This document shows, piece by piece, positions 1 to 64,000 of a stretch of 64,000 nt of DNA. The stretch covers positions 1 to 64,000 of the forward strand of contig JAFZWN010000015.1 of NCBI GenBank assembly GCA_017617295.1, given 5' to 3'. The position numbers and the translations under genes are program-made. Below the pieces are notes generated by a model that ran no database searches, was not told where the DNA came from, and worked only from the letters and a program-made list of their open reading frames with translations. Each line of letters begins with the position of its first letter. Positions within the stretch are counted from its first letter, which is position 1. This stretch comes from Clostridiales bacterium (lineage in GTDB: Bacteria; Bacillota; Clostridia; Saccharofermentanales; Saccharofermentanaceae).

Positions 1-265
1 TATTAGAAACAAACTACATATTAATGTAATATATTATAATATAAGACGTTAATACTTTGTTCATAAATAGCCGGTTTTCAGGCGTTTGGAGCGAGGATTT
101 GTAATATTTGTAATGTAAATATGGACACAAAACGAACTTATAAGAAACTTTAATAAATCACCCAGTGTTCAAAAAGACTGAAAATACTAGAAAAATAAGG
201 TAAACTGTGCATAAACCGACTAGTATGTTAGTTCACATTCTGTTAACAAATTTTTAAATTATTTG

Positions 266-294
266 TTGCATTATGAAAATAGGTCTGTTATTAT
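266..294 (+). promoter_or_regulatory. Probable promoter of the surface adhesin gene
   Basis: TTGCAT (266-271) and TATTAT (289-294) are separated by 17 bp, which fits a housekeeping sigma-factor promoter and predicts a leader of about 29 nt before the ATG at 330. A 7-bp inverted repeat, AACAAAT/ATTTGTT (245-251 and 261-267), overlaps the -35 element and could be an operator; this is inference. The AT-rich stretch 1-244 shows no gene or other feature I can support. Confidence 0.5.
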
Positions 295-329
295 TCTACT
301 GAATAATCATTTTTGCCAGGAGGGGAACT

Positions 330-3300
330 ATGTTTGACAGGCTGAAAAAGAGAGTATCCGGAGCACTCGCAGTCTTTTTTGCCGTTGGTTTGCTGATGCC
401 TAACCTTTCGGTAAATGCTTTGACTGAAGAACAGAAGGATCTTTCGAAGGTTCTGGACTTTGTACCGGCAACATCCACTTCACTTGGTACTGCAGGCGGA
501 TTCGGCGTCTTCAGTAATCATTTTACGAATTCCACTCATATGGAGGGTACGATCGCTACTGCTAATCTTACTCTTCACGGTAATGCATTCGGTGTTACTG
601 ATAAGGTAATGCATAATGCGCAGTCTACCAGCTATTACTACTATTTTGAAACTATTACCGGTCAGCCTGAGCACTTCCTTAACTTTGAGAAGGGCGGTAC
701 ATCCGATTCCACATATGCTTCTGTAAGAGAAAATCCCTATGCAATGGTTTTCCCTTCCGATGTTACTTTCGATTACAGTGCAAATAACGGAAACGGTATT
801 ACTATCAGGGACGGTCAGGGATACGAGCTTGGTACGTTCAACAGCGTAACAGATGTTTCCCTTCCCGAGAGGATCATGACCATCGGTCAGCTGAATCCCA
901 GCCAGGTCATCAATTTCGGTTCTGCTTTTGCAGCTCTTTCCGGTTATGCCAATAACTACATGAACTACAGCGATGCAACTCCCATAGTTCTTGCTGAGAA
1001 TACTATTACTGAGATCAATGTTGATTCTACAGGCAACAGAGTTTATACGATCGATTACTCTGAACTTCAGAAGACAAATGCAATGCTCAACATCGTTTAT
1101 GGTGAAGAAGACTCCATCATAATCAATGTTGTTAATATCCCCGGTGAGGCTTCGTTCCAGAACGGCGGTAATGCTATTACATTCAACGGCGGCAGACAGG
1201 ACGATGCCAGAAACGGCGACGGTTCCATGAGCGTTCTCTGGAACTTCGGTTCTTTCGGCGGAAACATCTATGTTGGTGAGCAGATGACAAACGGCGTTAT
1301 CCTTGCCCCCAATGCTAATGTACTGATCACTTCCACTCATGCAGGAAGTGTCATCGCTAACAGCGTTGATAATGTTTCCGGTGAGATCCACCACTCCAGC
1401 TTCAGACAGAGAGAGAATTTCCAGCCTACTCCTACGGCTACAGCTACTCCTACAGCAACAGCCACACCTACGGCTACAGCTACTCCTACAGCAACAGCCA
1501 CACCTACGGCTACAGCTACTCCTACGGCAACAGCCACACCTACACCTGTTCCGCCCACGGCAACAGCAACACCTACACCCGTTCCGCCCACGGCAACAGC
1601 AACACCTACACCTGTTCCGCCTACGGCAACAGCAACACCTACACCCGTTCCGCCCACGGCAACGGCAACACCTACACCCGTTCCGCCCACGGCAACTGCA
1701 CCACCTACACCTGTTCCGCCTACGGCAACGGCAACACCTACGCCTGTTCCGCCCACAGCAACGGCAACTCCTACGCCCGTTCCGCCTACGGCAACGGCAA
1801 CACCTACACCTGTTCCGCCTACGGCAACAGCAACTCCTACGCCTACTCCCGCACTTGCTTCTGCTGACATCAGCAAGCAGAATCTGGGCGGTAATGAGAT
1901 ACCCGGTGCTACACTTATCATTACAGGTGCTGACACAAACGGAAATCTTGTTTCCTTCAGCGAGAGCGATGTAACAATGGGTGATAATGCAACATTCGTT
2001 TCTGACGGAGATTCCCTTGTATTCATATCCGGTACATCCGCTACTACTATCAGTAATCTTGTTGACGGTACATACAGACTTCACGAGGAGACAGCTCCTG
2101 CAGGCTACTATGTAGCTACCGATATAATCTTTACGATAGAGAACGGTATTGTAACAGGCAGCGCTGTAACAGCAGCTACAGCTTCTGAGAACGCTATCGT
2201 TACAATGCTCGACGAAGCGATCAGATACATCAAGAATCCCGAGCCTTCACTTGACATCTCCAAGGTCGATGTTGCAGGTGAGGAGCTTGCCGGAGCTACA
2301 CTTATCCTTACCGGTATTGATACAGACGGTAATACCGTTATCTTCGATCAGGCTGAGTTCGTTCCCGCATCTGATGCCACATTCATCTCCGACGGAGAGT
2401 CACTCATTTTCGTATCGGGTTCTTCCGCTTCCACCGTAAATAAGATCCCTGACGGAACATATACTCTTCACGAGGAGACAGCTCCTACAGGTTATGTAGT
2501 TGCTACAGATATAGAGTTCACGGTTGTAAACGGAGTCGTTACAGGCAGTGCTATCACAGCCGCTACAACAGATTCCAATGCGATCTGCACGATGATCGAC
2601 GAGGCCGCAGTTGTTAATCCTTCTGTTGATATCTCCAAGGTCAATGTTGCAGGCGAAGAGATCGCCGGTGCTACTCTTATCCTTACCGGTACTGATGATA
2701 ACGGTGACGCTGTTGTCTTCAGCCAGGCTGAGTTCAATCCCGCACCTGATGCGGCATTCGTTTCCGACGGTGAGTCTCTGGTATTCGTATCCGGTACGTC
2801 TGTATCTACAGTAAGTAATCTTCCTGACGGTACATATACTCTTCATGAGGAAACTGCTCCTACAGGTTATGTGGTAGCTACAGATATCCAGTTCACGATC
2901 GAGAACGGCGTGGTTGCAGGAAGTGCCATCACAGCAGCCACAACAGATTCCAATGCGATCTGCACAATGCTCGATGAGGCTGAGATCCTTCCTCCCGCAC
3001 TTGATATCTCCAAGGTCAATGTTGCAGGTGAAGAGATCGCAGGTGCCACACTTACACTTACCGGTGTTGATGCTGACGGTAACTCCGTTGTATTCAATGC
3101 TAATGACGTAGTCCTCGGTGATTCCGCAGAATTCGTTTCCGACGGAGATTCCCTGGTATTCGTTTCCGGTACGACAGCTACAACAGTTAACAATCTTCCC
3201 GATGCTACATACATCCTTCACGAGGTTACAGCTCCTACAGGATATGTAGTAGCAACTGATATCCAGTTCACGATCGAGAACGGTGTTGTTACGGGAAGTG

Positions 3301-3749
3301 CTATCACAGCTGCTACCGCTGAGGCTAATGCGATCTGCACGATGCTTGACGAGGCTGAGGTTATCAACCCCACCGAGACACCTACTCCTACACCTACCGA
3401 GGAGCCTTCTCCTTCTCCTACGCCCACACCTTCTGTCGGAAGAACAGTTACAAGTGTTGAGGTTGACGGTACAAGGATCGATCCCACCAAGTATGTTGTA
3501 GAAGAAGATAACTCCGTATCCGTATCCACAGATGCAACGAGAGTTCTCTCCGAGGGCCGCCACAGAGTCGTAGTCAACTACTCTGACGGAACAACAGATC
3601 AGACAACAGTCCAGATCACAGGCGATACTGTTACTGTTGTTGCTACGGGCGAAGTATTTAATCCTACGGATATTATCGTAGCATTCTCGCTCATCGCCGC
3701 AGCCGCTCTGATCCTTAAGCTCAGAAAGAAGGCTTTCGGCAACGTCTGA
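330..3749 (+). CDS. Large surface adhesin: choice-of-anchor A domain, Pro/Thr stalk, four SpaA-like repeats
   Basis: A 1139-residue exported protein. Residues 1-30 form a signal peptide (positive start, hydrophobic core, ending SVNA). About 38-355 resemble the choice-of-anchor A adhesin module, with the late VLWNF, GVILAPNA and GEIHHSSF signatures. About 368-508 are a Pro/Thr/Ala stalk of short perfect repeats. Four SpaA/Cna-B-like beta domains start near 513, 640, 766 and 891, each with an ISKxxxxGxEIxGAT opening and a GTYxLHExTAPxGY core; the last ends near 1010. A second PTPT linker, a small beta domain, a hydrophobic helix (about 1113-1130) and a basic tail follow. No canonical LPXTG is present; VVATGE before the helix is a possible degenerate sortase signal, otherwise the helix is a membrane anchor. 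The start is set by AGGAGGGG upstream of ATG 330. Monocistronic, bounded by its own terminator. A role in adhesion is inferred from the domains; the ligand is unknown. Confidence 0.88.
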   Translation: MFDRLKKRVSGALAVFFAVGLLMPNLSVNALTEEQKDLSKVLDFVPATSTSLGTAGGFGVFSNHFTNSTHMEGTIATANLTLHGNAFGVTDKVMHNAQSTSYYYYFETITGQPEHFLNFEKGGTSDSTYASVRENPYAMVFPSDVTFDYSANNGNGITIRDGQGYELGTFNSVTDVSLPERIMTIGQLNPSQVINFGSAFAALSGYANNYMNYSDATPIVLAENTITEINVDSTGNRVYTIDYSELQKTNAMLNIVYGEEDSIIINVVNIPGEASFQNGGNAITFNGGRQDDARNGDGSMSVLWNFGSFGGNIYVGEQMTNGVILAPNANVLITSTHAGSVIANSVDNVSGEIHHSSFRQRENFQPTPTATATPTATATPTATATPTATATPTATATPTATATPTPVPPTATATPTPVPPTATATPTPVPPTATATPTPVPPTATATPTPVPPTATAPPTPVPPTATATPTPVPPTATATPTPVPPTATATPTPVPPTATATPTPTPALASADISKQNLGGNEIPGATLIITGADTNGNLVSFSESDVTMGDNATFVSDGDSLVFISGTSATTISNLVDGTYRLHEETAPAGYYVATDIIFTIENGIVTGSAVTAATASENAIVTMLDEAIRYIKNPEPSLDISKVDVAGEELAGATLILTGIDTDGNTVIFDQAEFVPASDATFISDGESLIFVSGSSASTVNKIPDGTYTLHEETAPTGYVVATDIEFTVVNGVVTGSAITAATTDSNAICTMIDEAAVVNPSVDISKVNVAGEEIAGATLILTGTDDNGDAVVFSQAEFNPAPDAAFVSDGESLVFVSGTSVSTVSNLPDGTYTLHEETAPTGYVVATDIQFTIENGVVAGSAITAATTDSNAICTMLDEAEILPPALDISKVNVAGEEIAGATLTLTGVDADGNSVVFNANDVVLGDSAEFVSDGDSLVFVSGTTATTVNNLPDATYILHEVTAPTGYVVATDIQFTIENGVVTGSAITAATAEANAICTMLDEAEVINPTETPTPTPTEEPSPSPTPTPSVGRTVTSVEVDGTRIDPTKYVVEEDNSVSVSTDATRVLSEGRHRVVVNYSDGTTDQTTVQITGDTVTVVATGEVFNPTDIIVAFSLIAAAALILKLRKKAFGNV
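1431..1853 (+). repeat. Coding minisatellite in the adhesin stalk (18-bp then 33-bp units)
   Basis: Six near-perfect 18-bp units encode PTATAT and are followed by nine 33-bp units encoding PTATATPTPVP (one with PTATAPPTPVP). Synonymous variation between units (ccc/cct, aca/acg) shows the repeats are not all recent copies. Such in-frame units, being multiples of 3, can change stalk length by slippage or recombination without breaking the frame. Confidence 0.9.
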
Positions 3750-3773
3750 TACGTAAAGGTTCATAAGTAAGAT

Positions 3774-3810
3774 AAAGAGACTGTTCCGCGGATCGGGACA
3801 GTCTCTTTTT
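3774..3810 (+). terminator. Rho-independent terminator of the adhesin gene
   Basis: Stem AAAGAGACTGTTCC / GGGACAGTCTCTTT with a short loop, followed by a T run, 24 bp after the stop codon. Confidence 0.9.
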
Positions 3811-3863
3811 ATGTATCCTGTTTATGGTGGAGGGGGATGGTGGAAGCTGATGTTTCAGGGCAA

Positions 3864-3890
3864 GAAAAAAGGCTCCGATCTCTCGAAGCC
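3864..3890 (-). terminator. Terminator of tRNA-Leu
   Basis: On the minus strand an 8-bp stem (GGCTTCGA / TCGGAGCC, with one G-U pair) with a 4-nt loop is followed by a run of T. It immediately follows the CCA end of the tRNA. Confidence 0.75.
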
Positions 3891-3891
3891 T

Positions 3892-3977
3892 TGGTGCGGA
3901 CTACGGGACTTGAACCCGAACGCCCTCCGGGCACATGATCCTTAGTCATGCCTGTCTGCCAATTCCAGCAAGTCCGC
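3892..3977 (-). tRNA. tRNA-Leu (anticodon AAG)
   Basis: Read on the minus strand: acceptor stem GCGGACT / AGTCCGC with A73, an encoded CCA, anticodon stem CATGA / TCATG around the loop CTAAGGA (anticodon AAG), a long variable arm typical of class II tRNA, and a T arm with GGTTCAAGTCC. The AAG anticodon reads CUU and, if A34 is modified to inosine, CUC. Confidence 0.95.
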
Positions 3978-3994
3978 ATGCATTAAGCTTGATT

Positions 3995-4023
3995 ATTATA
4001 CTTATTACCTGTGGGAGTGTCAA
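3995..4023 (-). promoter_or_regulatory. Consensus promoter of tRNA-Leu
   Basis: On the minus strand TTGACA (4018-4023) and TATAAT (3995-4000) are both perfect consensus with a 17-bp spacer, as expected for a strong stable-RNA promoter. Confidence 0.85.
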
Positions 4024-4049
4024 GTCGAATTTTATTTTATCTTTCCTTA

Positions 4050-4058
4050 TGATATAAT
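4050..4058 (+). promoter_or_regulatory. Extended -10 element upstream of iorA
   Basis: TGaTATAAT is an extended -10 sequence with no good -35 at the right distance. It predicts transcription starting near 4065, about 35 nt before the iorA start. Confidence 0.5.
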
Positions 4059-4098
4059 CTCATGAATTGATGTATTCTTCAAAGGAGAATAATGGCTT

Positions 4099-5865
4099 AT
4101 GAAAGAGATTATGCTTGGTAACGAGGCTGTTGCCAGAGGAGCATATGAGGCGGGAGTGAAGTTTGTTTCATCTTATCCCGGCACTCCCAGTACGGAGATC
4201 ACAGAGACTATAGCAAAATATCCGGAAGTAGCCTGTGAGTGGGCACCTAACGAGAAGGTAGGAGCCGAGGCAGCGATCGGATGCAGTATCAGGGGCGGAC
4301 GCGCTATGACATGTATGAAGCATGTCGGAATGAACGTATGCGCAGATCCTCTTTTTACCGTTTCATATTCAGGCGTTAATGCCGGACTTGTCTTCTGTGT
4401 GGCAGATGACCCGGGAATGCATTCGTCACAGAATGAGCAGGATTCCAGAAACTATGCGAGAGCATCCAAGGTCCCCATGTTCGAACCTTCCGACAGTGAA
4501 GAGTGTAAGGCATATACTAAGTACGCTTTCGAGTTCTCCGAGAAGTACGATACTCCTGTTATCATCAGACTTCACACCAGAGTATCTCACAGCAGGAGCA
4601 TTGTTACGACTTCCGATCCCGAGCCTATTACTATAAAAGAGTATATAAAGGATTCGAGAAAATATGTCATGATGCCAGCAAATGCTATCGGCAAGCATGT
4701 TGTAGTAGAGGACCGTACCAGAAAGATCATCGATGACAGTGATTCCGATCTTAATGTCGGGCTCCATAAGATCGAGATGAACGATACCTCGCTCGGTATC
4801 ATCACTGCCGGCGCTTCCTATCAGTATGTTAAGGATGCCCTCCCGAATGCCAGCGTTCTGAAGCTCGGTATGGTTTGGCCTATTCCCGAGAAGACCATTA
4901 AGGAATTTGCTTCGAAGGTCGACAGGCTTGTTATCGTAGAGGAGCTCGATCCTTTCCTGGAGACCGAGATAAAGGCACTGGGCGTAGCGTGTGAAGGCAA
5001 GTCTCTTTTCACGCTCCTGGGTGAATATTCCGCCAGACTTATCAGATCAGTGCTCTCGAACGAGGCTCTCCCTGAGTCTTCCATCGACACTTCAAAGCTT
5101 CCCACAGCTCCCGGAAGACCTCCGGTACTTTGCGCGGGCTGTCCTCATAAGGGCCTGTTCCTTGCTCTTCACAGATTGAACGTTAATGTAACGGGTGATA
5201 TCGGCTGTTATACACTCGGCGCATTGCCGCCTATGCAGGCTGTTGATACCGTTATCTGTATGGGTGCATCCGTAGGTATGGCTCACGGGTTTGATAAGGC
5301 TACTGACGGTGAGGCTTCGAGAAATACCGTCGGCGTTATCGGTGATTCCACATTCCTTCACTCGGGTATCACGAACCTTATGAACGCCGTATATAACGGA
5401 AGCTCCATGACACTCATTATCCTTGATAATTCCATCACGGGAATGACGGGACACCAGCAGAATCCTTCAACAGGAAAGAATATCAGGCTTGAGGCCGCTC
5501 CCGCTGTTTCTCTTGAACTTCTTTGCGAGAGCGTCGGAGTTTCAAAGGAAGCGATCAGGGTAGTAGATCCCGTTGAGACCTACGAGTGTGAGAAGATCGT
5601 CAAGGAAGAACTTGCGCGCGACGCCGTCTCGGTCATCATCGCGAGAAGGCCCTGCGCTCTCATCCCTACGGGAAGAGCCGTTAAGGGGATCAATGTCGGG
5701 GTCGATTACGAGAAGTGCAAGAAGTGCGGCGCCTGCGGCAGGATAATGTGTCCCGCTCTTATCATGGGCAAGGACAGGATGCCGGTCGTTGATACCGAGA
5801 CCTGCAATAATTGCGGTCTCTGCGTAAATGTATGTAAGTTCGGCGCACTTTCTAAGGGGGAGTAA
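4099..5865 (+). CDS. iorA: Indolepyruvate:ferredoxin oxidoreductase, alpha subunit
   Basis: The 588-residue alpha subunit oxidatively decarboxylates aryl pyruvates (from aromatic amino acid transamination) to aryl-acetyl-CoA and reduces ferredoxin; it works in the cytoplasm with IorB. The N-terminal pyrimidine-binding region has SSYPGTPSTEI. The thiamine-diphosphate region includes GDIGCYTLG, MGASVGMAHG and GDSTFLHSG...LDNSITGMTG. The C-terminus has two ferredoxin-type 4Fe-4S motifs, CKKCGACGRIMCP and CNNCGLCVNVCK, both intact. The length is near the usual 580-620. ATG 4099 lies 11 nt after AAAGGAG; an earlier ATG at 4092 is out of frame. The 4-nt gap to iorB indicates one operon. Confidence 0.93.
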   Translation: MKEIMLGNEAVARGAYEAGVKFVSSYPGTPSTEITETIAKYPEVACEWAPNEKVGAEAAIGCSIRGGRAMTCMKHVGMNVCADPLFTVSYSGVNAGLVFCVADDPGMHSSQNEQDSRNYARASKVPMFEPSDSEECKAYTKYAFEFSEKYDTPVIIRLHTRVSHSRSIVTTSDPEPITIKEYIKDSRKYVMMPANAIGKHVVVEDRTRKIIDDSDSDLNVGLHKIEMNDTSLGIITAGASYQYVKDALPNASVLKLGMVWPIPEKTIKEFASKVDRLVIVEELDPFLETEIKALGVACEGKSLFTLLGEYSARLIRSVLSNEALPESSIDTSKLPTAPGRPPVLCAGCPHKGLFLALHRLNVNVTGDIGCYTLGALPPMQAVDTVICMGASVGMAHGFDKATDGEASRNTVGVIGDSTFLHSGITNLMNAVYNGSSMTLIILDNSITGMTGHQQNPSTGKNIRLEAAPAVSLELLCESVGVSKEAIRVVDPVETYECEKIVKEELARDAVSVIIARRPCALIPTGRAVKGINVGVDYEKCKKCGACGRIMCPALIMGKDRMPVVDTETCNNCGLCVNVCKFGALSKGE

Positions 5866-5869
5866 TAAT

Positions 5870-6463
5870 ATGAGTCTTGAAGCTTCTATAGTCCTTGCCG
5901 GAGTCGGCGGACAGGGAACACTTATCGCAGGTAAGCTTTTGGGTATCCTGGCCATGAAGATGGGCCTCGACGTAAAAGTATCCGAAGTACACGGAATGAG
6001 CCAGAGAGGCGGTTCCGTAATCACATATGTAAAGATCGCTCCTCAGGTGCATTCACCGATCATCGAAGAGGGAACGGCTGACTTTATCCTCTCTTTCGAG
6101 CAGGTCGAGGCAGTCAGATGGGCATCTCTTCTTAAGAAGGGCGGCGTCATGATCGTCAATTCCCAGCAGATCGAGTCGCTTCCCGTCCTGATGGGACAGA
6201 CTGAGTATCCCGATAATGTTATAGATGCGCTGAAGGATGCGGCTGACCCCGAGGCTAAGATCGTCGAGATCGATGCTCTGTCACTGGCTCTTGAGACAGG
6301 TACGTCAAAGGCCGTCAACATCGTAATGCTCGGCGCACTTTCGAATTATCTCGGAGTGGATGAGGCGCTGTGGAAAGAATCCATCGAGGAGGCTTTCTCT
6401 GCCAAGCCCAAGACTATCCCCGGTAACCTGTCGGCTTTCGAAAAGGGCAGGAGCAACGGCTGA
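5870..6463 (+). CDS. iorB: Indolepyruvate:ferredoxin oxidoreductase, beta subunit
   Basis: The gamma-type (pyruvate ferredoxin oxidoreductase catalytic-like) domain partner of IorA, 197 residues. It opens with the characteristic GVGGQGTLIAGKLLG and has the family's EVHGMSQRGGSV signature. The start ATG 5870 follows AAGGGGGAG and the iorA stop by 4 nt; a longer in-frame extension starting at 5828 would overlap iorA and has no homology. A good terminator follows, so iorAB is a two-gene unit. Confidence 0.92.
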   Translation: MSLEASIVLAGVGGQGTLIAGKLLGILAMKMGLDVKVSEVHGMSQRGGSVITYVKIAPQVHSPIIEEGTADFILSFEQVEAVRWASLLKKGGVMIVNSQQIESLPVLMGQTEYPDNVIDALKDAADPEAKIVEIDALSLALETGTSKAVNIVMLGALSNYLGVDEALWKESIEEAFSAKPKTIPGNLSAFEKGRSNG

Positions 6464-6492
6464 TCCTAGGGCTCAACAGCAGATCATAACGT

Positions 6493-6522
6493 GACGGTCC
6501 TGCGTAAAGGACCGTCTTTTTT
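6493..6522 (+). terminator. Terminator of iorAB
   Basis: Stem GACGGTCC / GGACCGTC with loop TGCGTAAA, followed by TTTTTT. Confidence 0.92.
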
Positions 6523-6615
6523 GTGAAGAGCTGTTATATACAGATTATTTACACTGTTGAACGTTTCTTTGGATTATAATCAGGATGATATGAAATAATG
6601 AGCGAGGGAATAACT

Positions 6616-8010
6616 ATGGAAGATTTTGCACAGATCCTGAAACACTACAAGACCAAGACATGCATTCTTTCCGTTTCCAAAAATCCGGACGGCACATACG
6701 GTAATATACGTGTTGTAGAGGGCAATAAGGCTCACTATGAAGATATCGCCGGCATAACGGGTCATCCTTTTGAGCCCGGATGTCCTTATGAGATGTGTTT
6801 TCCGAAAGATATGAATTTCGAGGACTTCACGATCAGGTGCGCCATCGGCGGTCAGCCTATGCATACATATGTCAATCTGTATCAGATGGGATTGTGGCTC
6901 AATATGTTCATGATCCCCTTTGAGTCAGACGATGAGGATACGGGATACTGTATTTATTCTTATGACGTAGCTCCGCGTGCCGATGAGGAAAAGATGACCG
7001 ATCTGTCTGTAGAGACTTATTCAAAAGTGTTGCAGACTTGCGTTAAGCTTCGGGGCACCGAAGAGTTTTCCAAAGTGATAAACGAAGTTGTGGATGACCT
7101 TCGGGTCATGTGCGAATCCGATCACTGCGCGATCATGATCTTTGATCACGAGAAGGAGCAGTGCAGTGCCCTTGCCGAATCGCTTAATGAGGGTTCGGAA
7201 CTTGAGCCCCTGCAGAAATACCTTAACCGCGATTTTTATAAGATGGCGGAAAACTGGGAGAATACGCTTGCCGGCAGTACATGCGTGATAATCAAGAATG
7301 AGCAGGATATGGAAGAACTGAAAAGAAGGGATCCCGTGTGGCACGATGCTCTCAAGGGTGCAGGTATTAACTCGGTCGTGCTTTTCCCGTTAAAGCACGG
7401 TGAGGAGCTGCTGGGTTATATCTGGGCTCTCAATTTCAATTCCGACAATACCGTCAAGATCAAGGAGATGCTCGAGCTTACGACTTATTTCGTGGCTTCG
7501 GAGGTAGCCAATCATCTTCTTGTGAAGCGTATGGAGATCCTGAGTACGATCGATCTTCTTACGGGGACGATGAACCGCAATACCATGAACAACAGGATCG
7601 ATGACATAATCTCAGGAAAGACCCGGCTCCGTGAGCCGTTTGCCGTTGTCTTTACAGACCTTAACGGCCTTAAGATGGTCAATGACACCCGGGGGCATAA
7701 TAACGGTGACAACATGATAAAGGATGCAGCCAATATTATCAGCGATGTATTCCTCGACTCCGAGATCTACCGTGCAGGCGGTGATGAGTTTATGGTCATT
7801 GCCGAGAATATCACTCCCAAGGAACTGTCGCTCAAGATAACGGAACTTCAGTTCAGGTCTAGCAAGTCCGATAACGTAAGACTTGCCATAGGAGCGGTCA
7901 GCAGTGTCGATGAACCCGATATCATAAGCGCCATGCGCATCGCCGATCAGTTCATGTATGCCGACAAGGATAAGTATTATAAGGCACACCCGGAACTGAG
8001 GTACAGATAG
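6616..8010 (+). CDS. GAF-GGDEF protein, probable diguanylate cyclase
   Basis: A 464-residue cytoplasmic signalling protein. The N-terminal ~130 residues are not recognised (possibly PAS-like). A GAF-like segment follows (around CAIMIFD and the SVVLFPLKHGEELLGYI strand), then a C-terminal GGDEF domain with DLLTGTMNRN, FTDLNGLKMVND and an intact GGDEF active site near residue 388, so c-di-GMP synthesis is likely. No RxxD inhibitory site is visible ahead of GGDEF. I chose ATG 6616 because GAGGGA lies 6 nt before it, and a TATAAT at 6575-6580 would put the transcript start near 6587; ATG 6598 in the same frame remains possible. Single gene after the iorAB terminator; the signal sensed is unknown. 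Confidence 0.85.
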   Translation: MEDFAQILKHYKTKTCILSVSKNPDGTYGNIRVVEGNKAHYEDIAGITGHPFEPGCPYEMCFPKDMNFEDFTIRCAIGGQPMHTYVNLYQMGLWLNMFMIPFESDDEDTGYCIYSYDVAPRADEEKMTDLSVETYSKVLQTCVKLRGTEEFSKVINEVVDDLRVMCESDHCAIMIFDHEKEQCSALAESLNEGSELEPLQKYLNRDFYKMAENWENTLAGSTCVIIKNEQDMEELKRRDPVWHDALKGAGINSVVLFPLKHGEELLGYIWALNFNSDNTVKIKEMLELTTYFVASEVANHLLVKRMEILSTIDLLTGTMNRNTMNNRIDDIISGKTRLREPFAVVFTDLNGLKMVNDTRGHNNGDNMIKDAANIISDVFLDSEIYRAGGDEFMVIAENITPKELSLKITELQFRSSKSDNVRLAIGAVSSVDEPDIISAMRIADQFMYADKDKYYKAHPELRYR

Positions 8011-8015
8011 GTCTG

Positions 8016-8855
8016 TTATCTTGTCCTCTCGTAGAAGAACATGAACTGCTGCATTATCCCTGCGGTATCAGGGTAGGGGCTGCAGTCAAAGGAGCCGCCG
8101 TAGTAGCGGTCCTGGATCCGCTGTATCCATACGTCGACAGGGAAGCGGCCTGTCCTGTGAAACGCGAAGAGCATCGCGCAGTTGGCAACCTTTGTCCCGA
8201 CTCCGTACATTCCCGTAAGAAGGTCGAAAAGGCGGCCGTCATCGGCTTGTTCCAGCATTTCTTCCGTAAGCTTTCCGCTTTGAAAGTCTCGGCATGCGGC
8301 GATCACATAAGGGAGCCGGTATCCCAGACCGGCATCGTCCAGCTCACCGGCGTGCTCCAGTATCTGTGATGCCGTCGGGAAGGCGTAGTATTCACTTTCG
8401 GAAGGTTCGATAAAAGGCTCCGGAAGAGAAGGCGCTTTGATCGTATCTCCCGCGATCTTACAGATACGGTTGACACAGGTGGTGATCGACGGGATAGACC
8501 GCCTCTGGGATATGATATAGCTTATTACAGTCTCGAATATGTCCTGGCGGAGTATCCTGATGCCGCGTCCGTATTCGGCAGCCTCATGAAGGTAAGTATC
8601 TTCGGCGCATATTGACTTCTCTATAGCTTTATAATCGGTATCAAGATCGAAATAGTCCTTCCAGATCTCTTCGAATTCTTCGGGACTGCACGAGAAAGCA
8701 AACTTTCCGCCGCCAAGAGACGCGATCTGAAGATATCTTCTCTTAGCGACCAGCTCAGTGTGCGTACCATCAAGGGACCTGATCCTGAAGGCCTGACCGC
8801 TGAGGGCGATCTTTAGCGGGTCAAAATACCCGTCCTGCAAAGTTTTTACGGTCAT
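8016..8855 (-). CDS. ogg: OGG1-type 8-oxoguanine DNA glycosylase
   Basis: A 279-residue base-excision repair enzyme of the OGG1 family, which removes 8-oxoguanine from DNA. The N-terminal OGG domain has SGQAFRIRSLDG. The helix-hairpin-helix/GPD core contains ISQRRSIPSI, then GVGTKVANC with the catalytic Lys and PVDVW with the catalytic Asp. ATG 8855 is preferred: GAGGT lies 9 nt upstream and the family N-terminus begins about there. An upstream in-frame ATG at 8924 adds 23 residues without homology and would overlap metF. Divergent from metF; the two promoter regions must overlap. Confidence 0.85.
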   Translation of the reverse strand: MTVKTLQDGYFDPLKIALSGQAFRIRSLDGTHTELVAKRRYLQIASLGGGKFAFSCSPEEFEEIWKDYFDLDTDYKAIEKSICAEDTYLHEAAEYGRGIRILRQDIFETVISYIISQRRSIPSITTCVNRICKIAGDTIKAPSLPEPFIEPSESEYYAFPTASQILEHAGELDDAGLGYRLPYVIAACRDFQSGKLTEEMLEQADDGRLFDLLTGMYGVGTKVANCAMLFAFHRTGRFPVDVWIQRIQDRYYGGSFDCSPYPDTAGIMQQFMFFYERTR

Positions 8856-8856
8856 C

Positions 8857-8886
8857 GTGACATTACCTCGGACAACAGTGTATAAT
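8857..8886 (+). promoter_or_regulatory. Probable metF promoter
   Basis: GTGACA (8857-8862) and a perfect TATAAT (8881-8886) are spaced 18 bp apart, giving a leader of about 30 nt before metF. Confidence 0.6.
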
Positions 8887-8922
8887 CTTAAATCAGTATA
8901 ATCATTTTCGGTGAGGTTTGCC

Positions 8923-9786
8923 ATGAGGATAAGCGATATTTACAGGAATAAGAGCACTGTTCTCTCTTTCGAGATATTCCCGCCAAAACACGATGAGGAG
9001 CTGAAGAATATCGATGCAACGCTCGAGATCCTCTGTGATCTGAAGCCGGACTATATCTCCGTAACTTTCGGGGCGGGAGGATCGTCCAATAACAACAAGA
9101 CCATAGCGATCGCCAGGAAGATAAAGGAACAGTATCATGTCGAGCCCGTTGTTCATCTGACTTGCCTTTCCTACGATAAGGACGAGATCGATGCTTTCTG
9201 CCGCGAGCTTACAGATAACGGGATCGAGAATATCCTCGCTTTGAGAGGCGACCGTAATCCCAATGCCGAGCCCAAAGGCGTATTTAATCATGCATCCGAG
9301 CTTATCTCATATGTCAAGCCCAGGACGGATTTCTGTATCGCAGGTGCATGTTATCCCGAGCTTCATCCCGAATCCCCCGACAAGATCTCCGAATTCCGCT
9401 GTCTGAGGGAGAAGGTCAGAGCCGGAGCAGAAGTGCTGCTGAGCCAGCTCTTCTTTGACAACGAGAACTTTTATCAGTTCGTCGAGGATGCCCGGATCGC
9501 CGGTATCGACGTTCCCATAACGCCCGGTATCATGCCCTGTCTGTCGGCTAATACCATAAAGAGGATGGTAACGACCTGCGGAGCCAAGCTTCCCCCGCGC
9601 TTCGAGAAGATCATAAACAGATACGAGGACAATAAAGAGGCTCTTTTTGACGCCGGTATGTACTATGCCATAAGCCAGATAATCGATCTACTGACGAGCG
9701 GCTGTGACGGTATTCATCTCTATACCATGAATAATCCCGCAGTAGCCCGAAAGATATGTGAAGGGATAAAGAATATTATTAAATAA
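8923..9786 (+). CDS. metF: 5,10-methylenetetrahydrofolate reductase
   Basis: A 287-residue flavoenzyme reducing methylene-THF to methyl-THF, for methionine synthesis or the methyl branch of acetogenic metabolism. The family signatures are visible: FEIFPPK near the N-terminus, YISVTFGAGGS, HLTCL, NILALRGD (substrate binding), CIAGACYPE and PITPGIMP. The length matches the 280-300 of bacterial MetF. ATG 8923 follows GTGAGG by 6 nt; the GTG at 8911 overlaps that Shine-Dalgarno site and adds four unconserved residues. No partner such as metV or lpdA is adjacent. metK lies 24 kb away under a SAM riboswitch, but no riboswitch is seen here. Confidence 0.93.
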   Translation: MRISDIYRNKSTVLSFEIFPPKHDEELKNIDATLEILCDLKPDYISVTFGAGGSSNNNKTIAIARKIKEQYHVEPVVHLTCLSYDKDEIDAFCRELTDNGIENILALRGDRNPNAEPKGVFNHASELISYVKPRTDFCIAGACYPELHPESPDKISEFRCLREKVRAGAEVLLSQLFFDNENFYQFVEDARIAGIDVPITPGIMPCLSANTIKRMVTTCGAKLPPRFEKIINRYEDNKEALFDAGMYYAISQIIDLLTSGCDGIHLYTMNNPAVARKICEGIKNIIK

Positions 9787-9873
9787 TTTTGTTTGATGTG
9801 TCTATAAATTGCTTTAAATTTGCCGTACTTCTTAATGTATAATTAATTAGAAATTCTATAGTGAGGTATAGAT

Positions 9874-12459
9874 ATGCGAAAAACCATCAAATCATTCAGC
9901 AAAGTATTGTCTGTTTTGTTGGCTGTTATCATGGTCGTCTCCATCTTCAGCATGGTCCCTGAAGTATACGGTGACGAGTTCAATGCGACAGTTGCCAACG
10001 TTACGTCAGTACTTAACGTGAGATCGGCTGCTACGACTACTTCTTCAGTCGTAACCCAGATCACCAACTCGACGAGAGTCAAGATCCTTGAAGAGGTTGA
10101 TCACGCTGCAGGCGACACATCAGGATGCGCCAAGTGGTTTAAGATCGAAGTAAAAGTAAACAATAATACGGTGACAGGTTACGTTGCTTCGAGCTTTATA
10201 ACCAGAGACGCGACACCTGCTCCGACAACGTCTCCGACGCCTACGACTTCGACGACCCCTACGACGAGTCCGACTCCGGCTCCTGCCGCTCCCACGGCAA
10301 CGCCCCCGGCTCCCGCCACGACGACAACGGCTCCCATGAGGTCTTATACGGGAACATATGATTCTCTGATCAACGATTTCCCGGATGCTTATAAGACACG
10401 TCTTCAGCAGCTTCATGAGGCTCATCCCAACTGGGTATTCCATGCGGATTATACAGGCATTGACTGGACCACTATCCTCGATCTCGAGACACAGAAGGGT
10501 GTTTCACTTGTCGAGAATACTGCCGATGCTTCCTGGAGATCCCAGACATGGACCGAAGTAGCTGACTCCGGCAGATGGGTCAATGCTTCCCGAGCTATCG
10601 TAGCTTATTATCTGGATCCCAGAAACAGCCTTGACGAGGCTAACATCTTCCAGTTCATGGATCTCAACTATAATGACGGTTCGCTTTCGGAAGATACTGT
10701 TAACCGCGTTCTCAACGGCACATTCATGGCTTATCCCCAGACTGCGCTTTACAACAACGATACGACACGTTACACATATGCTCAGCTCTTTTCTCTGGGC
10801 GGTAACAATGCCGCGTCCGGCACCAACGGCATCAACCCTGTTTTTATCGCTGCTCATGCCAGGATGGAGTGCGGTTCCAGAGGAAGCGCTTCTTCGAACG
10901 GAGCTACGGGTTATTACAACTTCTACAATATCGGAGCTTATTCCGATGCGGTAAATGCCACACGTCACGGTCTCGCTCTTGCACAGTTCGGTCTTGACCA
11001 GGCCTTCAACGAAGCTTATGAGATCCAGTGGAACACACCCGGAAGATCCATTATCGGCGGTGCAAGATGGATCTATAATAACTACACAGCCAAGGGTCAG
11101 AGCACTCTCTACTATATGAGATTCAACACTGCTCCCAACCGTTCATATAATGTTGCAAAGCATCAGTATATGACGGCTATCGCTTCCTGCTCTTCTGAAG
11201 GAAAGCTCATCTATAATGCATATAAGGATGCTAACCTTCTTAACGGGAGGATAGACTTCTATATTCCCGTCTATACGGGAATGCCTGCAGAAGCTTCACC
11301 GCTTCCCACACCGAGCACTGTATTCGACGATTTTGTTGTATGGCTCTATAACAACCTGATGGGAAGAACTGCTTCCGCTGCTGAGGTATCCGATCATTCC
11401 ACCCAGCTCATGAATGGCACAAAGGCTTGTGATCTTATCTACAATAACTTTGTCACATCCGCAGAGTTCAGGGCTAGGAATCTGAGTGACGCTGATTATG
11501 TAAGAGTACTGTTCACGACGCTGCTCAACAGGGCACCTACTGATGCCGAGATCAATAACTACACGGGTCTTGTTGCCCAGGGCTACACCAGAGCCGAGAT
11601 CTATAAGCAGATCGTAAACAGTGACGAGTGTAAGACGTACCTGTCCAGGTTCAGTATCAATCTCGGAACGTTCACGAACCCTGACTTCGTAGACAATCAC
11701 ATGGATCTTCGTCCTTTCGTCAATAACCTCTACCGTGAGGTACTGGGCAGAGATCCCGATATCGAAGGACTCCGTAACTGGATCAACGTTCTCGCGAGCG
11801 GTCAGTCCTCCGGTCCTAACGTAACTGCTAACTTCTGTATGTCGGCGGAGATGAACAACCTGAACCTCGACAATACCGAGTTCGTAAGAAGACTCTACAG
11901 AGTATGTCTCGGAAGAGATGCAGACGAGGCCGGTCTCAACAGTTGGGTCAACCTTCTGAACCAGCACTACACACGTGAGTATGTCGTTGCCGGATTCGTT
12001 AACTCTCAGGAGTTCCTGGCTATCTGTAACAGATATCATATCGGTACCGGCGCATTCTCGCCTGCTTCCGAGAGAAGACTTACACCTGATGAGGCTAAGA
12101 TCAGGGCATTCGTTACAAGACTTTACGATCTTGCTCTTAACAGAGCTCCCGACACGGATGGTCTGAATGCCTGGACGAATACGCTCATGAACGGCAACAA
12201 CGGTTATGACGTAGCTCACGGCTTCATCTTCAGTAACGAGATGATCGGTCAGAACCTGAGTAACGAAGAGTTCCTGAACAGACTCTACCGTATCTTCCTC
12301 GATCGTGAGCCCGATACTGACGGATTTAACGCTTGGCTCGGCCAGCTGAACTCCGGTGTATCCAGACAGGAGATCTTCGAAGGATTCGTATACTCGCCTG
12401 AGTTCGCTCAGAAGTGTATCGATGCGGGATTCGCTCCCACGGCTGATTTCCACTTCTAA
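9874..12459 (+). CDS. Secreted N-acetylglucosaminidase with SH3 and DUF4214-type repeats
   Basis: An 861-residue exported cell-wall hydrolase. Signal peptide ~1-34; bacterial SH3 domain ~36-108 (SVLNVRSAAT opening, GYVASSFI end); Pro/Thr linker ~112-152; glucosaminidase-like catalytic region ~160-470 (HPNWVFHADYTGIDW, FIAAHARMECGSRG with a likely catalytic Glu, GYYNFYNIGAY, GGARWIYNNY). Six related half-units of ~55-60 residues follow (pattern F-x-x-x-LY-x-x-x-L-x-R-x-x-D-x-x-G-x-x-x-W), equivalent to three DUF4214 modules, ending near the C-terminus. The domains imply peptidoglycan remodelling at the surface, with DUF4214 of unknown (possibly matrix- or glycan-binding) role. GTGAGG precedes ATG 9874 by 7 nt; TATAAT lies at 9838-9843. 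Monocistronic, with a terminator. Confidence 0.88.
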   Translation: MRKTIKSFSKVLSVLLAVIMVVSIFSMVPEVYGDEFNATVANVTSVLNVRSAATTTSSVVTQITNSTRVKILEEVDHAAGDTSGCAKWFKIEVKVNNNTVTGYVASSFITRDATPAPTTSPTPTTSTTPTTSPTPAPAAPTATPPAPATTTTAPMRSYTGTYDSLINDFPDAYKTRLQQLHEAHPNWVFHADYTGIDWTTILDLETQKGVSLVENTADASWRSQTWTEVADSGRWVNASRAIVAYYLDPRNSLDEANIFQFMDLNYNDGSLSEDTVNRVLNGTFMAYPQTALYNNDTTRYTYAQLFSLGGNNAASGTNGINPVFIAAHARMECGSRGSASSNGATGYYNFYNIGAYSDAVNATRHGLALAQFGLDQAFNEAYEIQWNTPGRSIIGGARWIYNNYTAKGQSTLYYMRFNTAPNRSYNVAKHQYMTAIASCSSEGKLIYNAYKDANLLNGRIDFYIPVYTGMPAEASPLPTPSTVFDDFVVWLYNNLMGRTASAAEVSDHSTQLMNGTKACDLIYNNFVTSAEFRARNLSDADYVRVLFTTLLNRAPTDAEINNYTGLVAQGYTRAEIYKQIVNSDECKTYLSRFSINLGTFTNPDFVDNHMDLRPFVNNLYREVLGRDPDIEGLRNWINVLASGQSSGPNVTANFCMSAEMNNLNLDNTEFVRRLYRVCLGRDADEAGLNSWVNLLNQHYTREYVVAGFVNSQEFLAICNRYHIGTGAFSPASERRLTPDEAKIRAFVTRLYDLALNRAPDTDGLNAWTNTLMNGNNGYDVAHGFIFSNEMIGQNLSNEEFLNRLYRIFLDREPDTDGFNAWLGQLNSGVSRQEIFEGFVYSPEFAQKCIDAGFAPTADFHF

Positions 12460-12489
12460 GGCTTAAGGTCCTTATAAAAGCACCAAAGA

Positions 12490-12520
12490 CAGGAGTCTTC
12501 GATAAGAAGGCTCCTGTTTT
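12490..12520 (+). terminator. Terminator after the glucosaminidase gene
   Basis: An 11-bp stem CAGGAGTCTTC / GAAGGCTCCTG (one G-U) with loop GATAA, followed by TTTT. Confidence 0.85.
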
Positions 12521-12585
12521 GATGTACGGGCAGTGATCGCTTCGGATGATATAATGGGAAAAGAAAAACGCGGATAGAGGTATAT

Positions 12586-14145
12586 ATGGTTCATTTCGGT
12601 TTCTCTTATATTGGGCTTATCTGGCTTATCATGCTTTTCGTTCCGAATTCGTTCTGGACAAAGAACAAGCCTGCTGATTACGACAGATATGTAAAGAACG
12701 AGAATAAGGTGCTTCTGGCGCTCGAGAGGGTAGGCGAGGTGCTGACGACCGTATGCGCCGTGATCTTTTCTGACTTTAACCTCAGGAGGATCACGGTATG
12801 GTCACTGTGGCTCCTTGCTTCTTTTATCTTCATGATCCTTTATGAGCTTTACTGGATAGGATATTTTAAAAGTCCCAAGACCATGGCCGACATGTATCGT
12901 AGTTTCGCGGGATTTCCCGTGGCCGGAGCATCATTGCCGTGCCTGGCTTTTTTCTGCCTGGGAATCTACGGGTCCAATATCTTCCTTATAGTATCTTCAC
13001 TTATCCTGTCGGTCGGCCATATCGGGATTCATCTTATGCACAGGGCAGAGGTTGTTCCGCCGAAGAAGAAAAAGGCGGTCGTAAGGATACTTAAGGTCCT
13101 GCTCCTTATTCCCGTGACTGCCGGGCTTGTTGTTACCGTCACTGCGATAGCAGGAAGGAACATCTACTGGTTTAAAAACTGTATTGATACATCTAAAGGC
13201 ATAAACGAATGTATTTATGTTCCCATAGGCGGACAGGAACAGTATATACAGATCAGGGGAAGGGATACAGATAACCCTGTCATACTTTATATCCACGGCG
13301 GCCCGGGAGGCCCTGATTCGGCTGTGTCTCCGCTTTTTACCGACGGCCTTACAGATTCGTATACGGTAGTATGCTGGGATCAGAGAGGGTGTGGAAGGAC
13401 GTATTTCAGGAACATGGATCTGGATCCGCAGAATCAGACCGTGAACTTCGAGACTGCCGTAAGCGATACGGATGATCTCGTGGAGTATATCTGTGACAGA
13501 TTCGGTACTGACAGAGTGATCCTGATGGGGCATTCATACGGGACGATGGTCGGAACGCGGTATATCCTCGAACACAGTGAAAAGGTCAGCGCTTATATCG
13601 GCATCGGCCAGTTCGTAAACAGCGCAAGGTCCGATGAAGCTTCATATGAGGATGCGATGGCGATCGCAAGATCGAGGGGAGAGGATACAACGGAACTTCA
13701 GAATGCTTATGAAGCATATTGTCGAAGCGGAATGCTTAGCGATTATCTGGTTTTCCGATCACTCGCATACGATTACCATCCGGCGGCCAATACCGCCGAT
13801 ACCATCGGCTATGCCTTTTTCTGCCCCTATACCGGAGTCGACGATGTCAGGTGGATACTTTGTCAGATGGATACCGAACGTTTCACTGAGCTCGAACAGA
13901 GTCTTCTCATTACGACGAGTTCTTATGACGTATATGATCAAGGCCTGACTTACGATGTCCCGATGCTCATGATATTGGGCGAGTCGGATTATGTATGTAA
14001 CTGTAGCCTGGCCGAGGGATTCTATAACGACCTGAACGCTCCCGTAAAAGATTGCGTGGTGATAAACGGCGGCGGGCACACCCCTCATTACGAGACGCCG
14101 GACCGGTTCGCACAGGCGGTATTAAGCTTTCTGGAAGAGATATAA
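12586..14145 (+). CDS. Membrane-anchored alpha/beta hydrolase (proline iminopeptidase-like)
   Basis: 519 residues. The first ~200 form a membrane region with about five hydrophobic segments, including GLIWLIMLFVP and ILKVLLLIPVTAGLVV. The rest is an alpha/beta hydrolase of the S33 type: oxyanion motif HGGPGGP near residue 236, WDQRGCGRT, nucleophile elbow GHSYGT near 315, a likely acidic residue in GESDYVC, and the catalytic His in GGHTPHYET. Peptide or small ester substrates are possible; the natural substrate is unknown. AGAGG precedes ATG 12586 by 5 nt. It stands alone between a terminator and the repeat-rich region, with no terminator of its own. Confidence 0.82.
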   Translation: MVHFGFSYIGLIWLIMLFVPNSFWTKNKPADYDRYVKNENKVLLALERVGEVLTTVCAVIFSDFNLRRITVWSLWLLASFIFMILYELYWIGYFKSPKTMADMYRSFAGFPVAGASLPCLAFFCLGIYGSNIFLIVSSLILSVGHIGIHLMHRAEVVPPKKKKAVVRILKVLLLIPVTAGLVVTVTAIAGRNIYWFKNCIDTSKGINECIYVPIGGQEQYIQIRGRDTDNPVILYIHGGPGGPDSAVSPLFTDGLTDSYTVVCWDQRGCGRTYFRNMDLDPQNQTVNFETAVSDTDDLVEYICDRFGTDRVILMGHSYGTMVGTRYILEHSEKVSAYIGIGQFVNSARSDEASYEDAMAIARSRGEDTTELQNAYEAYCRSGMLSDYLVFRSLAYDYHPAANTADTIGYAFFCPYTGVDDVRWILCQMDTERFTELEQSLLITTSSYDVYDQGLTYDVPMLMILGESDYVCNCSLAEGFYNDLNAPVKDCVVINGGGHTPHYETPDRFAQAVLSFLEEI

Positions 14146-14185
14146 GATCACGGTCTTTCGCTGTGCTTTCGACATTAAGAGACAA

Positions 14186-14377
14186 GTATACTAAATCTCT
14201 TTATAGAGGCATTTAGTATACTTTTCAAGGATGTTTTTTCTACTAAATGCTTTGTATTATCAATTTAGTAGAAGAAGCGGGATCATTTTGTAGACTAAAT
14301 GAGATTTAAAACGAAAACAGTAGATAATACAGGCTGTATTTGTATACTGAATCCTGAAAATATGAAGTTTAGTAGAA
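14186..14377 (+). repeat. 26-bp-phased alternating motif array, locus A (eight motifs)
   Basis: Ten-bp motifs begin exactly every 26 bp and alternate in orientation: 14186 GTATACTAAA, 14212 TTTAGTATAC, 14238 TTCTACTAAA, 14264 TTTAGTAGAA, 14290 GTAGACTAAA, 14316 AACAGTAGAT (degenerate), 14342 GTATACTGAA, 14368 TTTAGTAGAA. Motifs 1/2 and 3/4 are perfect inverted pairs although the pairs differ from each other, so partners co-vary. The 16-bp spacers are unrelated. The array lies between the 3' ends of two convergent genes and 13 bp before a nested hairpin. Not a CRISPR: the repeats are too short and alternate in direction. Function unknown. Confidence 0.93.
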
Positions 14378-14389
14378 CTTCGTAAGATC

Positions 14390-14519
14390 AATGACCGGCT
14401 TAAATCTAACATACAGATCCGCATGCACTGTCAAGGCCGAAGACGCCCGCGCGGTGCCCGATGACCAGTCTTGACTGTATGGCTTGCCGGATCTGTTCAC
14501 TGGTCATAAGCCGGTCATT
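14390..14519 (+). repeat. Nested hairpin element, copy A
   Basis: A 130-nt imperfect palindrome with three stacked stems: AATGACCGGCTTA (14390-14402) with TAAGCCGGTCATT (14507-14519), ACAGATCCG (14413-14421) with CGGATCTGT (14488-14496), and GTCAAG (14430-14435) with CTTGAC (14470-14475). Unpaired segments of about 10 nt separate the stems. A second, diverged copy with the same stem order lies at 62842-62965. It separates the eight-motif array from the four-motif array. It could act as DNA or, if transcribed, as a structured RNA; no promoter is evident. Confidence 0.85.
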
Positions 14520-14525
14520 GGCTGA

Positions 14526-14613
14526 GTATACGTAATTTGAAAAAGTGCTATAAGCGTATACAATTTCCTGCCTTTGAGTATACGTAAATCCTGAAAAAAC
14601 AAAATACGTATAC
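14526..14613 (+). repeat. 26-bp-phased alternating motif array, locus A' (four motifs)
   Basis: Motifs at 14526 (GTATACGTAA), 14552 (AAGCGTATAC), 14578 (GTATACGTAA) and 14604 (ATACGTATAC) keep the exact 26-bp step and alternating orientation. The core differs from the array on the other side of the hairpin (CGTAA in place of CTAAA). The rest of the intergenic region up to 14693 shows nothing further that I can support. Confidence 0.9.
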
Positions 14614-14693
14614 TTTGGGCGATCAGTTAAAGATATCGAAGTGATATGAAGCGGATCTGAGGATTATCCTGCCAAGTCCGAAAATCCAAAAGA

Positions 14694-15893
14694 TCACTTG
14701 TTGAACTTAAAATAGTTGTTCAGCTGGCACTTAATGTTTCCGTTATAGAGCTTGGTCCTTTTGTCAGCCTTATGTCCGATCGCTCTCTCGAAAGTATCGT
14801 CGGGGGAGATGACCGACAATCTGATGCCCTTCTTGCAGGTACCGTCGCGAAGGAGCCAGGTGGAGGCTATCTCGCGGTAGATCTCATCAGCTTCCTCGGG
14901 GGTCATGAGACGTCCGCCGTAGGGAGGGTTCGTGAGTATAAGCTGCCTGTCGGTTCCCGTTATACAGGCAAGGGCCTGCGGAGTCCTGGTGAACGCATCG
15001 GCGACCGAGAAGTCGATCAGATCAGAGACTCCAGCGCGGGATGCATTCTCCCGTGCGTTTGCTACGGCTTTTGAATCTATGTCGGATCCGAAGAAATATT
15101 TCTTATCCGTTTTTGGGGATGCCTCGAGAGAGAGGGCCTCCTCACGTGCTTTGTCACGTGCATACGACCCGATATAGGGGAGATCCTCAAAAGAGAAGTG
15201 TCTGTCGCGTCCCGGAGCGATATTGAGGCTCATGCGGGCTGCCTCGATCAGGATGGTACCCGATCCGCAGAACGGATCCACGAGAGCTTCGTAACCGAAA
15301 GGCCTGAACCTGGAAAGAGATACCATGCCGTTGGCAAGCGTTTCCCTGATGGGAGCCTCGTGTGTCAGGGGACGGTATCCTCTCTTGTGTAGGCCGTCGC
15401 CAGAAGTATCTATGAGCATATGAACGGTGTTCTCTACTATAGAGAAGACTACCTTTACTTCGCCGATGTTACGGTTCTCGGAGATTATCCCGTCTTCTTT
15501 GAGTCCTCTGGCGGCACAAAGGGACCTGACTATGGCTTTCTTTGCCAGGCTCTGGCAGGCGCTGATCCCGTAAAGCTTTGATTTTCTGGATGAACCGTTA
15601 ACGATAACGGCATAGTCTTTGGGAATATAATCGTTCCAGGGAAGTTCCCTGCATCCGTCAAAAAAACTCTCGAAAGTCTCTGCTTTGAAAGATCCGACCT
15701 CGAACAGTACTCTCTCTGCTCTTGCGGCCCACATATTGACGCGCGCGACGTCCATTTCCCAGTCATCATCGGGAACCGTCAGTTCAACGTTTCCGTCAGT
15801 AACTCTTATGTTCTCCTTTTGGTAACCTATATGCTCCATATCCTCTCTTGCCAAGGATTCGAGCCCGAATAATGTAGTCATTAAAATCTTCAT
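14694..15893 (-). CDS. THUMP-domain class I SAM-dependent RNA methyltransferase (RlmL/YpsC type)
   Basis: 399 residues. It belongs to the COG0116 group that makes N2-methylguanosine in 23S rRNA. The N-terminus MTTLFGLESLAREDMEHIGY is the family opening, followed by a ferredoxin-like/THUMP region to ~160, a conserved linker (RGYRPLTHEAPIRETLA), and a Rossmann methyltransferase with DPFCGSGTILIEAA (SAM motif I) and LTNPPYGGRL (catalytic NPPY). ATG 15893 is taken; an in-frame ATG 12 bp downstream is also possible. No Shine-Dalgarno is visible, and an extended -10 lies so close that the message may be leaderless. Confidence 0.9.
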   Translation of the reverse strand: MKILMTTLFGLESLAREDMEHIGYQKENIRVTDGNVELTVPDDDWEMDVARVNMWAARAERVLFEVGSFKAETFESFFDGCRELPWNDYIPKDYAVIVNGSSRKSKLYGISACQSLAKKAIVRSLCAARGLKEDGIISENRNIGEVKVVFSIVENTVHMLIDTSGDGLHKRGYRPLTHEAPIRETLANGMVSLSRFRPFGYEALVDPFCGSGTILIEAARMSLNIAPGRDRHFSFEDLPYIGSYARDKAREEALSLEASPKTDKKYFFGSDIDSKAVANARENASRAGVSDLIDFSVADAFTRTPQALACITGTDRQLILTNPPYGGRLMTPEEADEIYREIASTWLLRDGTCKKGIRLSVISPDDTFERAIGHKADKRTKLYNGNIKCQLNNYFKFNK

Positions 15894-15899
15894 AGAGAG

Positions 15900-15908
15900 A
15901 TTATATCA
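15900..15908 (-). promoter_or_regulatory. Extended -10 just upstream of the methyltransferase start
   Basis: On the minus strand TGaTATAAT ends 6 nt before ATG 15893. Initiation 7 nt after the -10 would fall on the A of the start codon. No well-spaced -35 is visible (a TTGACA lies only 13 bp upstream of TATAAT). Confidence 0.4.
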
Positions 15909-16132
15909 GAAAACACTCTGTCAATACCTTTTTTTGAAAACTTAGTGTATTTCTCTCGCGGACACCCCCTTACCGGCAGGATATTTATATACCGCATAAA
16001 TGCCACAATACAGGGCTTTGTAACTTTGGAAACACATCTGTAACTGTTTCGTAACATTTGTTCGAGTATTTTGAGAATCCAACAATTACAAGGGATAAAG
16101 GGATATCAAAAAAACAAAACACTGTTTTATGG

Positions 16133-16193
16133 TTATCGACAGACTTATGAACATTATGAACATTTTTGTAGATAAAAATCCTGCTTATGAACA
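16133..16193 (+). repeat. Cluster of DnaA-box-like 9-mers
   Basis: TTATCGACA (16133) and three copies of TTATGAACA (16145, 16154, 16185) lie on the same strand. They differ from the DnaA-box consensus TTATCCACA by one and two bases. Three GTAAC words (16020, 16040, 16051) lie further upstream. The 390-bp region 15894-16283 contains no gene; these repeats are the only structure I see in it and may be regulator sites for the downstream lipoprotein gene. Confidence 0.35.
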
Positions 16194-16283
16194 GAATGTG
16201 TTTAAATTTTTTTGAAACATTCTCTGATATTGTTTCGTCTATTGACTAAGGGATATTTTTTCAGAAAAGGGGTTTATTCTTTT

Positions 16284-18692
16284 ATGAAACGATCTTTATG
16301 TTCGTGTATTGTTTTTGCGCTTATTTTCGGAGTGTTTTCATCCTTTTTTTGCGGTTGCAGTAAGAAAAAGCTCGATCCGCTGACTGGTGAGGATCCCGGG
16401 CCGTGGTACGATTACAGTTCTTACGAGCTGGGAACTCAATATGACAGGACCGAGTACTCTTACCTGGGGCAGCAGCTTCTGGGGACATGTAAGGGAAAGG
16501 CCGTCGTGTGTGTAACATATCAGAGGCATATGCCTTCTGATTTTGATTATATCAACGACGATTATTCATTGTATCAGGGGGAGCTTTTTGATCTTTATGA
16601 CCTGACGGGTCAGGTCGTCGATTCATATACTTTCGATGAGATCAGGGAGCGTTCAGGTATTCCCGATGATGAGTACTTCTATGGCGACTTCAATTCTCTG
16701 TTCATATCGGGTGAGTATGTATTTTTTAAGACTGTGGTATACGCCAACGGGAATGACGGCTGCAACTGCTACCGCATGGATCCCGATACGGGGATCGCGG
16801 AGAAGATCTACGGCTGTGATGATCCGGGCATGTTTGTTCCGGGCTGCGGAGTGGCAGACGGATATTTTTACCTGATGAAAGGAAATTATCAGGATTTTTC
16901 GCAGCTTTGTATCGATGTGGTCTCTCCTGAAGGAGAGGTGGGGACCATCGATGTCGGCGCTGCTTTTCCGAACAGGGAATGGAATTCATACAGCGGTATA
17001 TATAATATCGGCAGCGGAAAGATACTGATCCCGTATATAGAAGACGGCAGCTCTACTACATATTTTTGTGCAGATCTTTCCGCGCTGACGATATCGATCT
17101 ACGAAGAGGACCTTGACTGGTTTACAAAGTACACCGATATCTATTATCTTACGGAGGCCGAAGGCTTCGGTCCCTGCATAACGGACGATGAAGGCCTCAA
17201 GCGCATTGATTTTGACGGCAAGACTTCAGAATACGTCTTTAATTTCGACAGATGCAATGCTAATCAGGTAGAACTGACCTTCTCTAAGCTCTTTATGGCG
17301 GACGAGGATACGTATGTGTTCGGCAATTCCATATGGGTAAATAATTTATACGACAGTTATGACATCCCCGTGCTCATCGTTCTTCAGAAGAGCGACACGG
17401 ATCCTACTGCGGGGCGTGACATGATACGCCTGGCTCCTCTTTACGGTATGCATTACGCCATGGCGGAGGCAGTTAGGATCTTCAATGAGACGAATACCGA
17501 TTGCTATATCCTGGTGGACCGGAGCTACGCTTGCGATCGCTTTTACGGTGAGGACTCCCAAAATAATTATGTATACTACGGCGACTCCGCCGGCGATCCG
17601 TCCGAGGTCGCCATGACCAATAAGCTCATGATCGACCTGATGGCAGGGGACGGGCCCGACATCATAATGGGAGCAATGTCTTTCTCACAGTTCTGTAATC
17701 CCGATATCCTTGCTGATATGTCAGATCAATTGGGCGACGCAGAGGTATTCGGTAATGTCATCGATGCTTGCAGGACTGACGGAGCGCTCTATAACGTACC
17801 GTTGTCGTTCTCACTGTCCGGCATCTGTACGCGCAGGAGCAGCGTGCAGCCGGATCAGACAGGATTCACTTTCGATCAGTATGATGAATTCGTAAGGGGA
17901 GTATGTAACGGTAATAATCCCATAAAGAAAGAGAAGACGGATTTCTTCCTTCTGTGCCTGGGTCTCATGAGCAGCGAGTTCATAAACGAAAACGGCAGGA
18001 TAGATTACGACTGTGATGCGTTCAGGCAGCTGGCCTGTTATGTGAACGATAACGTTACTTACAGGGAGCCGACCGAAGAGGAGATGGATGAAGATTATTG
18101 GAGACTGGAGACGATCGACGAGGATACGGCGGCGTTTTACGGTACATTCAGTAACTTGAGCGAATTCGTCGGCAGGTTCAATTTTGAAGCGACGGAGACG
18201 GCGATGCTCGGCGCCCCTGCTGTCACGCCGATAGGACCTTCGATCTCATATGCCGATTCAGTAGCGGTGACGGCCGGTGCGCGTCATCTTGATGAATGCG
18301 GTGAATTCGTAAGGCTCCTGCTGTCGGAAGATATCCAGGATCTGTATGTGAAGTTCAGCGCGACCACTCCCGTAAATGTCGATTCCTATGAGTCTTCCGC
18401 AAGCGCCATTATCGACGCATATAACCGTACCAGGGCGGACTGCGCTACAAGCTGGGTTACAGCACAGGATCTTTTGGACATGGGAATGGCCCTGCCGATC
18501 GAAAATGACGACATAATATACGATTACGAGGATTATATCCGGTCGGCCACGGCCATCTCACAGTCTGACCCGGCCATAGCGGCGATCGTCCGCGAGGAGA
18601 TCCCTGCTTACTTCGAAGGACAGAAGACACTTGACGAGGTCATAGCGATAATATCCGATCGTGTTGATACCTACCAGAACGAGAACAGATGA
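16284..18692 (+). CDS. Large lipoprotein with extracellular solute-binding domain
   Basis: 802 residues. A type II signal peptide ends at a lipobox around FFCGCSKKK, so the mature protein is membrane-anchored outside the cell. Residues ~30-370 are a poorly conserved beta-rich region with repeated short strands, possibly propeller-like. From ~390 the sequence resembles family-1 ABC solute-binding proteins (AEAVRIFNETNTD, LMIDLMAGDGPDIIMG, ALYNVPLSFSLSG). No permease or ATPase gene is adjacent, so it may serve a distant transporter or act as a sensor or glycan binder. I chose ATG 16284, which follows AAAAGGGG and begins a proper lipoprotein signal; the frame is open 24 codons further upstream without signal features. 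A similar-sized lipoprotein lies at 46270. Confidence 0.75.
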   Translation: MKRSLCSCIVFALIFGVFSSFFCGCSKKKLDPLTGEDPGPWYDYSSYELGTQYDRTEYSYLGQQLLGTCKGKAVVCVTYQRHMPSDFDYINDDYSLYQGELFDLYDLTGQVVDSYTFDEIRERSGIPDDEYFYGDFNSLFISGEYVFFKTVVYANGNDGCNCYRMDPDTGIAEKIYGCDDPGMFVPGCGVADGYFYLMKGNYQDFSQLCIDVVSPEGEVGTIDVGAAFPNREWNSYSGIYNIGSGKILIPYIEDGSSTTYFCADLSALTISIYEEDLDWFTKYTDIYYLTEAEGFGPCITDDEGLKRIDFDGKTSEYVFNFDRCNANQVELTFSKLFMADEDTYVFGNSIWVNNLYDSYDIPVLIVLQKSDTDPTAGRDMIRLAPLYGMHYAMAEAVRIFNETNTDCYILVDRSYACDRFYGEDSQNNYVYYGDSAGDPSEVAMTNKLMIDLMAGDGPDIIMGAMSFSQFCNPDILADMSDQLGDAEVFGNVIDACRTDGALYNVPLSFSLSGICTRRSSVQPDQTGFTFDQYDEFVRGVCNGNNPIKKEKTDFFLLCLGLMSSEFINENGRIDYDCDAFRQLACYVNDNVTYREPTEEEMDEDYWRLETIDEDTAAFYGTFSNLSEFVGRFNFEATETAMLGAPAVTPIGPSISYADSVAVTAGARHLDECGEFVRLLLSEDIQDLYVKFSATTPVNVDSYESSASAIIDAYNRTRADCATSWVTAQDLLDMGMALPIENDDIIYDYEDYIRSATAISQSDPAIAAIVREEIPAYFEGQKTLDEVIAIISDRVDTYQNENR

Positions 18693-18731
18693 CCAATACC
18701 TCCTTTCACGGAAAGGGATAGATAAGGATGA

Positions 18732-18763
18732 GGACAGCCCGCCCATATCAGGTCGGGCTGTCC
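18732..18763 (+). other. Perfect 10-bp hairpin between the lipoprotein gene and proA
   Basis: GGACAGCCCG (18732-18741) pairs perfectly with CGGGCTGTCC (18754-18763). No T run follows on the plus strand, so it is a weak candidate terminator or a 3'-end stabilising structure for the upstream message. It lies before the proA promoter (TATAAT at 18812). Confidence 0.6.
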
Positions 18764-18847
18764 CGCTTCCTGTCAAAGAAAAATTATATTTCAGAAAGGT
18801 TACAAAAGGGGTATAATCCTATGAGAAATGAGATAAGGAGTAGCCCC

Positions 18848-20128
18848 ATGAGTAATGTTATGCAGTTTGCAGCGGACGCCAAAGACGCATCGAGAAGACT
18901 TGCGGTCTTAAGTGCTTCCGTCAAGGATGAGGCACTGGAAAATATAGCTTTAAGGCTTACCGAGAATAAGGAGCGGATCTTTGAAGCCAACAGAAAGGAC
19001 CTGCAGCAGGCGCAGATCGATAATCTCGAGAAGACTCTGTTCAAACGTCTTAAGTATGATGAGACCAAGCTTTCCGATTCCGTAGCCGGGATAAGGAGCC
19101 TCAGGTCTCTTTCAGATCCTCTGGGAAAGACTCTTATGCACACGACTTTGGATGACGGACTGGAACTCTATAGAGTAACTGTCCCCATAGGTGTCATAGG
19201 AGTCATTTTTGAGAGCAGGCCGGACGCTCTGGTCCAGATCGCATCCCTCTGCCTTAAGAGCGGCAATGCAGTTCTCTTAAAGGGCGGACGCGAAGCGATA
19301 AACACCAATAAGGTCCTTTCCGAGATCATCTATAATGCCGGTATCGAGAAGGGGCTTCCCGAGGGCTGGCTCAGTCTTTTGACATCCAGGGAAGACGTCG
19401 GGGCCATGCTCACGATGGATAAGTTTATCGACCTGATCATACCCAGAGGCAGCAATGCTTTCGTCCAGTACATCATGCAGAATACCAACATTACGGTTAT
19501 GGGTCACGCGGACGGTGTATGTCATACCTATATCGATAAGGATGCGGATCCGGAGATGGCCGTAAAGGTCGCCATAGACGCCAAGACACAGTATGTATCC
19601 GTCTGTAACACCACAGAGACCATCCTGGTACATAAGGATCTGCTCGATTCCTTTGTTCCCGTCCTCATGGATGCGCTGAAGGAAAAGGGAGTTACAGTGT
19701 ACGGCGACGATATCCTGAGCGACAAGTACGGTCTCGAGAAGGTGACCGAATGGCATCACGAGTATCTTGATTACAAGGTATCGATGAAGGTGGTAGCGGA
19801 TGTTTATGAGGCGGTCGATCACATAAACAGATACGGTTCCGGTCATTCCGACTGCATCATCACGGGAAACAGGGAGACCGCGGAGATCTTTATGAACGGA
19901 GTTGATTCCGGATCTGTCATGTGGAACTGCTCCACGAGGTTTGCTGACGGCTTCAGATACGGATTCGGAGCTGAGGTCGGAGTATCGACATCTAAGCTTC
20001 ACGCCAGAGGTCCCGTCGGTCTTGAAGGACTTGTCACTTATAAGTATAAGCTTATGGGTTCGGGCGACATCGTTGCCGATTATGCCGATAAAACAAAAAC
20101 ATTCAAACATATAAGGAGAGAAGTATGA
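18848..20128 (+). CDS. proA: Glutamate-5-semialdehyde dehydrogenase (gamma-glutamyl phosphate reductase)
   Basis: A 426-residue enzyme of proline synthesis reducing gamma-glutamyl phosphate with NADPH. An aldehyde dehydrogenase fold is recognisable: VPIGVIGVIFESRPDA, LKGGREAINTN, the nucleophile Cys in VCNTTETILVH, and the C-terminal FGAEVGVSTSKLHARGPVGLEGL family signature. Start ATG 18848 has AAGGAG 7 nt upstream. A TATAAT at 18812-18817 puts the transcript start after the in-frame ATG at 18821, arguing against longer versions. proB is not adjacent. The stop overlaps the rpiB start by 4 nt (ATGA), so the two are translationally coupled. Confidence 0.93.
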   Translation: MSNVMQFAADAKDASRRLAVLSASVKDEALENIALRLTENKERIFEANRKDLQQAQIDNLEKTLFKRLKYDETKLSDSVAGIRSLRSLSDPLGKTLMHTTLDDGLELYRVTVPIGVIGVIFESRPDALVQIASLCLKSGNAVLLKGGREAINTNKVLSEIIYNAGIEKGLPEGWLSLLTSREDVGAMLTMDKFIDLIIPRGSNAFVQYIMQNTNITVMGHADGVCHTYIDKDADPEMAVKVAIDAKTQYVSVCNTTETILVHKDLLDSFVPVLMDALKEKGVTVYGDDILSDKYGLEKVTEWHHEYLDYKVSMKVVADVYEAVDHINRYGSGHSDCIITGNRETAEIFMNGVDSGSVMWNCSTRFADGFRYGFGAEVGVSTSKLHARGPVGLEGLVTYKYKLMGSGDIVADYADKTKTFKHIRREV

Positions 20129-20577
20129 GAGTAAGCATTGCATCAGATCACGCAGGTTACGATCTTCGTAAGATCGTCGCTACCCACCTTGAGGAACTCG
20201 GTTACGAGGTCATCGAGGGAGGAGCCGAGAGTGCTCTGACACCCTATAGCTATGTGGAAGCAGGCAAGAAGATCGCCGAGGACGTTCTGTCGGGCAGGGC
20301 TGACCGTGGAGTTGCCATCTGCGGTACCGGTATCGGTATCTCCGTTGTGGTTAACAAATACAAGGGGATCAGATGCGGACTCTGCACTAACGAGTATATG
20401 GCCAGGATGAGCCGTCAGCATAATGATGCCAATATTATCGCTTTCGGCGCGAGAGTTGTTGGTCAGGCCGTTGCACTTGCCATGGTGGATGCTTTCTTTA
20501 CCGAGCCTTTTGCAGGTGAAAGGCATGCCGTAAGGGTAAATGACATAAAGACTTTGGAAGAAGAGAACTTCAAGTGA
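20125..20577 (+). CDS. rpiB: Ribose-5-phosphate isomerase B
   Basis: A 150-residue RpiB/LacAB-family isomerase interconverting ribulose-5-P and ribose-5-P. Motifs: SIASDHAGYDLR (phosphate/substrate binding), CGTGIGISVVVNKYKGIRC with the catalytic Cys, and SRQHNDANIIAFGAR. The length is typical. It is coupled to proA by an ATGA overlap with AAGGAG upstream and precedes upp by 33 bp, suggesting a proA-rpiB-upp operon that links ribose phosphate with PRPP-dependent salvage. Confidence 0.93.
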   Translation: MRVSIASDHAGYDLRKIVATHLEELGYEVIEGGAESALTPYSYVEAGKKIAEDVLSGRADRGVAICGTGIGISVVVNKYKGIRCGLCTNEYMARMSRQHNDANIIAFGARVVGQAVALAMVDAFFTEPFAGERHAVRVNDIKTLEEENFK

Positions 20578-20610
20578 TCAGTAAATAAACCTAAAGGGAG
20601 GAATATACAT

Positions 20611-21243
20611 ATGGATCAGAATGTATTCGTTTTCGATCATCCGCTCATCAGGCACAAGGTATCCCTGCTCCGTGACAAGAATACGGGTACCAAGGAATTC
20701 AGGGAACTCGTTTCGGAGATCGCCATGCTCATGGCTTATGAGGTCACCAGGGATCTTCCCATGAAGGAAGTCGAGATCGAGACTCCCGTAGCTCCCACGA
20801 AGACGGAAGTACTGGCGGGAAAGCAGATAGCCATAGTTCCGATCCTCCGTGCCGGTCTTGGTATGGTCGATGGTATGGTAAAGCTTATCCCCAACGTCCG
20901 CGTCGGTCATATCGGTCTTTACAGGGATCCCGTTACTGTCGAACCTGTTGAATATTACTGCAAGCTCCCTGAAGATATTACCGAGAGAGAGGTTATCCTC
21001 CTGGATCCCATGCTCGCGACGGGCGGTTCCGCTTCCGCAGCCATAGGTTTCCTGAAGAAGAGAGGCATCCAGAACATCAAGTTCATGTGCCTTATAGCTG
21101 CTCCGGAAGGTATCAGAAGGATCACGACAGATCATCCCGACGTTAAGATATTCTGTGCTGCCAAGGACGAGAAGCTCAATGATCACAGCTATATCGTTCC
21201 GGGTCTTGGTGATGCCGGAGACCGTCTTTTCGGTACTAACTGA
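20611..21243 (+). CDS. upp: Uracil phosphoribosyltransferase
   Basis: A 210-residue salvage enzyme converting uracil and PRPP to UMP. The PRPP loop [14 protein letters not shown] and the C-terminal uracil-binding [15 protein letters not shown] are both intact, and [15 protein letters not shown] is the usual N-terminal signature. AAAGGGAGG precedes ATG 20611. In many Firmicutes upp lies between rpiB (or glyA) and the atp operon, as here. Confidence 0.95.
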
Positions 21244-21336
21244 CCGCTTTTTGGACAAAATCAGCAATTTGTCTGATGCGGTTTACTTAAAAAAGCAATA
21301 TAACTTTGTAGAAATATAAATCGAACGAGGTTTTTT

Positions 21337-22176
21337 ATGGATTGGATCAAAGAAGTTCTGAGATCGTTTGTCGAACACTTCGTTGAAGAATGGAAGATCG
21401 GAGATATAGGAGAAGAGATCAACCACGGGATACTCCAGTGGAAGACGGACTTCTTCAATATCGGCAATATTCCGGTGGTCCTTACCGATGCGATAATCGT
21501 ATCCTGGATCGCTATCGGTATCACCGTCCTGCTGTTTGCATGGATGTCTGCCAAGCCCAAGCTGATACCGGGCGCCAAGCAGACGTTCGTCGAGGCGGTA
21601 GTAGGTCTTATCATCTCCACGTCGATGTCTTTCGGCATGAACCGCAAGGAGGCCGAGCACATCGCTCCCATGATCGGCACCATAGGTCTGATCATCCTGG
21701 GCTGTAACGTCATCTCGGCGTTCAAGCTCTCTCCCCCCGCGAAGAACATTGCTTTCCCCGTTGCCATGGCGATAGTGGCGATAGTCTATGTCATCTATGT
21801 CTCGATAAGGTTTGTAGGCTTTAAGGGATTCTGGGTCTATATGACATCCCCTATGCCGGCACTACTGCCGTTCAAGGTACTCGACTTTATCGTCAAGCCG
21901 TTCTCGCTGGCACTCCGACTTTTCGGTAACGTATTCGGCGCGTTCGTCTTTATGGAATTCCTGTTCATCCTGTGTCCCGTTATCTTTCCGGGCGTATTCA
22001 GCCTCTGGTTCGATATAGCCGACGGCATGATACAGGCGGTCGTTTTCGCTTATCTTACGATGTCATATATCGGTGAGATCGTTGAGGTCGGACACGAATA
22101 TCACGAACATCCCGAGAACTTCATAAAAGAGAAAAAACAGAAGAAAGTTAAAGCTCAGAAAGCACTGGAGGTATAA
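21337..22176 (+). CDS. atpB: ATP synthase F0 subunit a
   Basis: A 279-residue membrane stator channel of the F-type ATP synthase. Several hydrophobic helices; the penultimate region has SLALRLFGNVFGAF with the essential Arg, and the last helix QAVVFAYLTMSYIGE. The hydrophilic N-terminus (WIKEVLRSFVEHFVEEW) is longer than in E. coli. ACGAGG lies upstream of ATG 21337. First gene of the ATP synthase operon; no atpI precedes it. Confidence 0.94.
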   Translation: MDWIKEVLRSFVEHFVEEWKIGDIGEEINHGILQWKTDFFNIGNIPVVLTDAIIVSWIAIGITVLLFAWMSAKPKLIPGAKQTFVEAVVGLIISTSMSFGMNRKEAEHIAPMIGTIGLIILGCNVISAFKLSPPAKNIAFPVAMAIVAIVYVIYVSIRFVGFKGFWVYMTSPMPALLPFKVLDFIVKPFSLALRLFGNVFGAFVFMEFLFILCPVIFPGVFSLWFDIADGMIQAVVFAYLTMSYIGEIVEVGHEYHEHPENFIKEKKQKKVKAQKALEV

Positions 22177-22179
22177 CAA

Positions 22180-22458
22180 ATGGAAAATCTGATCAGCTAC
22201 ATGCCTATGTTATTGGAGGCTTCTATAGATCCCAAGGCAATGGCGGCCTTAGGAGCCGGACTTGCCATAGGACTCGGCGCACTGGGCGTCGGACTCGGTA
22301 TGGGTAATGCCGTAAGCCATGCTCTCGAGGCAGGTGCAAGACAGCCCGAGATCTTCGGTAAGATCCAGACACTCCTTCTTACCGCGATCGTTTTCCTTGA
22401 GTCGCTCTGTATCTACGCTCTCGTAGTGGCACTGCTCCTCATTTTCACAGTTAAGTAA
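22180..22458 (+). CDS. atpE: ATP synthase F0 subunit c
   Basis: A 92-residue two-helix proteolipid. Helix 1 is Gly-rich (GAGLAIGLGALGVGLGMGNAV), the polar loop is ARQPE, and helix 2 has the ion-carrying Glu in VFLESLCIYALVV. Compared with Na+-type c subunits, Glu, the following Ser and the Tyr are kept, but the helix-1 Gln is Met and the Thr after Ser is Leu, so the coupling ion (H+ or Na+) cannot be read with certainty. Confidence 0.94.
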   Translation: MENLISYMPMLLEASIDPKAMAALGAGLAIGLGALGVGLGMGNAVSHALEAGARQPEIFGKIQTLLLTAIVFLESLCIYALVVALLLIFTVK

Positions 22459-22482
22459 TTCATTAAAAAAGGAGAGCAAATT

Positions 22483-23058
22483 ATGTATTTGTTTGATCCT
22501 GCCATGGCGCAGATGCTCATGGAAGAGACGGAAAGCGGTCTTTTCACTGCCGATCAGGTCGGCGGGTATCTTTGCACCGCGGTATTTGCCATTTTGAATG
22601 TGGCTGTAGCTTATTTCATAATCAAGAAGCTCATCTTCAAGCCGATCATGAACATCATGAAGAAACGTGAGGATGCCATCGGAGACTCTCTTAAGAGTGC
22701 CGAGGAGCTCAATGAGCAGGCAAAGAAGCACGAGGAAGAGAGCAGGAACAATATCGAGGAAGCCAGAGCCAAGGCTGCCGAGATCCTCGATCAGAGCAGG
22801 GAGAACGCCGAGAAGCAGGCCGGAGTCATCATCGGTACTGCCAATGACGAAGCCTCCGAGATCGTAGAGCATGCCAGAACGGATGCCAAGAGGATCAAGA
22901 AGGTCGCTCTTGAAGAGATGAAGGATGAGGTATCCGATCTTGCCGTTAAGGTCGCTTCCAGGGTGCTCGGCGATGTTGTTGCCGAAGAGAAACTGAAGGA
23001 GCTTGCCACGAAGCATGCTTCTGAAGTCCTTGACGAAGAGGTGAAGAAGCTTGGCTAA
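22483..23058 (+). CDS. atpF: ATP synthase F0 subunit b
   Basis: A 191-residue peripheral stalk subunit: a short N-terminal segment, one membrane helix ([21 protein letters not shown]) and a long charged right-handed coiled coil to the C-terminus. GGAGAG precedes ATG 22483. The C-terminus shows no fused delta domain, unlike the b-delta fusions of some actinobacteria. Its stop overlaps the TTG start of the next gene by 8 nt. Confidence 0.94.
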
Positions 23059-24964
23059 GAATATTCCACTCCCAAACGAGCCGATCCTGCTTCATATCAC
23101 GCTCGCGGGTGATATTCCCGAGGAGAAGGTCGAGGGTATCGCGGCCAGTTTTGCCCAGCGTCACGGTATAGAAGATTACGAGACAGACTTTGAGGTCGAT
23201 GAATCTCTGATAGGCGGTTTCGTCGTATACACGATGGGCTCGCGGTATGACTACAGCGTAAAAGGCCAGCTCGAGAGGATCGGTTCCTTTATCAAGCGCA
23301 CCCGTCCCGTTGATTCCGATTATCTTAACGAGGACGAGAACGAGTTTGACAAAAAAGAAGTCTACGAGAACATCAGTGATGTTCTGAAGGCTTTCCCCGA
23401 GCCCCCTGCCGTAAGTATCGACGCCGCGGAATTAAGCGGTCTTGACGAAGACCAGTTAAAGGAAAGGGTACTGAAGGCTTTTGAGTCTTCAGACAACATA
23501 GAGGAAGTAGGTATCGTCCAGAGCGTAAACGACGGCGTCGCGAACGTGTCGGGCCTTGAGCACTGCCTTCTGAACGAACTCGTTAAGTTCCCCGGAGGCG
23601 CGAGCGGCATCGCCATGAACCTTGAGAGAAACGGTGTCGGCGTCGTACTGCTGTCAGGAGCCGATGATGTCGTTGAAGGCCTGGTCTGCAACAGGACGCA
23701 TACGACTGTTTCCGTTCCCGTAGGTATGGGACTTCTCGGAAGGATCGTTGACCCTCTCGGCAAGCCCATTGACGGCAAGGGCATAATCAGATATTCCGAG
23801 ACCCGTCCGATCGAATCTCCGGCCCCCGGCATCGTAGACAGGGCTCCCGTCAGTAAGCCCCTTCATACCGGCATTACTGCCATCGATGCCCTTACTCCAA
23901 TAGGAAGAGGCCAGAGAGAGCTCATCATCGGTGACCGTCAGACGGGAAAGACGGCTATTGCCATCGATACCATAATCAATCAGAGAGACAAGGATACGAT
24001 CTGCGTCTATGTAGCCATAGGTCAGAAGATGAGTACCATAGTCTCGACTGTCAATACGCTCGAAAAGTACGGAGCCATGGACTATACGGTAGTAGTGGCT
24101 GCAGGTGCTTCCGATTCGGCGTCTTTCCAGTATATCGCCCCGTTCTCGGGATGCGCGATCGCCGAGAAGTTCATGTACGACGACCATAAGGATGTCCTTA
24201 TCGTCTACGATGACCTTTCCAAGCATGCCCAGGCATACAGGGCCATATCGCTGCTGCTTCGAAGACCTCCGGGACGTGAGGCATATCCCGGTGACGTATT
24301 CTATCTGCACAGCAGGCTTCTCGAAAGAGCGGCCAAGTTAAGCGATGAGAAGGGCGGCGGTTCGATAACCGCTCTCCCCATCATCGAGACGCTCGGTGAC
24401 GATATCTCCGCATATATCCCGACGAACGTTATCTCCATAACGGACGGTCAGATATACCTTTCGCCCGAGCTCTTCTTCTCGGGTCAGCGTCCCGCCATCA
24501 ATGCCGGTCTGTCGGTATCGCGTGTCGGCGGCGCTGCTCAGACAAAGGCCACCAAGAAGGTCGCCGGACCTCTCCGTATCTCGCTTGCCCAGGCCAGGGA
24601 GATGGCCTCTTTTGCCCAGTTCGGATCCGATCTTGACGATAATACGCAGCTTCAGCTCAAGCGCGGCATCGTGCTGAACGAAGTGCTTAAGCAGGAGCAG
24701 TATAAGCCCTGGTCTATGGAGGATCAGGTCGCTATCCTTTACATGGCCACGTCCGATCACATGAACTTCCTTGCCAGGGAAGACATAAAGGAATACTACG
24801 AGGGATTCATAGATCATATCTATATCTATGCTCCCGAGATCATGGAAAAGCTGGCCGAGGAAAAGGTCTTCTCGGAGGAGATCGAGGAAAAGCTCAAGGA
24901 GCAGCTGGCAGAATATAAGGAACTCTACGTCGCAGAGCACAGCGAATACCGCGACGACGACTGA
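23051..24964 (+). CDS. atpA: ATP synthase F1 subunit alpha with fused delta-like N-terminal domain
   Basis: 637 residues against about 500-515 for ordinary alpha. Residues ~12-83 match the C-terminal domain of subunit delta (OSCP): [11 protein letters not shown] followed by SVKGQLERI is the delta signature. After an acidic linker (~84-120) a normal alpha begins: [15 protein letters not shown], Walker A GDRQTGKT near residue 294, and the C-terminal helices. No atpH is found between atpF and this gene or anywhere in the window, and the helical N-terminal half of delta is absent. The start is TTG 23051, with GAGGTG 7 nt upstream and an overlap with atpF. The fusion may replace the usual delta-alpha contact; with three alpha per F1 there would be three delta-like domains. 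The alpha identity is certain; the delta reading rests on motif similarity. Confidence 0.93.
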
Positions 24965-24970
24965 TAACAT

Positions 24971-25909
24971 ATGGAAAACCTGAATGCGATCAAGAAAAGG
25001 ATAAAGAGCGTCACGGACATAAGTCAGATGACGAATGCCATGCAGCTGGTAAGTTCGGCGAAGATGCGCCGCTCGCTTGCTCTGCACGATTCCGTGCACC
25101 CGTTCTTCCTCCTTTGCGCAGAGAGCATGCAGGAGATCCGTAACCACGCGGAAAACATAGAGAACCCGTTCTTCGTGCTCGAGCAGAAGAAGACCGGCGA
25201 GACCTGGAAGATCGCATACTTTGTATTAAGCGGCGACCAGGGTCTCGCGGGCGCATATAACAACAACATGGTAAAGATCACCGAGGAGCATGTGCAGAAT
25301 AAGATCCTCGACAACACCAGAAAGGGCATCCAGACCGACTATAAGCTCTTTGTCTTCGGAAAGCTCGCCAGGGAAAAGCTCATCAGGAACGGTTATAATG
25401 TCGACCGTGATTTCTCTTTCCCGATCTCCGAGCCCGATTTCTACCAGGCAAGGAACGTGGCCTCGATAATAAGGCAGAAGTTCCTGATGCAGGAGTTCGA
25501 CCTGGTGTATCTGATCTATACGAAGATGAAGTCGGCTACCGTGATGGTGCCGGCCGTCGTCCGTCTCGCGCCCGTGGACATGAAGTCGATCGCATCCGTC
25601 CTGCCCGACAACATGACAGATGCCGGTATGGCAGTCAGTAACGGTACCGAGCTCGAATATTCGCCCAATCCCCAGGAGGTTTTCGACTTCCTGATCGATA
25701 CATATCTGAATGCCATGGTATACGGAGCCATGGTAGACGCATATGCTTCCGAGCAGACCGCAAGGCTCACGGCTATGGACAACGCCACGAGCAATGCAGA
25801 GGATATGCTCAAGAAACTGCAGCTCATCAGTAACCGCGCCCGTCAGGCGAAGATCACCAATGAGCTGACCGAAATAATCAACGGAGCCGAACAGGTGGAT
25901 AACCTGTAA
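24971..25909 (+). CDS. atpG: ATP synthase F1 subunit gamma
   Basis: 312 residues; forms the central rotor shaft. The N-terminal helix MENLNAIKKRIKSVTDISQMTNAMQLVSSAKM and the C-terminal helix (TAMDNATSNAEDML, NRARQAKITNELTEI) are the conserved coiled-coil ends; the middle Rossmann-like part has LSGDQGLAGAYNNN. ATG 24971 follows the preceding stop by 6 nt. Confidence 0.95.
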   Translation: MENLNAIKKRIKSVTDISQMTNAMQLVSSAKMRRSLALHDSVHPFFLLCAESMQEIRNHAENIENPFFVLEQKKTGETWKIAYFVLSGDQGLAGAYNNNMVKITEEHVQNKILDNTRKGIQTDYKLFVFGKLAREKLIRNGYNVDRDFSFPISEPDFYQARNVASIIRQKFLMQEFDLVYLIYTKMKSATVMVPAVVRLAPVDMKSIASVLPDNMTDAGMAVSNGTELEYSPNPQEVFDFLIDTYLNAMVYGAMVDAYASEQTARLTAMDNATSNAEDMLKKLQLISNRARQAKITNELTEIINGAEQVDNL

Positions 25910-27331
<1,422 letters not shown>

Positions 27332-27337
27332 CCTTAA

Positions 27338-27838
27338 ATGGCTGACGAGAAGAAGATCAACAAGTTCAAGCTCATAGTCATTACCCCTTATATGAATTTT
27401 TATGAGGGTAGGGTGACTTCTGTCGTTTTGCCTTCTGTTGACGGAAGTGTCGGCGTGATGGCGGGACATACGCCTCTTGTCGTAGCGCTTAAGCCCGGTA
27501 TAGTGGATATCAGGACCGAGAAGGAGGAACTTCATTTTTCCGTATCCGAAGGATATTCGGAGATCGGTCAGAATATGGTCCTTATAGTCTGTAACGCTGC
27601 AGAATGGCCGTCGGAATTAAAGGTCAGCAGGGTGTTCAAAACCTACGCCGACACTATGAAGCTCAAGGAAGAGATATTAAAACAGGAGGACAACTATGCC
27701 CGTAAGGAAGTCCTCAAGGATATCGAACAGGATCTCAACAGAGCAAGGGCAAGAAAGCATCTCCTGGAGCTGTACGGCAGTGAGAGACAGCACCTGAGGC
27801 TTGCTGAACTGACCGAAAAGAACGGTCCTATCAAGTAA
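27338..27838 (+). CDS. atpC: ATP synthase F1 subunit epsilon
   Basis: 166 residues. The N-terminal beta-sandwich has the family pattern (ITPYMNFYEGRVTSVVLPSVDGSVGVMAGHTPLV). A two-helix C-terminal part (~100-160) could inhibit hydrolysis, as known for the family. It is slightly longer than the usual 130-140. Last gene of the atp operon; it converges within 5 bp on the FHA gene with no terminator visible. Confidence 0.93.
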   Translation: MADEKKINKFKLIVITPYMNFYEGRVTSVVLPSVDGSVGVMAGHTPLVVALKPGIVDIRTEKEELHFSVSEGYSEIGQNMVLIVCNAAEWPSELKVSRVFKTYADTMKLKEEILKQEDNYARKEVLKDIEQDLNRARARKHLLELYGSERQHLRLAELTEKNGPIK

Positions 27839-27842
27839 CCTT

Positions 27843-28925
27843 TCAGGACATCTCGACGCTTATCTTAAAGTCGCAGTCTCCGAGCCTTAATATCTGACCA
27901 TCCTTGATCTCTCTTTCCTCGTCTTTATGAAGAAGCCTGTTATCTGTATATGTCTGCCCGGTCATTGATATATCCTTGACGTAATATGAGTTATCCTTCA
28001 GAAATATCTTGACATGTATGGGACAGATCGAAGGCATCTCAAAGCAGATATCCGACAGGAACATATCCGATCCCACGATGGCTTCGGTCAGATAGACTGC
28101 GCGGCTCTCATATTCTCCTTCGATATCGTTTACCGACCTTAAAATGAGACATGAGCGCTCCTTTTTCCTTTCCTCAAAGAATATCCTGCTCCTGTCATCT
28201 CTGGAAGTGGTCTTATCCGAAGTATCCCGTTTTGAAAAGAGCATATAAAGGAAGAAAGCTGATGCCGTTACAAATACAGGTATAAGGAACAAAAGACCTG
28301 AGAGATAAGAAACAGCTGCTCCGAAAGAAAGCAGTGATGCTATGTAGAGATATTTGTTGACGGACGGTTTATCTGTTTTTTGCGCATCTTTCAAAGCAGC
28401 CGCTGTCTTGTTCAGTAAAGCCTTATCGTTTTCTCTTGCCGCGTAGACAATGTCGGTGATCTCGTCAGTCGTAAGAAGGGCGGTAAAAAAATCTCCCCTT
28501 AAGATACTCTCGACCTTTTCTTCGGTTTTATCATTTCTGTGTCCCCCGGGGTCTGTAGGGATAAAGAGCACCCGGAAACTGCTCATATCGTCCGATAAAA
28601 AGATATATCTGTCATCGCAGAGGATATTTCCGGGAGGAAGAAGATGATCGTCCAACTCGGAAATAAATGAAAGAAGATCCGAGAAAAGCCGCCGCAGGAG
28701 CGCCCTGTTCTTTGAAACGAACGTACCGGGCAGATCCGTTACGGGGCTCATTCCCGTTATGTCGTAGCCAAGCTCCCCGTAGTCCTTATCGGGATACACA
28801 TATACCGGAAGAAGATTTATGGGTCTCTCCCGTTCTATCACTTCCAGGGCATAATCATACAATGTATCCTCGAAGGAAAGCTTTTGGGCGAGGAACTGAC
28901 CGCAGGGTCCTTTTCTTACGACCAT
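27843..28925 (-). CDS. FHA-domain membrane protein of the Tad pilus operon
   Basis: 360 residues. The N-terminal ~170 resemble the DUF6382-type module often found with FHA proteins in Clostridia. Two adjacent hydrophobic segments lie at ~190-235 (around YLSGLLFLIPVFVTASAFFLYML). The C-terminal ~100 are an FHA domain (AIVGSDMFLSDICF, CPIHVKIFLKDNSYYVKDI, GQTYTDNRLL), which in known cases binds phosphothreonine. It ends the Tad operon, so it may link pilus assembly to Ser/Thr kinase signalling; this is inference. ATG 28925 follows AAAGGT. Confidence 0.75.
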   Translation of the reverse strand: MVVRKGPCGQFLAQKLSFEDTLYDYALEVIERERPINLLPVYVYPDKDYGELGYDITGMSPVTDLPGTFVSKNRALLRRLFSDLLSFISELDDHLLPPGNILCDDRYIFLSDDMSSFRVLFIPTDPGGHRNDKTEEKVESILRGDFFTALLTTDEITDIVYAARENDKALLNKTAAALKDAQKTDKPSVNKYLYIASLLSFGAAVSYLSGLLFLIPVFVTASAFFLYMLFSKRDTSDKTTSRDDRSRIFFEERKKERSCLILRSVNDIEGEYESRAVYLTEAIVGSDMFLSDICFEMPSICPIHVKIFLKDNSYYVKDISMTGQTYTDNRLLHKDEEREIKDGQILRLGDCDFKISVEMS

Positions 28926-28945
28926 AAGATGTTACCTTTCAGTAA

Positions 28946-29119
28946 TTAATTGAATGCCTGTGTTACGCGCCCGTCGTCAAAGACGTAGTTCATGACCTTG
29001 CCTGCATATTCCGACAATCCCTGGCGGAATACCAGCGCCAGAGCTACAAGGACGGCGATTATGATAACCACTTCGACTGTTCCCATACCTTTACGGTTGG
29101 CTCTCTTAAGTTTTTTCAC
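28946..29119 (-). CDS. Flp1-like type IVb pilin (57 residues)
   Basis: A small gene between the TadBC and FHA genes. GTG 29119 follows AAAGGAGG by 7 nt. The product opens with a basic leader, MKKLKRANRKGMGTVE, then a hydrophobic helix VVIIIAVLVALALVF and a short polar tail ending RVTQAFN. The G-x-G-T-V-E junction before the hydrophobic helix, with Glu at +5 after a likely processing site, is the type IVb prepilin pattern, and the sequence matches the Flp1 pilin-like group. It would be the pilus subunit of the adjacent Tad machine. No prepilin peptidase gene is in the window. Confidence 0.8.
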   Translation of the reverse strand: MKKLKRANRKGMGTVEVVIIIAVLVALALVFRQGLSEYAGKVMNYVFDDGRVTQAFN

Positions 29120-29143
29120 AGTTTTTCCTCCTTTCTCAAAAGT

Positions 29144-30685
29144 CTATATGCCCATGGATATGATCGCGGGTGTCGTTGCCACAAGAAGGACGCAGATAAA
29201 ATCCAGTGTCATGGGGAGAAGGAGTCCCAGCGACTGCCTTTCCTGTTTCTTGCGTGCCGCATTTCTGCAAAGGTTCCAGCAGGATGAACTCTGTAATGAG
29301 AGCATGCTCAGGACTTCCGCCGTACCGAGCCTGCCGTATCTGGCGATAAGCAGGAGCGCCGCCTGGGCTTCGGGTATCTTGATCCGCAGTGAGAAACGTT
29401 CTACCGCATCGGAGGCAGGGATACCGCTCAGTATCATGGCTCGAAGTCCCGAGAGTTCTCCGGACAGAGCACCTTTTCGATCGAATGCATCGCCGCAGAC
29501 TTCTAAAGTTTTCGGCAATTGAAGTCCTGCCTGAAGAAGCGTTGATGTCAGGCAGAAAAAGAGAGGGATATCCTGCATGATATCTTCTTTCTTGAGATCC
29601 GCTTTTCTTCTAAGGTCGTATCCTCCAAGAAGAAACGAAACCGGAAGAGCAGCAAGACAGAGCACTAACGGTCTTCCGATCAGAAACAGGATCAGCCCCG
29701 AAAGGATCATAAGAATGACAGCTCTCCTGCTCTGTCTGACGATATATTCCCGGTATGCGTTATACGGATCCATGACAAGTTCGCTCAGTACCCCGTGCCT
29801 GCTTGATAAAACGGCAGACGGGAGTCTTGCCGATATCATATCGGCGAACTTCGATTCGAGGCTCCCTTCTCTTATCTTCATCCTCTTTATGTCCGAGAAG
29901 CCCTTTGAGGTGTCATTATTGCTTATGAACCTGAGGAGAAGGGAAGAAGCGAGTATGGCAGTCGCGAATGCCGTCATCATTATGGCGGAACCGGCAGCCG
30001 ACGTTTTTGTGTTATCAAGGTAGCCGTTGCCCATCCCGTTCAGTGCACAGGTGATCGCAAAAGGCATTATGCACAGCATAAGTGCTTCCGCATTCTTTCC
30101 GGCATTGGCTGCCCTTATATCATCACGGACGGCATTCATATCAGACAGCATCTGGCAGCTGCTCCTAAGGATAGCCAGGCTCGATGATCCGATCTTTGAA
30201 GATATAGCCAGAGCATGGAACACGGGTACTGTCTCGGGAAAATCTATACTCTGTGCGAATCTGTCAAGGGAAGTCGCGAGATCGGTATGGACATGGATAT
30301 TGTTCTCGAGTTCGGTCAGAGGTCTTACCAGCACGCATTTCTTCCCGAAAGTCTTCTCGATGACCGGACGTGCCAGTGTAAGAGCCTTTTCGATCGAATA
30401 GCCGCTGCTTATACTTGTAGTAAGAACCTGAAGGAGCACCGTAAGCTGTGTCCTGATATGTGTCCTTGAATGAAGATATATGGCTTTGACCGTTTCTTTC
30501 CAGGGGAAAGGCGCGAGGATAAGGGCAAGTATCAACCGAAGCGGAATATCATATACAAAAAGCGAAGATCCCAGATATAGTGCAGCCATGTAAAGGGGAA
30601 GTATCCACAGATATACGAGCAGCTGCTTTTTATACCGGCAGTTCGCAGATCTGATCGAGCCTTTCTTTATTGGAGACAAGTTCAA
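29144..30685 (-). CDS. Fused TadB-TadC pilus assembly membrane protein
   Basis: 513 residues with two tandem type II secretion F (T2SSF) domains. The first half (~60-250; TQLTVLLQVLTTSISSGYSIEKAL, NIHVHTDLATSLDRFA) corresponds to TadB. The second half (~330-510; DIPLFFCLTSTLLQAGLQLPKTL, FSLRIKIPEAQAALLLIARYGRLGT) corresponds to TadC. These are normally separate genes. TTG 30685 is chosen because GGGAGGAGG lies 8 nt upstream; the gene then overlaps tadA by 56 nt. The product would form the inner-membrane platform on which the TadA ATPase acts. Confidence 0.82.
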   Translation of the reverse strand: MNLSPIKKGSIRSANCRYKKQLLVYLWILPLYMAALYLGSSLFVYDIPLRLILALILAPFPWKETVKAIYLHSRTHIRTQLTVLLQVLTTSISSGYSIEKALTLARPVIEKTFGKKCVLVRPLTELENNIHVHTDLATSLDRFAQSIDFPETVPVFHALAISSKIGSSSLAILRSSCQMLSDMNAVRDDIRAANAGKNAEALMLCIMPFAITCALNGMGNGYLDNTKTSAAGSAIMMTAFATAILASSLLLRFISNNDTSKGFSDIKRMKIREGSLESKFADMISARLPSAVLSSRHGVLSELVMDPYNAYREYIVRQSRRAVILMILSGLILFLIGRPLVLCLAALPVSFLLGGYDLRRKADLKKEDIMQDIPLFFCLTSTLLQAGLQLPKTLEVCGDAFDRKGALSGELSGLRAMILSGIPASDAVERFSLRIKIPEAQAALLLIARYGRLGTAEVLSMLSLQSSSCWNLCRNAARKKQERQSLGLLLPMTLDFICVLLVATTPAIISMGI

Positions 30686-31826
30686 GATCGCCACCTCCTC
30701 CCGATACAAACAGAGGCTCAGTGTCAAAAGAGCCGCTTTGGGCCGATCTGATATAAGATATCTCGTCTATATATCTCCTGCCGTCACGGTTACGAGTTAT
30801 ATGGATCATAAGGTCTATTCCCATGGACAGCTGCTGGACTATGGCGTTAAAAGGCAGGGAAGACCCGGCCATTATAAGTCCCGTTAATCTCTCAAGCATC
30901 TCGATGCAGGAGTTGGCGTGTCCGGTCGACATGGATCCTCTGTGGCCGCTGTTAAGAGCATGCATGAGTTCAGCACTCTCGGTGCCTCTGACTTCTCCGA
31001 CGATGATCCTGTCGGGACGCATTCGTAAGGCGGCCCTGATCATCATGCCGATATTCACCTCGCCGCTTCCGTCGGGACCCGGGAGCCTTGCCTCGAGCCT
31101 GACCAGATTCTCTATCCCCTGAAGGTTAAGCTCGGCTGAATCCTCTATGGTAACTACTCTCTCGTCACACGGAATAAATGACGAGAGCACATTGAGAAAC
31201 GTTGTCTTTCCGCTCCCGGTGCCACCGCACAGAAAGATCGTCTTCTTGTTCTCGACACAAACTTTCAGAAACCTCGCGGCGGTCTCGCTAATAAATCCCT
31301 GTCTTATCAGGGTGAGGATATCCTGCTTGATGCCGGTAAACTTACGGATCGTGACTATGGGACCGTCAGGAGCTACGGGAGATATGACCGCGTTGGCTCT
31401 CGATCCGTCAGGCAGCCTCAGGTCGGCTATGGGATTGGCCTCGTTGAGCGGACGGTTACGGTTGGCGAAGAACCCGGATATAACTGTCTGAAGCGTAGAC
31501 GCATCCTTGAATGTTATATCGGATCTGTAAAGCTTTCCTTCCTTTTCATAGAAGACCTTTTTGGGACCGTTTACCATTATCTCCGTAACTCTCGGATCTT
31601 CCATCAGTGGTTCTATAACGTCCAGGCGTCTTAAACTGTTGAAGATCTCGAGAGCCAGTCCTCTTTTGCGCTCCAGCGGGAGGGCCGCCGTCTGACGGTC
31701 GTCGCTTATTACTTCTGATATTATCTGCTTAAGTCTGTCATCGGAAGGCTCACTCTCATTCCGGAGCGCTGAGAGGACATAAAAGGTCAGCTGTTCCTTT
31801 ATGTTTTCACGTGATATATCACTCAT
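30630..31826 (-). CDS. tadA: Tad/CpaF-type secretion ATPase
   Basis: A 398-residue type II/IV secretion ATPase powering Flp pilus assembly. Motifs: N-terminal VTEIMVNGP, Walker A GGTGSGKTTFLN, Asp box TIEDSAELNL, Walker B RPDRIIVGEVRG, His box MHALNSGHRGSMSTGHANS. All are intact, and the length is close to CpaF. The ATG overlaps the end of the upstream TadZ-like gene (AAATGAGTGA). Confidence 0.93.
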   Translation of the reverse strand: MSDISRENIKEQLTFYVLSALRNESEPSDDRLKQIISEVISDDRQTAALPLERKRGLALEIFNSLRRLDVIEPLMEDPRVTEIMVNGPKKVFYEKEGKLYRSDITFKDASTLQTVISGFFANRNRPLNEANPIADLRLPDGSRANAVISPVAPDGPIVTIRKFTGIKQDILTLIRQGFISETAARFLKVCVENKKTIFLCGGTGSGKTTFLNVLSSFIPCDERVVTIEDSAELNLQGIENLVRLEARLPGPDGSGEVNIGMMIRAALRMRPDRIIVGEVRGTESAELMHALNSGHRGSMSTGHANSCIEMLERLTGLIMAGSSLPFNAIVQQLSMGIDLMIHITRNRDGRRYIDEISYIRSAQSGSFDTEPLFVSGGGGDLELVSNKERLDQICELPV

Positions 31827-32676
31827 TTACGACCCTCCTCAGATCCTGTGCATAATGGATCGTGATATTGCCGTGTCCGGCAGCCCTCTTTAAAGTGTCG
31901 ACGGCTTCATCCATTCCTTTTGCATTCATCCTGGAAGGCAGAAGGATGTGGATATTGGGACAGATCGCGCATATCCGGCACATATCGGCTGTCCTGAAGC
32001 CTTCCGCCACCGCCAGGATAAAGTGCGGCGAAGAAGGCATGGAAGCCAGAGACTTCAGGTCGGAAAGGAGCTTAAGTACGCATTCGATCCCGAGATCGAA
32101 CACGTCATCCTGGTATTCGGGAAGTCCCGCGGTAAGATAACCGCCGGAACCGGGATTCAGATATCCGAGAACTTTCCCCGGGGTGAATCCGGGCTCGACA
32201 CATGCTTTCAGCAGATCGGTCAGCGCTCCTCTTAACCGGTCGTCTCCGGCCATTCTCATGGAGGACATAAGATCGATCCTGACAGGGATATCGCTTTGAT
32301 CCTTAAGATCCGCAAAGTAGGAATCTATAAATGATTCTCTTTCCTCTATGTAGGAAAAAGGGAAGAGCAGATGAAAGGAGGAGTCAGCCCGCTCTGAAGC
32401 GTCCTTGGGCCTTAGGGAAGAAAGGACGGTGAGAAGACGTCTCATGTCAACCCAAGCTCCGTTCCGGAGCGGGACAGCGCCCGCGGGGAACAGCTGTCCG
32501 TCAAACTGAGTATTGTCGTAGACGTATCTGGTCCCGTCATCGTGATCAGGAAGATCAGGGATCCCGTTACAGTCTCCGATCTTTATAAAGGCATCGGGGA
32601 AATTGATTTTTAGCTGATCCGCCAGGAGACGGAGCAGGATCCTGTCTTTCTCATATATCCTGATCGTGTATGCCAT
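31819..32676 (-). CDS. TadZ/CpaE-like protein, first gene of the Tad operon
   Basis: 285 residues. The N-terminus (YTIRIYEKDRILLRLLADQL) looks like a degenerate receiver-type fold as in TadZ/CpaE localisation proteins. The rest could be a divergent ParA/MinD-like domain, but I see no Walker A motif, so any ATPase activity is doubtful. Identification rests mainly on position ahead of tadA. AAGGAGGAAACCGC gives a strong Shine-Dalgarno site before ATG 32676. The region 32677-32887 between it and the divergent metK promoter is AT-rich with no other gene. Confidence 0.45.
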   Translation of the reverse strand: MAYTIRIYEKDRILLRLLADQLKINFPDAFIKIGDCNGIPDLPDHDDGTRYVYDNTQFDGQLFPAGAVPLRNGAWVDMRRLLTVLSSLRPKDASERADSSFHLLFPFSYIEERESFIDSYFADLKDQSDIPVRIDLMSSMRMAGDDRLRGALTDLLKACVEPGFTPGKVLGYLNPGSGGYLTAGLPEYQDDVFDLGIECVLKLLSDLKSLASMPSSPHFILAVAEGFRTADMCRICAICPNIHILLPSRMNAKGMDEAVDTLKRAAGHGNITIHYAQDLRRVVNE

Positions 32677-32887
32677 GCGGTTTCCTCCTTTTCAAAAGGT
32701 GTGTGCGTTAGAAGCAGAATAGCAAGTTCAGAAATGAAATTGGGACAAAAATAATCGACAAACGGATACATTTGCCGACAAGAAAAAATAAAAAGTCAAT
32801 AACAGCAGTATCTTGAGGGTTTTGATAAAGTAAATTTAAAATGAGAAAGATAAACTTTCGGTGATAAAAATCTTTGTTTTTTGAACG

Positions 32888-32916
32888 TTGACCTGATGTT
32901 GTCCAAATGCTATACT
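32888..32916 (+). promoter_or_regulatory. Promoter of the metK riboswitch transcript
   Basis: TTGACC (32888-32893) and TATACT (32911-32916) with a 17-bp spacer; initiation near 32923, about 25 nt before the aptamer. Confidence 0.7.
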
Positions 32917-32947
32917 GATTCTTGCTTAAGAATTTTACAGTTCACTA

Positions 32948-33044
32948 CTTATCAAGAGAGGCAGAGGGAACCGGCCCAGTGAAGCCCGGCAACCGCGGAA
33001 AGCAGCGGTGCCAAGTCCGGCGGGGAGACCCGGAAGATGAGAGG
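32948..33044 (+). promoter_or_regulatory. SAM-I (S-box) riboswitch aptamer upstream of metK
   Basis: The sequence follows the S-box consensus: CTTATCAAGAGAGGCAGAGGG, GCCCAGTGAAGCCCGGCAACC, GGTGCCAAGTCC, then the closing GATGAGAGG. The end of the aptamer (GAGAGG, 33039-33044) can pair with CCTCTC in the 5' half of the following terminator, giving a classical transcription-OFF switch: high SAM frees the terminator and shuts down metK. Confidence 0.96.
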
Positions 33045-33060
33045 CGTGTAATATATTTTT

Positions 33061-33090
33061 ACCTTCCTCTCGGGAAGGTATTTTTTATTT
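33061..33090 (+). terminator. Riboswitch-controlled terminator of metK
   Basis: ACCTTCC / GGAAGGT with a TCTCG loop, followed by a T-rich tract. It overlaps the antiterminator pairing described for the aptamer. Confidence 0.93.
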
Positions 33091-33135
33091 TCGCCACTTT
33101 GTTTTTATCAAAGTACTGGACGGAAAGGAAAACAC

Positions 33136-34323
33136 ATGAGAGAGAGAAAAGGAAAGTGGCTCTTTACTTCGGAGTCAGTAACTGAGGGGCATCCCGATAA
33201 GGTCTGTGACCAGATATCGGACAGCATCCTCGATGCCATTATCGAGCAGGATCCCAAGGCCAGAGTTGCCTGCGAGACCTGTGCCACGACGGGCATGGTA
33301 CTCGTTATGGGTGAGATATCGACATCGGCTTATGTTGATATTCCCAGTATCGTAAGAGACCGTATAAAGGAGATCGGTTATGACGGATCTGATGCGGGAT
33401 TCGACTATAAGACGTGCGCCGTTCTTACATCCATCGATGAGCAGTCTCCTGATATCGCACAGGGCGTTGATGAGGCTTTAGAGTCCAGAGGAGAGGATGT
33501 ATTCGATATCGGTGCCGGAGATCAGGGCATGATGTTCGGTTATGCAAACGATGATACGGAGGAGTTTATGCCGCTTCCCATATCGCTTGCCCATAAGCTT
33601 TCGAAGAAACTTACTGACGTTCGTAAGGCGGATCCGGATTCTTTCCTCCGTCCCGACGGAAAGAGCCAGGTTACCGTGGAGTATTATGATAATAAGCCCG
33701 TAAGGATCGATACTGTTGTTATCTCCACACAGCACAAGGCAACGGTATCACAGGAGGAACTGGCAGAGTTTATTAAGAAGAATGTCATTGCTCCCGTGGT
33801 CCCTTCCGATCTGATCGACGATAAGACAAAGATATTCATCAATCCCACAGGCAGGTTCGTTATCGGCGGACCTCAGGGCGACTCCGGACTTACGGGAAGG
33901 AAGATCATCGTTGATACATACGGCGGATTCGGACGTCACGGCGGCGGAGCATTCTCCGGCAAGGATCCGACGAAGGTTGACAGATCTGCTGCATATGCCG
34001 CGAGATATATCGCAAAGAATATCGTTGCTTCCGGTGTTGCTTCAGAGTGTGAGGTCCAGCTTGCCTATGCCATCGGCGTAGCCAGACCGGTTTCCGTAAT
34101 GGTCGATACTTTCGGAACAGGCAGGATCGATGATACATTTATCGAGAAGATCGTAACGGATAACTTCGATCTCCGTCCCGCCGCGATAATCGAGAAGCTC
34201 GGTCTCAGAAGACCCCTGTATGCGAAGACTGCCGCATACGGTCATTTCGGAAGAAATGACGGGGAATTCCCCTGGGAGAATACGGATATGGCCGATCTGA
34301 TCAGGACGCAAGCGGGTATCTGA
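33136..34323 (+). CDS. metK: S-adenosylmethionine synthetase
   Basis: 395 residues; makes SAM from methionine and ATP. Signatures: [32 protein letters not shown] (family signature 1), [22 protein letters not shown] (signature 2). Length typical. ATG 33136 follows GGAAAGG. The gene's regulator (SAM-I riboswitch) senses its own product. recD2 starts on the last base of the stop codon. Confidence 0.97.
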
Positions 34324-36599
34324 TGGATCCTCTCTCCCTGAGTAAAGAAGATATAGGAAAAAAACTTGAAGACACAGCTGTTGTTGCCGTAAAGAAGATA
34401 TACGGCAACAACGGTTTTGTCATTTTTGCATGCAAAGACGGATTTACCGTAAAGGGGAATCTTGCCGGAGAGCTCATAGAGGGAGCGGATTATATCGTTA
34501 GCGGAACAGTCGGCGAATACGGAGGACGGCTTCAGGTAATAGCCGACAGCATTACCCTTCAAAAAAGCGAAGACAACGAGGAGAAGATCATCGCGTCTTT
34601 TCTGGAGGACGAGATCGACGGCATTGGCTCGAAGTCCGCTTCCGCACTGGCTTCAAGATATAAGAGGGAAGTGCTGGAAGTCCTTTCGGGGGAACCTCAT
34701 CAGATCGCAAAAGAGATCCCCGGGATCTCGCTTCGTAAGGCAAAGCAGATCTCTCCGGAGATCGAGGCAAGAAAGAAGGATCTGGATCTTATGCTGGAGC
34801 TCCGTTTCCTGGGGCTTTCCAAGAATCAGTCGGATGTGGTACTTTTCGAACTCGGAAATGAGTGTGTGAACGATATCAGGCGTAATCCCTATGTCCTTAT
34901 GAGGATAAAGGGAATAGGCTTTGATGCTTGCGACAAAGCGGCGAGGACTCTCGAGCACGACCTCTCGTCGATCCCGAGGGTTGCCGCTGCTCTGGAATCC
35001 GTTTTGTCTGATCTTCATTCTCGTAACGGCAACACCTGGTTCCCGCCTCATATCGTGAAGAACGAGACCATGGCGCTCATTAAGAATTCGAGTGATGGCG
35101 TGTTGCCGTATACCGAAGGGACCGAACCCTTCGAGCAGGGGGTGGAATATGCCGTCGCTTCTCATACCGTGGCTGTATATAAGTTTAAGGATGACAAGTG
35201 CATGGCATGTGCGGTCGACGATCCTGATGCGAGGATAGCGCTTCACGGCTATCTCAAAAACGAGACCGGCATAAAGCGGGAGATCGAGAGCTTTATCATG
35301 GCGCGGAAAAAAGACGTCAATAGAGAACATGTCATGCGGACTGTCAATGAGCTGGCTTCCGAATATGATATGGAGCTCGATGATCTTCAGAAAGAGGCTC
35401 TCTTCCTGTGTATGACGAGCCCCATCGCGATAATCACGGGCGGCCCGGGAACAGGAAAGACGACCATCACGGGAATACTGGCAAGACATCTGAAGAAAAA
35501 GAGGATAAAGGCCGTGTACTGCGCTCCCACCGGAAGGGCGGCCAAAAGGCTCACAGAGGCAGCCGGTGTCAGGGCATCGACCATTCACAGGCTTCTTGAG
35601 ATGACAGGCGACGAAGGCGAGATCTTCGGTAAGAACCGTAATGACCCGATAGACGCCAGAGCGGTTATCGTGGATGAGGCTTCGATGGTGGATACCGTTC
35701 TGTTTTATGCGCTTTTGCAGGCCATTAAGCCTGATTCGTCGCTTATACTGATAGGAGACCCGGACCAGCTTCCTTCAGTGGGACCCGGTAATATCCTTGC
35801 GGATCTTCTATCCGTATCTGTCGTTCCCAGCGTCAGGCTGAAATATGTTTTCAGAACGGGGGAGGAGAGTTCTATCGCTTCCAACAGTGTCCGCATCCTT
35901 CTCGGACAGGTCCCTGTGGGAGGCGGGGAAGATTTTACGATCATCAATACGTCAAGCGATGAGGAAGCATTTAAGAAGGCCGTGGAGCTCTATTCATCAT
36001 ATGCTTCGAAAGAGGAGGACTTCGCCGTCCTCTGTCCCACCAAACAGAACCTTCTGGGAACGATATCCCTTAACGAAGCGGTTCAGGAAGCTTCCACAGG
36101 GAAGGCGAAGATAACGGTCAAGGTACGTTCGGACTATGTTCTCCGATGCGGCGACCGGATAATGCAGATAAAGAACAACTATAAGATCGAGTACTATGAC
36201 CCTGAGACAATGCAGACCCAAAGAGGCGTGTTTAACGGCGAGATAGGAACAGTCGAGAGTATAGATCCTATTACCGGCGAAGCAGTGATACTGTTCGACG
36301 GAGACCGGAGGATCAGATACGACAGGAAGCTCCTGGCGGATACTGACCTGGCATATGCCATGACTGTGCACAAGGCTCAGGGATGCGAGTTCGAGAACGT
36401 GATAATCGTTCTGGGACAGATGAACAGGCTCCTGTCCAACCGCAAGCTTCTGTATACCGCAGTAACGAGAGGAAAGAAGAACGTAACGATAATCAATTCG
36501 TGCGGAAGGCTCGAGAAGATGGTCGCGGGAACCTTCACGGAGAAAAGGAACACCTCGCTGTCCGATCTTCTGAAGATAATGGAAAAGAGGTACCTGTGA
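34323..36599 (+). CDS. recD2: RecD2-type (YrrC) 5'-3' DNA helicase
   Basis: 758 residues; SF1B helicase acting alone rather than in RecBCD, with a role in DNA repair in Firmicutes. An N-terminal OB-like region (~1-90), tandem helix-hairpin-helix region (~90-200), Walker A GGPGTGKTTITG near residue 376, Walker B VIVDEASMVD, GDPDQLPSVGPG, and the C-terminal LAYAMTVHKAQGCEF helicase motif. TGATG overlap with metK, GTGA overlap with comF: translationally coupled three-gene unit. Confidence 0.93.
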   Translation: MDPLSLSKEDIGKKLEDTAVVAVKKIYGNNGFVIFACKDGFTVKGNLAGELIEGADYIVSGTVGEYGGRLQVIADSITLQKSEDNEEKIIASFLEDEIDGIGSKSASALASRYKREVLEVLSGEPHQIAKEIPGISLRKAKQISPEIEARKKDLDLMLELRFLGLSKNQSDVVLFELGNECVNDIRRNPYVLMRIKGIGFDACDKAARTLEHDLSSIPRVAAALESVLSDLHSRNGNTWFPPHIVKNETMALIKNSSDGVLPYTEGTEPFEQGVEYAVASHTVAVYKFKDDKCMACAVDDPDARIALHGYLKNETGIKREIESFIMARKKDVNREHVMRTVNELASEYDMELDDLQKEALFLCMTSPIAIITGGPGTGKTTITGILARHLKKKRIKAVYCAPTGRAAKRLTEAAGVRASTIHRLLEMTGDEGEIFGKNRNDPIDARAVIVDEASMVDTVLFYALLQAIKPDSSLILIGDPDQLPSVGPGNILADLLSVSVVPSVRLKYVFRTGEESSIASNSVRILLGQVPVGGGEDFTIINTSSDEEAFKKAVELYSSYASKEEDFAVLCPTKQNLLGTISLNEAVQEASTGKAKITVKVRSDYVLRCGDRIMQIKNNYKIEYYDPETMQTQRGVFNGEIGTVESIDPITGEAVILFDGDRRIRYDRKLLADTDLAYAMTVHKAQGCEFENVIIVLGQMNRLLSNRKLLYTAVTRGKKNVTIINSCGRLEKMVAGTFTEKRNTSLSDLLKIMEKRYL

Positions 36600-37327
36600 A
36601 TATCCTCTCGGGAGCGGCTGATATATTGTTGCCGCACTCGTGCAGCATATGCTCGTCGCTGGCTTCTCCTGACAGTAATGTCACCTTTGATCTTCCTTCC
36701 GGATTTCATATCTGCGGGAGATGTCTGTCTTATCTGATACCTCTTGACAGGGAGAAAAGATGGCTTACGTGTCTGAGCGAACCGTATAAGGAAGATCCGT
36801 ATCCCGGGCTCCTGCTCTATATGCCGTTTCCTTATAATGCATTTTTCTCGGTAGCGGTGAGGGGGATCAAGTTCTCCGGCAAGATGCAGGTGGCGGCATT
36901 CATGGGTAGGCTCTTGGGACAAACGGCCAAAGGGGATAAGATAACTGCGGATGCTTCCGTTGCCGTCCCTCTGTCAAAACAAAGGCTTAAGGAAAGAGGA
37001 TTCAATCAGGCACAGGTGATATGCGAAGAGGCGTCGTCGGTCCTCTCGATCCCGGTCCTTCCCGATGCTCTCTTAAGGACCAGAGAGACCGGAAGACAGG
37101 CTGAACTGTCGAACGATATGAAGAGGAGCGAGAATGTAAGGGGCGCTTTTGAAAAAGCCCCGTATTGGGATATTACAGGGCTTGATCTTCTTCTTTTCGA
37201 TGATGTAGCGACGACGGGAAATACACTTCACGAAGCCGCCTGCGCACTGATAAGAGGCGGTGCGGGATCTGTACTTTGTATAGCATTATGCGGTAACAGG
37301 AACGTTTCTAATGCAGAACCTTTCTAA
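36596..37327 (+). CDS. comF: ComF-family phosphoribosyltransferase-like protein
   Basis: 243 residues. An N-terminal zinc-type Cys cluster (HSCSICSS, CGRC) precedes a phosphoribosyltransferase-like fold with the ComF signature RLKERGFNQAQ and the PRPP loop LLFDDVATTGNTL. In naturally competent bacteria ComF works in uptake and use of transformed DNA. GTG 36596 is the start: AAGAGG lies 5 nt upstream and GTGA overlaps the recD2 stop. The 71-codon upstream extension in the same frame lies wholly inside recD2 and is a shadow. Confidence 0.9.
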   Translation: MNILSGAADILLPHSCSICSSLASPDSNVTFDLPSGFHICGRCLSYLIPLDREKRWLTCLSEPYKEDPYPGLLLYMPFPYNAFFSVAVRGIKFSGKMQVAAFMGRLLGQTAKGDKITADASVAVPLSKQRLKERGFNQAQVICEEASSVLSIPVLPDALLRTRETGRQAELSNDMKRSENVRGAFEKAPYWDITGLDLLLFDDVATTGNTLHEAACALIRGGAGSVLCIALCGNRNVSNAEPF

Positions 37328-37344
37328 GTGCCCCCGGGACCTTT

Positions 37345-38019
37345 TTATCCGACAGTCTTGCCGTTCTCGAGAATAACTGTCCTCGTGCCGTAAGCGGCGC
37401 ACTTCTCGGAGTGTGTTACCTGAAGGAATGTAAGACCCTTCTCCTGATTGAGCCTTTTGAAAAGGTCCATTATCTCTTTGCTCGAGGCGGAATCAAGGTT
37501 GCCCGTGGGCTCGTCCGCCAGGATCACCTTGGGGTTGCCGATGACCGCTCTGGCGATCGCGACTCTCTGCTGCTGACCTCCCGAAAGCGTAGCGGGAAGA
37601 GCCTTGCGCTTCTCGGTAAGTCCGGTGATCTCGAGTATCTCGTCAAGATCCTTTTTGAGATCTGACCTTTTCTTTCCATTGATGGTCTGGGGAAGAAGGA
37701 TGTTGTCTTCCACGTTCAGGTTCATTACCAGGTTATAGAACTGGAATACGAATCCGATATTCTTGAGCCTCAGATCGGAGAGCGCTTTATCCTTCATCTT
37801 GCCGATGTCGCAGCCGCAGAGCGAGATAGTGCCCTGATAGTCTCTGTCGAGTCCGCCGATCAGATAGAGAAGCGTCGATTTTCCCGATCCTGATGCTCCC
37901 ATAAGGGATACGAACTCTCCCTCTTCGACTTTGAGGTCGGCACCGTTCAGTACGTGATTCAGGTTGCCGTTCTTTCCGAATGTCTTGCTTACGTTATTTA
38001 CTTCGATTATCGTGCTCAT
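37345..38019 (-). CDS. ABC transporter ATP-binding protein (MacB/LolD type)
   Basis: 224 residues, complete ABC ATPase: Walker A GASGSGKST, Q-loop FVFQFYNLVMNLNVEDN, signature LSGGQQQRVAIARA, Walker B VILADEPTGNLDS, His in QVTHSEKC. The sequence groups with the ATPases that drive FtsX/MacB-type permeases. GGAGG precedes ATG 38019 by 8 nt, and it lies 21 bp behind its permease gene. Confidence 0.95.
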   Translation of the reverse strand: MSTIIEVNNVSKTFGKNGNLNHVLNGADLKVEEGEFVSLMGASGSGKSTLLYLIGGLDRDYQGTISLCGCDIGKMKDKALSDLRLKNIGFVFQFYNLVMNLNVEDNILLPQTINGKKRSDLKKDLDEILEITGLTEKRKALPATLSGGQQQRVAIARAVIGNPKVILADEPTGNLDSASSKEIMDLFKRLNQEKGLTFLQVTHSEKCAAYGTRTVILENGKTVG

Positions 38020-38040
38020 TTTTATTTCCTCCGGATTGGA

Positions 38041-40509
38041 TTATTCATATTTGATCTGCTCGGCGATCTTCATCTTCTTAAGGTTCTTTATCGGGAAAAG
38101 AACAGTTCCCGCAAATACAGCCGTCAGCATGATAAAGAAGCCGATTATAGTCTTAATGTCCATGCTCATATCTACCGATGCCATGATGTCACTGGTCTGA
38201 AGTGCCCTTGTGATGACCGACAGAAGTACTGCTCCGATCGTGACTCCGACAGAAGAAGCCGTAAGTGAAGTTATAAGGACTTCTCTGAAAAGGATACCTG
38301 ACAGCTTGCTCTTGCTCATGGCTGTCGACAGAAGAACGGCGCATTCCTTCTTTCTTCCCTCGAAGCCGATAAGGAGATTACTTGCTACACCGATCGCGGT
38401 CATTCCTATCGCAACGATTATTACGATATTGATTATCGCATTTATGAGAGCGCCCTGGGATTTGTACTCCTGCTCGATCGTCTCGTATGTCTTTACGGAG
38501 TTATAAGTCCCTTTGCCGTATGTCTGCATGCTTTCACATACCTTATCGGGATCGTCACACTTGATGAGAAGAAGGTTCGGGCGGTCACGGTACATCGAGA
38601 TGTACTGGTTCTCGGTGACTATGAACGTCTCTACGCCTCCGGAGGAGAGACCATCGATAAGAGCGGATACCCTGTACTCTCTTATCATGGGAAGTACATT
38701 ATCGGGACCCATTACTATCTTTATCGTATCGCCTTCAGTTATACCTTTTCTTTCACCATATCTGCTGTCGATGATGATCTCGTCATCCGAAAGAGTTATG
38801 TCGGAAGGCAGCTCCTCATATTCCGTATAGTATCTGAAGCCTCCGTCGGGAAGACCGATGAGGAATGCCATGCATGTGGAACTCTCGTCATTTAAGGCAA
38901 GCTGTACCGAGGCACGGTAAAGCGGCTCGATACCGGTAACGCCGTCGAGGTGCTCCACATAGGAATAATACTTCATGCTGCTGCTGCATTCGGCCACTAC
39001 GTCACAGTCGTAAGGAATGGAATCGGCAACACCGAACATCGCATTGGCGACCGTTACCACGACAATGCACATAGCAGAGGCTATCGTACACAGAACACCG
39101 CTTCCGACCGTGCTCTTACGGGAGACAGCTTCCACAGCCGCGAGCGACCAGGCTGTGTTATTACTCTTATCGCTGATCTTTCTGATACCCGTACATACGA
39201 GCTTAAGGAGCCTCGGAAACAGGAGTGCGAGAGCCGCAACCGAGAAGATAAGACATCCGATCGCGAAGAGAAGGTTCTTTGAAAAGATCATGAACAGTAC
39301 GGCAAGGATCAGAGCGGCCGTGCCGATGACAAGTGAGGACCTGCTGAATCTGTATGCTGTATCCCTGTTATCAAAGATGATGTCACGGATGGATGTCTTA
39401 AGTGCCTTTAAGATAGCCTTAAGAGGTATAAGACACTCGATCAGCACCGCAAACAGGATGACATTTATCACGAGGCTTACCGAAAGTGGAGGCACATTTA
39501 AGCCCATGTAGCCGAGAGAGCCGTCAGGACCGAATGCCGAACCGAGGATCATGTCCCTTAAGATTTTATAAATGACCGCCGCGGGGACCGCGCCTATGAG
39601 CGCATAGAGAACGTTTTCCAGAAGGAGTATACGTGCGGTGCGCCCGCTGCTCATGCCGAGGCTTCGAAGTGTACCGATATAGGACATCCTCTCGCTGACG
39701 ATCCTGTTGCAGATTGAAGATGTAATGAAGATAACGAGAAGGACCGTTGATGCGAACAGAAGATAGAATATGAGAGTGATCTCGTTGATCAGGGTCAACA
39801 TTGAATCCGGAAGGAACATATCCGTTATCTGGATCCCGGGGTAAGCCGCATTGATAAGATCCTTGGCTTCTTCGATCATGGAATCATCGGAGATGTCGAT
39901 CATGACCATATCCGCTTCCCTGTATCCGCATGAGAGCAGGTCGCTCGTCTCAAGGTCAGTAATGGCCGCATATCCGCTCAGAACGGCATTCTTGAGATCT
40001 TCGGGGAAGATACCGCCTACGGTGAGCTCGACCTCTTCGCCGGCTCTGTCGTGTAATACCACGGTATCACCGATCTCATATCCGAAATCATCGGCATACT
40101 CTGCCGTGATATAGATGTTTCCGTATTCCGGTTCCATGGGATCGAGGAACTCCATCGAGACCGCTTCGTCGATATCAACGCCGTAGATGGTCAGATAATC
40201 TGTCGTAACATAACAGTATTCGCCGTCTATGTCCTTATAGACTTTCTCGTAATTACAGGAGACGGCCATGATATCACATTCCGGAAATCCTTCGGGAAGC
40301 TGTGTCAGATCCCTTCCGTCGGAACTGAGCATGAAATCAGCTCTGGATACGCTCCCGTAATATTCTTTTAAGACTCTCTGGATAAAGCTTCCCATGTCGA
40401 ATGACAGGAGGGCGCTCATGCAGCACATAAAGATCGTAAATACCACAAGGAGCGTACGGAAAGGCTTTCCAAACAGGTTTTTTATAGAATTCTTAAGTAC
40501 GATATTCAT
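38041..40509 (-). CDS. FtsX/MacB-type ABC permease
   Basis: 822 residues with two FtsX-like cores. N-terminal membrane helix (~17-35), a large extracellular domain (~40-240), three helices (~245-370), two central helices (~395-435), a second extracellular domain (~485-680) and three C-terminal helices (~690-805). Such mechanotransmission permeases export lipids, peptides or lipoproteins, or sense antimicrobial peptides. GAGGTG precedes ATG 40509. Co-transcribed with the M13 peptidase gene (15-bp gap). Confidence 0.88.
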   Translation of the reverse strand: MNIVLKNSIKNLFGKPFRTLLVVFTIFMCCMSALLSFDMGSFIQRVLKEYYGSVSRADFMLSSDGRDLTQLPEGFPECDIMAVSCNYEKVYKDIDGEYCYVTTDYLTIYGVDIDEAVSMEFLDPMEPEYGNIYITAEYADDFGYEIGDTVVLHDRAGEEVELTVGGIFPEDLKNAVLSGYAAITDLETSDLLSCGYREADMVMIDISDDSMIEEAKDLINAAYPGIQITDMFLPDSMLTLINEITLIFYLLFASTVLLVIFITSSICNRIVSERMSYIGTLRSLGMSSGRTARILLLENVLYALIGAVPAAVIYKILRDMILGSAFGPDGSLGYMGLNVPPLSVSLVINVILFAVLIECLIPLKAILKALKTSIRDIIFDNRDTAYRFSRSSLVIGTAALILAVLFMIFSKNLLFAIGCLIFSVAALALLFPRLLKLVCTGIRKISDKSNNTAWSLAAVEAVSRKSTVGSGVLCTIASAMCIVVVTVANAMFGVADSIPYDCDVVAECSSSMKYYSYVEHLDGVTGIEPLYRASVQLALNDESSTCMAFLIGLPDGGFRYYTEYEELPSDITLSDDEIIIDSRYGERKGITEGDTIKIVMGPDNVLPMIREYRVSALIDGLSSGGVETFIVTENQYISMYRDRPNLLLIKCDDPDKVCESMQTYGKGTYNSVKTYETIEQEYKSQGALINAIINIVIIVAIGMTAIGVASNLLIGFEGRKKECAVLLSTAMSKSKLSGILFREVLITSLTASSVGVTIGAVLLSVITRALQTSDIMASVDMSMDIKTIIGFFIMLTAVFAGTVLFPIKNLKKMKIAEQIKYE

Positions 40510-40524
40510 CTTGTCTTCACCTCA

Positions 40525-42519
40525 TCAATACCATCTCGAGATCCTGTTCTCAGGTGCGACATACATTCCGTCACCTTCGGTAACGTCATATGTCTCATAG
40601 AAAGAATCAAGTGTCGATAAGATCGCATTTACCCTGATCACTGAAGGACTGTGAACATCGTAAGCCAGCTGATCCATTATCATGTCGTCGGTACTCTTTT
40701 CGCACCATATCGTCGCATAGTTGGTGAACAGGAGCATGAGATCGTCACGGTCATCAGTCAGGGATGTTATGCATTCCATTGCACCCAGGTCGGCATAGTT
40801 CTCGCCGAGGGTCTGCTCGCCGTCAACGTGATATACGCCGAATACCGTGAAGTTATCTTCAAAATAGGATATTGCCTGTTCGTTACGGGTCTCTAATGTC
40901 TCCATGTCTTCTTCGGGGATCCAGGAGGGATCATAAACACCGTTTGAATCGAAAAGGATATTTTCGCTGTCGAACGCGTGACCCATCTCGTGAGCTATGA
41001 CCATTCCGAGACCGCCCAGGTTGGTGTAGTAATCCGCATCGACATCAAAGAAAGGGGAGGTCATGATAGCTACCGTTATGGTGATATTATTCATAGAAGG
41101 CTGGTAGAATGCATTGAAAGTCTGCATCGTCGCATTTACGTCCGTTCTCGAGATCTCTTCACCGAACGAACCGATCTCTTCTCCCGCCATGTGTCTTACA
41201 TAACTTGTATAAAGCTCATAATAATCGGATCCGGTGACGTCCCTATATTCCGAAGCGTCATGTCTTGTAAGATCGATCCCCGTGACATAAACGATATTAT
41301 CGAGCTTGCGGAGGAGCTCATCTCTCGTCACGTCGCTCAGCCAAGCGGCATTTGTGATGATATCCCTGTAACCTTCCCTGATATCGTCGCACATTGATCT
41401 CAGCTCCGCATCGGCTTCGGGAGTATAGTACCTTTCCACATAGATGGGATCGGTCTCGTGATCGAAGACCGATCTGATCTCGGATAAAGCCTGATCTTCC
41501 AAAGATGAATAATCCCTGGTCAGGTATCCTGCCAGTTCGGGGCAGGAAGGCGCGATAAATCTCGAATATGAAGCATAGAGATTGCCGAGTTCCAGGATCT
41601 TCAGAGCGTTGATGTTCTCATCCGAGAAGATATCGTTCAGCGCCTCGATCTGGGACATATCGCTTACACAGTATTCTGTTACAAGGGATGTATCATAACC
41701 GATGGTCCCGAGATATCTCTGAAGATCTATATTCGATAATGCCTCATCTATCGTCTCAGAAGGAACGATCGACAGGTAATCGTAGTTCATGGGATCATCA
41801 AGGACATCCATATCGGTAGCTCCGTAAAGATCGAGAGCCAGATATGCCAGATCGGTGGCATAAGCTTCGGAGGTGTCGGCATCATACCCCAAAGTCATGA
41901 TGATGACCTGACCGTTGCTCTTGACCGTATCAAAATACGCACTGCCGTCTCTTATATCCGTAAAAGATACAGAAAGGACTCCGCTTACGGGAGCGATCGC
42001 CATTACCGTCTGCTGTGCTTCAAAAGGATTGACGGAAGGGGTGATGTTGAGAAGGCTCGGAGTACCGTAATCTCTTACCAGCACCGCATCGACATCCATA
42101 AGATCTGTAACTGTCGATGCGTTGCCGATCTGATCGATTATATCCGCCAGATCAGAGGGGATACCGGAATTATCAAAGTCATAATCCAGATAAGAATCGT
42201 ATGCCCTCTTTATGATATCCTCTTCGCTTCCGGGCGCATAACCGCTTCCGGATGCCACATCCCTGATGATCTCATCGAGCCTGTCGTTTACGAGCTCGGG
42301 ATCAAATGCCTTCGCTGCAGTACTGTAGCCGTACTCGAATTCCGCGTTCTCTATCCTTTCCTGATTGATATACCTGAAAAAATCATCCTGAGCTCTGGCG
42401 GGTCCGAGCTCGGTAACCTCCTCTTCGGAGGGTTCGGTTTCCTGTCCCGCGGGCGAGCAGCCGGTCAAAGCCGACAGCAATACTGCAGGGATCAGGACAG
42501 TTCCTATGATCCGTTTCAT
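40525..42519 (-). CDS. M13-family (neprilysin-like) metallopeptidase lipoprotein
   Basis: 664 residues. A type II signal peptide ends in LLSALTGCSPAG, so the enzyme is anchored outside the membrane. The M13 N-terminal domain spans ~45-420. The catalytic domain contains the zinc motif HEMGH (VIAHEMGHAFD), the second ligand motif GENYADLGA, and a C-terminal VRVNAILS segment. M13 enzymes cut oligopeptides. ATG 42519 is chosen (GGGAG upstream; lipoprotein start); a TTG 18 bp upstream is less likely. First gene of a peptidase-permease-ATPase operon, suggesting extracellular peptide processing or detoxification coupled to an exporter. Confidence 0.9.
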   Translation of the reverse strand: MKRIIGTVLIPAVLLSALTGCSPAGQETEPSEEEVTELGPARAQDDFFRYINQERIENAEFEYGYSTAAKAFDPELVNDRLDEIIRDVASGSGYAPGSEEDIIKRAYDSYLDYDFDNSGIPSDLADIIDQIGNASTVTDLMDVDAVLVRDYGTPSLLNITPSVNPFEAQQTVMAIAPVSGVLSVSFTDIRDGSAYFDTVKSNGQVIIMTLGYDADTSEAYATDLAYLALDLYGATDMDVLDDPMNYDYLSIVPSETIDEALSNIDLQRYLGTIGYDTSLVTEYCVSDMSQIEALNDIFSDENINALKILELGNLYASYSRFIAPSCPELAGYLTRDYSSLEDQALSEIRSVFDHETDPIYVERYYTPEADAELRSMCDDIREGYRDIITNAAWLSDVTRDELLRKLDNIVYVTGIDLTRHDASEYRDVTGSDYYELYTSYVRHMAGEEIGSFGEEISRTDVNATMQTFNAFYQPSMNNITITVAIMTSPFFDVDADYYTNLGGLGMVIAHEMGHAFDSENILFDSNGVYDPSWIPEEDMETLETRNEQAISYFEDNFTVFGVYHVDGEQTLGENYADLGAMECITSLTDDRDDLMLLFTNYATIWCEKSTDDMIMDQLAYDVHSPSVIRVNAILSTLDSFYETYDVTEGDGMYVAPENRISRWY

Positions 42520-42687
42520 GATCTTCTCCCTTTCCAAAATGTGATTTTTTGTTTTACAAGGCTAATACTATACATGAACGTTGAACAGTTCGTCAAAAAT
42601 GTTTAAAGAATCGTTAAAGGGTTAAGGAAGCAGGCCTTTCTACACACTTTTGACTTATACTTGTAACGAGGTGTTTACATGTGGGAT

Positions 42688-42716
42688 TTGGAATTCTGCG
42701 ATGTTTATATTATAAT
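42688..42716 (+). promoter_or_regulatory. Promoter of a candidate small RNA
   Basis: TTGGAA (42688-42693) and perfect TATAAT (42711-42716) with a 17-bp spacer. Initiation would fall at about 42723, exactly where the folded sequence starts. The rest of the intergenic stretch from 42520 shows nothing else. Confidence 0.65.
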
Positions 42717-42722
42717 AAAAGT

Positions 42723-42858
42723 GTCCTGAGATGGGTGGACTCTATGTTGAACCTTCATGACGTAAAAAGGAACCCGGGTCAGTTGACGTAGGTCAGGCCT
42801 TTCTAATTGGAAGACCCAAATCAATTGCAGGGTCCCGCCCTGGAGAATTCGGGGTGTC
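42723..42858 (+). ncRNA. Structured small RNA, possibly 6S RNA
   Basis: About 136 nt fold into a rod: CCTGAG (42725) with TTCGGG (42848), GGGTGGAC (42733) with GTCCCGCCC (42832), then a large open bubble, then an apical hairpin GGT..CTTTC / GGAAG..ACC (42791-42816). A closing stem, central bubble and terminal stem is the 6S architecture, and the 5' CTGAGATG matches the start of the E. coli 6S closing stem. It is shorter than the usual 180-200 nt and I see no clear terminator, so the 6S call is tentative. SRP RNA is excluded by the lack of its conserved loop. It ends ~70 bp before cysE and could instead be a cysE leader. Confidence 0.45.
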
Positions 42859-42928
42859 AAAAAGGGTTTACTCATTTCAGGCTTTTCATGTGTAAAAAAG
42901 ACGGATTGGAAAAAAGAACGGTATAAAG

Positions 42929-43624
42929 ATGGGGCTTATAAATGATGCTAAGCAGATAGCGAGACGCGATCCTGCGGCACGCAGTGTCGTCGGCGTCATT
43001 TTTATGTATTCGGGTTTTCATGCTCTCGTTTATCATAAGGTCAGTCATTTCCTCTTTACTCATAAGCTGCGTGCTCTTGCGAGGTGGAATTCCCAGTTCG
43101 CGAGGTTTATGACAGGCATCGAGATCCATCCCGGCGCCACCATAGGCGACGGGCTTTTTATTGACCACGGAATGGGTATCGTAATAGGCGAGACCGCGGT
43201 CATCGGAGATAACTGCACCATCTACCATAACGTTACCTTAGGCGGCCGTGGCCATGCCAAGGGCGAGAAGAGACATCCGTCTATCGGAAATAACGTACTG
43301 GTCGGCGCGGGCGCCAAGATACTGGGCCCCGTCACGATCGGAGACGACTCCAATATCGGAGCCAATGCCGTCATCCTTCACGATGTTCCCGCCGGAGCGA
43401 CCGTAGTCGGCGTTCCCGGAAAGATCGTAAAGATCGACGGAGAGAAGCCGAAGTTCTCCCATGCCGAGGAGCTCGACCACGCTATATCGGATGATCCCGT
43501 TGAGACCGAAGTTGCCCAGCTCGTTAATATCGTTAACGGTCTGCAGGGGACTATCATGGATCTCAAGGAGCAGATAAGAGATCTTAAGAAGGATAACGAA
43601 GAACCGGACGAGGGACGATGTTGA
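42929..43624 (+). CDS. cysE: Serine O-acetyltransferase
   Basis: 231 residues; acetylates serine for cysteine synthesis. The left-handed beta-helix hexapeptide repeats carry GIEIHPGATIGDGLFIDHGMGIVIGETA with the catalytic His/Asp region, and VTLGGRG. The short N-terminus is the form common in Firmicutes. The Shine-Dalgarno site of ATG 42929 is weak. The C-terminal ~40 residues are a charged helix. It heads the cysE-cysS-mrnC-rlmB cluster known from Bacillus. Confidence 0.93.
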   Translation: MGLINDAKQIARRDPAARSVVGVIFMYSGFHALVYHKVSHFLFTHKLRALARWNSQFARFMTGIEIHPGATIGDGLFIDHGMGIVIGETAVIGDNCTIYHNVTLGGRGHAKGEKRHPSIGNNVLVGAGAKILGPVTIGDDSNIGANAVILHDVPAGATVVGVPGKIVKIDGEKPKFSHAEELDHAISDDPVETEVAQLVNIVNGLQGTIMDLKEQIRDLKKDNEEPDEGRC

Positions 43625-43683
43625 CGGTACATAAAACCCTTAATGATCACTTTATTAATGAAATTATGAAACGGAGAATATAA

Positions 43684-45093
43684 ATGAAGCTTTTCAATAC
43701 ACTTACAAGAACAAAAGACGAATTCAGGCCCATGGAGGACGGCAAGGTAAAGATATATGCCTGCGGCCCCACGGTCTATAACTTTTTCCATCTCGGCAAT
43801 GCCAGACCCCTGGTAACTTTCGATACGCTCAGAAGGTATCTCGAGTACAGAGGCTACGACGTGACATTCTGCCAGAACTTCACGGACGTTGACGACAAGA
43901 TGATCAAGAGAGCCAATGAAGAGGGCGTTACGGTAAAGGACATCGCCGAGAGATATATCAAGGAATACTACACGGATGCCGACGGCCTGAACTGCAGAAG
44001 GCCCACTTTTCAGCCCCGTGCCACGGAATCCATGGACGCCATCATCGATCTGGTGCAGACCCTTTACGATAAGGGCTTTGCCTATGTGATCGAGGGTGAC
44101 GGCGTGTACTACGACGTGACGAAAAAGGAAGATTACGGCAAGCTTTCCCACTATACGCTCGAGGACCTTCAGGCAGGCGGCGGCGAGAGAGGCGCTTCCT
44201 ACGAAGGCAAGAAGAATCCGGGCGATTTTGCGATCTGGAAGTTCAAGAAGGAAGGCGAGCCTTCATGGCCTTCGCCCTGGGGAGAGGGAAGACCCGGCTG
44301 GCACATCGAGTGCTCTGCCATGATCAAGAAGTACCTCGGCGATTCGATCGATATCCACGGCGGCGGACAGGATCTGATCTTCCCGCACCACGAGAACGAG
44401 ATCGCACAGAGCGAGGCCGCCAACGGCTGCTCGCTTGCCAATTTCTGGGTGCACAACGCTTTCGTAAACGTAGACGGCGAGAAGATGAGTAAGTCTCTCG
44501 GCAACTTCTTCCTGGTAAGGGACATCGTTGCCCACTTCCCTTATGAGGTCATCAGGTTCTTTATCCTCTCGGGCCACTACAGGATGCCCATCAACTTCTC
44601 GGACGAGCTGTTGAAGGCATCGCAGACATCGCTTGCAAGGATCACGACCTGCGCGGCCAACCTTAAGTTCAATCTCGAAAATGCCGCTGAGGGCGACGGT
44701 TCTGCCGACGAGGAGCTCCTCAAGGCAGTCGCCGAAGCTAAGGAAAGCTTTATCGGTCACATGGATGACGACCTCAATACTGCCGATGCCATTACCGATA
44801 TCTTCGGACTGGTGAAGGCGGCCAACACGGCAGTCGCATCCGGCAAGGCTTCCAAGGACGCTCTTTCCAAGGCTTACGACATGCTCGCGGAACTCACCGA
44901 CGTACTCGGCATCAAGCTCGCTTCCGACGAAGAGGACGGCATCCCTTCCGAGATTACCGAGCTCGTTGAGCAGAGGGCCGCAGCCAAGAAGGAGAAGAAC
45001 TGGGCAGAGGCTGACCGCATCAGAGATCTGATCACTTCGAAGGGCTATTCGGTAAAGGACACGCCCCAGGGACCTCAGGTGGAGAAGTTATGA
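43684..45093 (+). CDS. cysS: Cysteinyl-tRNA synthetase
   Basis: 469 residues, class I synthetase. HIGH-type motif FFHLGNARP, zinc ligands including the Cys in YACGPTVYN and HIECSAM with the GGGQDLIFPHHENE region, KMSKS motif GEKMSKSLGN, and the C-terminal anticodon-binding region. GGAG precedes ATG 43684. The TGA overlaps the mrnC ATG. No T-box leader is visible upstream. Confidence 0.97.
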   Translation: MKLFNTLTRTKDEFRPMEDGKVKIYACGPTVYNFFHLGNARPLVTFDTLRRYLEYRGYDVTFCQNFTDVDDKMIKRANEEGVTVKDIAERYIKEYYTDADGLNCRRPTFQPRATESMDAIIDLVQTLYDKGFAYVIEGDGVYYDVTKKEDYGKLSHYTLEDLQAGGGERGASYEGKKNPGDFAIWKFKKEGEPSWPSPWGEGRPGWHIECSAMIKKYLGDSIDIHGGGQDLIFPHHENEIAQSEAANGCSLANFWVHNAFVNVDGEKMSKSLGNFFLVRDIVAHFPYEVIRFFILSGHYRMPINFSDELLKASQTSLARITTCAANLKFNLENAAEGDGSADEELLKAVAEAKESFIGHMDDDLNTADAITDIFGLVKAANTAVASGKASKDALSKAYDMLAELTDVLGIKLASDEEDGIPSEITELVEQRAAAKKEKNWAEADRIRDLITSKGYSVKDTPQGPQVEKL

Positions 45094-45503
45094 TAATACC
45101 TTTCATAGCGACCGACCTTCGCGAGATCAACGGCGGAGTCCTGGCCTATATTGGCGACAGCGTCTACGAACTCTATGCCAGGTGCCATGTGGCCACCAAG
45201 ACGGCATCGGACTCGGGAAAGATGCACAGGCTCAACATCAATTACGTGAGCGCCGCTTCACAGGCGAAGGCTATGAGAAGGCTCGAGAGCGAGATCGACG
45301 AGACGGAGGCTTCGTACTTCAGGCGGGGGAAGAATTCCAACCCTCCCACGATGTCAAAGAACTGCTCTCCCGCGGACTATATGTATGCTACGGGATTTGA
45401 AGCTCTGATAGGATTTCTCTTTCTCGATAACAGGGAAGAGAGGCTGGAATACATAATTACAAAAACTTTTGATATAATTGACGAGACGGAAGGCGTGGAC
45501 TGA
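45090..45503 (+). CDS. mrnC: Mini-ribonuclease III
   Basis: 137 residues. A lone RNase III catalytic domain without dsRNA-binding domain, which matures 23S rRNA ends in Bacillus. The signature LAYIGDSVYELYAR carries the conserved acidic residues, and EALIGFLFL the C-terminal Glu. ATGA overlap with cysS. Confidence 0.93.
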   Translation: MIIPFIATDLREINGGVLAYIGDSVYELYARCHVATKTASDSGKMHRLNINYVSAASQAKAMRRLESEIDETEASYFRRGKNSNPPTMSKNCSPADYMYATGFEALIGFLFLDNREERLEYIITKTFDIIDETEGVD

Positions 45504-45508
45504 GGAAC

Positions 45509-46273
45509 ATGGGTAACGACAGAACGGGAAATACGGACAGGCTCGAAGGGCGTAACAGCGTGCTCGAGGCGTTAAGGTCCGGCAGAGAGATCAACAAATT
45601 ATGGGTTCTCGATCAGGGGAAGCCCGATGCCCGTCTGTCCGAGATCATCTCCGAAGCCAGGAAGCGTAAGATCGTAATGGTCACGGCAAGCCGTGCCGCT
45701 CTCGACAAGATGAGTACGACTCATAACCATCAGGGGGTTATCGCAGCATGCGCCAGCCATGAATATGCAGATCTTGATACGGTGCTCTCCAAATGTGCTG
45801 AAGAGGGAAGAGCACCGTTCATCGTTGTTCTGGATGAACTGAAAGATGCGTATAATCTGGGTTCAGTTCTGAGGATCTCAGATGCCGCCGGCGTCGATGC
45901 CGTCATTATCCCGAAGCACAGGTCCATCGGTCTGGACAGCGCTGTGGCCAAAGCTTCCGCCGGAGCGATCGAGTATGTGCCCGTCGTCAGGGTCACCAAT
46001 ATCGCTTCGACTTTACGCGACCTTAAGAAGAATAACGGATTCTGGGTCATGGGGACTGCCGCCGAAGGAACGACGCCGTATGACGGAGCCGACTATAAAG
46101 GTGCGATCGCTATCGTTATAGGATCAGAGGGCGAAGGTATCAGGGAGCACGTTAGAAAGGAATGTGATTTCCTCCTTTCGATAGCCATGAAGGGAAAAGT
46201 AAACAGTCTTAATGCGGCAGTAGCTGCCGGTATAGTAATCTTTGAAGCCGCGAAAAGGAGAGAAGACGCTTGA
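45509..46273 (+). CDS. rlmB: 23S rRNA 2'-O-methyltransferase RlmB-type (TrmH/SPOUT)
   Basis: 254 residues. An N-terminal L30e-like substrate-binding domain (RLEGRNSVLEALRSGREI) followed by a SPOUT knot with DELKDAYNLGSVLRISDAAG, IVIGSEGEGI and MKGKVNSLNAAVAAGI, the three family motifs. It is 5 bp after mrnC. In Bacillus-type clusters yacP and sigH follow; here two lipoproteins follow instead. Confidence 0.92.
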   Translation: MGNDRTGNTDRLEGRNSVLEALRSGREINKLWVLDQGKPDARLSEIISEARKRKIVMVTASRAALDKMSTTHNHQGVIAACASHEYADLDTVLSKCAEEGRAPFIVVLDELKDAYNLGSVLRISDAAGVDAVIIPKHRSIGLDSAVAKASAGAIEYVPVVRVTNIASTLRDLKKNNGFWVMGTAAEGTTPYDGADYKGAIAIVIGSEGEGIREHVRKECDFLLSIAMKGKVNSLNAAVAAGIVIFEAAKRREDA

Positions 46274-48684
46274 AGGAGATAAAGAAGAAGCTTGTCTGTG
46301 TTCTTATGTCTGCGGTCTTTGCTGCATCTGCATGCGGCTGCGGACTGAATAAAGACGCGAAGGAAATGACCGATGCCTATGTCCTGGCACTCATTTCCAT
46401 GAATACCGATGAGCTTAACAGCAGGAGCGCTCCCGGCACAGGCGGAGAGAGCTTTGCCTCCTATGAAGGTGACGAGTGGAAGAGCGAATATGTAAGACAT
46501 ATCCTTCAGGCAGGAAGGGCTTCCATCGATACCGAGAACTCATCCGCCACCAAGTCAAGGGGCGGAGTGATCAGATATACGCTTACTATCCCCAATATCG
46601 CAGAGACTGAGACATCCGGCATAACAGATCTCGAAAGTCTTGATGCGGCACTGTATTCTTCTCCTACTATCGAGATCCCGCTTGCTATCAACGTGGTCTT
46701 CATGAACGGAGAGTGGCTGGTCAGTAATTCGGCCACGATCAACGAACAGGTTTACGGAAGGCTCTATGGCGAAGATCTTTCTATGTTCTATCCGGAAGCC
46801 AATTCCGTAACGGCTGTCAGGGCGCTTTATCTTCCCGAAGATACTCTTACGTACAGAGATGTCATGGCGATTACGTTTGATGTCGAATTCAATCCCTCAT
46901 ATATCGCCACCGGCAGGACTCCCTCACTTGAGGCAGTCATCACGGATGCTGACGGGGAAGAGATATACAGGGGAGCAGTCGAACAGTTCTCTGATACCGC
47001 TTCTTCAGTACGCTTCGCGGTCTCGGGACAGGCGACGACCGCCGCTATCACGTATTTCCCTCAGGGATCTTATGAGCTTTCGGTTTATAACAACGGGGTA
47101 TTCTGCGGAATGTGCGAATTCGCGACGGAGATAAGCGACGGCATCTTCTCCGACGAGGATATCCTCGATTATACAGAGTGGTCCAATGCCGATTCCGTCG
47201 GAGGTTACTATAATGTAGATAATATCTCTGCGATACTTCACATGAATAGGGATTATCTCTATTCCGGAAAGCCTTTCTCGGTCACTTTCGATGTTGCAAG
47301 AGACGGTGAGACTATTGCCGAATCCCAGACTGCCGTATTTAACGGAAGCGAGATCGTCTGTACATATTCATCGGCTTCAAATCTCGATACCGGCCTTTAT
47401 ACCATGACTTTTTATAACAACGGAACATGGGTGGACGAGAATGAGATCATGGTCACTCATAACTTCAATGAGACGGCTTATACCGAACTCGAAGTAGCTA
47501 CCAACGTTACCGATGAGATCCCCGAGGATGACCGCGATCATGTCGTTACCGTATATGCTCTGCAGACTGCGGACAAGCAGATACTGAATACATATTCCGA
47601 TGTCGAGATATCCACGACGACTCCCGCGATGAACACCTACAGACAGGTTCTCGATGCTGTTCTGGCATCCGGCGACAATGCGCCTGACGTTATCCTCTGT
47701 GATGCTTCTCTTGCCCAGTATTATGCCGATTCTCCGTATACTCTTCCTATTAACGATCTCGGTATCTCATATGACGAGCTCCGTTATATGTATGAGTACA
47801 CATTCCGTCTCGGAACGAGTTATGAGGGAGTGATCAAGGGTATCACCTGGGAGATCTGTCCCGGAGCAGTTTTCTATAACCGTGATTGTGCGGAAGCCAC
47901 TCTCGGAGTAAGAGAACCCGAGGATGTCCAGAGATACTTTGAGACATGGGATGCTTTCCTGGATACGGCGCGTGCGGTCAACGAAGTTTCCGGAGGAACA
48001 AGACATATCGTTTCGGGTGTCACCGATATCCAGAATGCATATATGGGTGGCAGACCCGATCTCTGGACAGATTCGGAGAATGTATATGTATCCGATTATA
48101 TGTCTTCGTATTTTGATCTGGCGAGAGCACTTACCTCTGAGGAACTCACTTTCGGTTCCACGAGGTTCAGCCAGGAGTGGAACGGGCACATGAACGACAG
48201 AAGGACACTTTCCTACTGGGGAACTCTGTGGCTCGGCGATCTCTTTATTGCCAATTCCTATTCCGGAAAATGGGGCGTCGTTCATAGTCCGGTAAATTAT
48301 TACGACGGCGGTACATGGATGTTCGCTACGACATATAATGACATGAGAGCCAGTACGGCTCAGCTTTTCAGGGATGTTACCATGGACAGCGACAATCTCC
48401 TCGAGATGGCAAGTCACGGTAAACTGGTTAATGCGATCAATATCATGACAGCGTGCGCCGAAGACGATTCCTTCGCCAGGAATTATCTCGACGGACAGAA
48501 TCCATATGGTATCTTTGCTGATACGGCATGGCAGATGAACGTGGACAGTGCCGGTGATTATGACAGCGAGATCGATGCGCTGTTCCTGGATGTCCTTTAC
48601 GATTACGCCAATGGCGAGATAAGCACTGTCGAACGGGCAAGGAGTTCGTTCATCAGCGCAGTTGAGGATGCGGGGATATTATGA
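46270..48684 (+). CDS. Large lipoprotein with C-terminal solute-binding-like domain
   Basis: 804 residues. A lipoprotein signal ends at SACGCGLNKD. The N-terminal ~400 residues are a mixed region with an SH3/NTF2-like helical start and beta strands containing repeated Y-N-N-G turns (LSVYNNGVF, MTFYNNGTW). The C-terminal ~390 resemble extracellular solute-binding proteins (APDVILCDASLAQYY, DAFLDTARAVNEVSGGTRH). TTG 46270 is the start (AAGGAG upstream; TTGA overlap with rlmB). No permease genes are near. It is translationally coupled to the next lipoprotein gene by ATGA. A role in surface sensing or binding is possible. Confidence 0.65.
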   Translation: MKEIKKKLVCVLMSAVFAASACGCGLNKDAKEMTDAYVLALISMNTDELNSRSAPGTGGESFASYEGDEWKSEYVRHILQAGRASIDTENSSATKSRGGVIRYTLTIPNIAETETSGITDLESLDAALYSSPTIEIPLAINVVFMNGEWLVSNSATINEQVYGRLYGEDLSMFYPEANSVTAVRALYLPEDTLTYRDVMAITFDVEFNPSYIATGRTPSLEAVITDADGEEIYRGAVEQFSDTASSVRFAVSGQATTAAITYFPQGSYELSVYNNGVFCGMCEFATEISDGIFSDEDILDYTEWSNADSVGGYYNVDNISAILHMNRDYLYSGKPFSVTFDVARDGETIAESQTAVFNGSEIVCTYSSASNLDTGLYTMTFYNNGTWVDENEIMVTHNFNETAYTELEVATNVTDEIPEDDRDHVVTVYALQTADKQILNTYSDVEISTTTPAMNTYRQVLDAVLASGDNAPDVILCDASLAQYYADSPYTLPINDLGISYDELRYMYEYTFRLGTSYEGVIKGITWEICPGAVFYNRDCAEATLGVREPEDVQRYFETWDAFLDTARAVNEVSGGTRHIVSGVTDIQNAYMGGRPDLWTDSENVYVSDYMSSYFDLARALTSEELTFGSTRFSQEWNGHMNDRRTLSYWGTLWLGDLFIANSYSGKWGVVHSPVNYYDGGTWMFATTYNDMRASTAQLFRDVTMDSDNLLEMASHGKLVNAINIMTACAEDDSFARNYLDGQNPYGIFADTAWQMNVDSAGDYDSEIDALFLDVLYDYANGEISTVERARSSFISAVEDAGIL

Positions 48685-49958
48685 ACAGCGCAGGCCGCAG
48701 ATTATGTAAGATCCTGACGGCAACGATCTGCATGCTCATCGTGACGGTCTCCTGCGCTTCCTGTTCTCTGATGGGACTTAACGATCCGGCTTTCGCGAGC
48801 GTTAAATCCGCTCCCGAGATAGTAAGGCTCATTACTTCCGCAGTAAACGACCGCTCGTCCATCTCCGATTCCTATGCTGCTATCCCCGAGAAACAGCGGG
48901 GCGATGTCTCATTCTCATACTATACGCAGTATATCGATATCCTCCGTACTCTCGTGAGACAGGGCGGTAATGATAAGGTCACGTCTTTCTGTATCCTTAA
49001 CGAAGAGGATGCCGGCAAGGCTACGGGACTTCCGGCTGAATACGGATGCGCCGAGCTGATGTTTCAGACTGAGCGTGATGTTCCTGTCTACGTGGTCTAC
49101 GAGAAGGATGCCAACGGTAACCCGATCCTGTCTTTTGAGTGGATATCGGGCATAATCAATATCTATAATTACGCACAGCACTATTTCTCCATGCTCGACA
49201 GCAGGAATACAGAGGGTATCTTTGCCATCCTCCGTCCGGGTTTTTCCGGAGATATCTATACCGATGAAGTCGTCTATTCGAAGGCGGCTGCTCTCGCGGA
49301 CTTCTATTTCGTCAAGGTCAAGAGCATTACGAGTCAGTATATAATCGATTGTCTTACGCCCGATCAGATGGAGATAACCATTCCGGAAGTCCTTGATGAC
49401 AGTAATGAAAGCATGACATCTCATGACGTTATCCTGAACAGGAGCGGCGAGACCTATATCATTACGGATTCGATCGTCCAGGAGCCTGACACTCAGCTGT
49501 CTTATCTTACCGATGATTCCGGATACAGGCTTCTTCGCTGCGGAGCCAACTACAATTACAGAAATGTGGTCAATTCTCTCGGACGTCCCATGAACGTATC
49601 CTTTAACTCCAGGGTTATCGGACTGTCGGAGGATGGCGACGGTAATATAATAGAACTTCATACTATCCTTGTTAACTATCACGGACTTACACTGGTGTTC
49701 AGAGGGAGCGGGGAGGACCGCGACAACTGGGACGGCAGGCTCGTGACCATGATCTTAAGACCCGGAAGCGAGTATCATTTCGGTCAGGGCGTAAGCGCAG
49801 GTATAGGAAGATCCGATCTTCTTGTCATATATCCTTATCTCGAGCAGATAGATTACAATATGACATACCGTAATTCTTTCGGCGGTTATCAGAGCGTTGA
49901 TTTTGAGATATCGGACGATGATATCGTCAGTTCGATCCGCGTAACGGATATAAGCTGA
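48681..49958 (+). CDS. Lipoprotein of unknown function
   Basis: 425 residues. The signal peptide ends in a lipobox near VSCASCSLMG. The mature part shows no family I recognise; a helical N-terminal segment (~40-100) is followed by beta-rich sequence. It overlaps the preceding lipoprotein gene by ATGA and probably forms a surface pair with it. It converges head-on with the phosphatase gene (stops adjacent). Confidence 0.6.
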   Translation: MNSAGRRLCKILTATICMLIVTVSCASCSLMGLNDPAFASVKSAPEIVRLITSAVNDRSSISDSYAAIPEKQRGDVSFSYYTQYIDILRTLVRQGGNDKVTSFCILNEEDAGKATGLPAEYGCAELMFQTERDVPVYVVYEKDANGNPILSFEWISGIINIYNYAQHYFSMLDSRNTEGIFAILRPGFSGDIYTDEVVYSKAAALADFYFVKVKSITSQYIIDCLTPDQMEITIPEVLDDSNESMTSHDVILNRSGETYIITDSIVQEPDTQLSYLTDDSGYRLLRCGANYNYRNVVNSLGRPMNVSFNSRVIGLSEDGDGNIIELHTILVNYHGLTLVFRGSGEDRDNWDGRLVTMILRPGSEYHFGQGVSAGIGRSDLLVIYPYLEQIDYNMTYRNSFGGYQSVDFEISDDDIVSSIRVTDIS

Positions 49959-50699
49959 TCAGATACACCTTTTGTAAAGGGTATCGAGTTCGGTTTCGCT
50001 CATTCCGGTATGGCGGAGATATTTCCTGATGTCACCGCCGTATGCTTCATCTATATATTTGAGCATTATCCGCATATTGATCTCATCGGATCTGAGCGTA
50101 TGCCTCATCTGTTCTTCCTTTACTTCGATAAGGGGATCGAGGAAGTGCCTGGCATATTCGTAGGATACTTTATAGTTGGTAACGATATCCTCTTTGTCTG
50201 CTCCCGCGATAAGATACATGATCGCGGCGATAACGCCTGTCCTGTCCTTGCCGTGGGCACAATGGAAGAGTATCTTTCCGTCCGTCTCTCTAATAAAGAC
50301 GCGTAATACTTCCGCTATCGCGGGTCCAAGTTCCTTGAGCATAACGACATAGAAATCACCCAGAAGATGGGTCCTCAGAAACATCATGGTAGGATCGGTC
50401 TTGGCATCGGGGTCGCCGACAAAAAGAGGGATGTTATAAAACTTTGTAACTCCGTCATCCCGGAAAGGATTACCGTAATGAGCGACTTCCGACTTCGATC
50501 TTAAGTCGACGACGGTCCTGACACCGTGTGCGATAAGAAGCTCGTGGATATCATCGGAACCGATGCTCGGCGAGCCTGATCTGATGAACCTGTCCTTAGC
50601 GAAGGTTTTGCCTCCGGAAAGCGGCATACCGCCAAGGTCTCTGACATTGATCATGTCATGGAAATAGAGTCTCTGGCTGTCGGGGTTATACTGCGTCAT
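49959..50699 (-). CDS. Tyrosine-protein phosphatase (Y_phosphatase3 family)
   Basis: 246 residues. The catalytic P-loop is HCAHGKDRTG (Cx5R), preceded by the family opening INVRDLGGMPL and RSGSP. These enzymes dephosphorylate phosphotyrosine or phosphoinositides. ATG 50699 has AAAGGA 8 nt upstream; the frame extends upstream to 50807 without conserved sequence. Single gene. Confidence 0.9.
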   Translation of the reverse strand: MTQYNPDSQRLYFHDMINVRDLGGMPLSGGKTFAKDRFIRSGSPSIGSDDIHELLIAHGVRTVVDLRSKSEVAHYGNPFRDDGVTKFYNIPLFVGDPDAKTDPTMMFLRTHLLGDFYVVMLKELGPAIAEVLRVFIRETDGKILFHCAHGKDRTGVIAAIMYLIAGADKEDIVTNYKVSYEYARHFLDPLIEVKEEQMRHTLRSDEINMRIMLKYIDEAYGGDIRKYLRHTGMSETELDTLYKRCI

Positions 50700-50772
50700 C
50701 TGTTTATCCTTTCTTTCGGAAAAGATTTTATAATATTTTTTTCTATACAACAATACACGTGATGGCATGATA

Positions 50773-50801
50773 TTGACATTCATAAGAGGATGTAATATCA
50801 T
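50773..50801 (+). promoter_or_regulatory. Promoter of tRNA-Arg
   Basis: TTGACA (50773-50778) and TATCAT (50796-50801) with a 17-bp spacer; initiation about 10 nt before the mature tRNA. Confidence 0.7.
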
Positions 50802-50817
50802 AGTCAAGCTTATTTAT

Positions 50818-50894
50818 GCGCCTGTAGCTCAACTGGATAGAGTGTCTGACTACGGATCAGAAGGTTGTGGATTCGATCTCTGCCAGGCGCGCCA
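50818..50894 (+). tRNA. tRNA-Arg (anticodon ACG)
   Basis: Acceptor stem GCGCCTG / CAGGCGC, G73 and encoded CCA; D arm AGCTCAACTGGATAGAGT; anticodon stem TCTGA / TCAGA around CTACGGA (ACG, read as ICG after deamination); T arm GTGGATTCGATCTCTGC. Confidence 0.96.
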
Positions 50895-50897
50895 TGT

Positions 50898-50927
50898 AAA
50901 GGCTGTCAATGTTGGCAGCCTTTTTTA
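50898..50927 (+). terminator. Terminator of tRNA-Arg
   Basis: GGCTGTCAA / TTGGCAGCC (one G-U pair) followed by six T. Confidence 0.9.
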
Positions 50928-50954
50928 TACAAAAAATCGAGGAGGGAATGAACC

Positions 50955-51485
50955 TTGAAAAAGCTTCTTATCGTTGTTGACATGCAGAAGGATTTTGTGG
51001 ATGGTGCTCTCGGATTTGACGGTGCGGAAAAGGTCATCCCGGGTATCCGCAAGAGGATAGATGAGTATCTTTCGAACGGAGATATCGTGGTCTATACTCT
51101 CGATACCCATCACGGGGATTATATGGAGACCCAGGAGGGATCCAATCTTCCCGTACCTCACTGTATAGAAGGATCAGAGGGGTATGAGCTCGTGCCTGAG
51201 CTCTCTGATGTGCTCTTGGGCTGCAGAGCCTTCAAAAAGCCCACTTTCGGAAGCCTTGATCTCGGTAACTATATCGATTCGATAAAGGAAGATCTGGAGA
51301 GTATCGAACTCTGCGGTCTCGTATCCAATATCTGTGTACTCAGTAATGCCGTAGTTGCCAAAGCTGCTGCGCCCGAGGCTGTCATCATCGTTGATACCGC
51401 TTTGACGGCGGCTTTTGATCCCAAGCTGGGGGAAGATCTCTGGGGGATACTGCAAGGCATACAGATAAGGGTAATAAAGCATTGA
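50955..51485 (+). CDS. Isochorismatase-family cysteine hydrolase (nicotinamidase-like)
   Basis: 176 residues. VVDMQKDFVDGAL carries the catalytic Asp, DTHHGDY the metal-type His positions, and LVSNICVLSNAV the nucleophile Cys of the family. It could be a nicotinamidase feeding NAD salvage, but substrate cannot be assigned from motifs. TTG 50955 follows GGAGGGA by 7 nt; an ATG at 50948 is out of frame. Confidence 0.82.
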   Translation: MKKLLIVVDMQKDFVDGALGFDGAEKVIPGIRKRIDEYLSNGDIVVYTLDTHHGDYMETQEGSNLPVPHCIEGSEGYELVPELSDVLLGCRAFKKPTFGSLDLGNYIDSIKEDLESIELCGLVSNICVLSNAVVAKAAAPEAVIIVDTALTAAFDPKLGEDLWGILQGIQIRVIKH

Positions 51486-51495
51486 TAACGGGATA

Positions 51496-51525
51496 TTGCA
51501 TATCTGAAGTGGTCTGTGATAAAAT
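51496..51525 (+). promoter_or_regulatory. Promoter of tig
   Basis: TTGCAT (51496-51501) and TAAAAT (51520-51525), 18-bp spacer, with a TG one base ahead of the -10. Confidence 0.5.
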
Positions 51526-51564
51526 CTTACGTCGATTGAATATAATTTTAAGGAGAATATATAT

Positions 51565-52884
51565 ATGTCTACCATTACAAAGTTGGAAAACAGCCGCGTA
51601 AAGATCGAGCTCGAAGCTACAAGAGAAGAGTTCGAAGCAGCTCTCAAGAAGGCTTACGAGAAGGATAAGAAGAGGTTTATGGTTCCCGGATTCCGTAAGG
51701 GTAAGGTTCCTTATCAGCTCGTTGTTAAGTACTACGGTGAGGGTGTCCTTTACGAGAAGGCTATCGATGAGATCGCGAATTCCGCTTATGGTGACGCATT
51801 GAAGGAGCACGACCTGAAGGTCGTTTCCCGTCCCGAGCTCGATGTGGAAGAGATCGGCGAGAACGGAATGAAGTATTCTCTTGTTGTTACCGTTATGCCT
51901 GAGGTAAAGGTTACGGATTATAAGGGCGTTGAAGTTCCCTACTCTGAGAGGGAAGTTTCCGACAAGACAGTTGACGATGAGATCGAGAGGATGAGAAAGA
52001 GGAATTCCTCTCTCGAGAATGTCGAGGGCCGCGCAGTTCAGGACGGCGATACAGCTGTCATCGACTACGAGGGCTTCAAGGACGGAGTCGCTTTTGACGG
52101 CGGCAAGGGCGAGAACTACAGCCTTAAGATCGGTTCAAAGACGTTTATCCCCGGTTTCGAGGAGCAGATCATCGGTCACAACATCGGTGATGAGTTCGCT
52201 ATCGAGGTCACATTCCCCGAAGATTATCACGCAGAGGAGCTCAAGGGTGCTCCCGTTACATTTAACGTTAAGCTTCATAACATCAAGGAGGAGAAGGTTC
52301 CCGAGCTTGATGACGAATTCGTAAAGGATGTTTCCGAGTTCGATACGCTTGAAGAGCTTAAGGCTGATATCAGAAAGAACCAGAAGGAAGCAGCTGAGAA
52401 GGACGCCAGGAACCAGTTCCTTAACGACGTTGTCGAGGCTGTATCCGAGAAGGCTGAGGTCGAGGTTCCCGATGTAATGGTAGAGAATGAGGCTAACTCC
52501 ATGATGGAGGAGCAGAGCGCCAGGATGAGCCAGCAGGGCATCCAGCTCGAGGTATATCTCAAGTATATCGGTCAGACCGCTGAAGAGTTCCGTGACGGTC
52601 TGAAGCCCATGGCTGCCAAGAGAGTCAGAGCAAACCTTGTTATCGATGCAGTCGCCAAGGCTGAGAATATCGAGGCTTCCGATGAGGAGTACAACAAGGA
52701 GATCGAGGATATGGCTTCCGCTTACAAGATGAGCGTTGATGACATCAAGGGTGCTCTCGGCGATAAGAATCCCATGGTAACTGAGACCATCGTAAGAAGA
52801 AAGACCGTTGAATTCCTTGCCGACAATGCAGTTAAGACTGAGCCCAAGGAAGAGGAGAAGAAGGAAGAAGAGTCCGAGTCCTGA
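51565..52884 (+). CDS. tig: Trigger factor
   Basis: 439 residues; ribosome-bound chaperone and peptidyl-prolyl isomerase. The N-terminal ribosome-binding loop is present as GFRKGKVP, the FKBP-like PPIase domain (~155-245) has GDTAVIDYEGFKDGVAF and IPGFEEQIIGHNIGDE, and a helical C-terminal chaperone domain ends in a Lys/Glu-rich tail. GGAG precedes ATG 51565. It precedes clpX, but the clpP commonly found between them is missing here. Confidence 0.96.
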   Translation: MSTITKLENSRVKIELEATREEFEAALKKAYEKDKKRFMVPGFRKGKVPYQLVVKYYGEGVLYEKAIDEIANSAYGDALKEHDLKVVSRPELDVEEIGENGMKYSLVVTVMPEVKVTDYKGVEVPYSEREVSDKTVDDEIERMRKRNSSLENVEGRAVQDGDTAVIDYEGFKDGVAFDGGKGENYSLKIGSKTFIPGFEEQIIGHNIGDEFAIEVTFPEDYHAEELKGAPVTFNVKLHNIKEEKVPELDDEFVKDVSEFDTLEELKADIRKNQKEAAEKDARNQFLNDVVEAVSEKAEVEVPDVMVENEANSMMEEQSARMSQQGIQLEVYLKYIGQTAEEFRDGLKPMAAKRVRANLVIDAVAKAENIEASDEEYNKEIEDMASAYKMSVDDIKGALGDKNPMVTETIVRRKTVEFLADNAVKTEPKEEEKKEEESES

Positions 52885-52906
52885 TCCTTTGAAGAAACGA
52901 TAAATG

Positions 52907-52944
52907 AGGCTGTCTCGTCTTTTATCTGAGACAGCCTTTTTATT
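52907..52944 (+). terminator. Terminator of tig
   Basis: AGGCTGTCTC / GAGACAGCCT stem followed by TTTT. Confidence 0.92.
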
Positions 52945-53046
52945 TCTGTGAAAAGTAAATGACAGCTATTTGAAATATTCTAAGGTATTGCATATGTGAT
53001 AAAATATGTAAACAGAGGAAGTTTATTGATCTAAGGAGTTTATTTA

Positions 53047-54351
53047 ATGGCTAATATGAGATACGGCGGAGGAGACAGAAACGACATTCTGACATGTTCG
53101 TTCTGCGGAAAGTCCGAGTATGATGTTCCGAGACTTTTTTCGGGTGTTAACTGTTATATATGTATAGATTGTATCAGGACCGCTTACGGGATCATTTCCG
53201 AGGAGGAGAAGGTACAGCGTAAGAAGAAGCTCAAGTCCTCCAGACCCAAGAAGCTGATTACGCCTCATAAGATCAGAGAGAAGCTCGATGATTATGTCGT
53301 AGGTCAGGACGATGCGAAGATCGCCCTCTCCGTAGCTGTATATAACCACTATAAGAGAGTATTTAACGAGAGCAGTGACGATGATGTTGAGCTGTCGAAG
53401 AGCAATATCCTTCTTCTCGGACCTACGGGTTCCGGTAAGACTCTCCTTGCACAGACTCTCGCCAGGATCCTCGATGTGCCTTTCGCCGTTGCTGATGCCA
53501 CATCGCTTACCGAAGCGGGTTATGTCGGCGAGGATGTCGAGAATATCCTTTTGAAGCTCATAATGGCCGCCGATTACGATATCGAGCGTGCCCAGACCGG
53601 TATCATCTATATCGATGAGATCGATAAGATCACAAAGAAGTCCGAGAATGTCTCCATAACCCGAGACGTCAGCGGCGAAGGCGTTCAGCAGGCTCTTCTT
53701 AAGATCCTCGAGGGTACAGTCGCATCCGTACCTCCCAAGGGAGGAAGAAAGCATCCCAATGAAGAATGCCTTCAGATCGATACCACGAACATACTCTTTA
53801 TCTGCGGCGGAGCCTTTGACGGCCTCGACGAGATAATCGCGAACAGGGTAGCAGACAAGCAGTTCGGTTTCGGCGCTTCGATCCAGTCCAAGAAGGATCT
53901 TCACAGCGGTCTGTACTATAAGTATGTTGAACCCATGGACCTTATGAAGTACGGTCTCATACCCGAGTTTATAGGAAGGATCCCCGTTAACGTGGCACTT
54001 GATAAGCTCGATGCGGATGCGCTTGTATCAGTTCTGACCGAGCCCAAGAACTCCCTTGTCAAGCAGTACAGAAAGATCCTGGAGATGGATGATGTTGTTC
54101 TCGAGTTTACTGACGAAGCCGTAAAGGCGATCGCCGAGAAGGCCATCGAGCAGAAGACGGGGGCCAGAGGCCTGAGATCGATCATCGAAGGTGTTATGCG
54201 TGACGTCATGTACGATATCCCTTCACAGAAGGATGTCGTAAAGTGTGTCATCGATGAAGCCTGCATAAAGGAAAAGAAGAATCCAACATTGATCTATAAG
54301 TCCAAGAAATCAGCCGGAAACGGTTCTGTTGACGAGCGCGGAGTCGGCTGA
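53047..54351 (+). CDS. clpX: ATP-dependent Clp protease ATP-binding subunit ClpX
   Basis: 434 residues. N-terminal C4 zinc domain ([18 protein letters not shown]), Walker [16 protein letters not shown], pore loop with GYVGEDVEN, Walker [11 protein letters not shown], and an IGF-type loop region (FGFGAS) that docks ClpP. AAGGAG precedes ATG 53047; an extended -10 (TGaTAAAAT, 52997-53005) gives a short leader. Separate from tig by a terminator. Confidence 0.96.
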
Positions 54352-54389
54352 CCGCCGAATATCGCCTCTTCAGTTAAAAGGAGGCTTCC

Positions 54390-55352
54390 ATGGAACAGAA
54401 GTATTCAGTATGTCTTGATATAGGCGGCACCAAGATATTGGGGGCCATTTTCGATTCGAAGAAGCAGATCGTATATCGTTTGAAGAAAAGGACCACGGAA
54501 GACGGTTCCTCGTCCCAGAATGTCGAGGATACGATCATCAGCGTGGTAGATCAGATGATCTCTGAGTTCGGCATCAAGAAGTCCCAGATAAAGGCTATCG
54601 CAGCGGGAGCTCCCGGTGTCATCGATCAGGAGAAGGGCATCGTTTTAACTTCCCCGAACCTTCCCTGGAAGGATTACGATATCGCGACTCCCATCAGAAA
54701 GAAGTTCGGCGCGCCTTTCTATATAGGTAACGACGTTAACGTAGGCGTTCTCGGCGAATACAAGTACGGTGCGGGCAAGGGCTACAAGAACATAGTCGGC
54801 CTCTTTGTCGGTACCGGCATGGGCGGCGGCCTTATCCTTGACGGCAAGCTCTTTACCGGAAACGGATTCAAGGCTGCAGAGTACGGTCATATGATCCTCG
54901 TTCCTGACGGTCCTTTATGTAACTGCGGTCAGAGGGGATGCCTCGAGGCTCTCTCGAGCAAGCAGGGTATGAGCAACTTCATCAGACAGCAGATCGCGCG
55001 CGGCCGCGATTCCATGATGGCAGAAGGCGTCTCTGAAGGCGTGTTCAAGAGCAAGCTCCTGAAGAAGAGCCTAAAGGCTCATGATGCCGTAGCAGTCGAA
55101 GCAGTTGACCGTGCATGCTACTATCTGGCGATCGCCGCAGGTAATCTTGTAAACACGTTCAGCCCCGAGATCGTTATCTTCGGGGGAGGCGTCATCGAAG
55201 CATGCGGCGACTACTTTATGGAGCGTATAGTCTCGCAGGTCGACCGTTACTGCATGCCTTCCATCAGGGATACCGTCAAGTTCGAGAAGGCCGCTTTGGG
55301 CGATGACTCGATCCTTTACGGCGCTCTGTCGATGATCCTCGACGCCAAGTAA
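54390..55352 (+). CDS. ROK-family sugar kinase (glucokinase-like)
   Basis: 320 residues. N-terminal phosphate motif CLDIGGTKILGAIFD, GNDVNVGVLGE, the ROK zinc motif CNCGQRGCLEAL and substrate His in AAEYGHM. The DVN/GxGxG features fit bacterial glucokinases (GlcK), but other hexoses are possible. AAAGGAGG precedes ATG 54390. It ends in a strong terminator. Confidence 0.9.
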   Translation: MEQKYSVCLDIGGTKILGAIFDSKKQIVYRLKKRTTEDGSSSQNVEDTIISVVDQMISEFGIKKSQIKAIAAGAPGVIDQEKGIVLTSPNLPWKDYDIATPIRKKFGAPFYIGNDVNVGVLGEYKYGAGKGYKNIVGLFVGTGMGGGLILDGKLFTGNGFKAAEYGHMILVPDGPLCNCGQRGCLEALSSKQGMSNFIRQQIARGRDSMMAEGVSEGVFKSKLLKKSLKAHDAVAVEAVDRACYYLAIAAGNLVNTFSPEIVIFGGGVIEACGDYFMERIVSQVDRYCMPSIRDTVKFEKAALGDDSILYGALSMILDAK

Positions 55353-55375
55353 TTTAAGTTTATGCTTTCTTTTGC

Positions 55376-55405
55376 GCGCCCTCCTCTCTGTGGAGGGCGC
55401 TTTTG
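55376..55405 (+). terminator. Terminator after the ROK kinase
   Basis: Perfect 9-bp stem GCGCCCTCC / GGAGGGCGC with loop TCTCTGT, followed by TTTT. Confidence 0.92.
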
Positions 55406-55485
55406 TTATTGCCCTCTCAGAAAAATTACCGCAGATCGGTTGAAAAGGGCTCTTCACGGATTGCCCGATAACATTTACCCAGCCC

Positions 55486-55677
55486 GTTTACTAAATCTGA
55501 GAAATCATGATTCTAGTAAATGATTTTCCATTAAAATATTTACTAAAAGTCGGATTTCAAAGTTCTGGTAAACGAAATTCATTAAAATCATTTACTAAAA
55601 TCGTGTTATCGCCGGTTTGGTAAACAAATGATGCGAAAAACATTTACTAAAAGCCTAAAATACAACATTTAGTAAAT
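55486..55677 (+). repeat. 26-bp-phased alternating motif array, locus B (eight motifs)
   Basis: Motifs start at 55486, 55512, 55538, 55564, 55590, 55616, 55642 and 55668, an exact 26-bp step throughout. Sequences in order: GTTTACTAAA, TCTAGTAAAT, ATTTACTAAA, TCTGGTAAAC, ATTTACTAAA, TTTGGTAAAC, ATTTACTAAA, TTTAGTAAAT; orientation alternates every time. The 16-bp spacers are mostly unrelated. The array lies between a terminator and the promoter region of the following lipoprotein gene. No nested hairpin accompanies this copy. Confidence 0.95.
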
Positions 55678-55759
55678 GTGGATAACCTGCATCGTCCAAT
55701 GATATCCTTATGACTTTATGGTATTATCTGACGAAGTGAAAAGGACAAGGAGTATCGAG

Positions 55760-56905
55760 ATGAACTATAAGAAGATGATCGCCGCTGTGACGGCACTAAC
55801 GATAGCAGGAGGCGTTATCGCCGGATGTGATAACGGAAAGGCTGCGGAGACGACCGGAGAAGAGACTGAAGTAACGTCAGAAGAGACCACGACGGACAGG
55901 ACGGCGGAGGAGGCTTCCGAGGCGGCCACAGAAGCAACGACAGAAACGACCGAGGAAACGACAGAAGATACGACAGAAGCATCCGCCGGGGCGCAACAGC
56001 TCTCCGAGTACGAGATACTCTATACCGCCTTCAGGGCGAAGGCCGAAGAGCTTCACGAGGAATCCGGAAATGATGATCTTGCTTTCAGTATCACATATAT
56101 CTATGGCGGCGATCACCGTAAATACCTTCTTCTTGTAAGTGACCCTCAGCAGGGGATCTGTATCTACGCCGAAGAGGACGGCGAGGTCGTTGACTATGAT
56201 ATCGAGAGTCCTTTCGAGGGGGATGAGGATTACAGGAACCGGATGCTCTCTTATGAGCAGTTTATGGATCTTCCGTTCTTTATGGTGCTGGCGGATCTTT
56301 CGTTCGGACACTATGAGGAGATTCCGGCGGACGGCGATTATGCGGGATATCTGTACGGTTTCTCGGATGACTTGTCTTATGCGTATGCCTACGCAGGAAC
56401 AGCACCTTCTTTTGACATGACGCCCGGGCAGTGCATGGCTCTCACGGAAGACGATACGTTTACCGTCAACGGGGATACCTATGAGATCGGATATATAAAT
56501 GACGCAGATGAATACGGTTACCGTCAGATAGTGTCGGACGATATCGATAACGGCGGCTATATCCTGTATGTATACTACGGTGAGGACAATGTTCCTTACG
56601 GCGTGGCAGTATGCGATCAGTTCGGCGAGATCTGTTATATTGATCCTGCGTTCAGGAAGATCCCCGTGGCGGAGGATTGCACGGTCGAAGTCTTCGGATC
56701 ATCTCTTCAGGAGTCTCAGACCATGGATCTTGAGGAATTCCGTCAGATCCTCTGTGAGTCGGATGAGGTAACGGTATACGAAGACGGCGGATTCGGTACG
56801 GGCATGTGCTTCATCGGCATCTTCCGCGGTGACGACAGGCTTCCAAGATATGTGACGATCGAAAACGGACAGATCACGTATCTTAGCATACGGGTAGATC
56901 GGTGA
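55760..56905 (+). CDS. Lipoprotein of unknown function with Thr/Glu-rich linker
   Basis: 381 residues. ATG 55760 follows AAGGAG by 7 nt and begins MNYKKMIAAVTALTIAGG with a lipobox at VIAGC. Residues ~25-80 are a low-complexity Thr/Glu linker; the rest is an acidic, Tyr-rich domain I do not recognise. A frame extension to 55718 has no signal features. TATTAT at 55722 is a possible -10, 45 bp after the repeat array, so the array could influence this gene. Confidence 0.65.
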   Translation: MNYKKMIAAVTALTIAGGVIAGCDNGKAAETTGEETEVTSEETTTDRTAEEASEAATEATTETTEETTEDTTEASAGAQQLSEYEILYTAFRAKAEELHEESGNDDLAFSITYIYGGDHRKYLLLVSDPQQGICIYAEEDGEVVDYDIESPFEGDEDYRNRMLSYEQFMDLPFFMVLADLSFGHYEEIPADGDYAGYLYGFSDDLSYAYAYAGTAPSFDMTPGQCMALTEDDTFTVNGDTYEIGYINDADEYGYRQIVSDDIDNGGYILYVYYGEDNVPYGVAVCDQFGEICYIDPAFRKIPVAEDCTVEVFGSSLQESQTMDLEEFRQILCESDEVTVYEDGGFGTGMCFIGIFRGDDRLPRYVTIENGQITYLSIRVDR

Positions 56906-56990
56906 TCCTTCCGATAATTTGATTTTTCGGCCCTTTTGAGCGATAATAAACTGTTATATAAGAAGAGAAAGCGAGAGACCAGCATTTAAT

Positions 56991-59648
56991 ATGGCAAGAA
57001 TCGATTCGATCAGTAAGACCTTTGACCCGAATGAGGCCGAATCAAGATTATACAACGAATGGAATTCCAAGGGATATTTCAGACCTGACGGAGATCCTTC
57101 GAAGAAGCCTTTTTCGATCGTAATGCCCCCGCCCAATATCACGGGCCAGCTTCATATGGGACATGCGCTCGACAATACCCTGCAGGATATCCTCGTAAGA
57201 TATAAGAGAATGAAGGGTTATTCCACACTGTGGGTACCCGGCACGGATCATGCCTCCATCGCCACGGAGGCTAAGATCGTCGAGCAGATGAGAAAGGAAG
57301 GCATCTTCAAGGAGGATCTCGGAAGAGAAAAGTTCCTGGAGAGGGCTTGGGAATGGAAGAAGACATACGGCGGAATGATCGTCGAGCAGCTCAAGAAGAT
57401 TGGATCTTCCTGTGACTGGGATCACGAGAGGTTCACAATGGATGAGGGGTGTTCCGATGCCGTTAAGGAAGTTTTCGTAAAGTACTATAATCAGGGACTT
57501 ATTTACAGGGGAGAGAGGATCATCAACTGGTGTCCTCACTGCCTCACGTCCATCTCCAACGCCGAGGTCGAATATAAGGATCAGGCAGGACATTTCTGGC
57601 ACCTGAAGTATCCTTTCGAGGACGGTTCCGGCTATGTCGAACTCGCTACGACAAGACCCGAGACGCTCCTCGGCGATACTGCCGTTGCGGTCAACCCAAA
57701 GGACGAGAGATATAAGGACGTCATCGGCAAGATGCTGATCCTCCCGCTCGTCGGAAGAAAGATCCCCGTTATTGCAGATGAGTACGTTGACATCGAGTTT
57801 GGTACCGGTGTCGTTAAGATCACGCCCGCTCATGACCCCAACGACTTTGAGGTAGGCCTTCGCCACAACCTCGAGGTCATCAATGTCATGACCGATGACG
57901 CGCATATCACCGAGGATTATCCCAAGTATGCCGGCATGAGCCGTGAAGAGGCGAGAGCCGCTATCGTTAAGGATCTCGAAGAGGGCGGATATCTTTTGGA
58001 GACCGAGGACTATAACCACAATGTCGGTACATGCTATCGCTGCGGCACCAATATCGAGCCCAGGGTTTCCCTTCAGTGGTTCGTAAAGATGGAAGAGCTT
58101 GCCAAGCCCGCCATCGAGGCTGTCAAGGACGGCAGGACGAGATTTGTTCCCCAGAGGTTCGAAAAGAACTACTTCAACTGGATGGAGGATATCAGAGACT
58201 GGTGTATCAGTAGGCAGCTTTGGTGGGGGCATCAGATCCCCGCATTCTACTGCGACGACTGCGGCGAGATCGTAGTCACCAAGGATGATAAGGCTGTCTG
58301 CCCCAAGTGCGGCAAGGAAATGCGTCAGGATCCCGATACTCTCGATACATGGTTCTCTTCGGCGCTGTGGCCTTTCTCCACTCTGGGCTGGCCCGAGAAG
58401 ACAGAGGATCTTAAGAAGTTCTATCCTACAGATACGCTCGTTACGGGCTATGACATCATCACTTTCTGGGTATCCCGTATGATGGTAGCCGGTATGGCCC
58501 ACATGGACGATATACCGTTCCGTGATGTACTTATCCACGGTCTTGTTCGTGACGAGCAGGGCAGAAAGATGAGTAAGTCCTTAGGTAACGGTATCGATCC
58601 TCTCGAGATCATCGACAAGTTCGGTGCAGATGCTCTGAGATTCGCACTTGTCACGGGTAATGCTCCCGGTAACGATCAGAGGTTTATCCCGAGCAAGGTC
58701 GAGATGGGACGTAACTTCAGCAACAAGATATGGAACGCCATGAGGTTCATCATCATGAACTGTGAGGATGACATCGATTTCAGTAAGGTCGACGAGTCGA
58801 AGTTCACTCTCGAGGACAAGTGGATCCTGTCAAAGCTCAAGACACTTATCGAAGAGGCTTCCGTTAATTACGACAATTACGATTACGGCGTTGCTCTCTC
58901 GAAGATAGTTGACTTCATCTGGGAGAACTACTGCGACTGGTATATCGAGATCGCCAAGAGCCGTCTTTACGATAAGGACTGCGATACGGGTCTCGAGGCC
59001 AGATATCTTCTGAACTATGTTCTCGGCGTATCCATGCAGCTCCTGCATCCGTTTATGCCGTTCGTGACCGAAGAGGTATATTCCAATCTTATCCTGGATA
59101 AGAGAGCCGATTCGATAATGATCTCTTCGTGGCCGGAGTCCGGTGACTTCAAGGCTTATCCCGAAGAGGAGAAGATGATGAGTACGCTCATGGATGCCAT
59201 CAGATCCATGAGAAACATCAGAGCCGAGATGAACGTAGCTCCTTCACGTAAGGCTCACATCATCCTGGTAACGGCTTCTGAGGATATCAGGAAGATGTTT
59301 AATGACGGGTTGCCTTTCCTTCAGAGACTTGCTTCGGTAAGCTCGATGGAGAGCAGAGACAGTAAGGACGGTATTCCTTCGACGGCAGTCGGCGCAGTCT
59401 TTGAGGGCGGTGAGATCTATATGCCTCTTGAAGACCTTATCGATATCGACAAGGAGATCGAGAGACTTACAAAGGAACTCGACAGACTGACCGGTGAGCT
59501 TAAGAGAGTAGAAGGAAAGCTCAGTAATGAGGCTTTCGTAGGCAAGGCTCCCGAGGCGGTCATCAATGCCGAGCGCGAAAAGCAGAAGAAGTACAGCGAG
59601 ATGCATGCTAACATCGCAACAAGACTTGCGATGCTTCAGAATAAATAA
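56991..59648 (+). CDS. valS: Valyl-tRNA synthetase
   Basis: 885 residues. HIGH motif PPPNITGQLHMGHAL, an editing domain (TTRPETLLGDTAVAVNP), a zinc-type pair of CxxC knuckles near 415-440 (CDDCGE, CPKCGK), KMSKS motif GRKMSKSLGNGIDPL, and the C-terminal coiled-coil arm (DLIDIDKEIERLTKEL). The Shine-Dalgarno site is weak, and no T-box leader is seen in the 85-bp gap upstream. Confidence 0.97.
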   Translation: MARIDSISKTFDPNEAESRLYNEWNSKGYFRPDGDPSKKPFSIVMPPPNITGQLHMGHALDNTLQDILVRYKRMKGYSTLWVPGTDHASIATEAKIVEQMRKEGIFKEDLGREKFLERAWEWKKTYGGMIVEQLKKIGSSCDWDHERFTMDEGCSDAVKEVFVKYYNQGLIYRGERIINWCPHCLTSISNAEVEYKDQAGHFWHLKYPFEDGSGYVELATTRPETLLGDTAVAVNPKDERYKDVIGKMLILPLVGRKIPVIADEYVDIEFGTGVVKITPAHDPNDFEVGLRHNLEVINVMTDDAHITEDYPKYAGMSREEARAAIVKDLEEGGYLLETEDYNHNVGTCYRCGTNIEPRVSLQWFVKMEELAKPAIEAVKDGRTRFVPQRFEKNYFNWMEDIRDWCISRQLWWGHQIPAFYCDDCGEIVVTKDDKAVCPKCGKEMRQDPDTLDTWFSSALWPFSTLGWPEKTEDLKKFYPTDTLVTGYDIITFWVSRMMVAGMAHMDDIPFRDVLIHGLVRDEQGRKMSKSLGNGIDPLEIIDKFGADALRFALVTGNAPGNDQRFIPSKVEMGRNFSNKIWNAMRFIIMNCEDDIDFSKVDESKFTLEDKWILSKLKTLIEEASVNYDNYDYGVALSKIVDFIWENYCDWYIEIAKSRLYDKDCDTGLEARYLLNYVLGVSMQLLHPFMPFVTEEVYSNLILDKRADSIMISSWPESGDFKAYPEEEKMMSTLMDAIRSMRNIRAEMNVAPSRKAHIILVTASEDIRKMFNDGLPFLQRLASVSSMESRDSKDGIPSTAVGAVFEGGEIYMPLEDLIDIDKEIERLTKELDRLTGELKRVEGKLSNEAFVGKAPEAVINAEREKQKKYSEMHANIATRLAMLQNK

Positions 59649-59662
59649 CGGAGGATATGAAA

Positions 59663-60427
59663 ATGAGTAACGACACAGGCGACGAAAAGAAGATCGCAGC
59701 GCTGCCTAAGGAGGGCGTGCATTGCTTCCCAGCAAATGCGAAGCAGATCGGAACAAGAAGGATAGTGACCGTGATACTTTCGGTGGTCTTTATCGCTCTT
59801 ATTGTAATCGGTTTTGTAATGGATCCCAGGAACTATATCCTGTGCGCGATCGGCACCGTAGGGTTAGTGATCTCTGTACTGGTATTGGCACAGACATTCC
59901 TTATTGCAAAATACAGAGTTGCTATCGACTATAACGAGAAGAAGGTCGTACTGAGATACAGATTCAGCAATATCTCCATCCCTTTCGAGAGCTTCGATTC
60001 TTACGAGGGTGAGGGAGACAAGGCTGAGGAGCTCCTTGAGAATTCCGGTCTCGGCGAGCGCGGAGTTCAGTATCTTGTTCTTGATAACGTCTTTGACGAG
60101 GCTTGCTTCCAGACATCCACAAAGGATCTCGCATCCACTGAGGATTTCCTTAAGCTCAAGGCTGAGGCGGTTGCAATCGCTGACGCATACGGCGCAAGGA
60201 ACAGCGAAGGAGCCATCAAGATCACATACGGCAAGATGGCCAAGGCTTCCAACACGAAAGAAGTTGACGGTGATGATGTTGACTCTATCGTAGATGCCGC
60301 CATGAGCGACGATGATAAGGCAGAGATTGCCAAGGAAGTTGCTGATACTGCAGAAGAGGCAGTAGAAGAGGCCGCTATAGAAGTTTCTGAGGCTTCGGAG
60401 GATACCGATTCCGAAGAGAAAGCCTGA
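59663..60427 (+). CDS. Two-helix membrane protein of unknown function
   Basis: 254 residues. Two adjacent membrane helices (~30-75; IVTVILSVVFIALIVIGFV, LCAIGTVGLVISVLVLAQTF) are followed by a soluble domain resembling small PH-like membrane-associated folds (YRVAIDYNEKKVVLRYRF) and an acidic Glu/Ala tail. ATG 59663 is chosen because GGAGG is 8 nt upstream; ATG 59657 is only 2 nt from it. 8-14 bp after valS, likely co-transcribed. Confidence 0.6.
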   Translation: MSNDTGDEKKIAALPKEGVHCFPANAKQIGTRRIVTVILSVVFIALIVIGFVMDPRNYILCAIGTVGLVISVLVLAQTFLIAKYRVAIDYNEKKVVLRYRFSNISIPFESFDSYEGEGDKAEELLENSGLGERGVQYLVLDNVFDEACFQTSTKDLASTEDFLKLKAEAVAIADAYGARNSEGAIKITYGKMAKASNTKEVDGDDVDSIVDAAMSDDDKAEIAKEVADTAEEAVEEAAIEVSEASEDTDSEEKA

Positions 60428-60455
60428 TAAGAGACTTAAAGATCTGTTGATCCCG

Positions 60456-60486
60456 ACATCCCGGTCACGTACCGGGATGTTTTTTT
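60456..60486 (+). terminator. Terminator after the valS operon
   Basis: Perfect 10-bp stem ACATCCCGGT / ACCGGGATGT with loop CACGT, followed by a T run. Confidence 0.94.
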
Positions 60487-60596
60487 CTCGAAATCTTAGG
60501 GAAATTTGAATCAAACAAAACTTCGGAGTATGATCAACATCGGATTGATAGGCTTTTTTACAATCGTCTTGAGATCTTGAATAATCCTAAGGGGGC

Positions 60597-60757
60597 GTGT
60601 GAACTATCAGCGAACCAAGCAGCGAAGCCAAGCCTGCCGGGAAGAAAAAGTCAAAGCGCACGGCAAGATCCTATGCTGTCGAATTCTTCCTCAAGGTCGG
60701 GATAACAGTGATACTGGCAGTGGTCCTGTGTGTATTCGTGATCGGTATACATGTAAA
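60597..60757 (+). pseudogene. Truncated signal-peptidase-like (S26) gene remnant
   Basis: After AAGGGGG the frame beginning at 60603 reads TISEPSSEAKPAGKKKSKR, then a membrane helix KVGITVILAVVLCVFVIG and IHVNHG. That is the N-terminal anchor of the S26 signal-peptidase type, where a catalytic Ser motif would follow. Instead the frame runs into antisense of tcdA and stops at 60857. Codon 60600-60602 is a stop, and the GTG at 60599 is in another frame, so the start is also damaged. This suggests a start frameshift plus a deletion joining to the end of tcdA. The family match rests on the short anchor region only. Confidence 0.45.
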
Positions 60758-61438
60758 TCACGGCAAGCTGATCAGATCCATCACGACTTCCCTTGCCATT
60801 ATGAGTCCCGCGACCGAAGGGACGAACGGCAGCGATCCCGGAGGGTTCATCTTCTGAGGTTCTTCCTTGGAATATACGACTTTAAGTGAGCTTACTCCGC
60901 GGGCTTTGAGTTCGCGGCGCATCACTTTCGCGAGGGGACAGACTGAGGTTTTGTAGATGTCTTCTACTTCAAATCTTGTCGGATCGGTCTTGTTGCCGGC
61001 TCCCATGCAGCTGATTATCTTTGTTCCGGTATCCCGGCACTTCGTTATCAGTTCGATCTTTCCGGTGACTGTGTCTATAGCATCGACCACATAATCGTAA
61101 TCGGTGAAGTCGAACATAGAGGCTGTCTCGGGCAGGAAGAACGTATTATATACATTAACTGTGGCTTCGGGATTGATATCGAGGATCCGCTCGCGCGCGA
61201 CCTCAGTCTTATAGCGGCCTATCGTACTGTGAAGTGCCACGATCTGCCTGTTTATGTTGGAAGGGGCGACCTTGTCGCTGTCTATGAGGTCGAGTGTACC
61301 TACGCCCGCTCTGGCCAGTGCCTCCACCGCGTGACCGCCTACTCCGCCGATGCCGAAGACTGCGACCCTGGATGAATTAAGCTTTCGTATGGCGTATTCG
61401 CCTATGAGCCTGATGCTGCGCTCGTATTGTTCGTTCAT
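60758..61438 (-). CDS. tcdA: tRNA threonylcarbamoyladenosine dehydratase (ThiF/E1-like)
   Basis: 226 residues. It catalyses ATP-dependent cyclisation of t6A37 in tRNA. E1-like nucleotide motif VAVFGIGGVGGHAVEALARAG, the DSDKVAPSNINRQ adenylation motif, and the VDAIDTVTGK segment match TcdA/CsdL. The C-terminal VPSVAGLIMAREVV is the family end. GGAGG precedes ATG 61438. Divergent from fba. Confidence 0.92.
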   Translation of the reverse strand: MNEQYERSIRLIGEYAIRKLNSSRVAVFGIGGVGGHAVEALARAGVGTLDLIDSDKVAPSNINRQIVALHSTIGRYKTEVARERILDINPEATVNVYNTFFLPETASMFDFTDYDYVVDAIDTVTGKIELITKCRDTGTKIISCMGAGNKTDPTRFEVEDIYKTSVCPLAKVMRRELKARGVSSLKVVYSKEEPQKMNPPGSLPFVPSVAGLIMAREVVMDLISLP

Positions 61439-61516
61439 ATATCCTCCGCAGTGCGCCGATATGGCGGTTAGTTAAGGCTTATGAAAATCAGTTTGCCCGT
61501 ATATCTTTTGCATGAG

Positions 61517-61573
61517 ACGGCCGTCAGTTACTTTCAAACTGTGTAATCACGCACTTTACGGGCGTGCGGCCGT
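61517..61573 (-). other. Predicted three-way junction in the tcdA leader region
   Basis: ACGGCCG (61517-61523) pairs with CGGCCGT (61567-61573) and encloses two hairpins: CAGTT / AACTG and CACGC / GCGTG, with 7- and 9-nt loops. It lies outside the fba transcript (promoter at 61641) but within a possible tcdA leader on the minus strand (TATTAT at 61622-61627). No riboswitch class matches that I can name. Confidence 0.35.
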
Positions 61574-61640
61574 TTCCGGGCGGGATCTTCTGTCCTTTCT
61601 TTCATATCTTTTATCGCCCACATAATACCACAAACCCGTA

Positions 61641-61669
61641 TTGACTTCACAAAGTGCTGTAAGTAATAT
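61641..61669 (+). promoter_or_regulatory. Promoter of fba
   Basis: TTGACT (61641-61646) and TAATAT (61664-61669) with a 17-bp spacer. The leader of about 80 nt contains a stem CTTTCCG / CGGAAAG flanked by TGT / ACA (about 61687-61722), which may stabilise this abundant glycolytic message. Confidence 0.65.
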
Positions 61670-61754
61670 ATTTACAGTAAATGAGCTGTCCTTTCCGCAT
61701 GCCTGAAAACAGTCGGAAAGACAACCAAAAAATATCAGTAAGGAGACTTGTACT

Positions 61755-62723
61755 ATGCCATTAGTAACAACTACCGAAATGTTCAAGAAGGCTTATGACG
61801 GCGGTTATGCCATCGGTGCTTTCAACGTAAACAACATGGAGATCGTTCAGGGTATCACAGAAGCTGCCGGCGAACTCGAATCTCCCGTTATCCTTCAGGT
61901 TTCCAAGGGCGCCAGAGCCTATGCTAACCACACATATCTCGTAAAGCTCGTTGAGGCTGCTGTTATCGAGAACCCTCAGATCCCGATCGCTCTTCACCTT
62001 GACCACGGTGATTCTTTCGAGCTTTGTAAGTCCTGCATCGACGGTGGTTTCACATCCGTCATGATCGACGCTTCCTCCAAGTCTTTCGAGGATAACATCG
62101 CTCTTACAAAGCAGGTTGTTGAGTACGCTCACGCTCACGGCGTAGTTGTTGAGGCTGAGCTCGGTACTCTCGCAGGTATCGAGGATGAGGTAGTTGTAGA
62201 GGCCGGTAAGGAAGCTTACACACGTCCCGAGGAAGTTGAGGAGTTCGTAGACAGAACAGGTTGTGACTCCCTTGCTATCGCTATCGGTACATCCCACGGC
62301 GCTTACAAGTTCACGGCTGCTCAGTGCACAAGAAACGCTGACGGTATCCTTGTTCCCCCGCCGCTGAGATTTGACGTTCTTGAAGAGTGCATCAAGAGAC
62401 TTCCCGGTTTCCCGATCGTTCTTCACGGTTCTTCTTCCGTACCTCAGGAGTTCGTTAAGATGGTTAACGAGTTCGGCGGAAATATGCCTGATGCCGTAGG
62501 TATCCCTGAGGAGCAGCTCCGTAAGGCTGCTGAGCTTGCCGTATGTAAGATCAACATCGACTCCGATATCCGTCTTGCTATGACAGGTAACATCCGTAAG
62601 TACTTCGCTGAGCATCCCGATCACTTCGATCCCCGCCAGTACCTCAAGCCCGCTCGTCAGGCTGTTAAGGACATGGTTGCTCACAAGATCGTTAACGTTC
62701 TCGGTTCCGACCACAAGATCTGA
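61755..62723 (+). CDS. fba: Class II fructose-1,6-bisphosphate aldolase
   Basis: 322 residues; zinc-dependent glycolytic aldolase. Metal and catalytic motifs: IALHLDHGDSFE (zinc His and catalytic Asp), SVMIDAS, VEAELGTLAG, AIGTSHGAYKF, PIVLHGSSSVP and CKINIDSDIR. AAGGAG precedes ATG 61755. Codon use is strongly biased (CTT, GTT, AAG), consistent with high expression. Confidence 0.97.
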   Translation: MPLVTTTEMFKKAYDGGYAIGAFNVNNMEIVQGITEAAGELESPVILQVSKGARAYANHTYLVKLVEAAVIENPQIPIALHLDHGDSFELCKSCIDGGFTSVMIDASSKSFEDNIALTKQVVEYAHAHGVVVEAELGTLAGIEDEVVVEAGKEAYTRPEEVEEFVDRTGCDSLAIAIGTSHGAYKFTAAQCTRNADGILVPPPLRFDVLEECIKRLPGFPIVLHGSSSVPQEFVKMVNEFGGNMPDAVGIPEEQLRKAAELAVCKINIDSDIRLAMTGNIRKYFAEHPDHFDPRQYLKPARQAVKDMVAHKIVNVLGSDHKI

Positions 62724-62751
62724 TAAGTACTTTATATACTTAGTCTTTTCG

Positions 62752-62780
62752 AAAGCTGCTCCTTCGGGGGCAGCTTTTTT
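62752..62780 (+). terminator. Terminator of fba
   Basis: AAAGCTGCTCC / GGGCAGCTTT stem with a TTCGG loop, followed by a T run. Confidence 0.9.
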
Positions 62781-62841
62781 GTGCGTTTGTTTTATGGGGG
62801 AGAGGGCGATGGCCGCTTTCTTGAGCTTTTGCACCCCGCCG

Positions 62842-62965
62842 GCCGGCATAAGCAAATCGTATCAGATCCGCTCTGCCCGATGTCAAGGACTTAAAGCCGC
62901 GAGGTGGTGTCCTTCGGGCCTCCTTGACATCACAGCCGGATCTGTATAAAAGGTGATAAGCCGGC
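62842..62965 (+). repeat. Nested hairpin element, copy C
   Basis: Three stacked stems: GCCGGC (62842-62847) with GCCGGC (62960-62965), CAGATCCG (62863-62870) with CGGATCTG (62937-62944), and GATGTCAAGGA (62879-62889) with TCCTTGACATC (62921-62931). Stem order, the shared words CAGATCCGC, TGTCAAGG and GCCGGATCTGT, and the GGTGATAAGCCGG end match the copy at 14390-14519. In the outer stem the pair flanking CCGGC is A-T in copy A and G-C here, a compensatory change. Confidence 0.87.
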
Positions 62966-63033
62966 AGAGGACTTGTGATAATCATTTGACTTGCTCCGCG
63001 TACCGTTAGGCAGCATTATCTGTTGATAGCAGT

Positions 63034-63224
63034 GTATTCCAAAATGTTGAATATTTCGATTTGGCATACAATTATTGATTATGATGTATTCCATTCTCCG
63101 TGTATTTTGCTTTTGGCATACGTTTTTTCAATTATTGTATTCCAGATCATTAATTTCAGAGTTTTGGCATACGATTTTATGTTATTTTGTATGCCAACTC
63201 ATTGGATTTTACTTTTTGGAATAC
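63034..63224 (+). repeat. 26-bp-phased alternating motif array, locus C (eight motifs)
   Basis: Motifs start at 63034 GTATTCCAAA, 63060 TTTGGCATAC, 63086 GTATTCCATT, 63112 TTTGGCATAC, 63137 GTATTCCAGA, 63163 TTTGGCATAC, 63189 GTATGCCAAC and 63215 TTTGGAATAC. Steps are 26 bp except one of 25; orientation alternates throughout. The array lies 68 bp after the nested hairpin and ends 28 bp before a probable -35 of the PD-(D/E)XK-like gene. Confidence 0.94.
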
Positions 63225-63252
63225 AGAGCATTTTAGCGAAATCAAAAGAATG

Positions 63253-63281
63253 TTCACTTTTTGCTTATCGGAGAGTATTAT
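63253..63281 (+). promoter_or_regulatory. Probable promoter of the nuclease-like gene
   Basis: TTCACT (63253-63258) and TATTAT (63276-63281) with a 17-bp spacer, placing array C immediately upstream of the polymerase site. Confidence 0.4.
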
Positions 63282-63314
63282 TGTTTTATAACAAAAATGA
63301 GAGGAGGGTTTTCT

Positions 63315-64000
63315 ATGTCGATCAAGATTCTGAGAGAGGCTATTATAAAGCGTTGTGATCTGCTGTCGAAGTTTATTCCCGAATTGGAAAAGAAACTTAT
63401 CGGATTCCCTGAAGGCAGACTTAAAACGACCCGCAGAGGGGATGTTGTAAATTATTATCTTGTTAATTGTCCTGATGGTAATACCCGGATGCTGAAAAAG
63501 TCGGAACATGGTATTGCAAAACAACTGGCACAAAAAGCATATTTTCAGAGAGTATTAAGAATTGCGGGTCAGGAGCAGGAGACACTTAAGGTTATTCTGA
63601 CCAAGTTACCGGAAACAGTCATGGAGGATGTTTATGATCAGTTGCCGCAGGATAGAAAGGATCTTGTTAAGCCCATTGTTCTGCCTGATTCCGAGTTCTC
63701 CAAAAGATGGCAGGAGGAGCCTTATATCGGTAAGCTTATAGATGAGAATACTCCTTTCTTTGAGACTTTGAAAAAGGAAAGGGTAAGGTCAAAGTCTGAG
63801 CAGATCATCGCAGACAGGCTATATTTAAATAATATTCCGTATAAATATGAGTGCCCGCTGAAACTTGGCAAGAAGACTGTTCATCCTGATTTTACGATCT
63901 TACGGATGAGTGACAGAAAAGAGCTCTATTATGAGCATCTGGGGATGATGGATGATGAAGGTTATGCCAACAGGAATGTTAAGAAGGTGAATGAATATAC
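63315..64000 (+). CDS. PD-(D/E)XK nuclease-like protein, 3' end beyond the window
   Basis: At least 228 residues, running off the window. GGAGGG precedes ATG 63315 by 6 nt. The N-terminal ~150 residues are helical and charged with no recognised family. From ~158 the sequence has a restriction-endonuclease-like pattern: SKSEQIIADRLY (Glu162, motif I), VHPDFTIL (Asp192, motif II) and YYEHLGMMDD (Glu207, motif III, in E-H-x-G form). I recall related uncharacterised proteins in Lachnospiraceae-type genomes, but no function. Its neighbours here are array C and the nested hairpin. The base composition is more AT-rich than the surrounding core genes, consistent with an accessory gene. Confidence 0.7.
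   Translation, partial: MSIKILREAIIKRCDLLSKFIPELEKKLIGFPEGRLKTTRRGDVVNYYLVNCPDGNTRMLKKSEHGIAKQLAQKAYFQRVLRIAGQEQETLKVILTKLPETVMEDVYDQLPQDRKDLVKPIVLPDSEFSKRWQEEPYIGKLIDENTPFFETLKKERVRSKSEQIIADRLYLNNIPYKYECPLKLGKKTVHPDFTILRMSDRKELYYEHLGMMDDEGYANRNVKKVNEY

Follow-up and report, generated by a model that had tools for sequence, protein, structure and literature searches.

In operators of the Lrp or MetJ type, a gene is preceded by several half-sites that are in helical phase, and A/T tracts bend the DNA. A coupling between dispersed repeats and a gene has a published precedent in the RAYT/REP systems, where the repeats are associated with a transposase gene (PMC2817692). The window examined here, i.e. 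the whole 64-kb stretch of DNA that was analysed, carries at positions 55486 to 55677 a solo array of a class which normally lies directly upstream of multi-copy PD-(D/E)XK nuclease genes. Arrays of this class resemble the Lrp- and MetJ-type operators in their upstream half-sites in helical phase and in their apparent A/T-tract bending. They differ from them by a motif proper to each paralogue, by a strict alternation of up to 14 sites and by the predicted nuclease gene linked to them.

The likeness to REP/BIME-RAYT elements (PMC2817692) lies in regularly spaced, alternating extragenic repeats, in their position near a nuclease gene with further copies dispersed, and in a fast-evolving protein which appears to change together with its repeat. 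In contrast, the protein is here of the PD-(D/E)XK type and not a Y1 HUH transposase; the 10-bp units (e.g. ATTTACTAAA, GTGCACCAAA) are not full palindromes and have no GT(A/G)G head; the steps are exactly 26 bp and the arrays stand upstream only. The RAYT Y1 transposase (PF01797) is absent from seven genomes searched for it (G000, the window genome; G022, G031, G039, G041, G056 and G066) and present in G008; membership in RAYT/BIME was rejected, as the array-rich genomes have no Y1 transposase. A literature search, with subscription papers mostly outside its coverage, returned no description of such arrays or of the gene family. Neither the arrays nor the gene family match a described system in the libraries searched.

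In our main reading, to which we give a probability of roughly two in three, each linked nuclease-family protein has its cognate sites clustered in the array, on curved double-stranded DNA, and these serve self-regulation and/or mobility. Each array would offer the protein of the adjacent gene a cluster of usually 4 to 14 half-sites, paired as convergent 10-16-10 dyads at intervals of 52 bp. The fast-diverging N-terminal half of this protein would read the motif, probably with one dimer per dyad, and the conserved C-terminal half would be the nuclease. A/T tracts phased at 10.4 bp may provide a curved double-stranded platform on which successive dimers coat or wrap the array. An occupied array could then regulate the gene and/or guide the nuclease to its element. 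Solo arrays such as that at 55486-55677 would have been dispersed or left behind as copies, some of them within MITE-like elements. The geometry, the linkage to the gene family, the gene-specific motifs, the A/T phasing, the lack of hairpin covariation and the lineage-specific occurrence are observed; that the linked protein binds its own array as a dimer and cuts, and the role of this binding, we infer. We also lean towards regarding the whole as an undescribed system of diversifying PD-(D/E)XK paralogues, each with its own upstream phased alternating array and with solo cognate arrays dispersed; it might be an independent RAYT/REP counterpart or a self-recognition nuclease system.

The features of the window to which the text refers are the following.

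14186-14377, no strand: second solo array, eight motifs GTATACTAAA / TTCTACTAAA in 26-bp steps, sixth unit weak
14388-14526, no strand: palindromic hairpin module of ~130 bp between the 14186 and 14526 arrays, repeated elsewhere in G000
14526-14613, no strand: third array, four motifs of GTATACGTAA type in 10-16-10 geometry
55448-55469, + strand: tentative TIR-like sequence (GGTTCTTCACGGAATTCGCGGG-like), resembling the terminal inverted repeat of a MITE of the same genome that bears a related array
55486-55677, no strand: solo array of eight alternating RTTTACYARA motifs in exact 26-bp steps, forming four convergent 10-16-10 dyads
62842-62964, no strand: sequence of the hairpin module upstream of the gene-linked array
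63034-63225, no strand: gene-linked array, eight GTATKCCAAA motifs alternating at 26 bp with one 1-bp shift
63315-64000, + strand: gene for a predicted PD-(D/E)XK nuclease of 264 aa; it runs past the window end to contig position 64106

Apart from these, the window contains a SAM riboswitch at 32946-33043 (RF00162, 73.6 bits) and, at 1422-3359, tandem repeats of 18/33-bp and then ~390-bp units, apparently in coding sequence.

The motifs of the 55486 array start at 55486(+), 55512(-), 55538(+), 55564(-), 55590(+), 55616(-), 55642(+) and 55668(-). All seven start-to-start steps are exactly 26 bp and the unit measures 10 bp, which confirms the eight alternating 10-bp motifs and the period of the original prediction. 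Its motif (RTTTACTAAA / TTTRGTAAAY) was correct as to alternation and site; as a consensus RTTTACYARA fits better, three units being C or G variants (ATTTACTAGA, GTTTACCAGA, GTTTACCAAA). The array had also been held to be neither a tandem repeat nor a CRISPR, and this is supported. Identity with a CRISPR was rejected on the basis of alternating 10-bp units with 16-bp gaps, as against direct repeats of ~25-40 nt with unique spacers.

Geometry alone sets the arrays apart from chance. A motif-agnostic scan of the 64-kb window, in which any 10-mer could alternate at any gap from 4 to 49, found gap 16 six times, gap 13 once and every other gap not at all. This excludes a chance origin of the alternating 10-16-10 pattern without using the motif. 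The same gap scan gave 168 matches at gap 16 and at most two at any other gap in the fetched loci, many of which had been chosen with the gap-16 pattern, so that the window scan is the cleaner test of the gap. Three further arrays of the window, absent from the original prediction, emerged: those at 14186-14377 and 63034-63225 were found by the motif-agnostic scan and that at 14526-14613 was added by inspection. The mixed motif of the 14186 array is that of the array upstream of a nuclease gene on contig C39. Since the gaps are equal only with a 10-bp unit, a 9-mer scan at uniform 26-bp steps misses arrays.

At the array loci that were fetched, 70 of 73 convergent pairs and 43 of 53 divergent pairs have the exact offset, and the remaining ones deviate by +/-1 bp. 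Arrays mostly begin and end with a full convergent pair and comprise 4, 6 or, most commonly, 8 units. Searches with 7-bp-core patterns revealed many further arrays in G000; these are intergenic and flanked by unrelated genes, which may be in tandem, convergent or divergent.

The spacers differ in sequence, yet their A/T content peaks at intervals of 10.4 bp, or five times in 52 bp. The 10.4-bp A/T power of the spacers reaches 4.48, compared with a maximum of 0.69 in 500 shuffles. In the central A/T run of the convergent spacer 69% of the steps are AA/TT and 12% TA, as in A-tracts. Because this phasing is far above that of the shuffles, a symmetric protein on double-stranded DNA, as first suggested from the sequence, is favoured. 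The phasing points to curved double-stranded DNA and to a protein which would read both dyads.

Single-stranded hairpins with 10-bp stems and 16-nt loops had been offered in the same place as the other possibility. Convergent pairs can form such stems and loops, and the arrays might be transcribed and fold into a row of hairpins, as RNA or as single-stranded DNA, perhaps guiding the nuclease. However, units match at 8.95 of 10 positions in convergent, 9.02 in divergent and 8.88 in non-neighbour pairs (p = 0.67); convergent units are no more alike than other pairs and thus give no sign of selection for hairpin pairing. The arms mutate independently, the partner-specific compensatory changes expected of a structured RNA are absent and the 55486 array has no match in Rfam. 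Furthermore, divergent spacing is nearly as rigid as convergent spacing, and the spacers are defined by helical A/T phase and not by pairing. A hairpin or structured-RNA reading was rejected and appears very improbable.

The linkage between arrays and nuclease genes was assessed in the upstream regions of 63 distinct family genes of the genus, gathered by protein similarity only and scanned for any motif. With at least five units, the pair sum was 52 at 15 of the 63 genes, 51 at three, 53 at one and 62 at one; no other sum between 40 and 65 occurred, and the 126 control windows contained no alternating array of at least five units at the same cut. When at least four units were required (best pair sum 44-91), a cut applied to the 63-gene set only while the 126 control windows were scanned at the stricter cut of at least five, 39 of 63 genes had an array, 38 of these at 50-53 bp. 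By this method 24 of the 63 genus genes have no detectable array. The arrays lie ~60-250 bp upstream of the gene, i.e. promoter-proximal, and on the upstream side of the nuclease gene only. In the window, the array at 63034-63225 ends ~90 bp before the start codon of the nuclease gene at 63315; the relatives of this gene in G000, on contigs C39, C89 and C140, each have an array just upstream, which makes four of four close family members. Family genes outside the genus have arrays with periods of 45, 52, 54, 74, 75 and 83.

The motifs are gene-specific, nearly each gene having its own (for example TTATCCCAAA, GCCTACTAT, TGCCCCAT, TCTAATCCAAA, GAGATACAAA). This bears on the possibility that some other regulator, or a nucleoid protein, uses the arrays as operators and simply has the nuclease genes as its targets. 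Such a regulator would be consistent with the promoter-proximal position, and a protein that bends or wraps DNA with the strong A/T phasing. On the other hand, motifs vary from gene to gene in one genome at constant geometry, so that no regulator common to all of them can recognise every motif; this disfavours a single trans-acting factor. Moreover, no other gene accompanies the arrays, and solo arrays have unrelated housekeeping genes next to them, in all orientations. We consider this possibility unlikely. Array-specific motifs with diverged spacers are also the leftover expected from homogenization, and motif uniformity within an array could be neutral, the product of template switches among inverted repeats in which a binding protein plays no part. 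Such a process is hardly credible here: it is disfavoured by the linkage to one gene family, for which it does not account, and it explains neither the same 26-bp geometry with unrelated motifs nor the A/T phasing of spacers that are not repeated.

A second array type consists of 32-bp direct steps (AAAAGGTTGAA, GGGGGTAA, TTTCGTTGTA, TCCGTGGTGGTA), several of these arrays having one inverted end unit. Such arrays stand upstream of a second G000 subfamily of these nuclease genes, and solo copies occur as well; examples are L185:926-1060 (G000 C88), L032:5067-5170 (C7), L202 (C110) and L276-L278 (C143, C93, C114). Between array and promoter of orthologous nuclease genes, a conserved element GAGACCAGTCTCA with GTCTCA boxes was observed at nine loci (L230, L232, L234, L235, L236, L244, L249, L296 and L310).

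The linked genes are classed as predicted PD-(D/E)XK nucleases by their active-site residues and by PADLOC matches. Over 54 members, E162 and PD192F of the C-terminal half are invariant and E207 is near-invariant. The C-terminal nuclease domain matches PADLOC PDDEXK models to 1e-28, the candidates named being PDC-S68/S69 and HEAT_CxxC_PDDEXK, and one family member weakly matches the TnsA N-terminal domain (0.013). While the C-terminal domain is thus like that of TnsA-like and Vsr-like PD-(D/E)XK nucleases and of the PADLOC candidates, the linked family differs in being standalone (~264-265 aa) with a divergent N-terminal half. Searches of Pfam, NCBIfam and PDB gave no family or relative for the protein, and a single-sequence structure prediction was of too low confidence (pLDDT 41) to show a fold. 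Of 85 genomes of the genus, 82 have the family in several copies; among 293 genomes sampled from the class it is present in 30. Mean identity across the family is 0.34 in the N half versus 0.59 in the nuclease half.

Does the protein track its array? The orthologous genes L235 and L230 have the same motif, and their identity is 0.89 over the N half and 0.84 over the C half; L235 and L244 have different motifs, and here the N half drops to 0.62 and the C half is at 0.98. At these orthologous loci the array thus appears to track the N-terminal half; recombination of the 3' half alone could give the same pattern, because the array lies next to the part of the gene that codes for the N-terminal half. 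A comparison of 38 genes revealed no correlation between the similarity of the motifs and the N-terminal identity of the proteins (rho -0.06, permutation p 0.84); most pairs have diverged so far that hardly any signal could be expected.

Solo arrays were also compared with the gene arrays of their own genome. In tests that are not independent, 14 of 25 matched at p<0.05, including all nine in G000, a part of the test which is biased because the solo arrays were found with the ACYAAA core common to G000 gene arrays. Among the matches are 63 versus 14190 and others. The motif TCTTCTACTAAA of the G031 gene C25:14403 is that of six G031 solo arrays. The solo arrays of G066, G039 and G022 have no matching gene array among the genes examined, and the RTTTAC motif of the 55486 array has no gene-linked twin in the G000 assembly, which is 92% complete.

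Relatives in the genus (rumen Saccharofermentans-type clostridia) carry many more arrays. A three-unit pattern with one mismatch matched 23 of 115 family genomes, some of these being single chance-level matches, and the reversed control pattern matched seven genomes. A stricter four-unit pattern, run over all GTDB species, occurred only in rumen Clostridiales, Ruminococcaceae bacterium AB4001 and Saccharofermentans sp., and at one Schinkia locus. Phase-conserved arrays in other genomes, the check proposed with the original prediction, were accordingly found. The Schinkia azotoformans locus (L079:3565-3800), outside the genus, is made up of ten ACCAAA units in alternating orientation at 26 bp; their flanks alternate between two types, and the locus may be an ordinary 52-bp tandem repeat. 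No array was found in the viral contigs of IMG/VR and no family relative in viral contigs; phage records gave only two partial matches to the family and plasmids domain fusions. A viral or plasmid origin was rejected on these results.

The presence of an array is lineage-specific, as illustrated by the interval between rpmF and der. It measures 77-103 bp in seven close relatives, where it is empty, versus 327-339 bp when filled by an array. G066 and G022 have arrays at this same place, each of eight units at 26 bp. The motifs are RTGCACCAAA in G066 versus mostly ACGTACYAAA in G022, and one spacer is unchanged: all eight motifs of these orthologous solo arrays have changed together. A separate comparison concerns an 8.7-kb segment with a solo array (L103:6278-14969 in G039, L110:612-9303 in G066) that is 96% identical, other compared regions of the two species being 74-86% identical; this suggests recent transfer or strong local conservation.

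The array at 55486 is likewise part of an insertion. It sits between a ROK kinase gene and valS, in a gap of 1.64 kb in G000 versus ~30-40 bp in most relatives. The G000-specific insertion contains the array and a lipoprotein gene, and no relative compared has an array at this position. Beside the array, the tentative TIR-like sequence at 55448-55469 is the only such end, no matching right end having been found at this array. Elsewhere in G000, near-identical copies on C142, C97, C144, C31 and C116 form an element of ~600 bp with an array inside. It has 22-23-bp terminal inverted repeats (GGTTCTTCACGGAATTCGCGGG) and an apparent 8-bp target duplication (AAAAAGAA) read from two contigs; both repeats and duplication were seen in the C142/C97/C116 family. 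This one array family resembles MITEs in its terminal repeats and apparent duplication; most arrays, the gene-linked ones included, are without such terminal repeats, and none of those of the ~600-bp element occurs at gene-linked array loci.

Such elements raise the question of whether the arrays are themselves the mobile part, as parasitic MITE-like or BIME-like repeats moved by a nuclease or by a transposase and devoid of a regulatory role. The ~600-bp G000 element with its AAAAAGAA duplication and the arrays which are insertions relative to other genomes (rpmF-der, ROK-valS) would fit, and RAYT/REP shows that a coupling of this kind exists (PMC2817692). However, terminal repeats are missing at gene-linked loci and only one TIR-like end is present at 55486, the arrays flank the gene on one side alone, and the array-rich genomes have no RAYT and G000 no ISL3 transposase. 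We find a purely mobile role distinctly unlikely. Mobility and cognate binding are compatible, and this alternative is partly the same as our main reading of the arrays as clustered cognate sites. An ISL3 transposase (PF01610) was rejected as the mover, with none in G000 and only short fragments in G021 and G041.

Further copies of the terminal repeat GGTTCTTCACGGAA occur in G000 at C16:31088, C107:5224, C57:17753 and C99:23920 (L196, L198, L204, L210); after the last of these come an array-like stretch, whose motif differs (TTCCGTATA), and the hairpin module. This module has the pattern ACCGGCTTA...AGATCCG...TGTCAAGG...CCTTGACA...CGGATCTG...AAGCCGGT and ~10 diverged copies by DNA similarity. 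It repeatedly adjoins arrays or family genes, in the window at 14388-14526 and 62842-62964 and on C140, C142, C88, C93 and C114; the order module-array-gene seen at 62842-64000 recurs on C93 and C114.

Our findings connect two unannotated things: genes of a common family with several copies per genome, and intergenic DNA of a strikingly regular kind. Should every protein read the array next to it, the genomes would contain a ready-made table of proteins and sites, in which the specificity code of a new DNA-binding nuclease would be directly testable. If true, this would be a second, unrelated case of nuclease genes co-evolving with dispersed intergenic repeats, so far known for the RAYT transposases.
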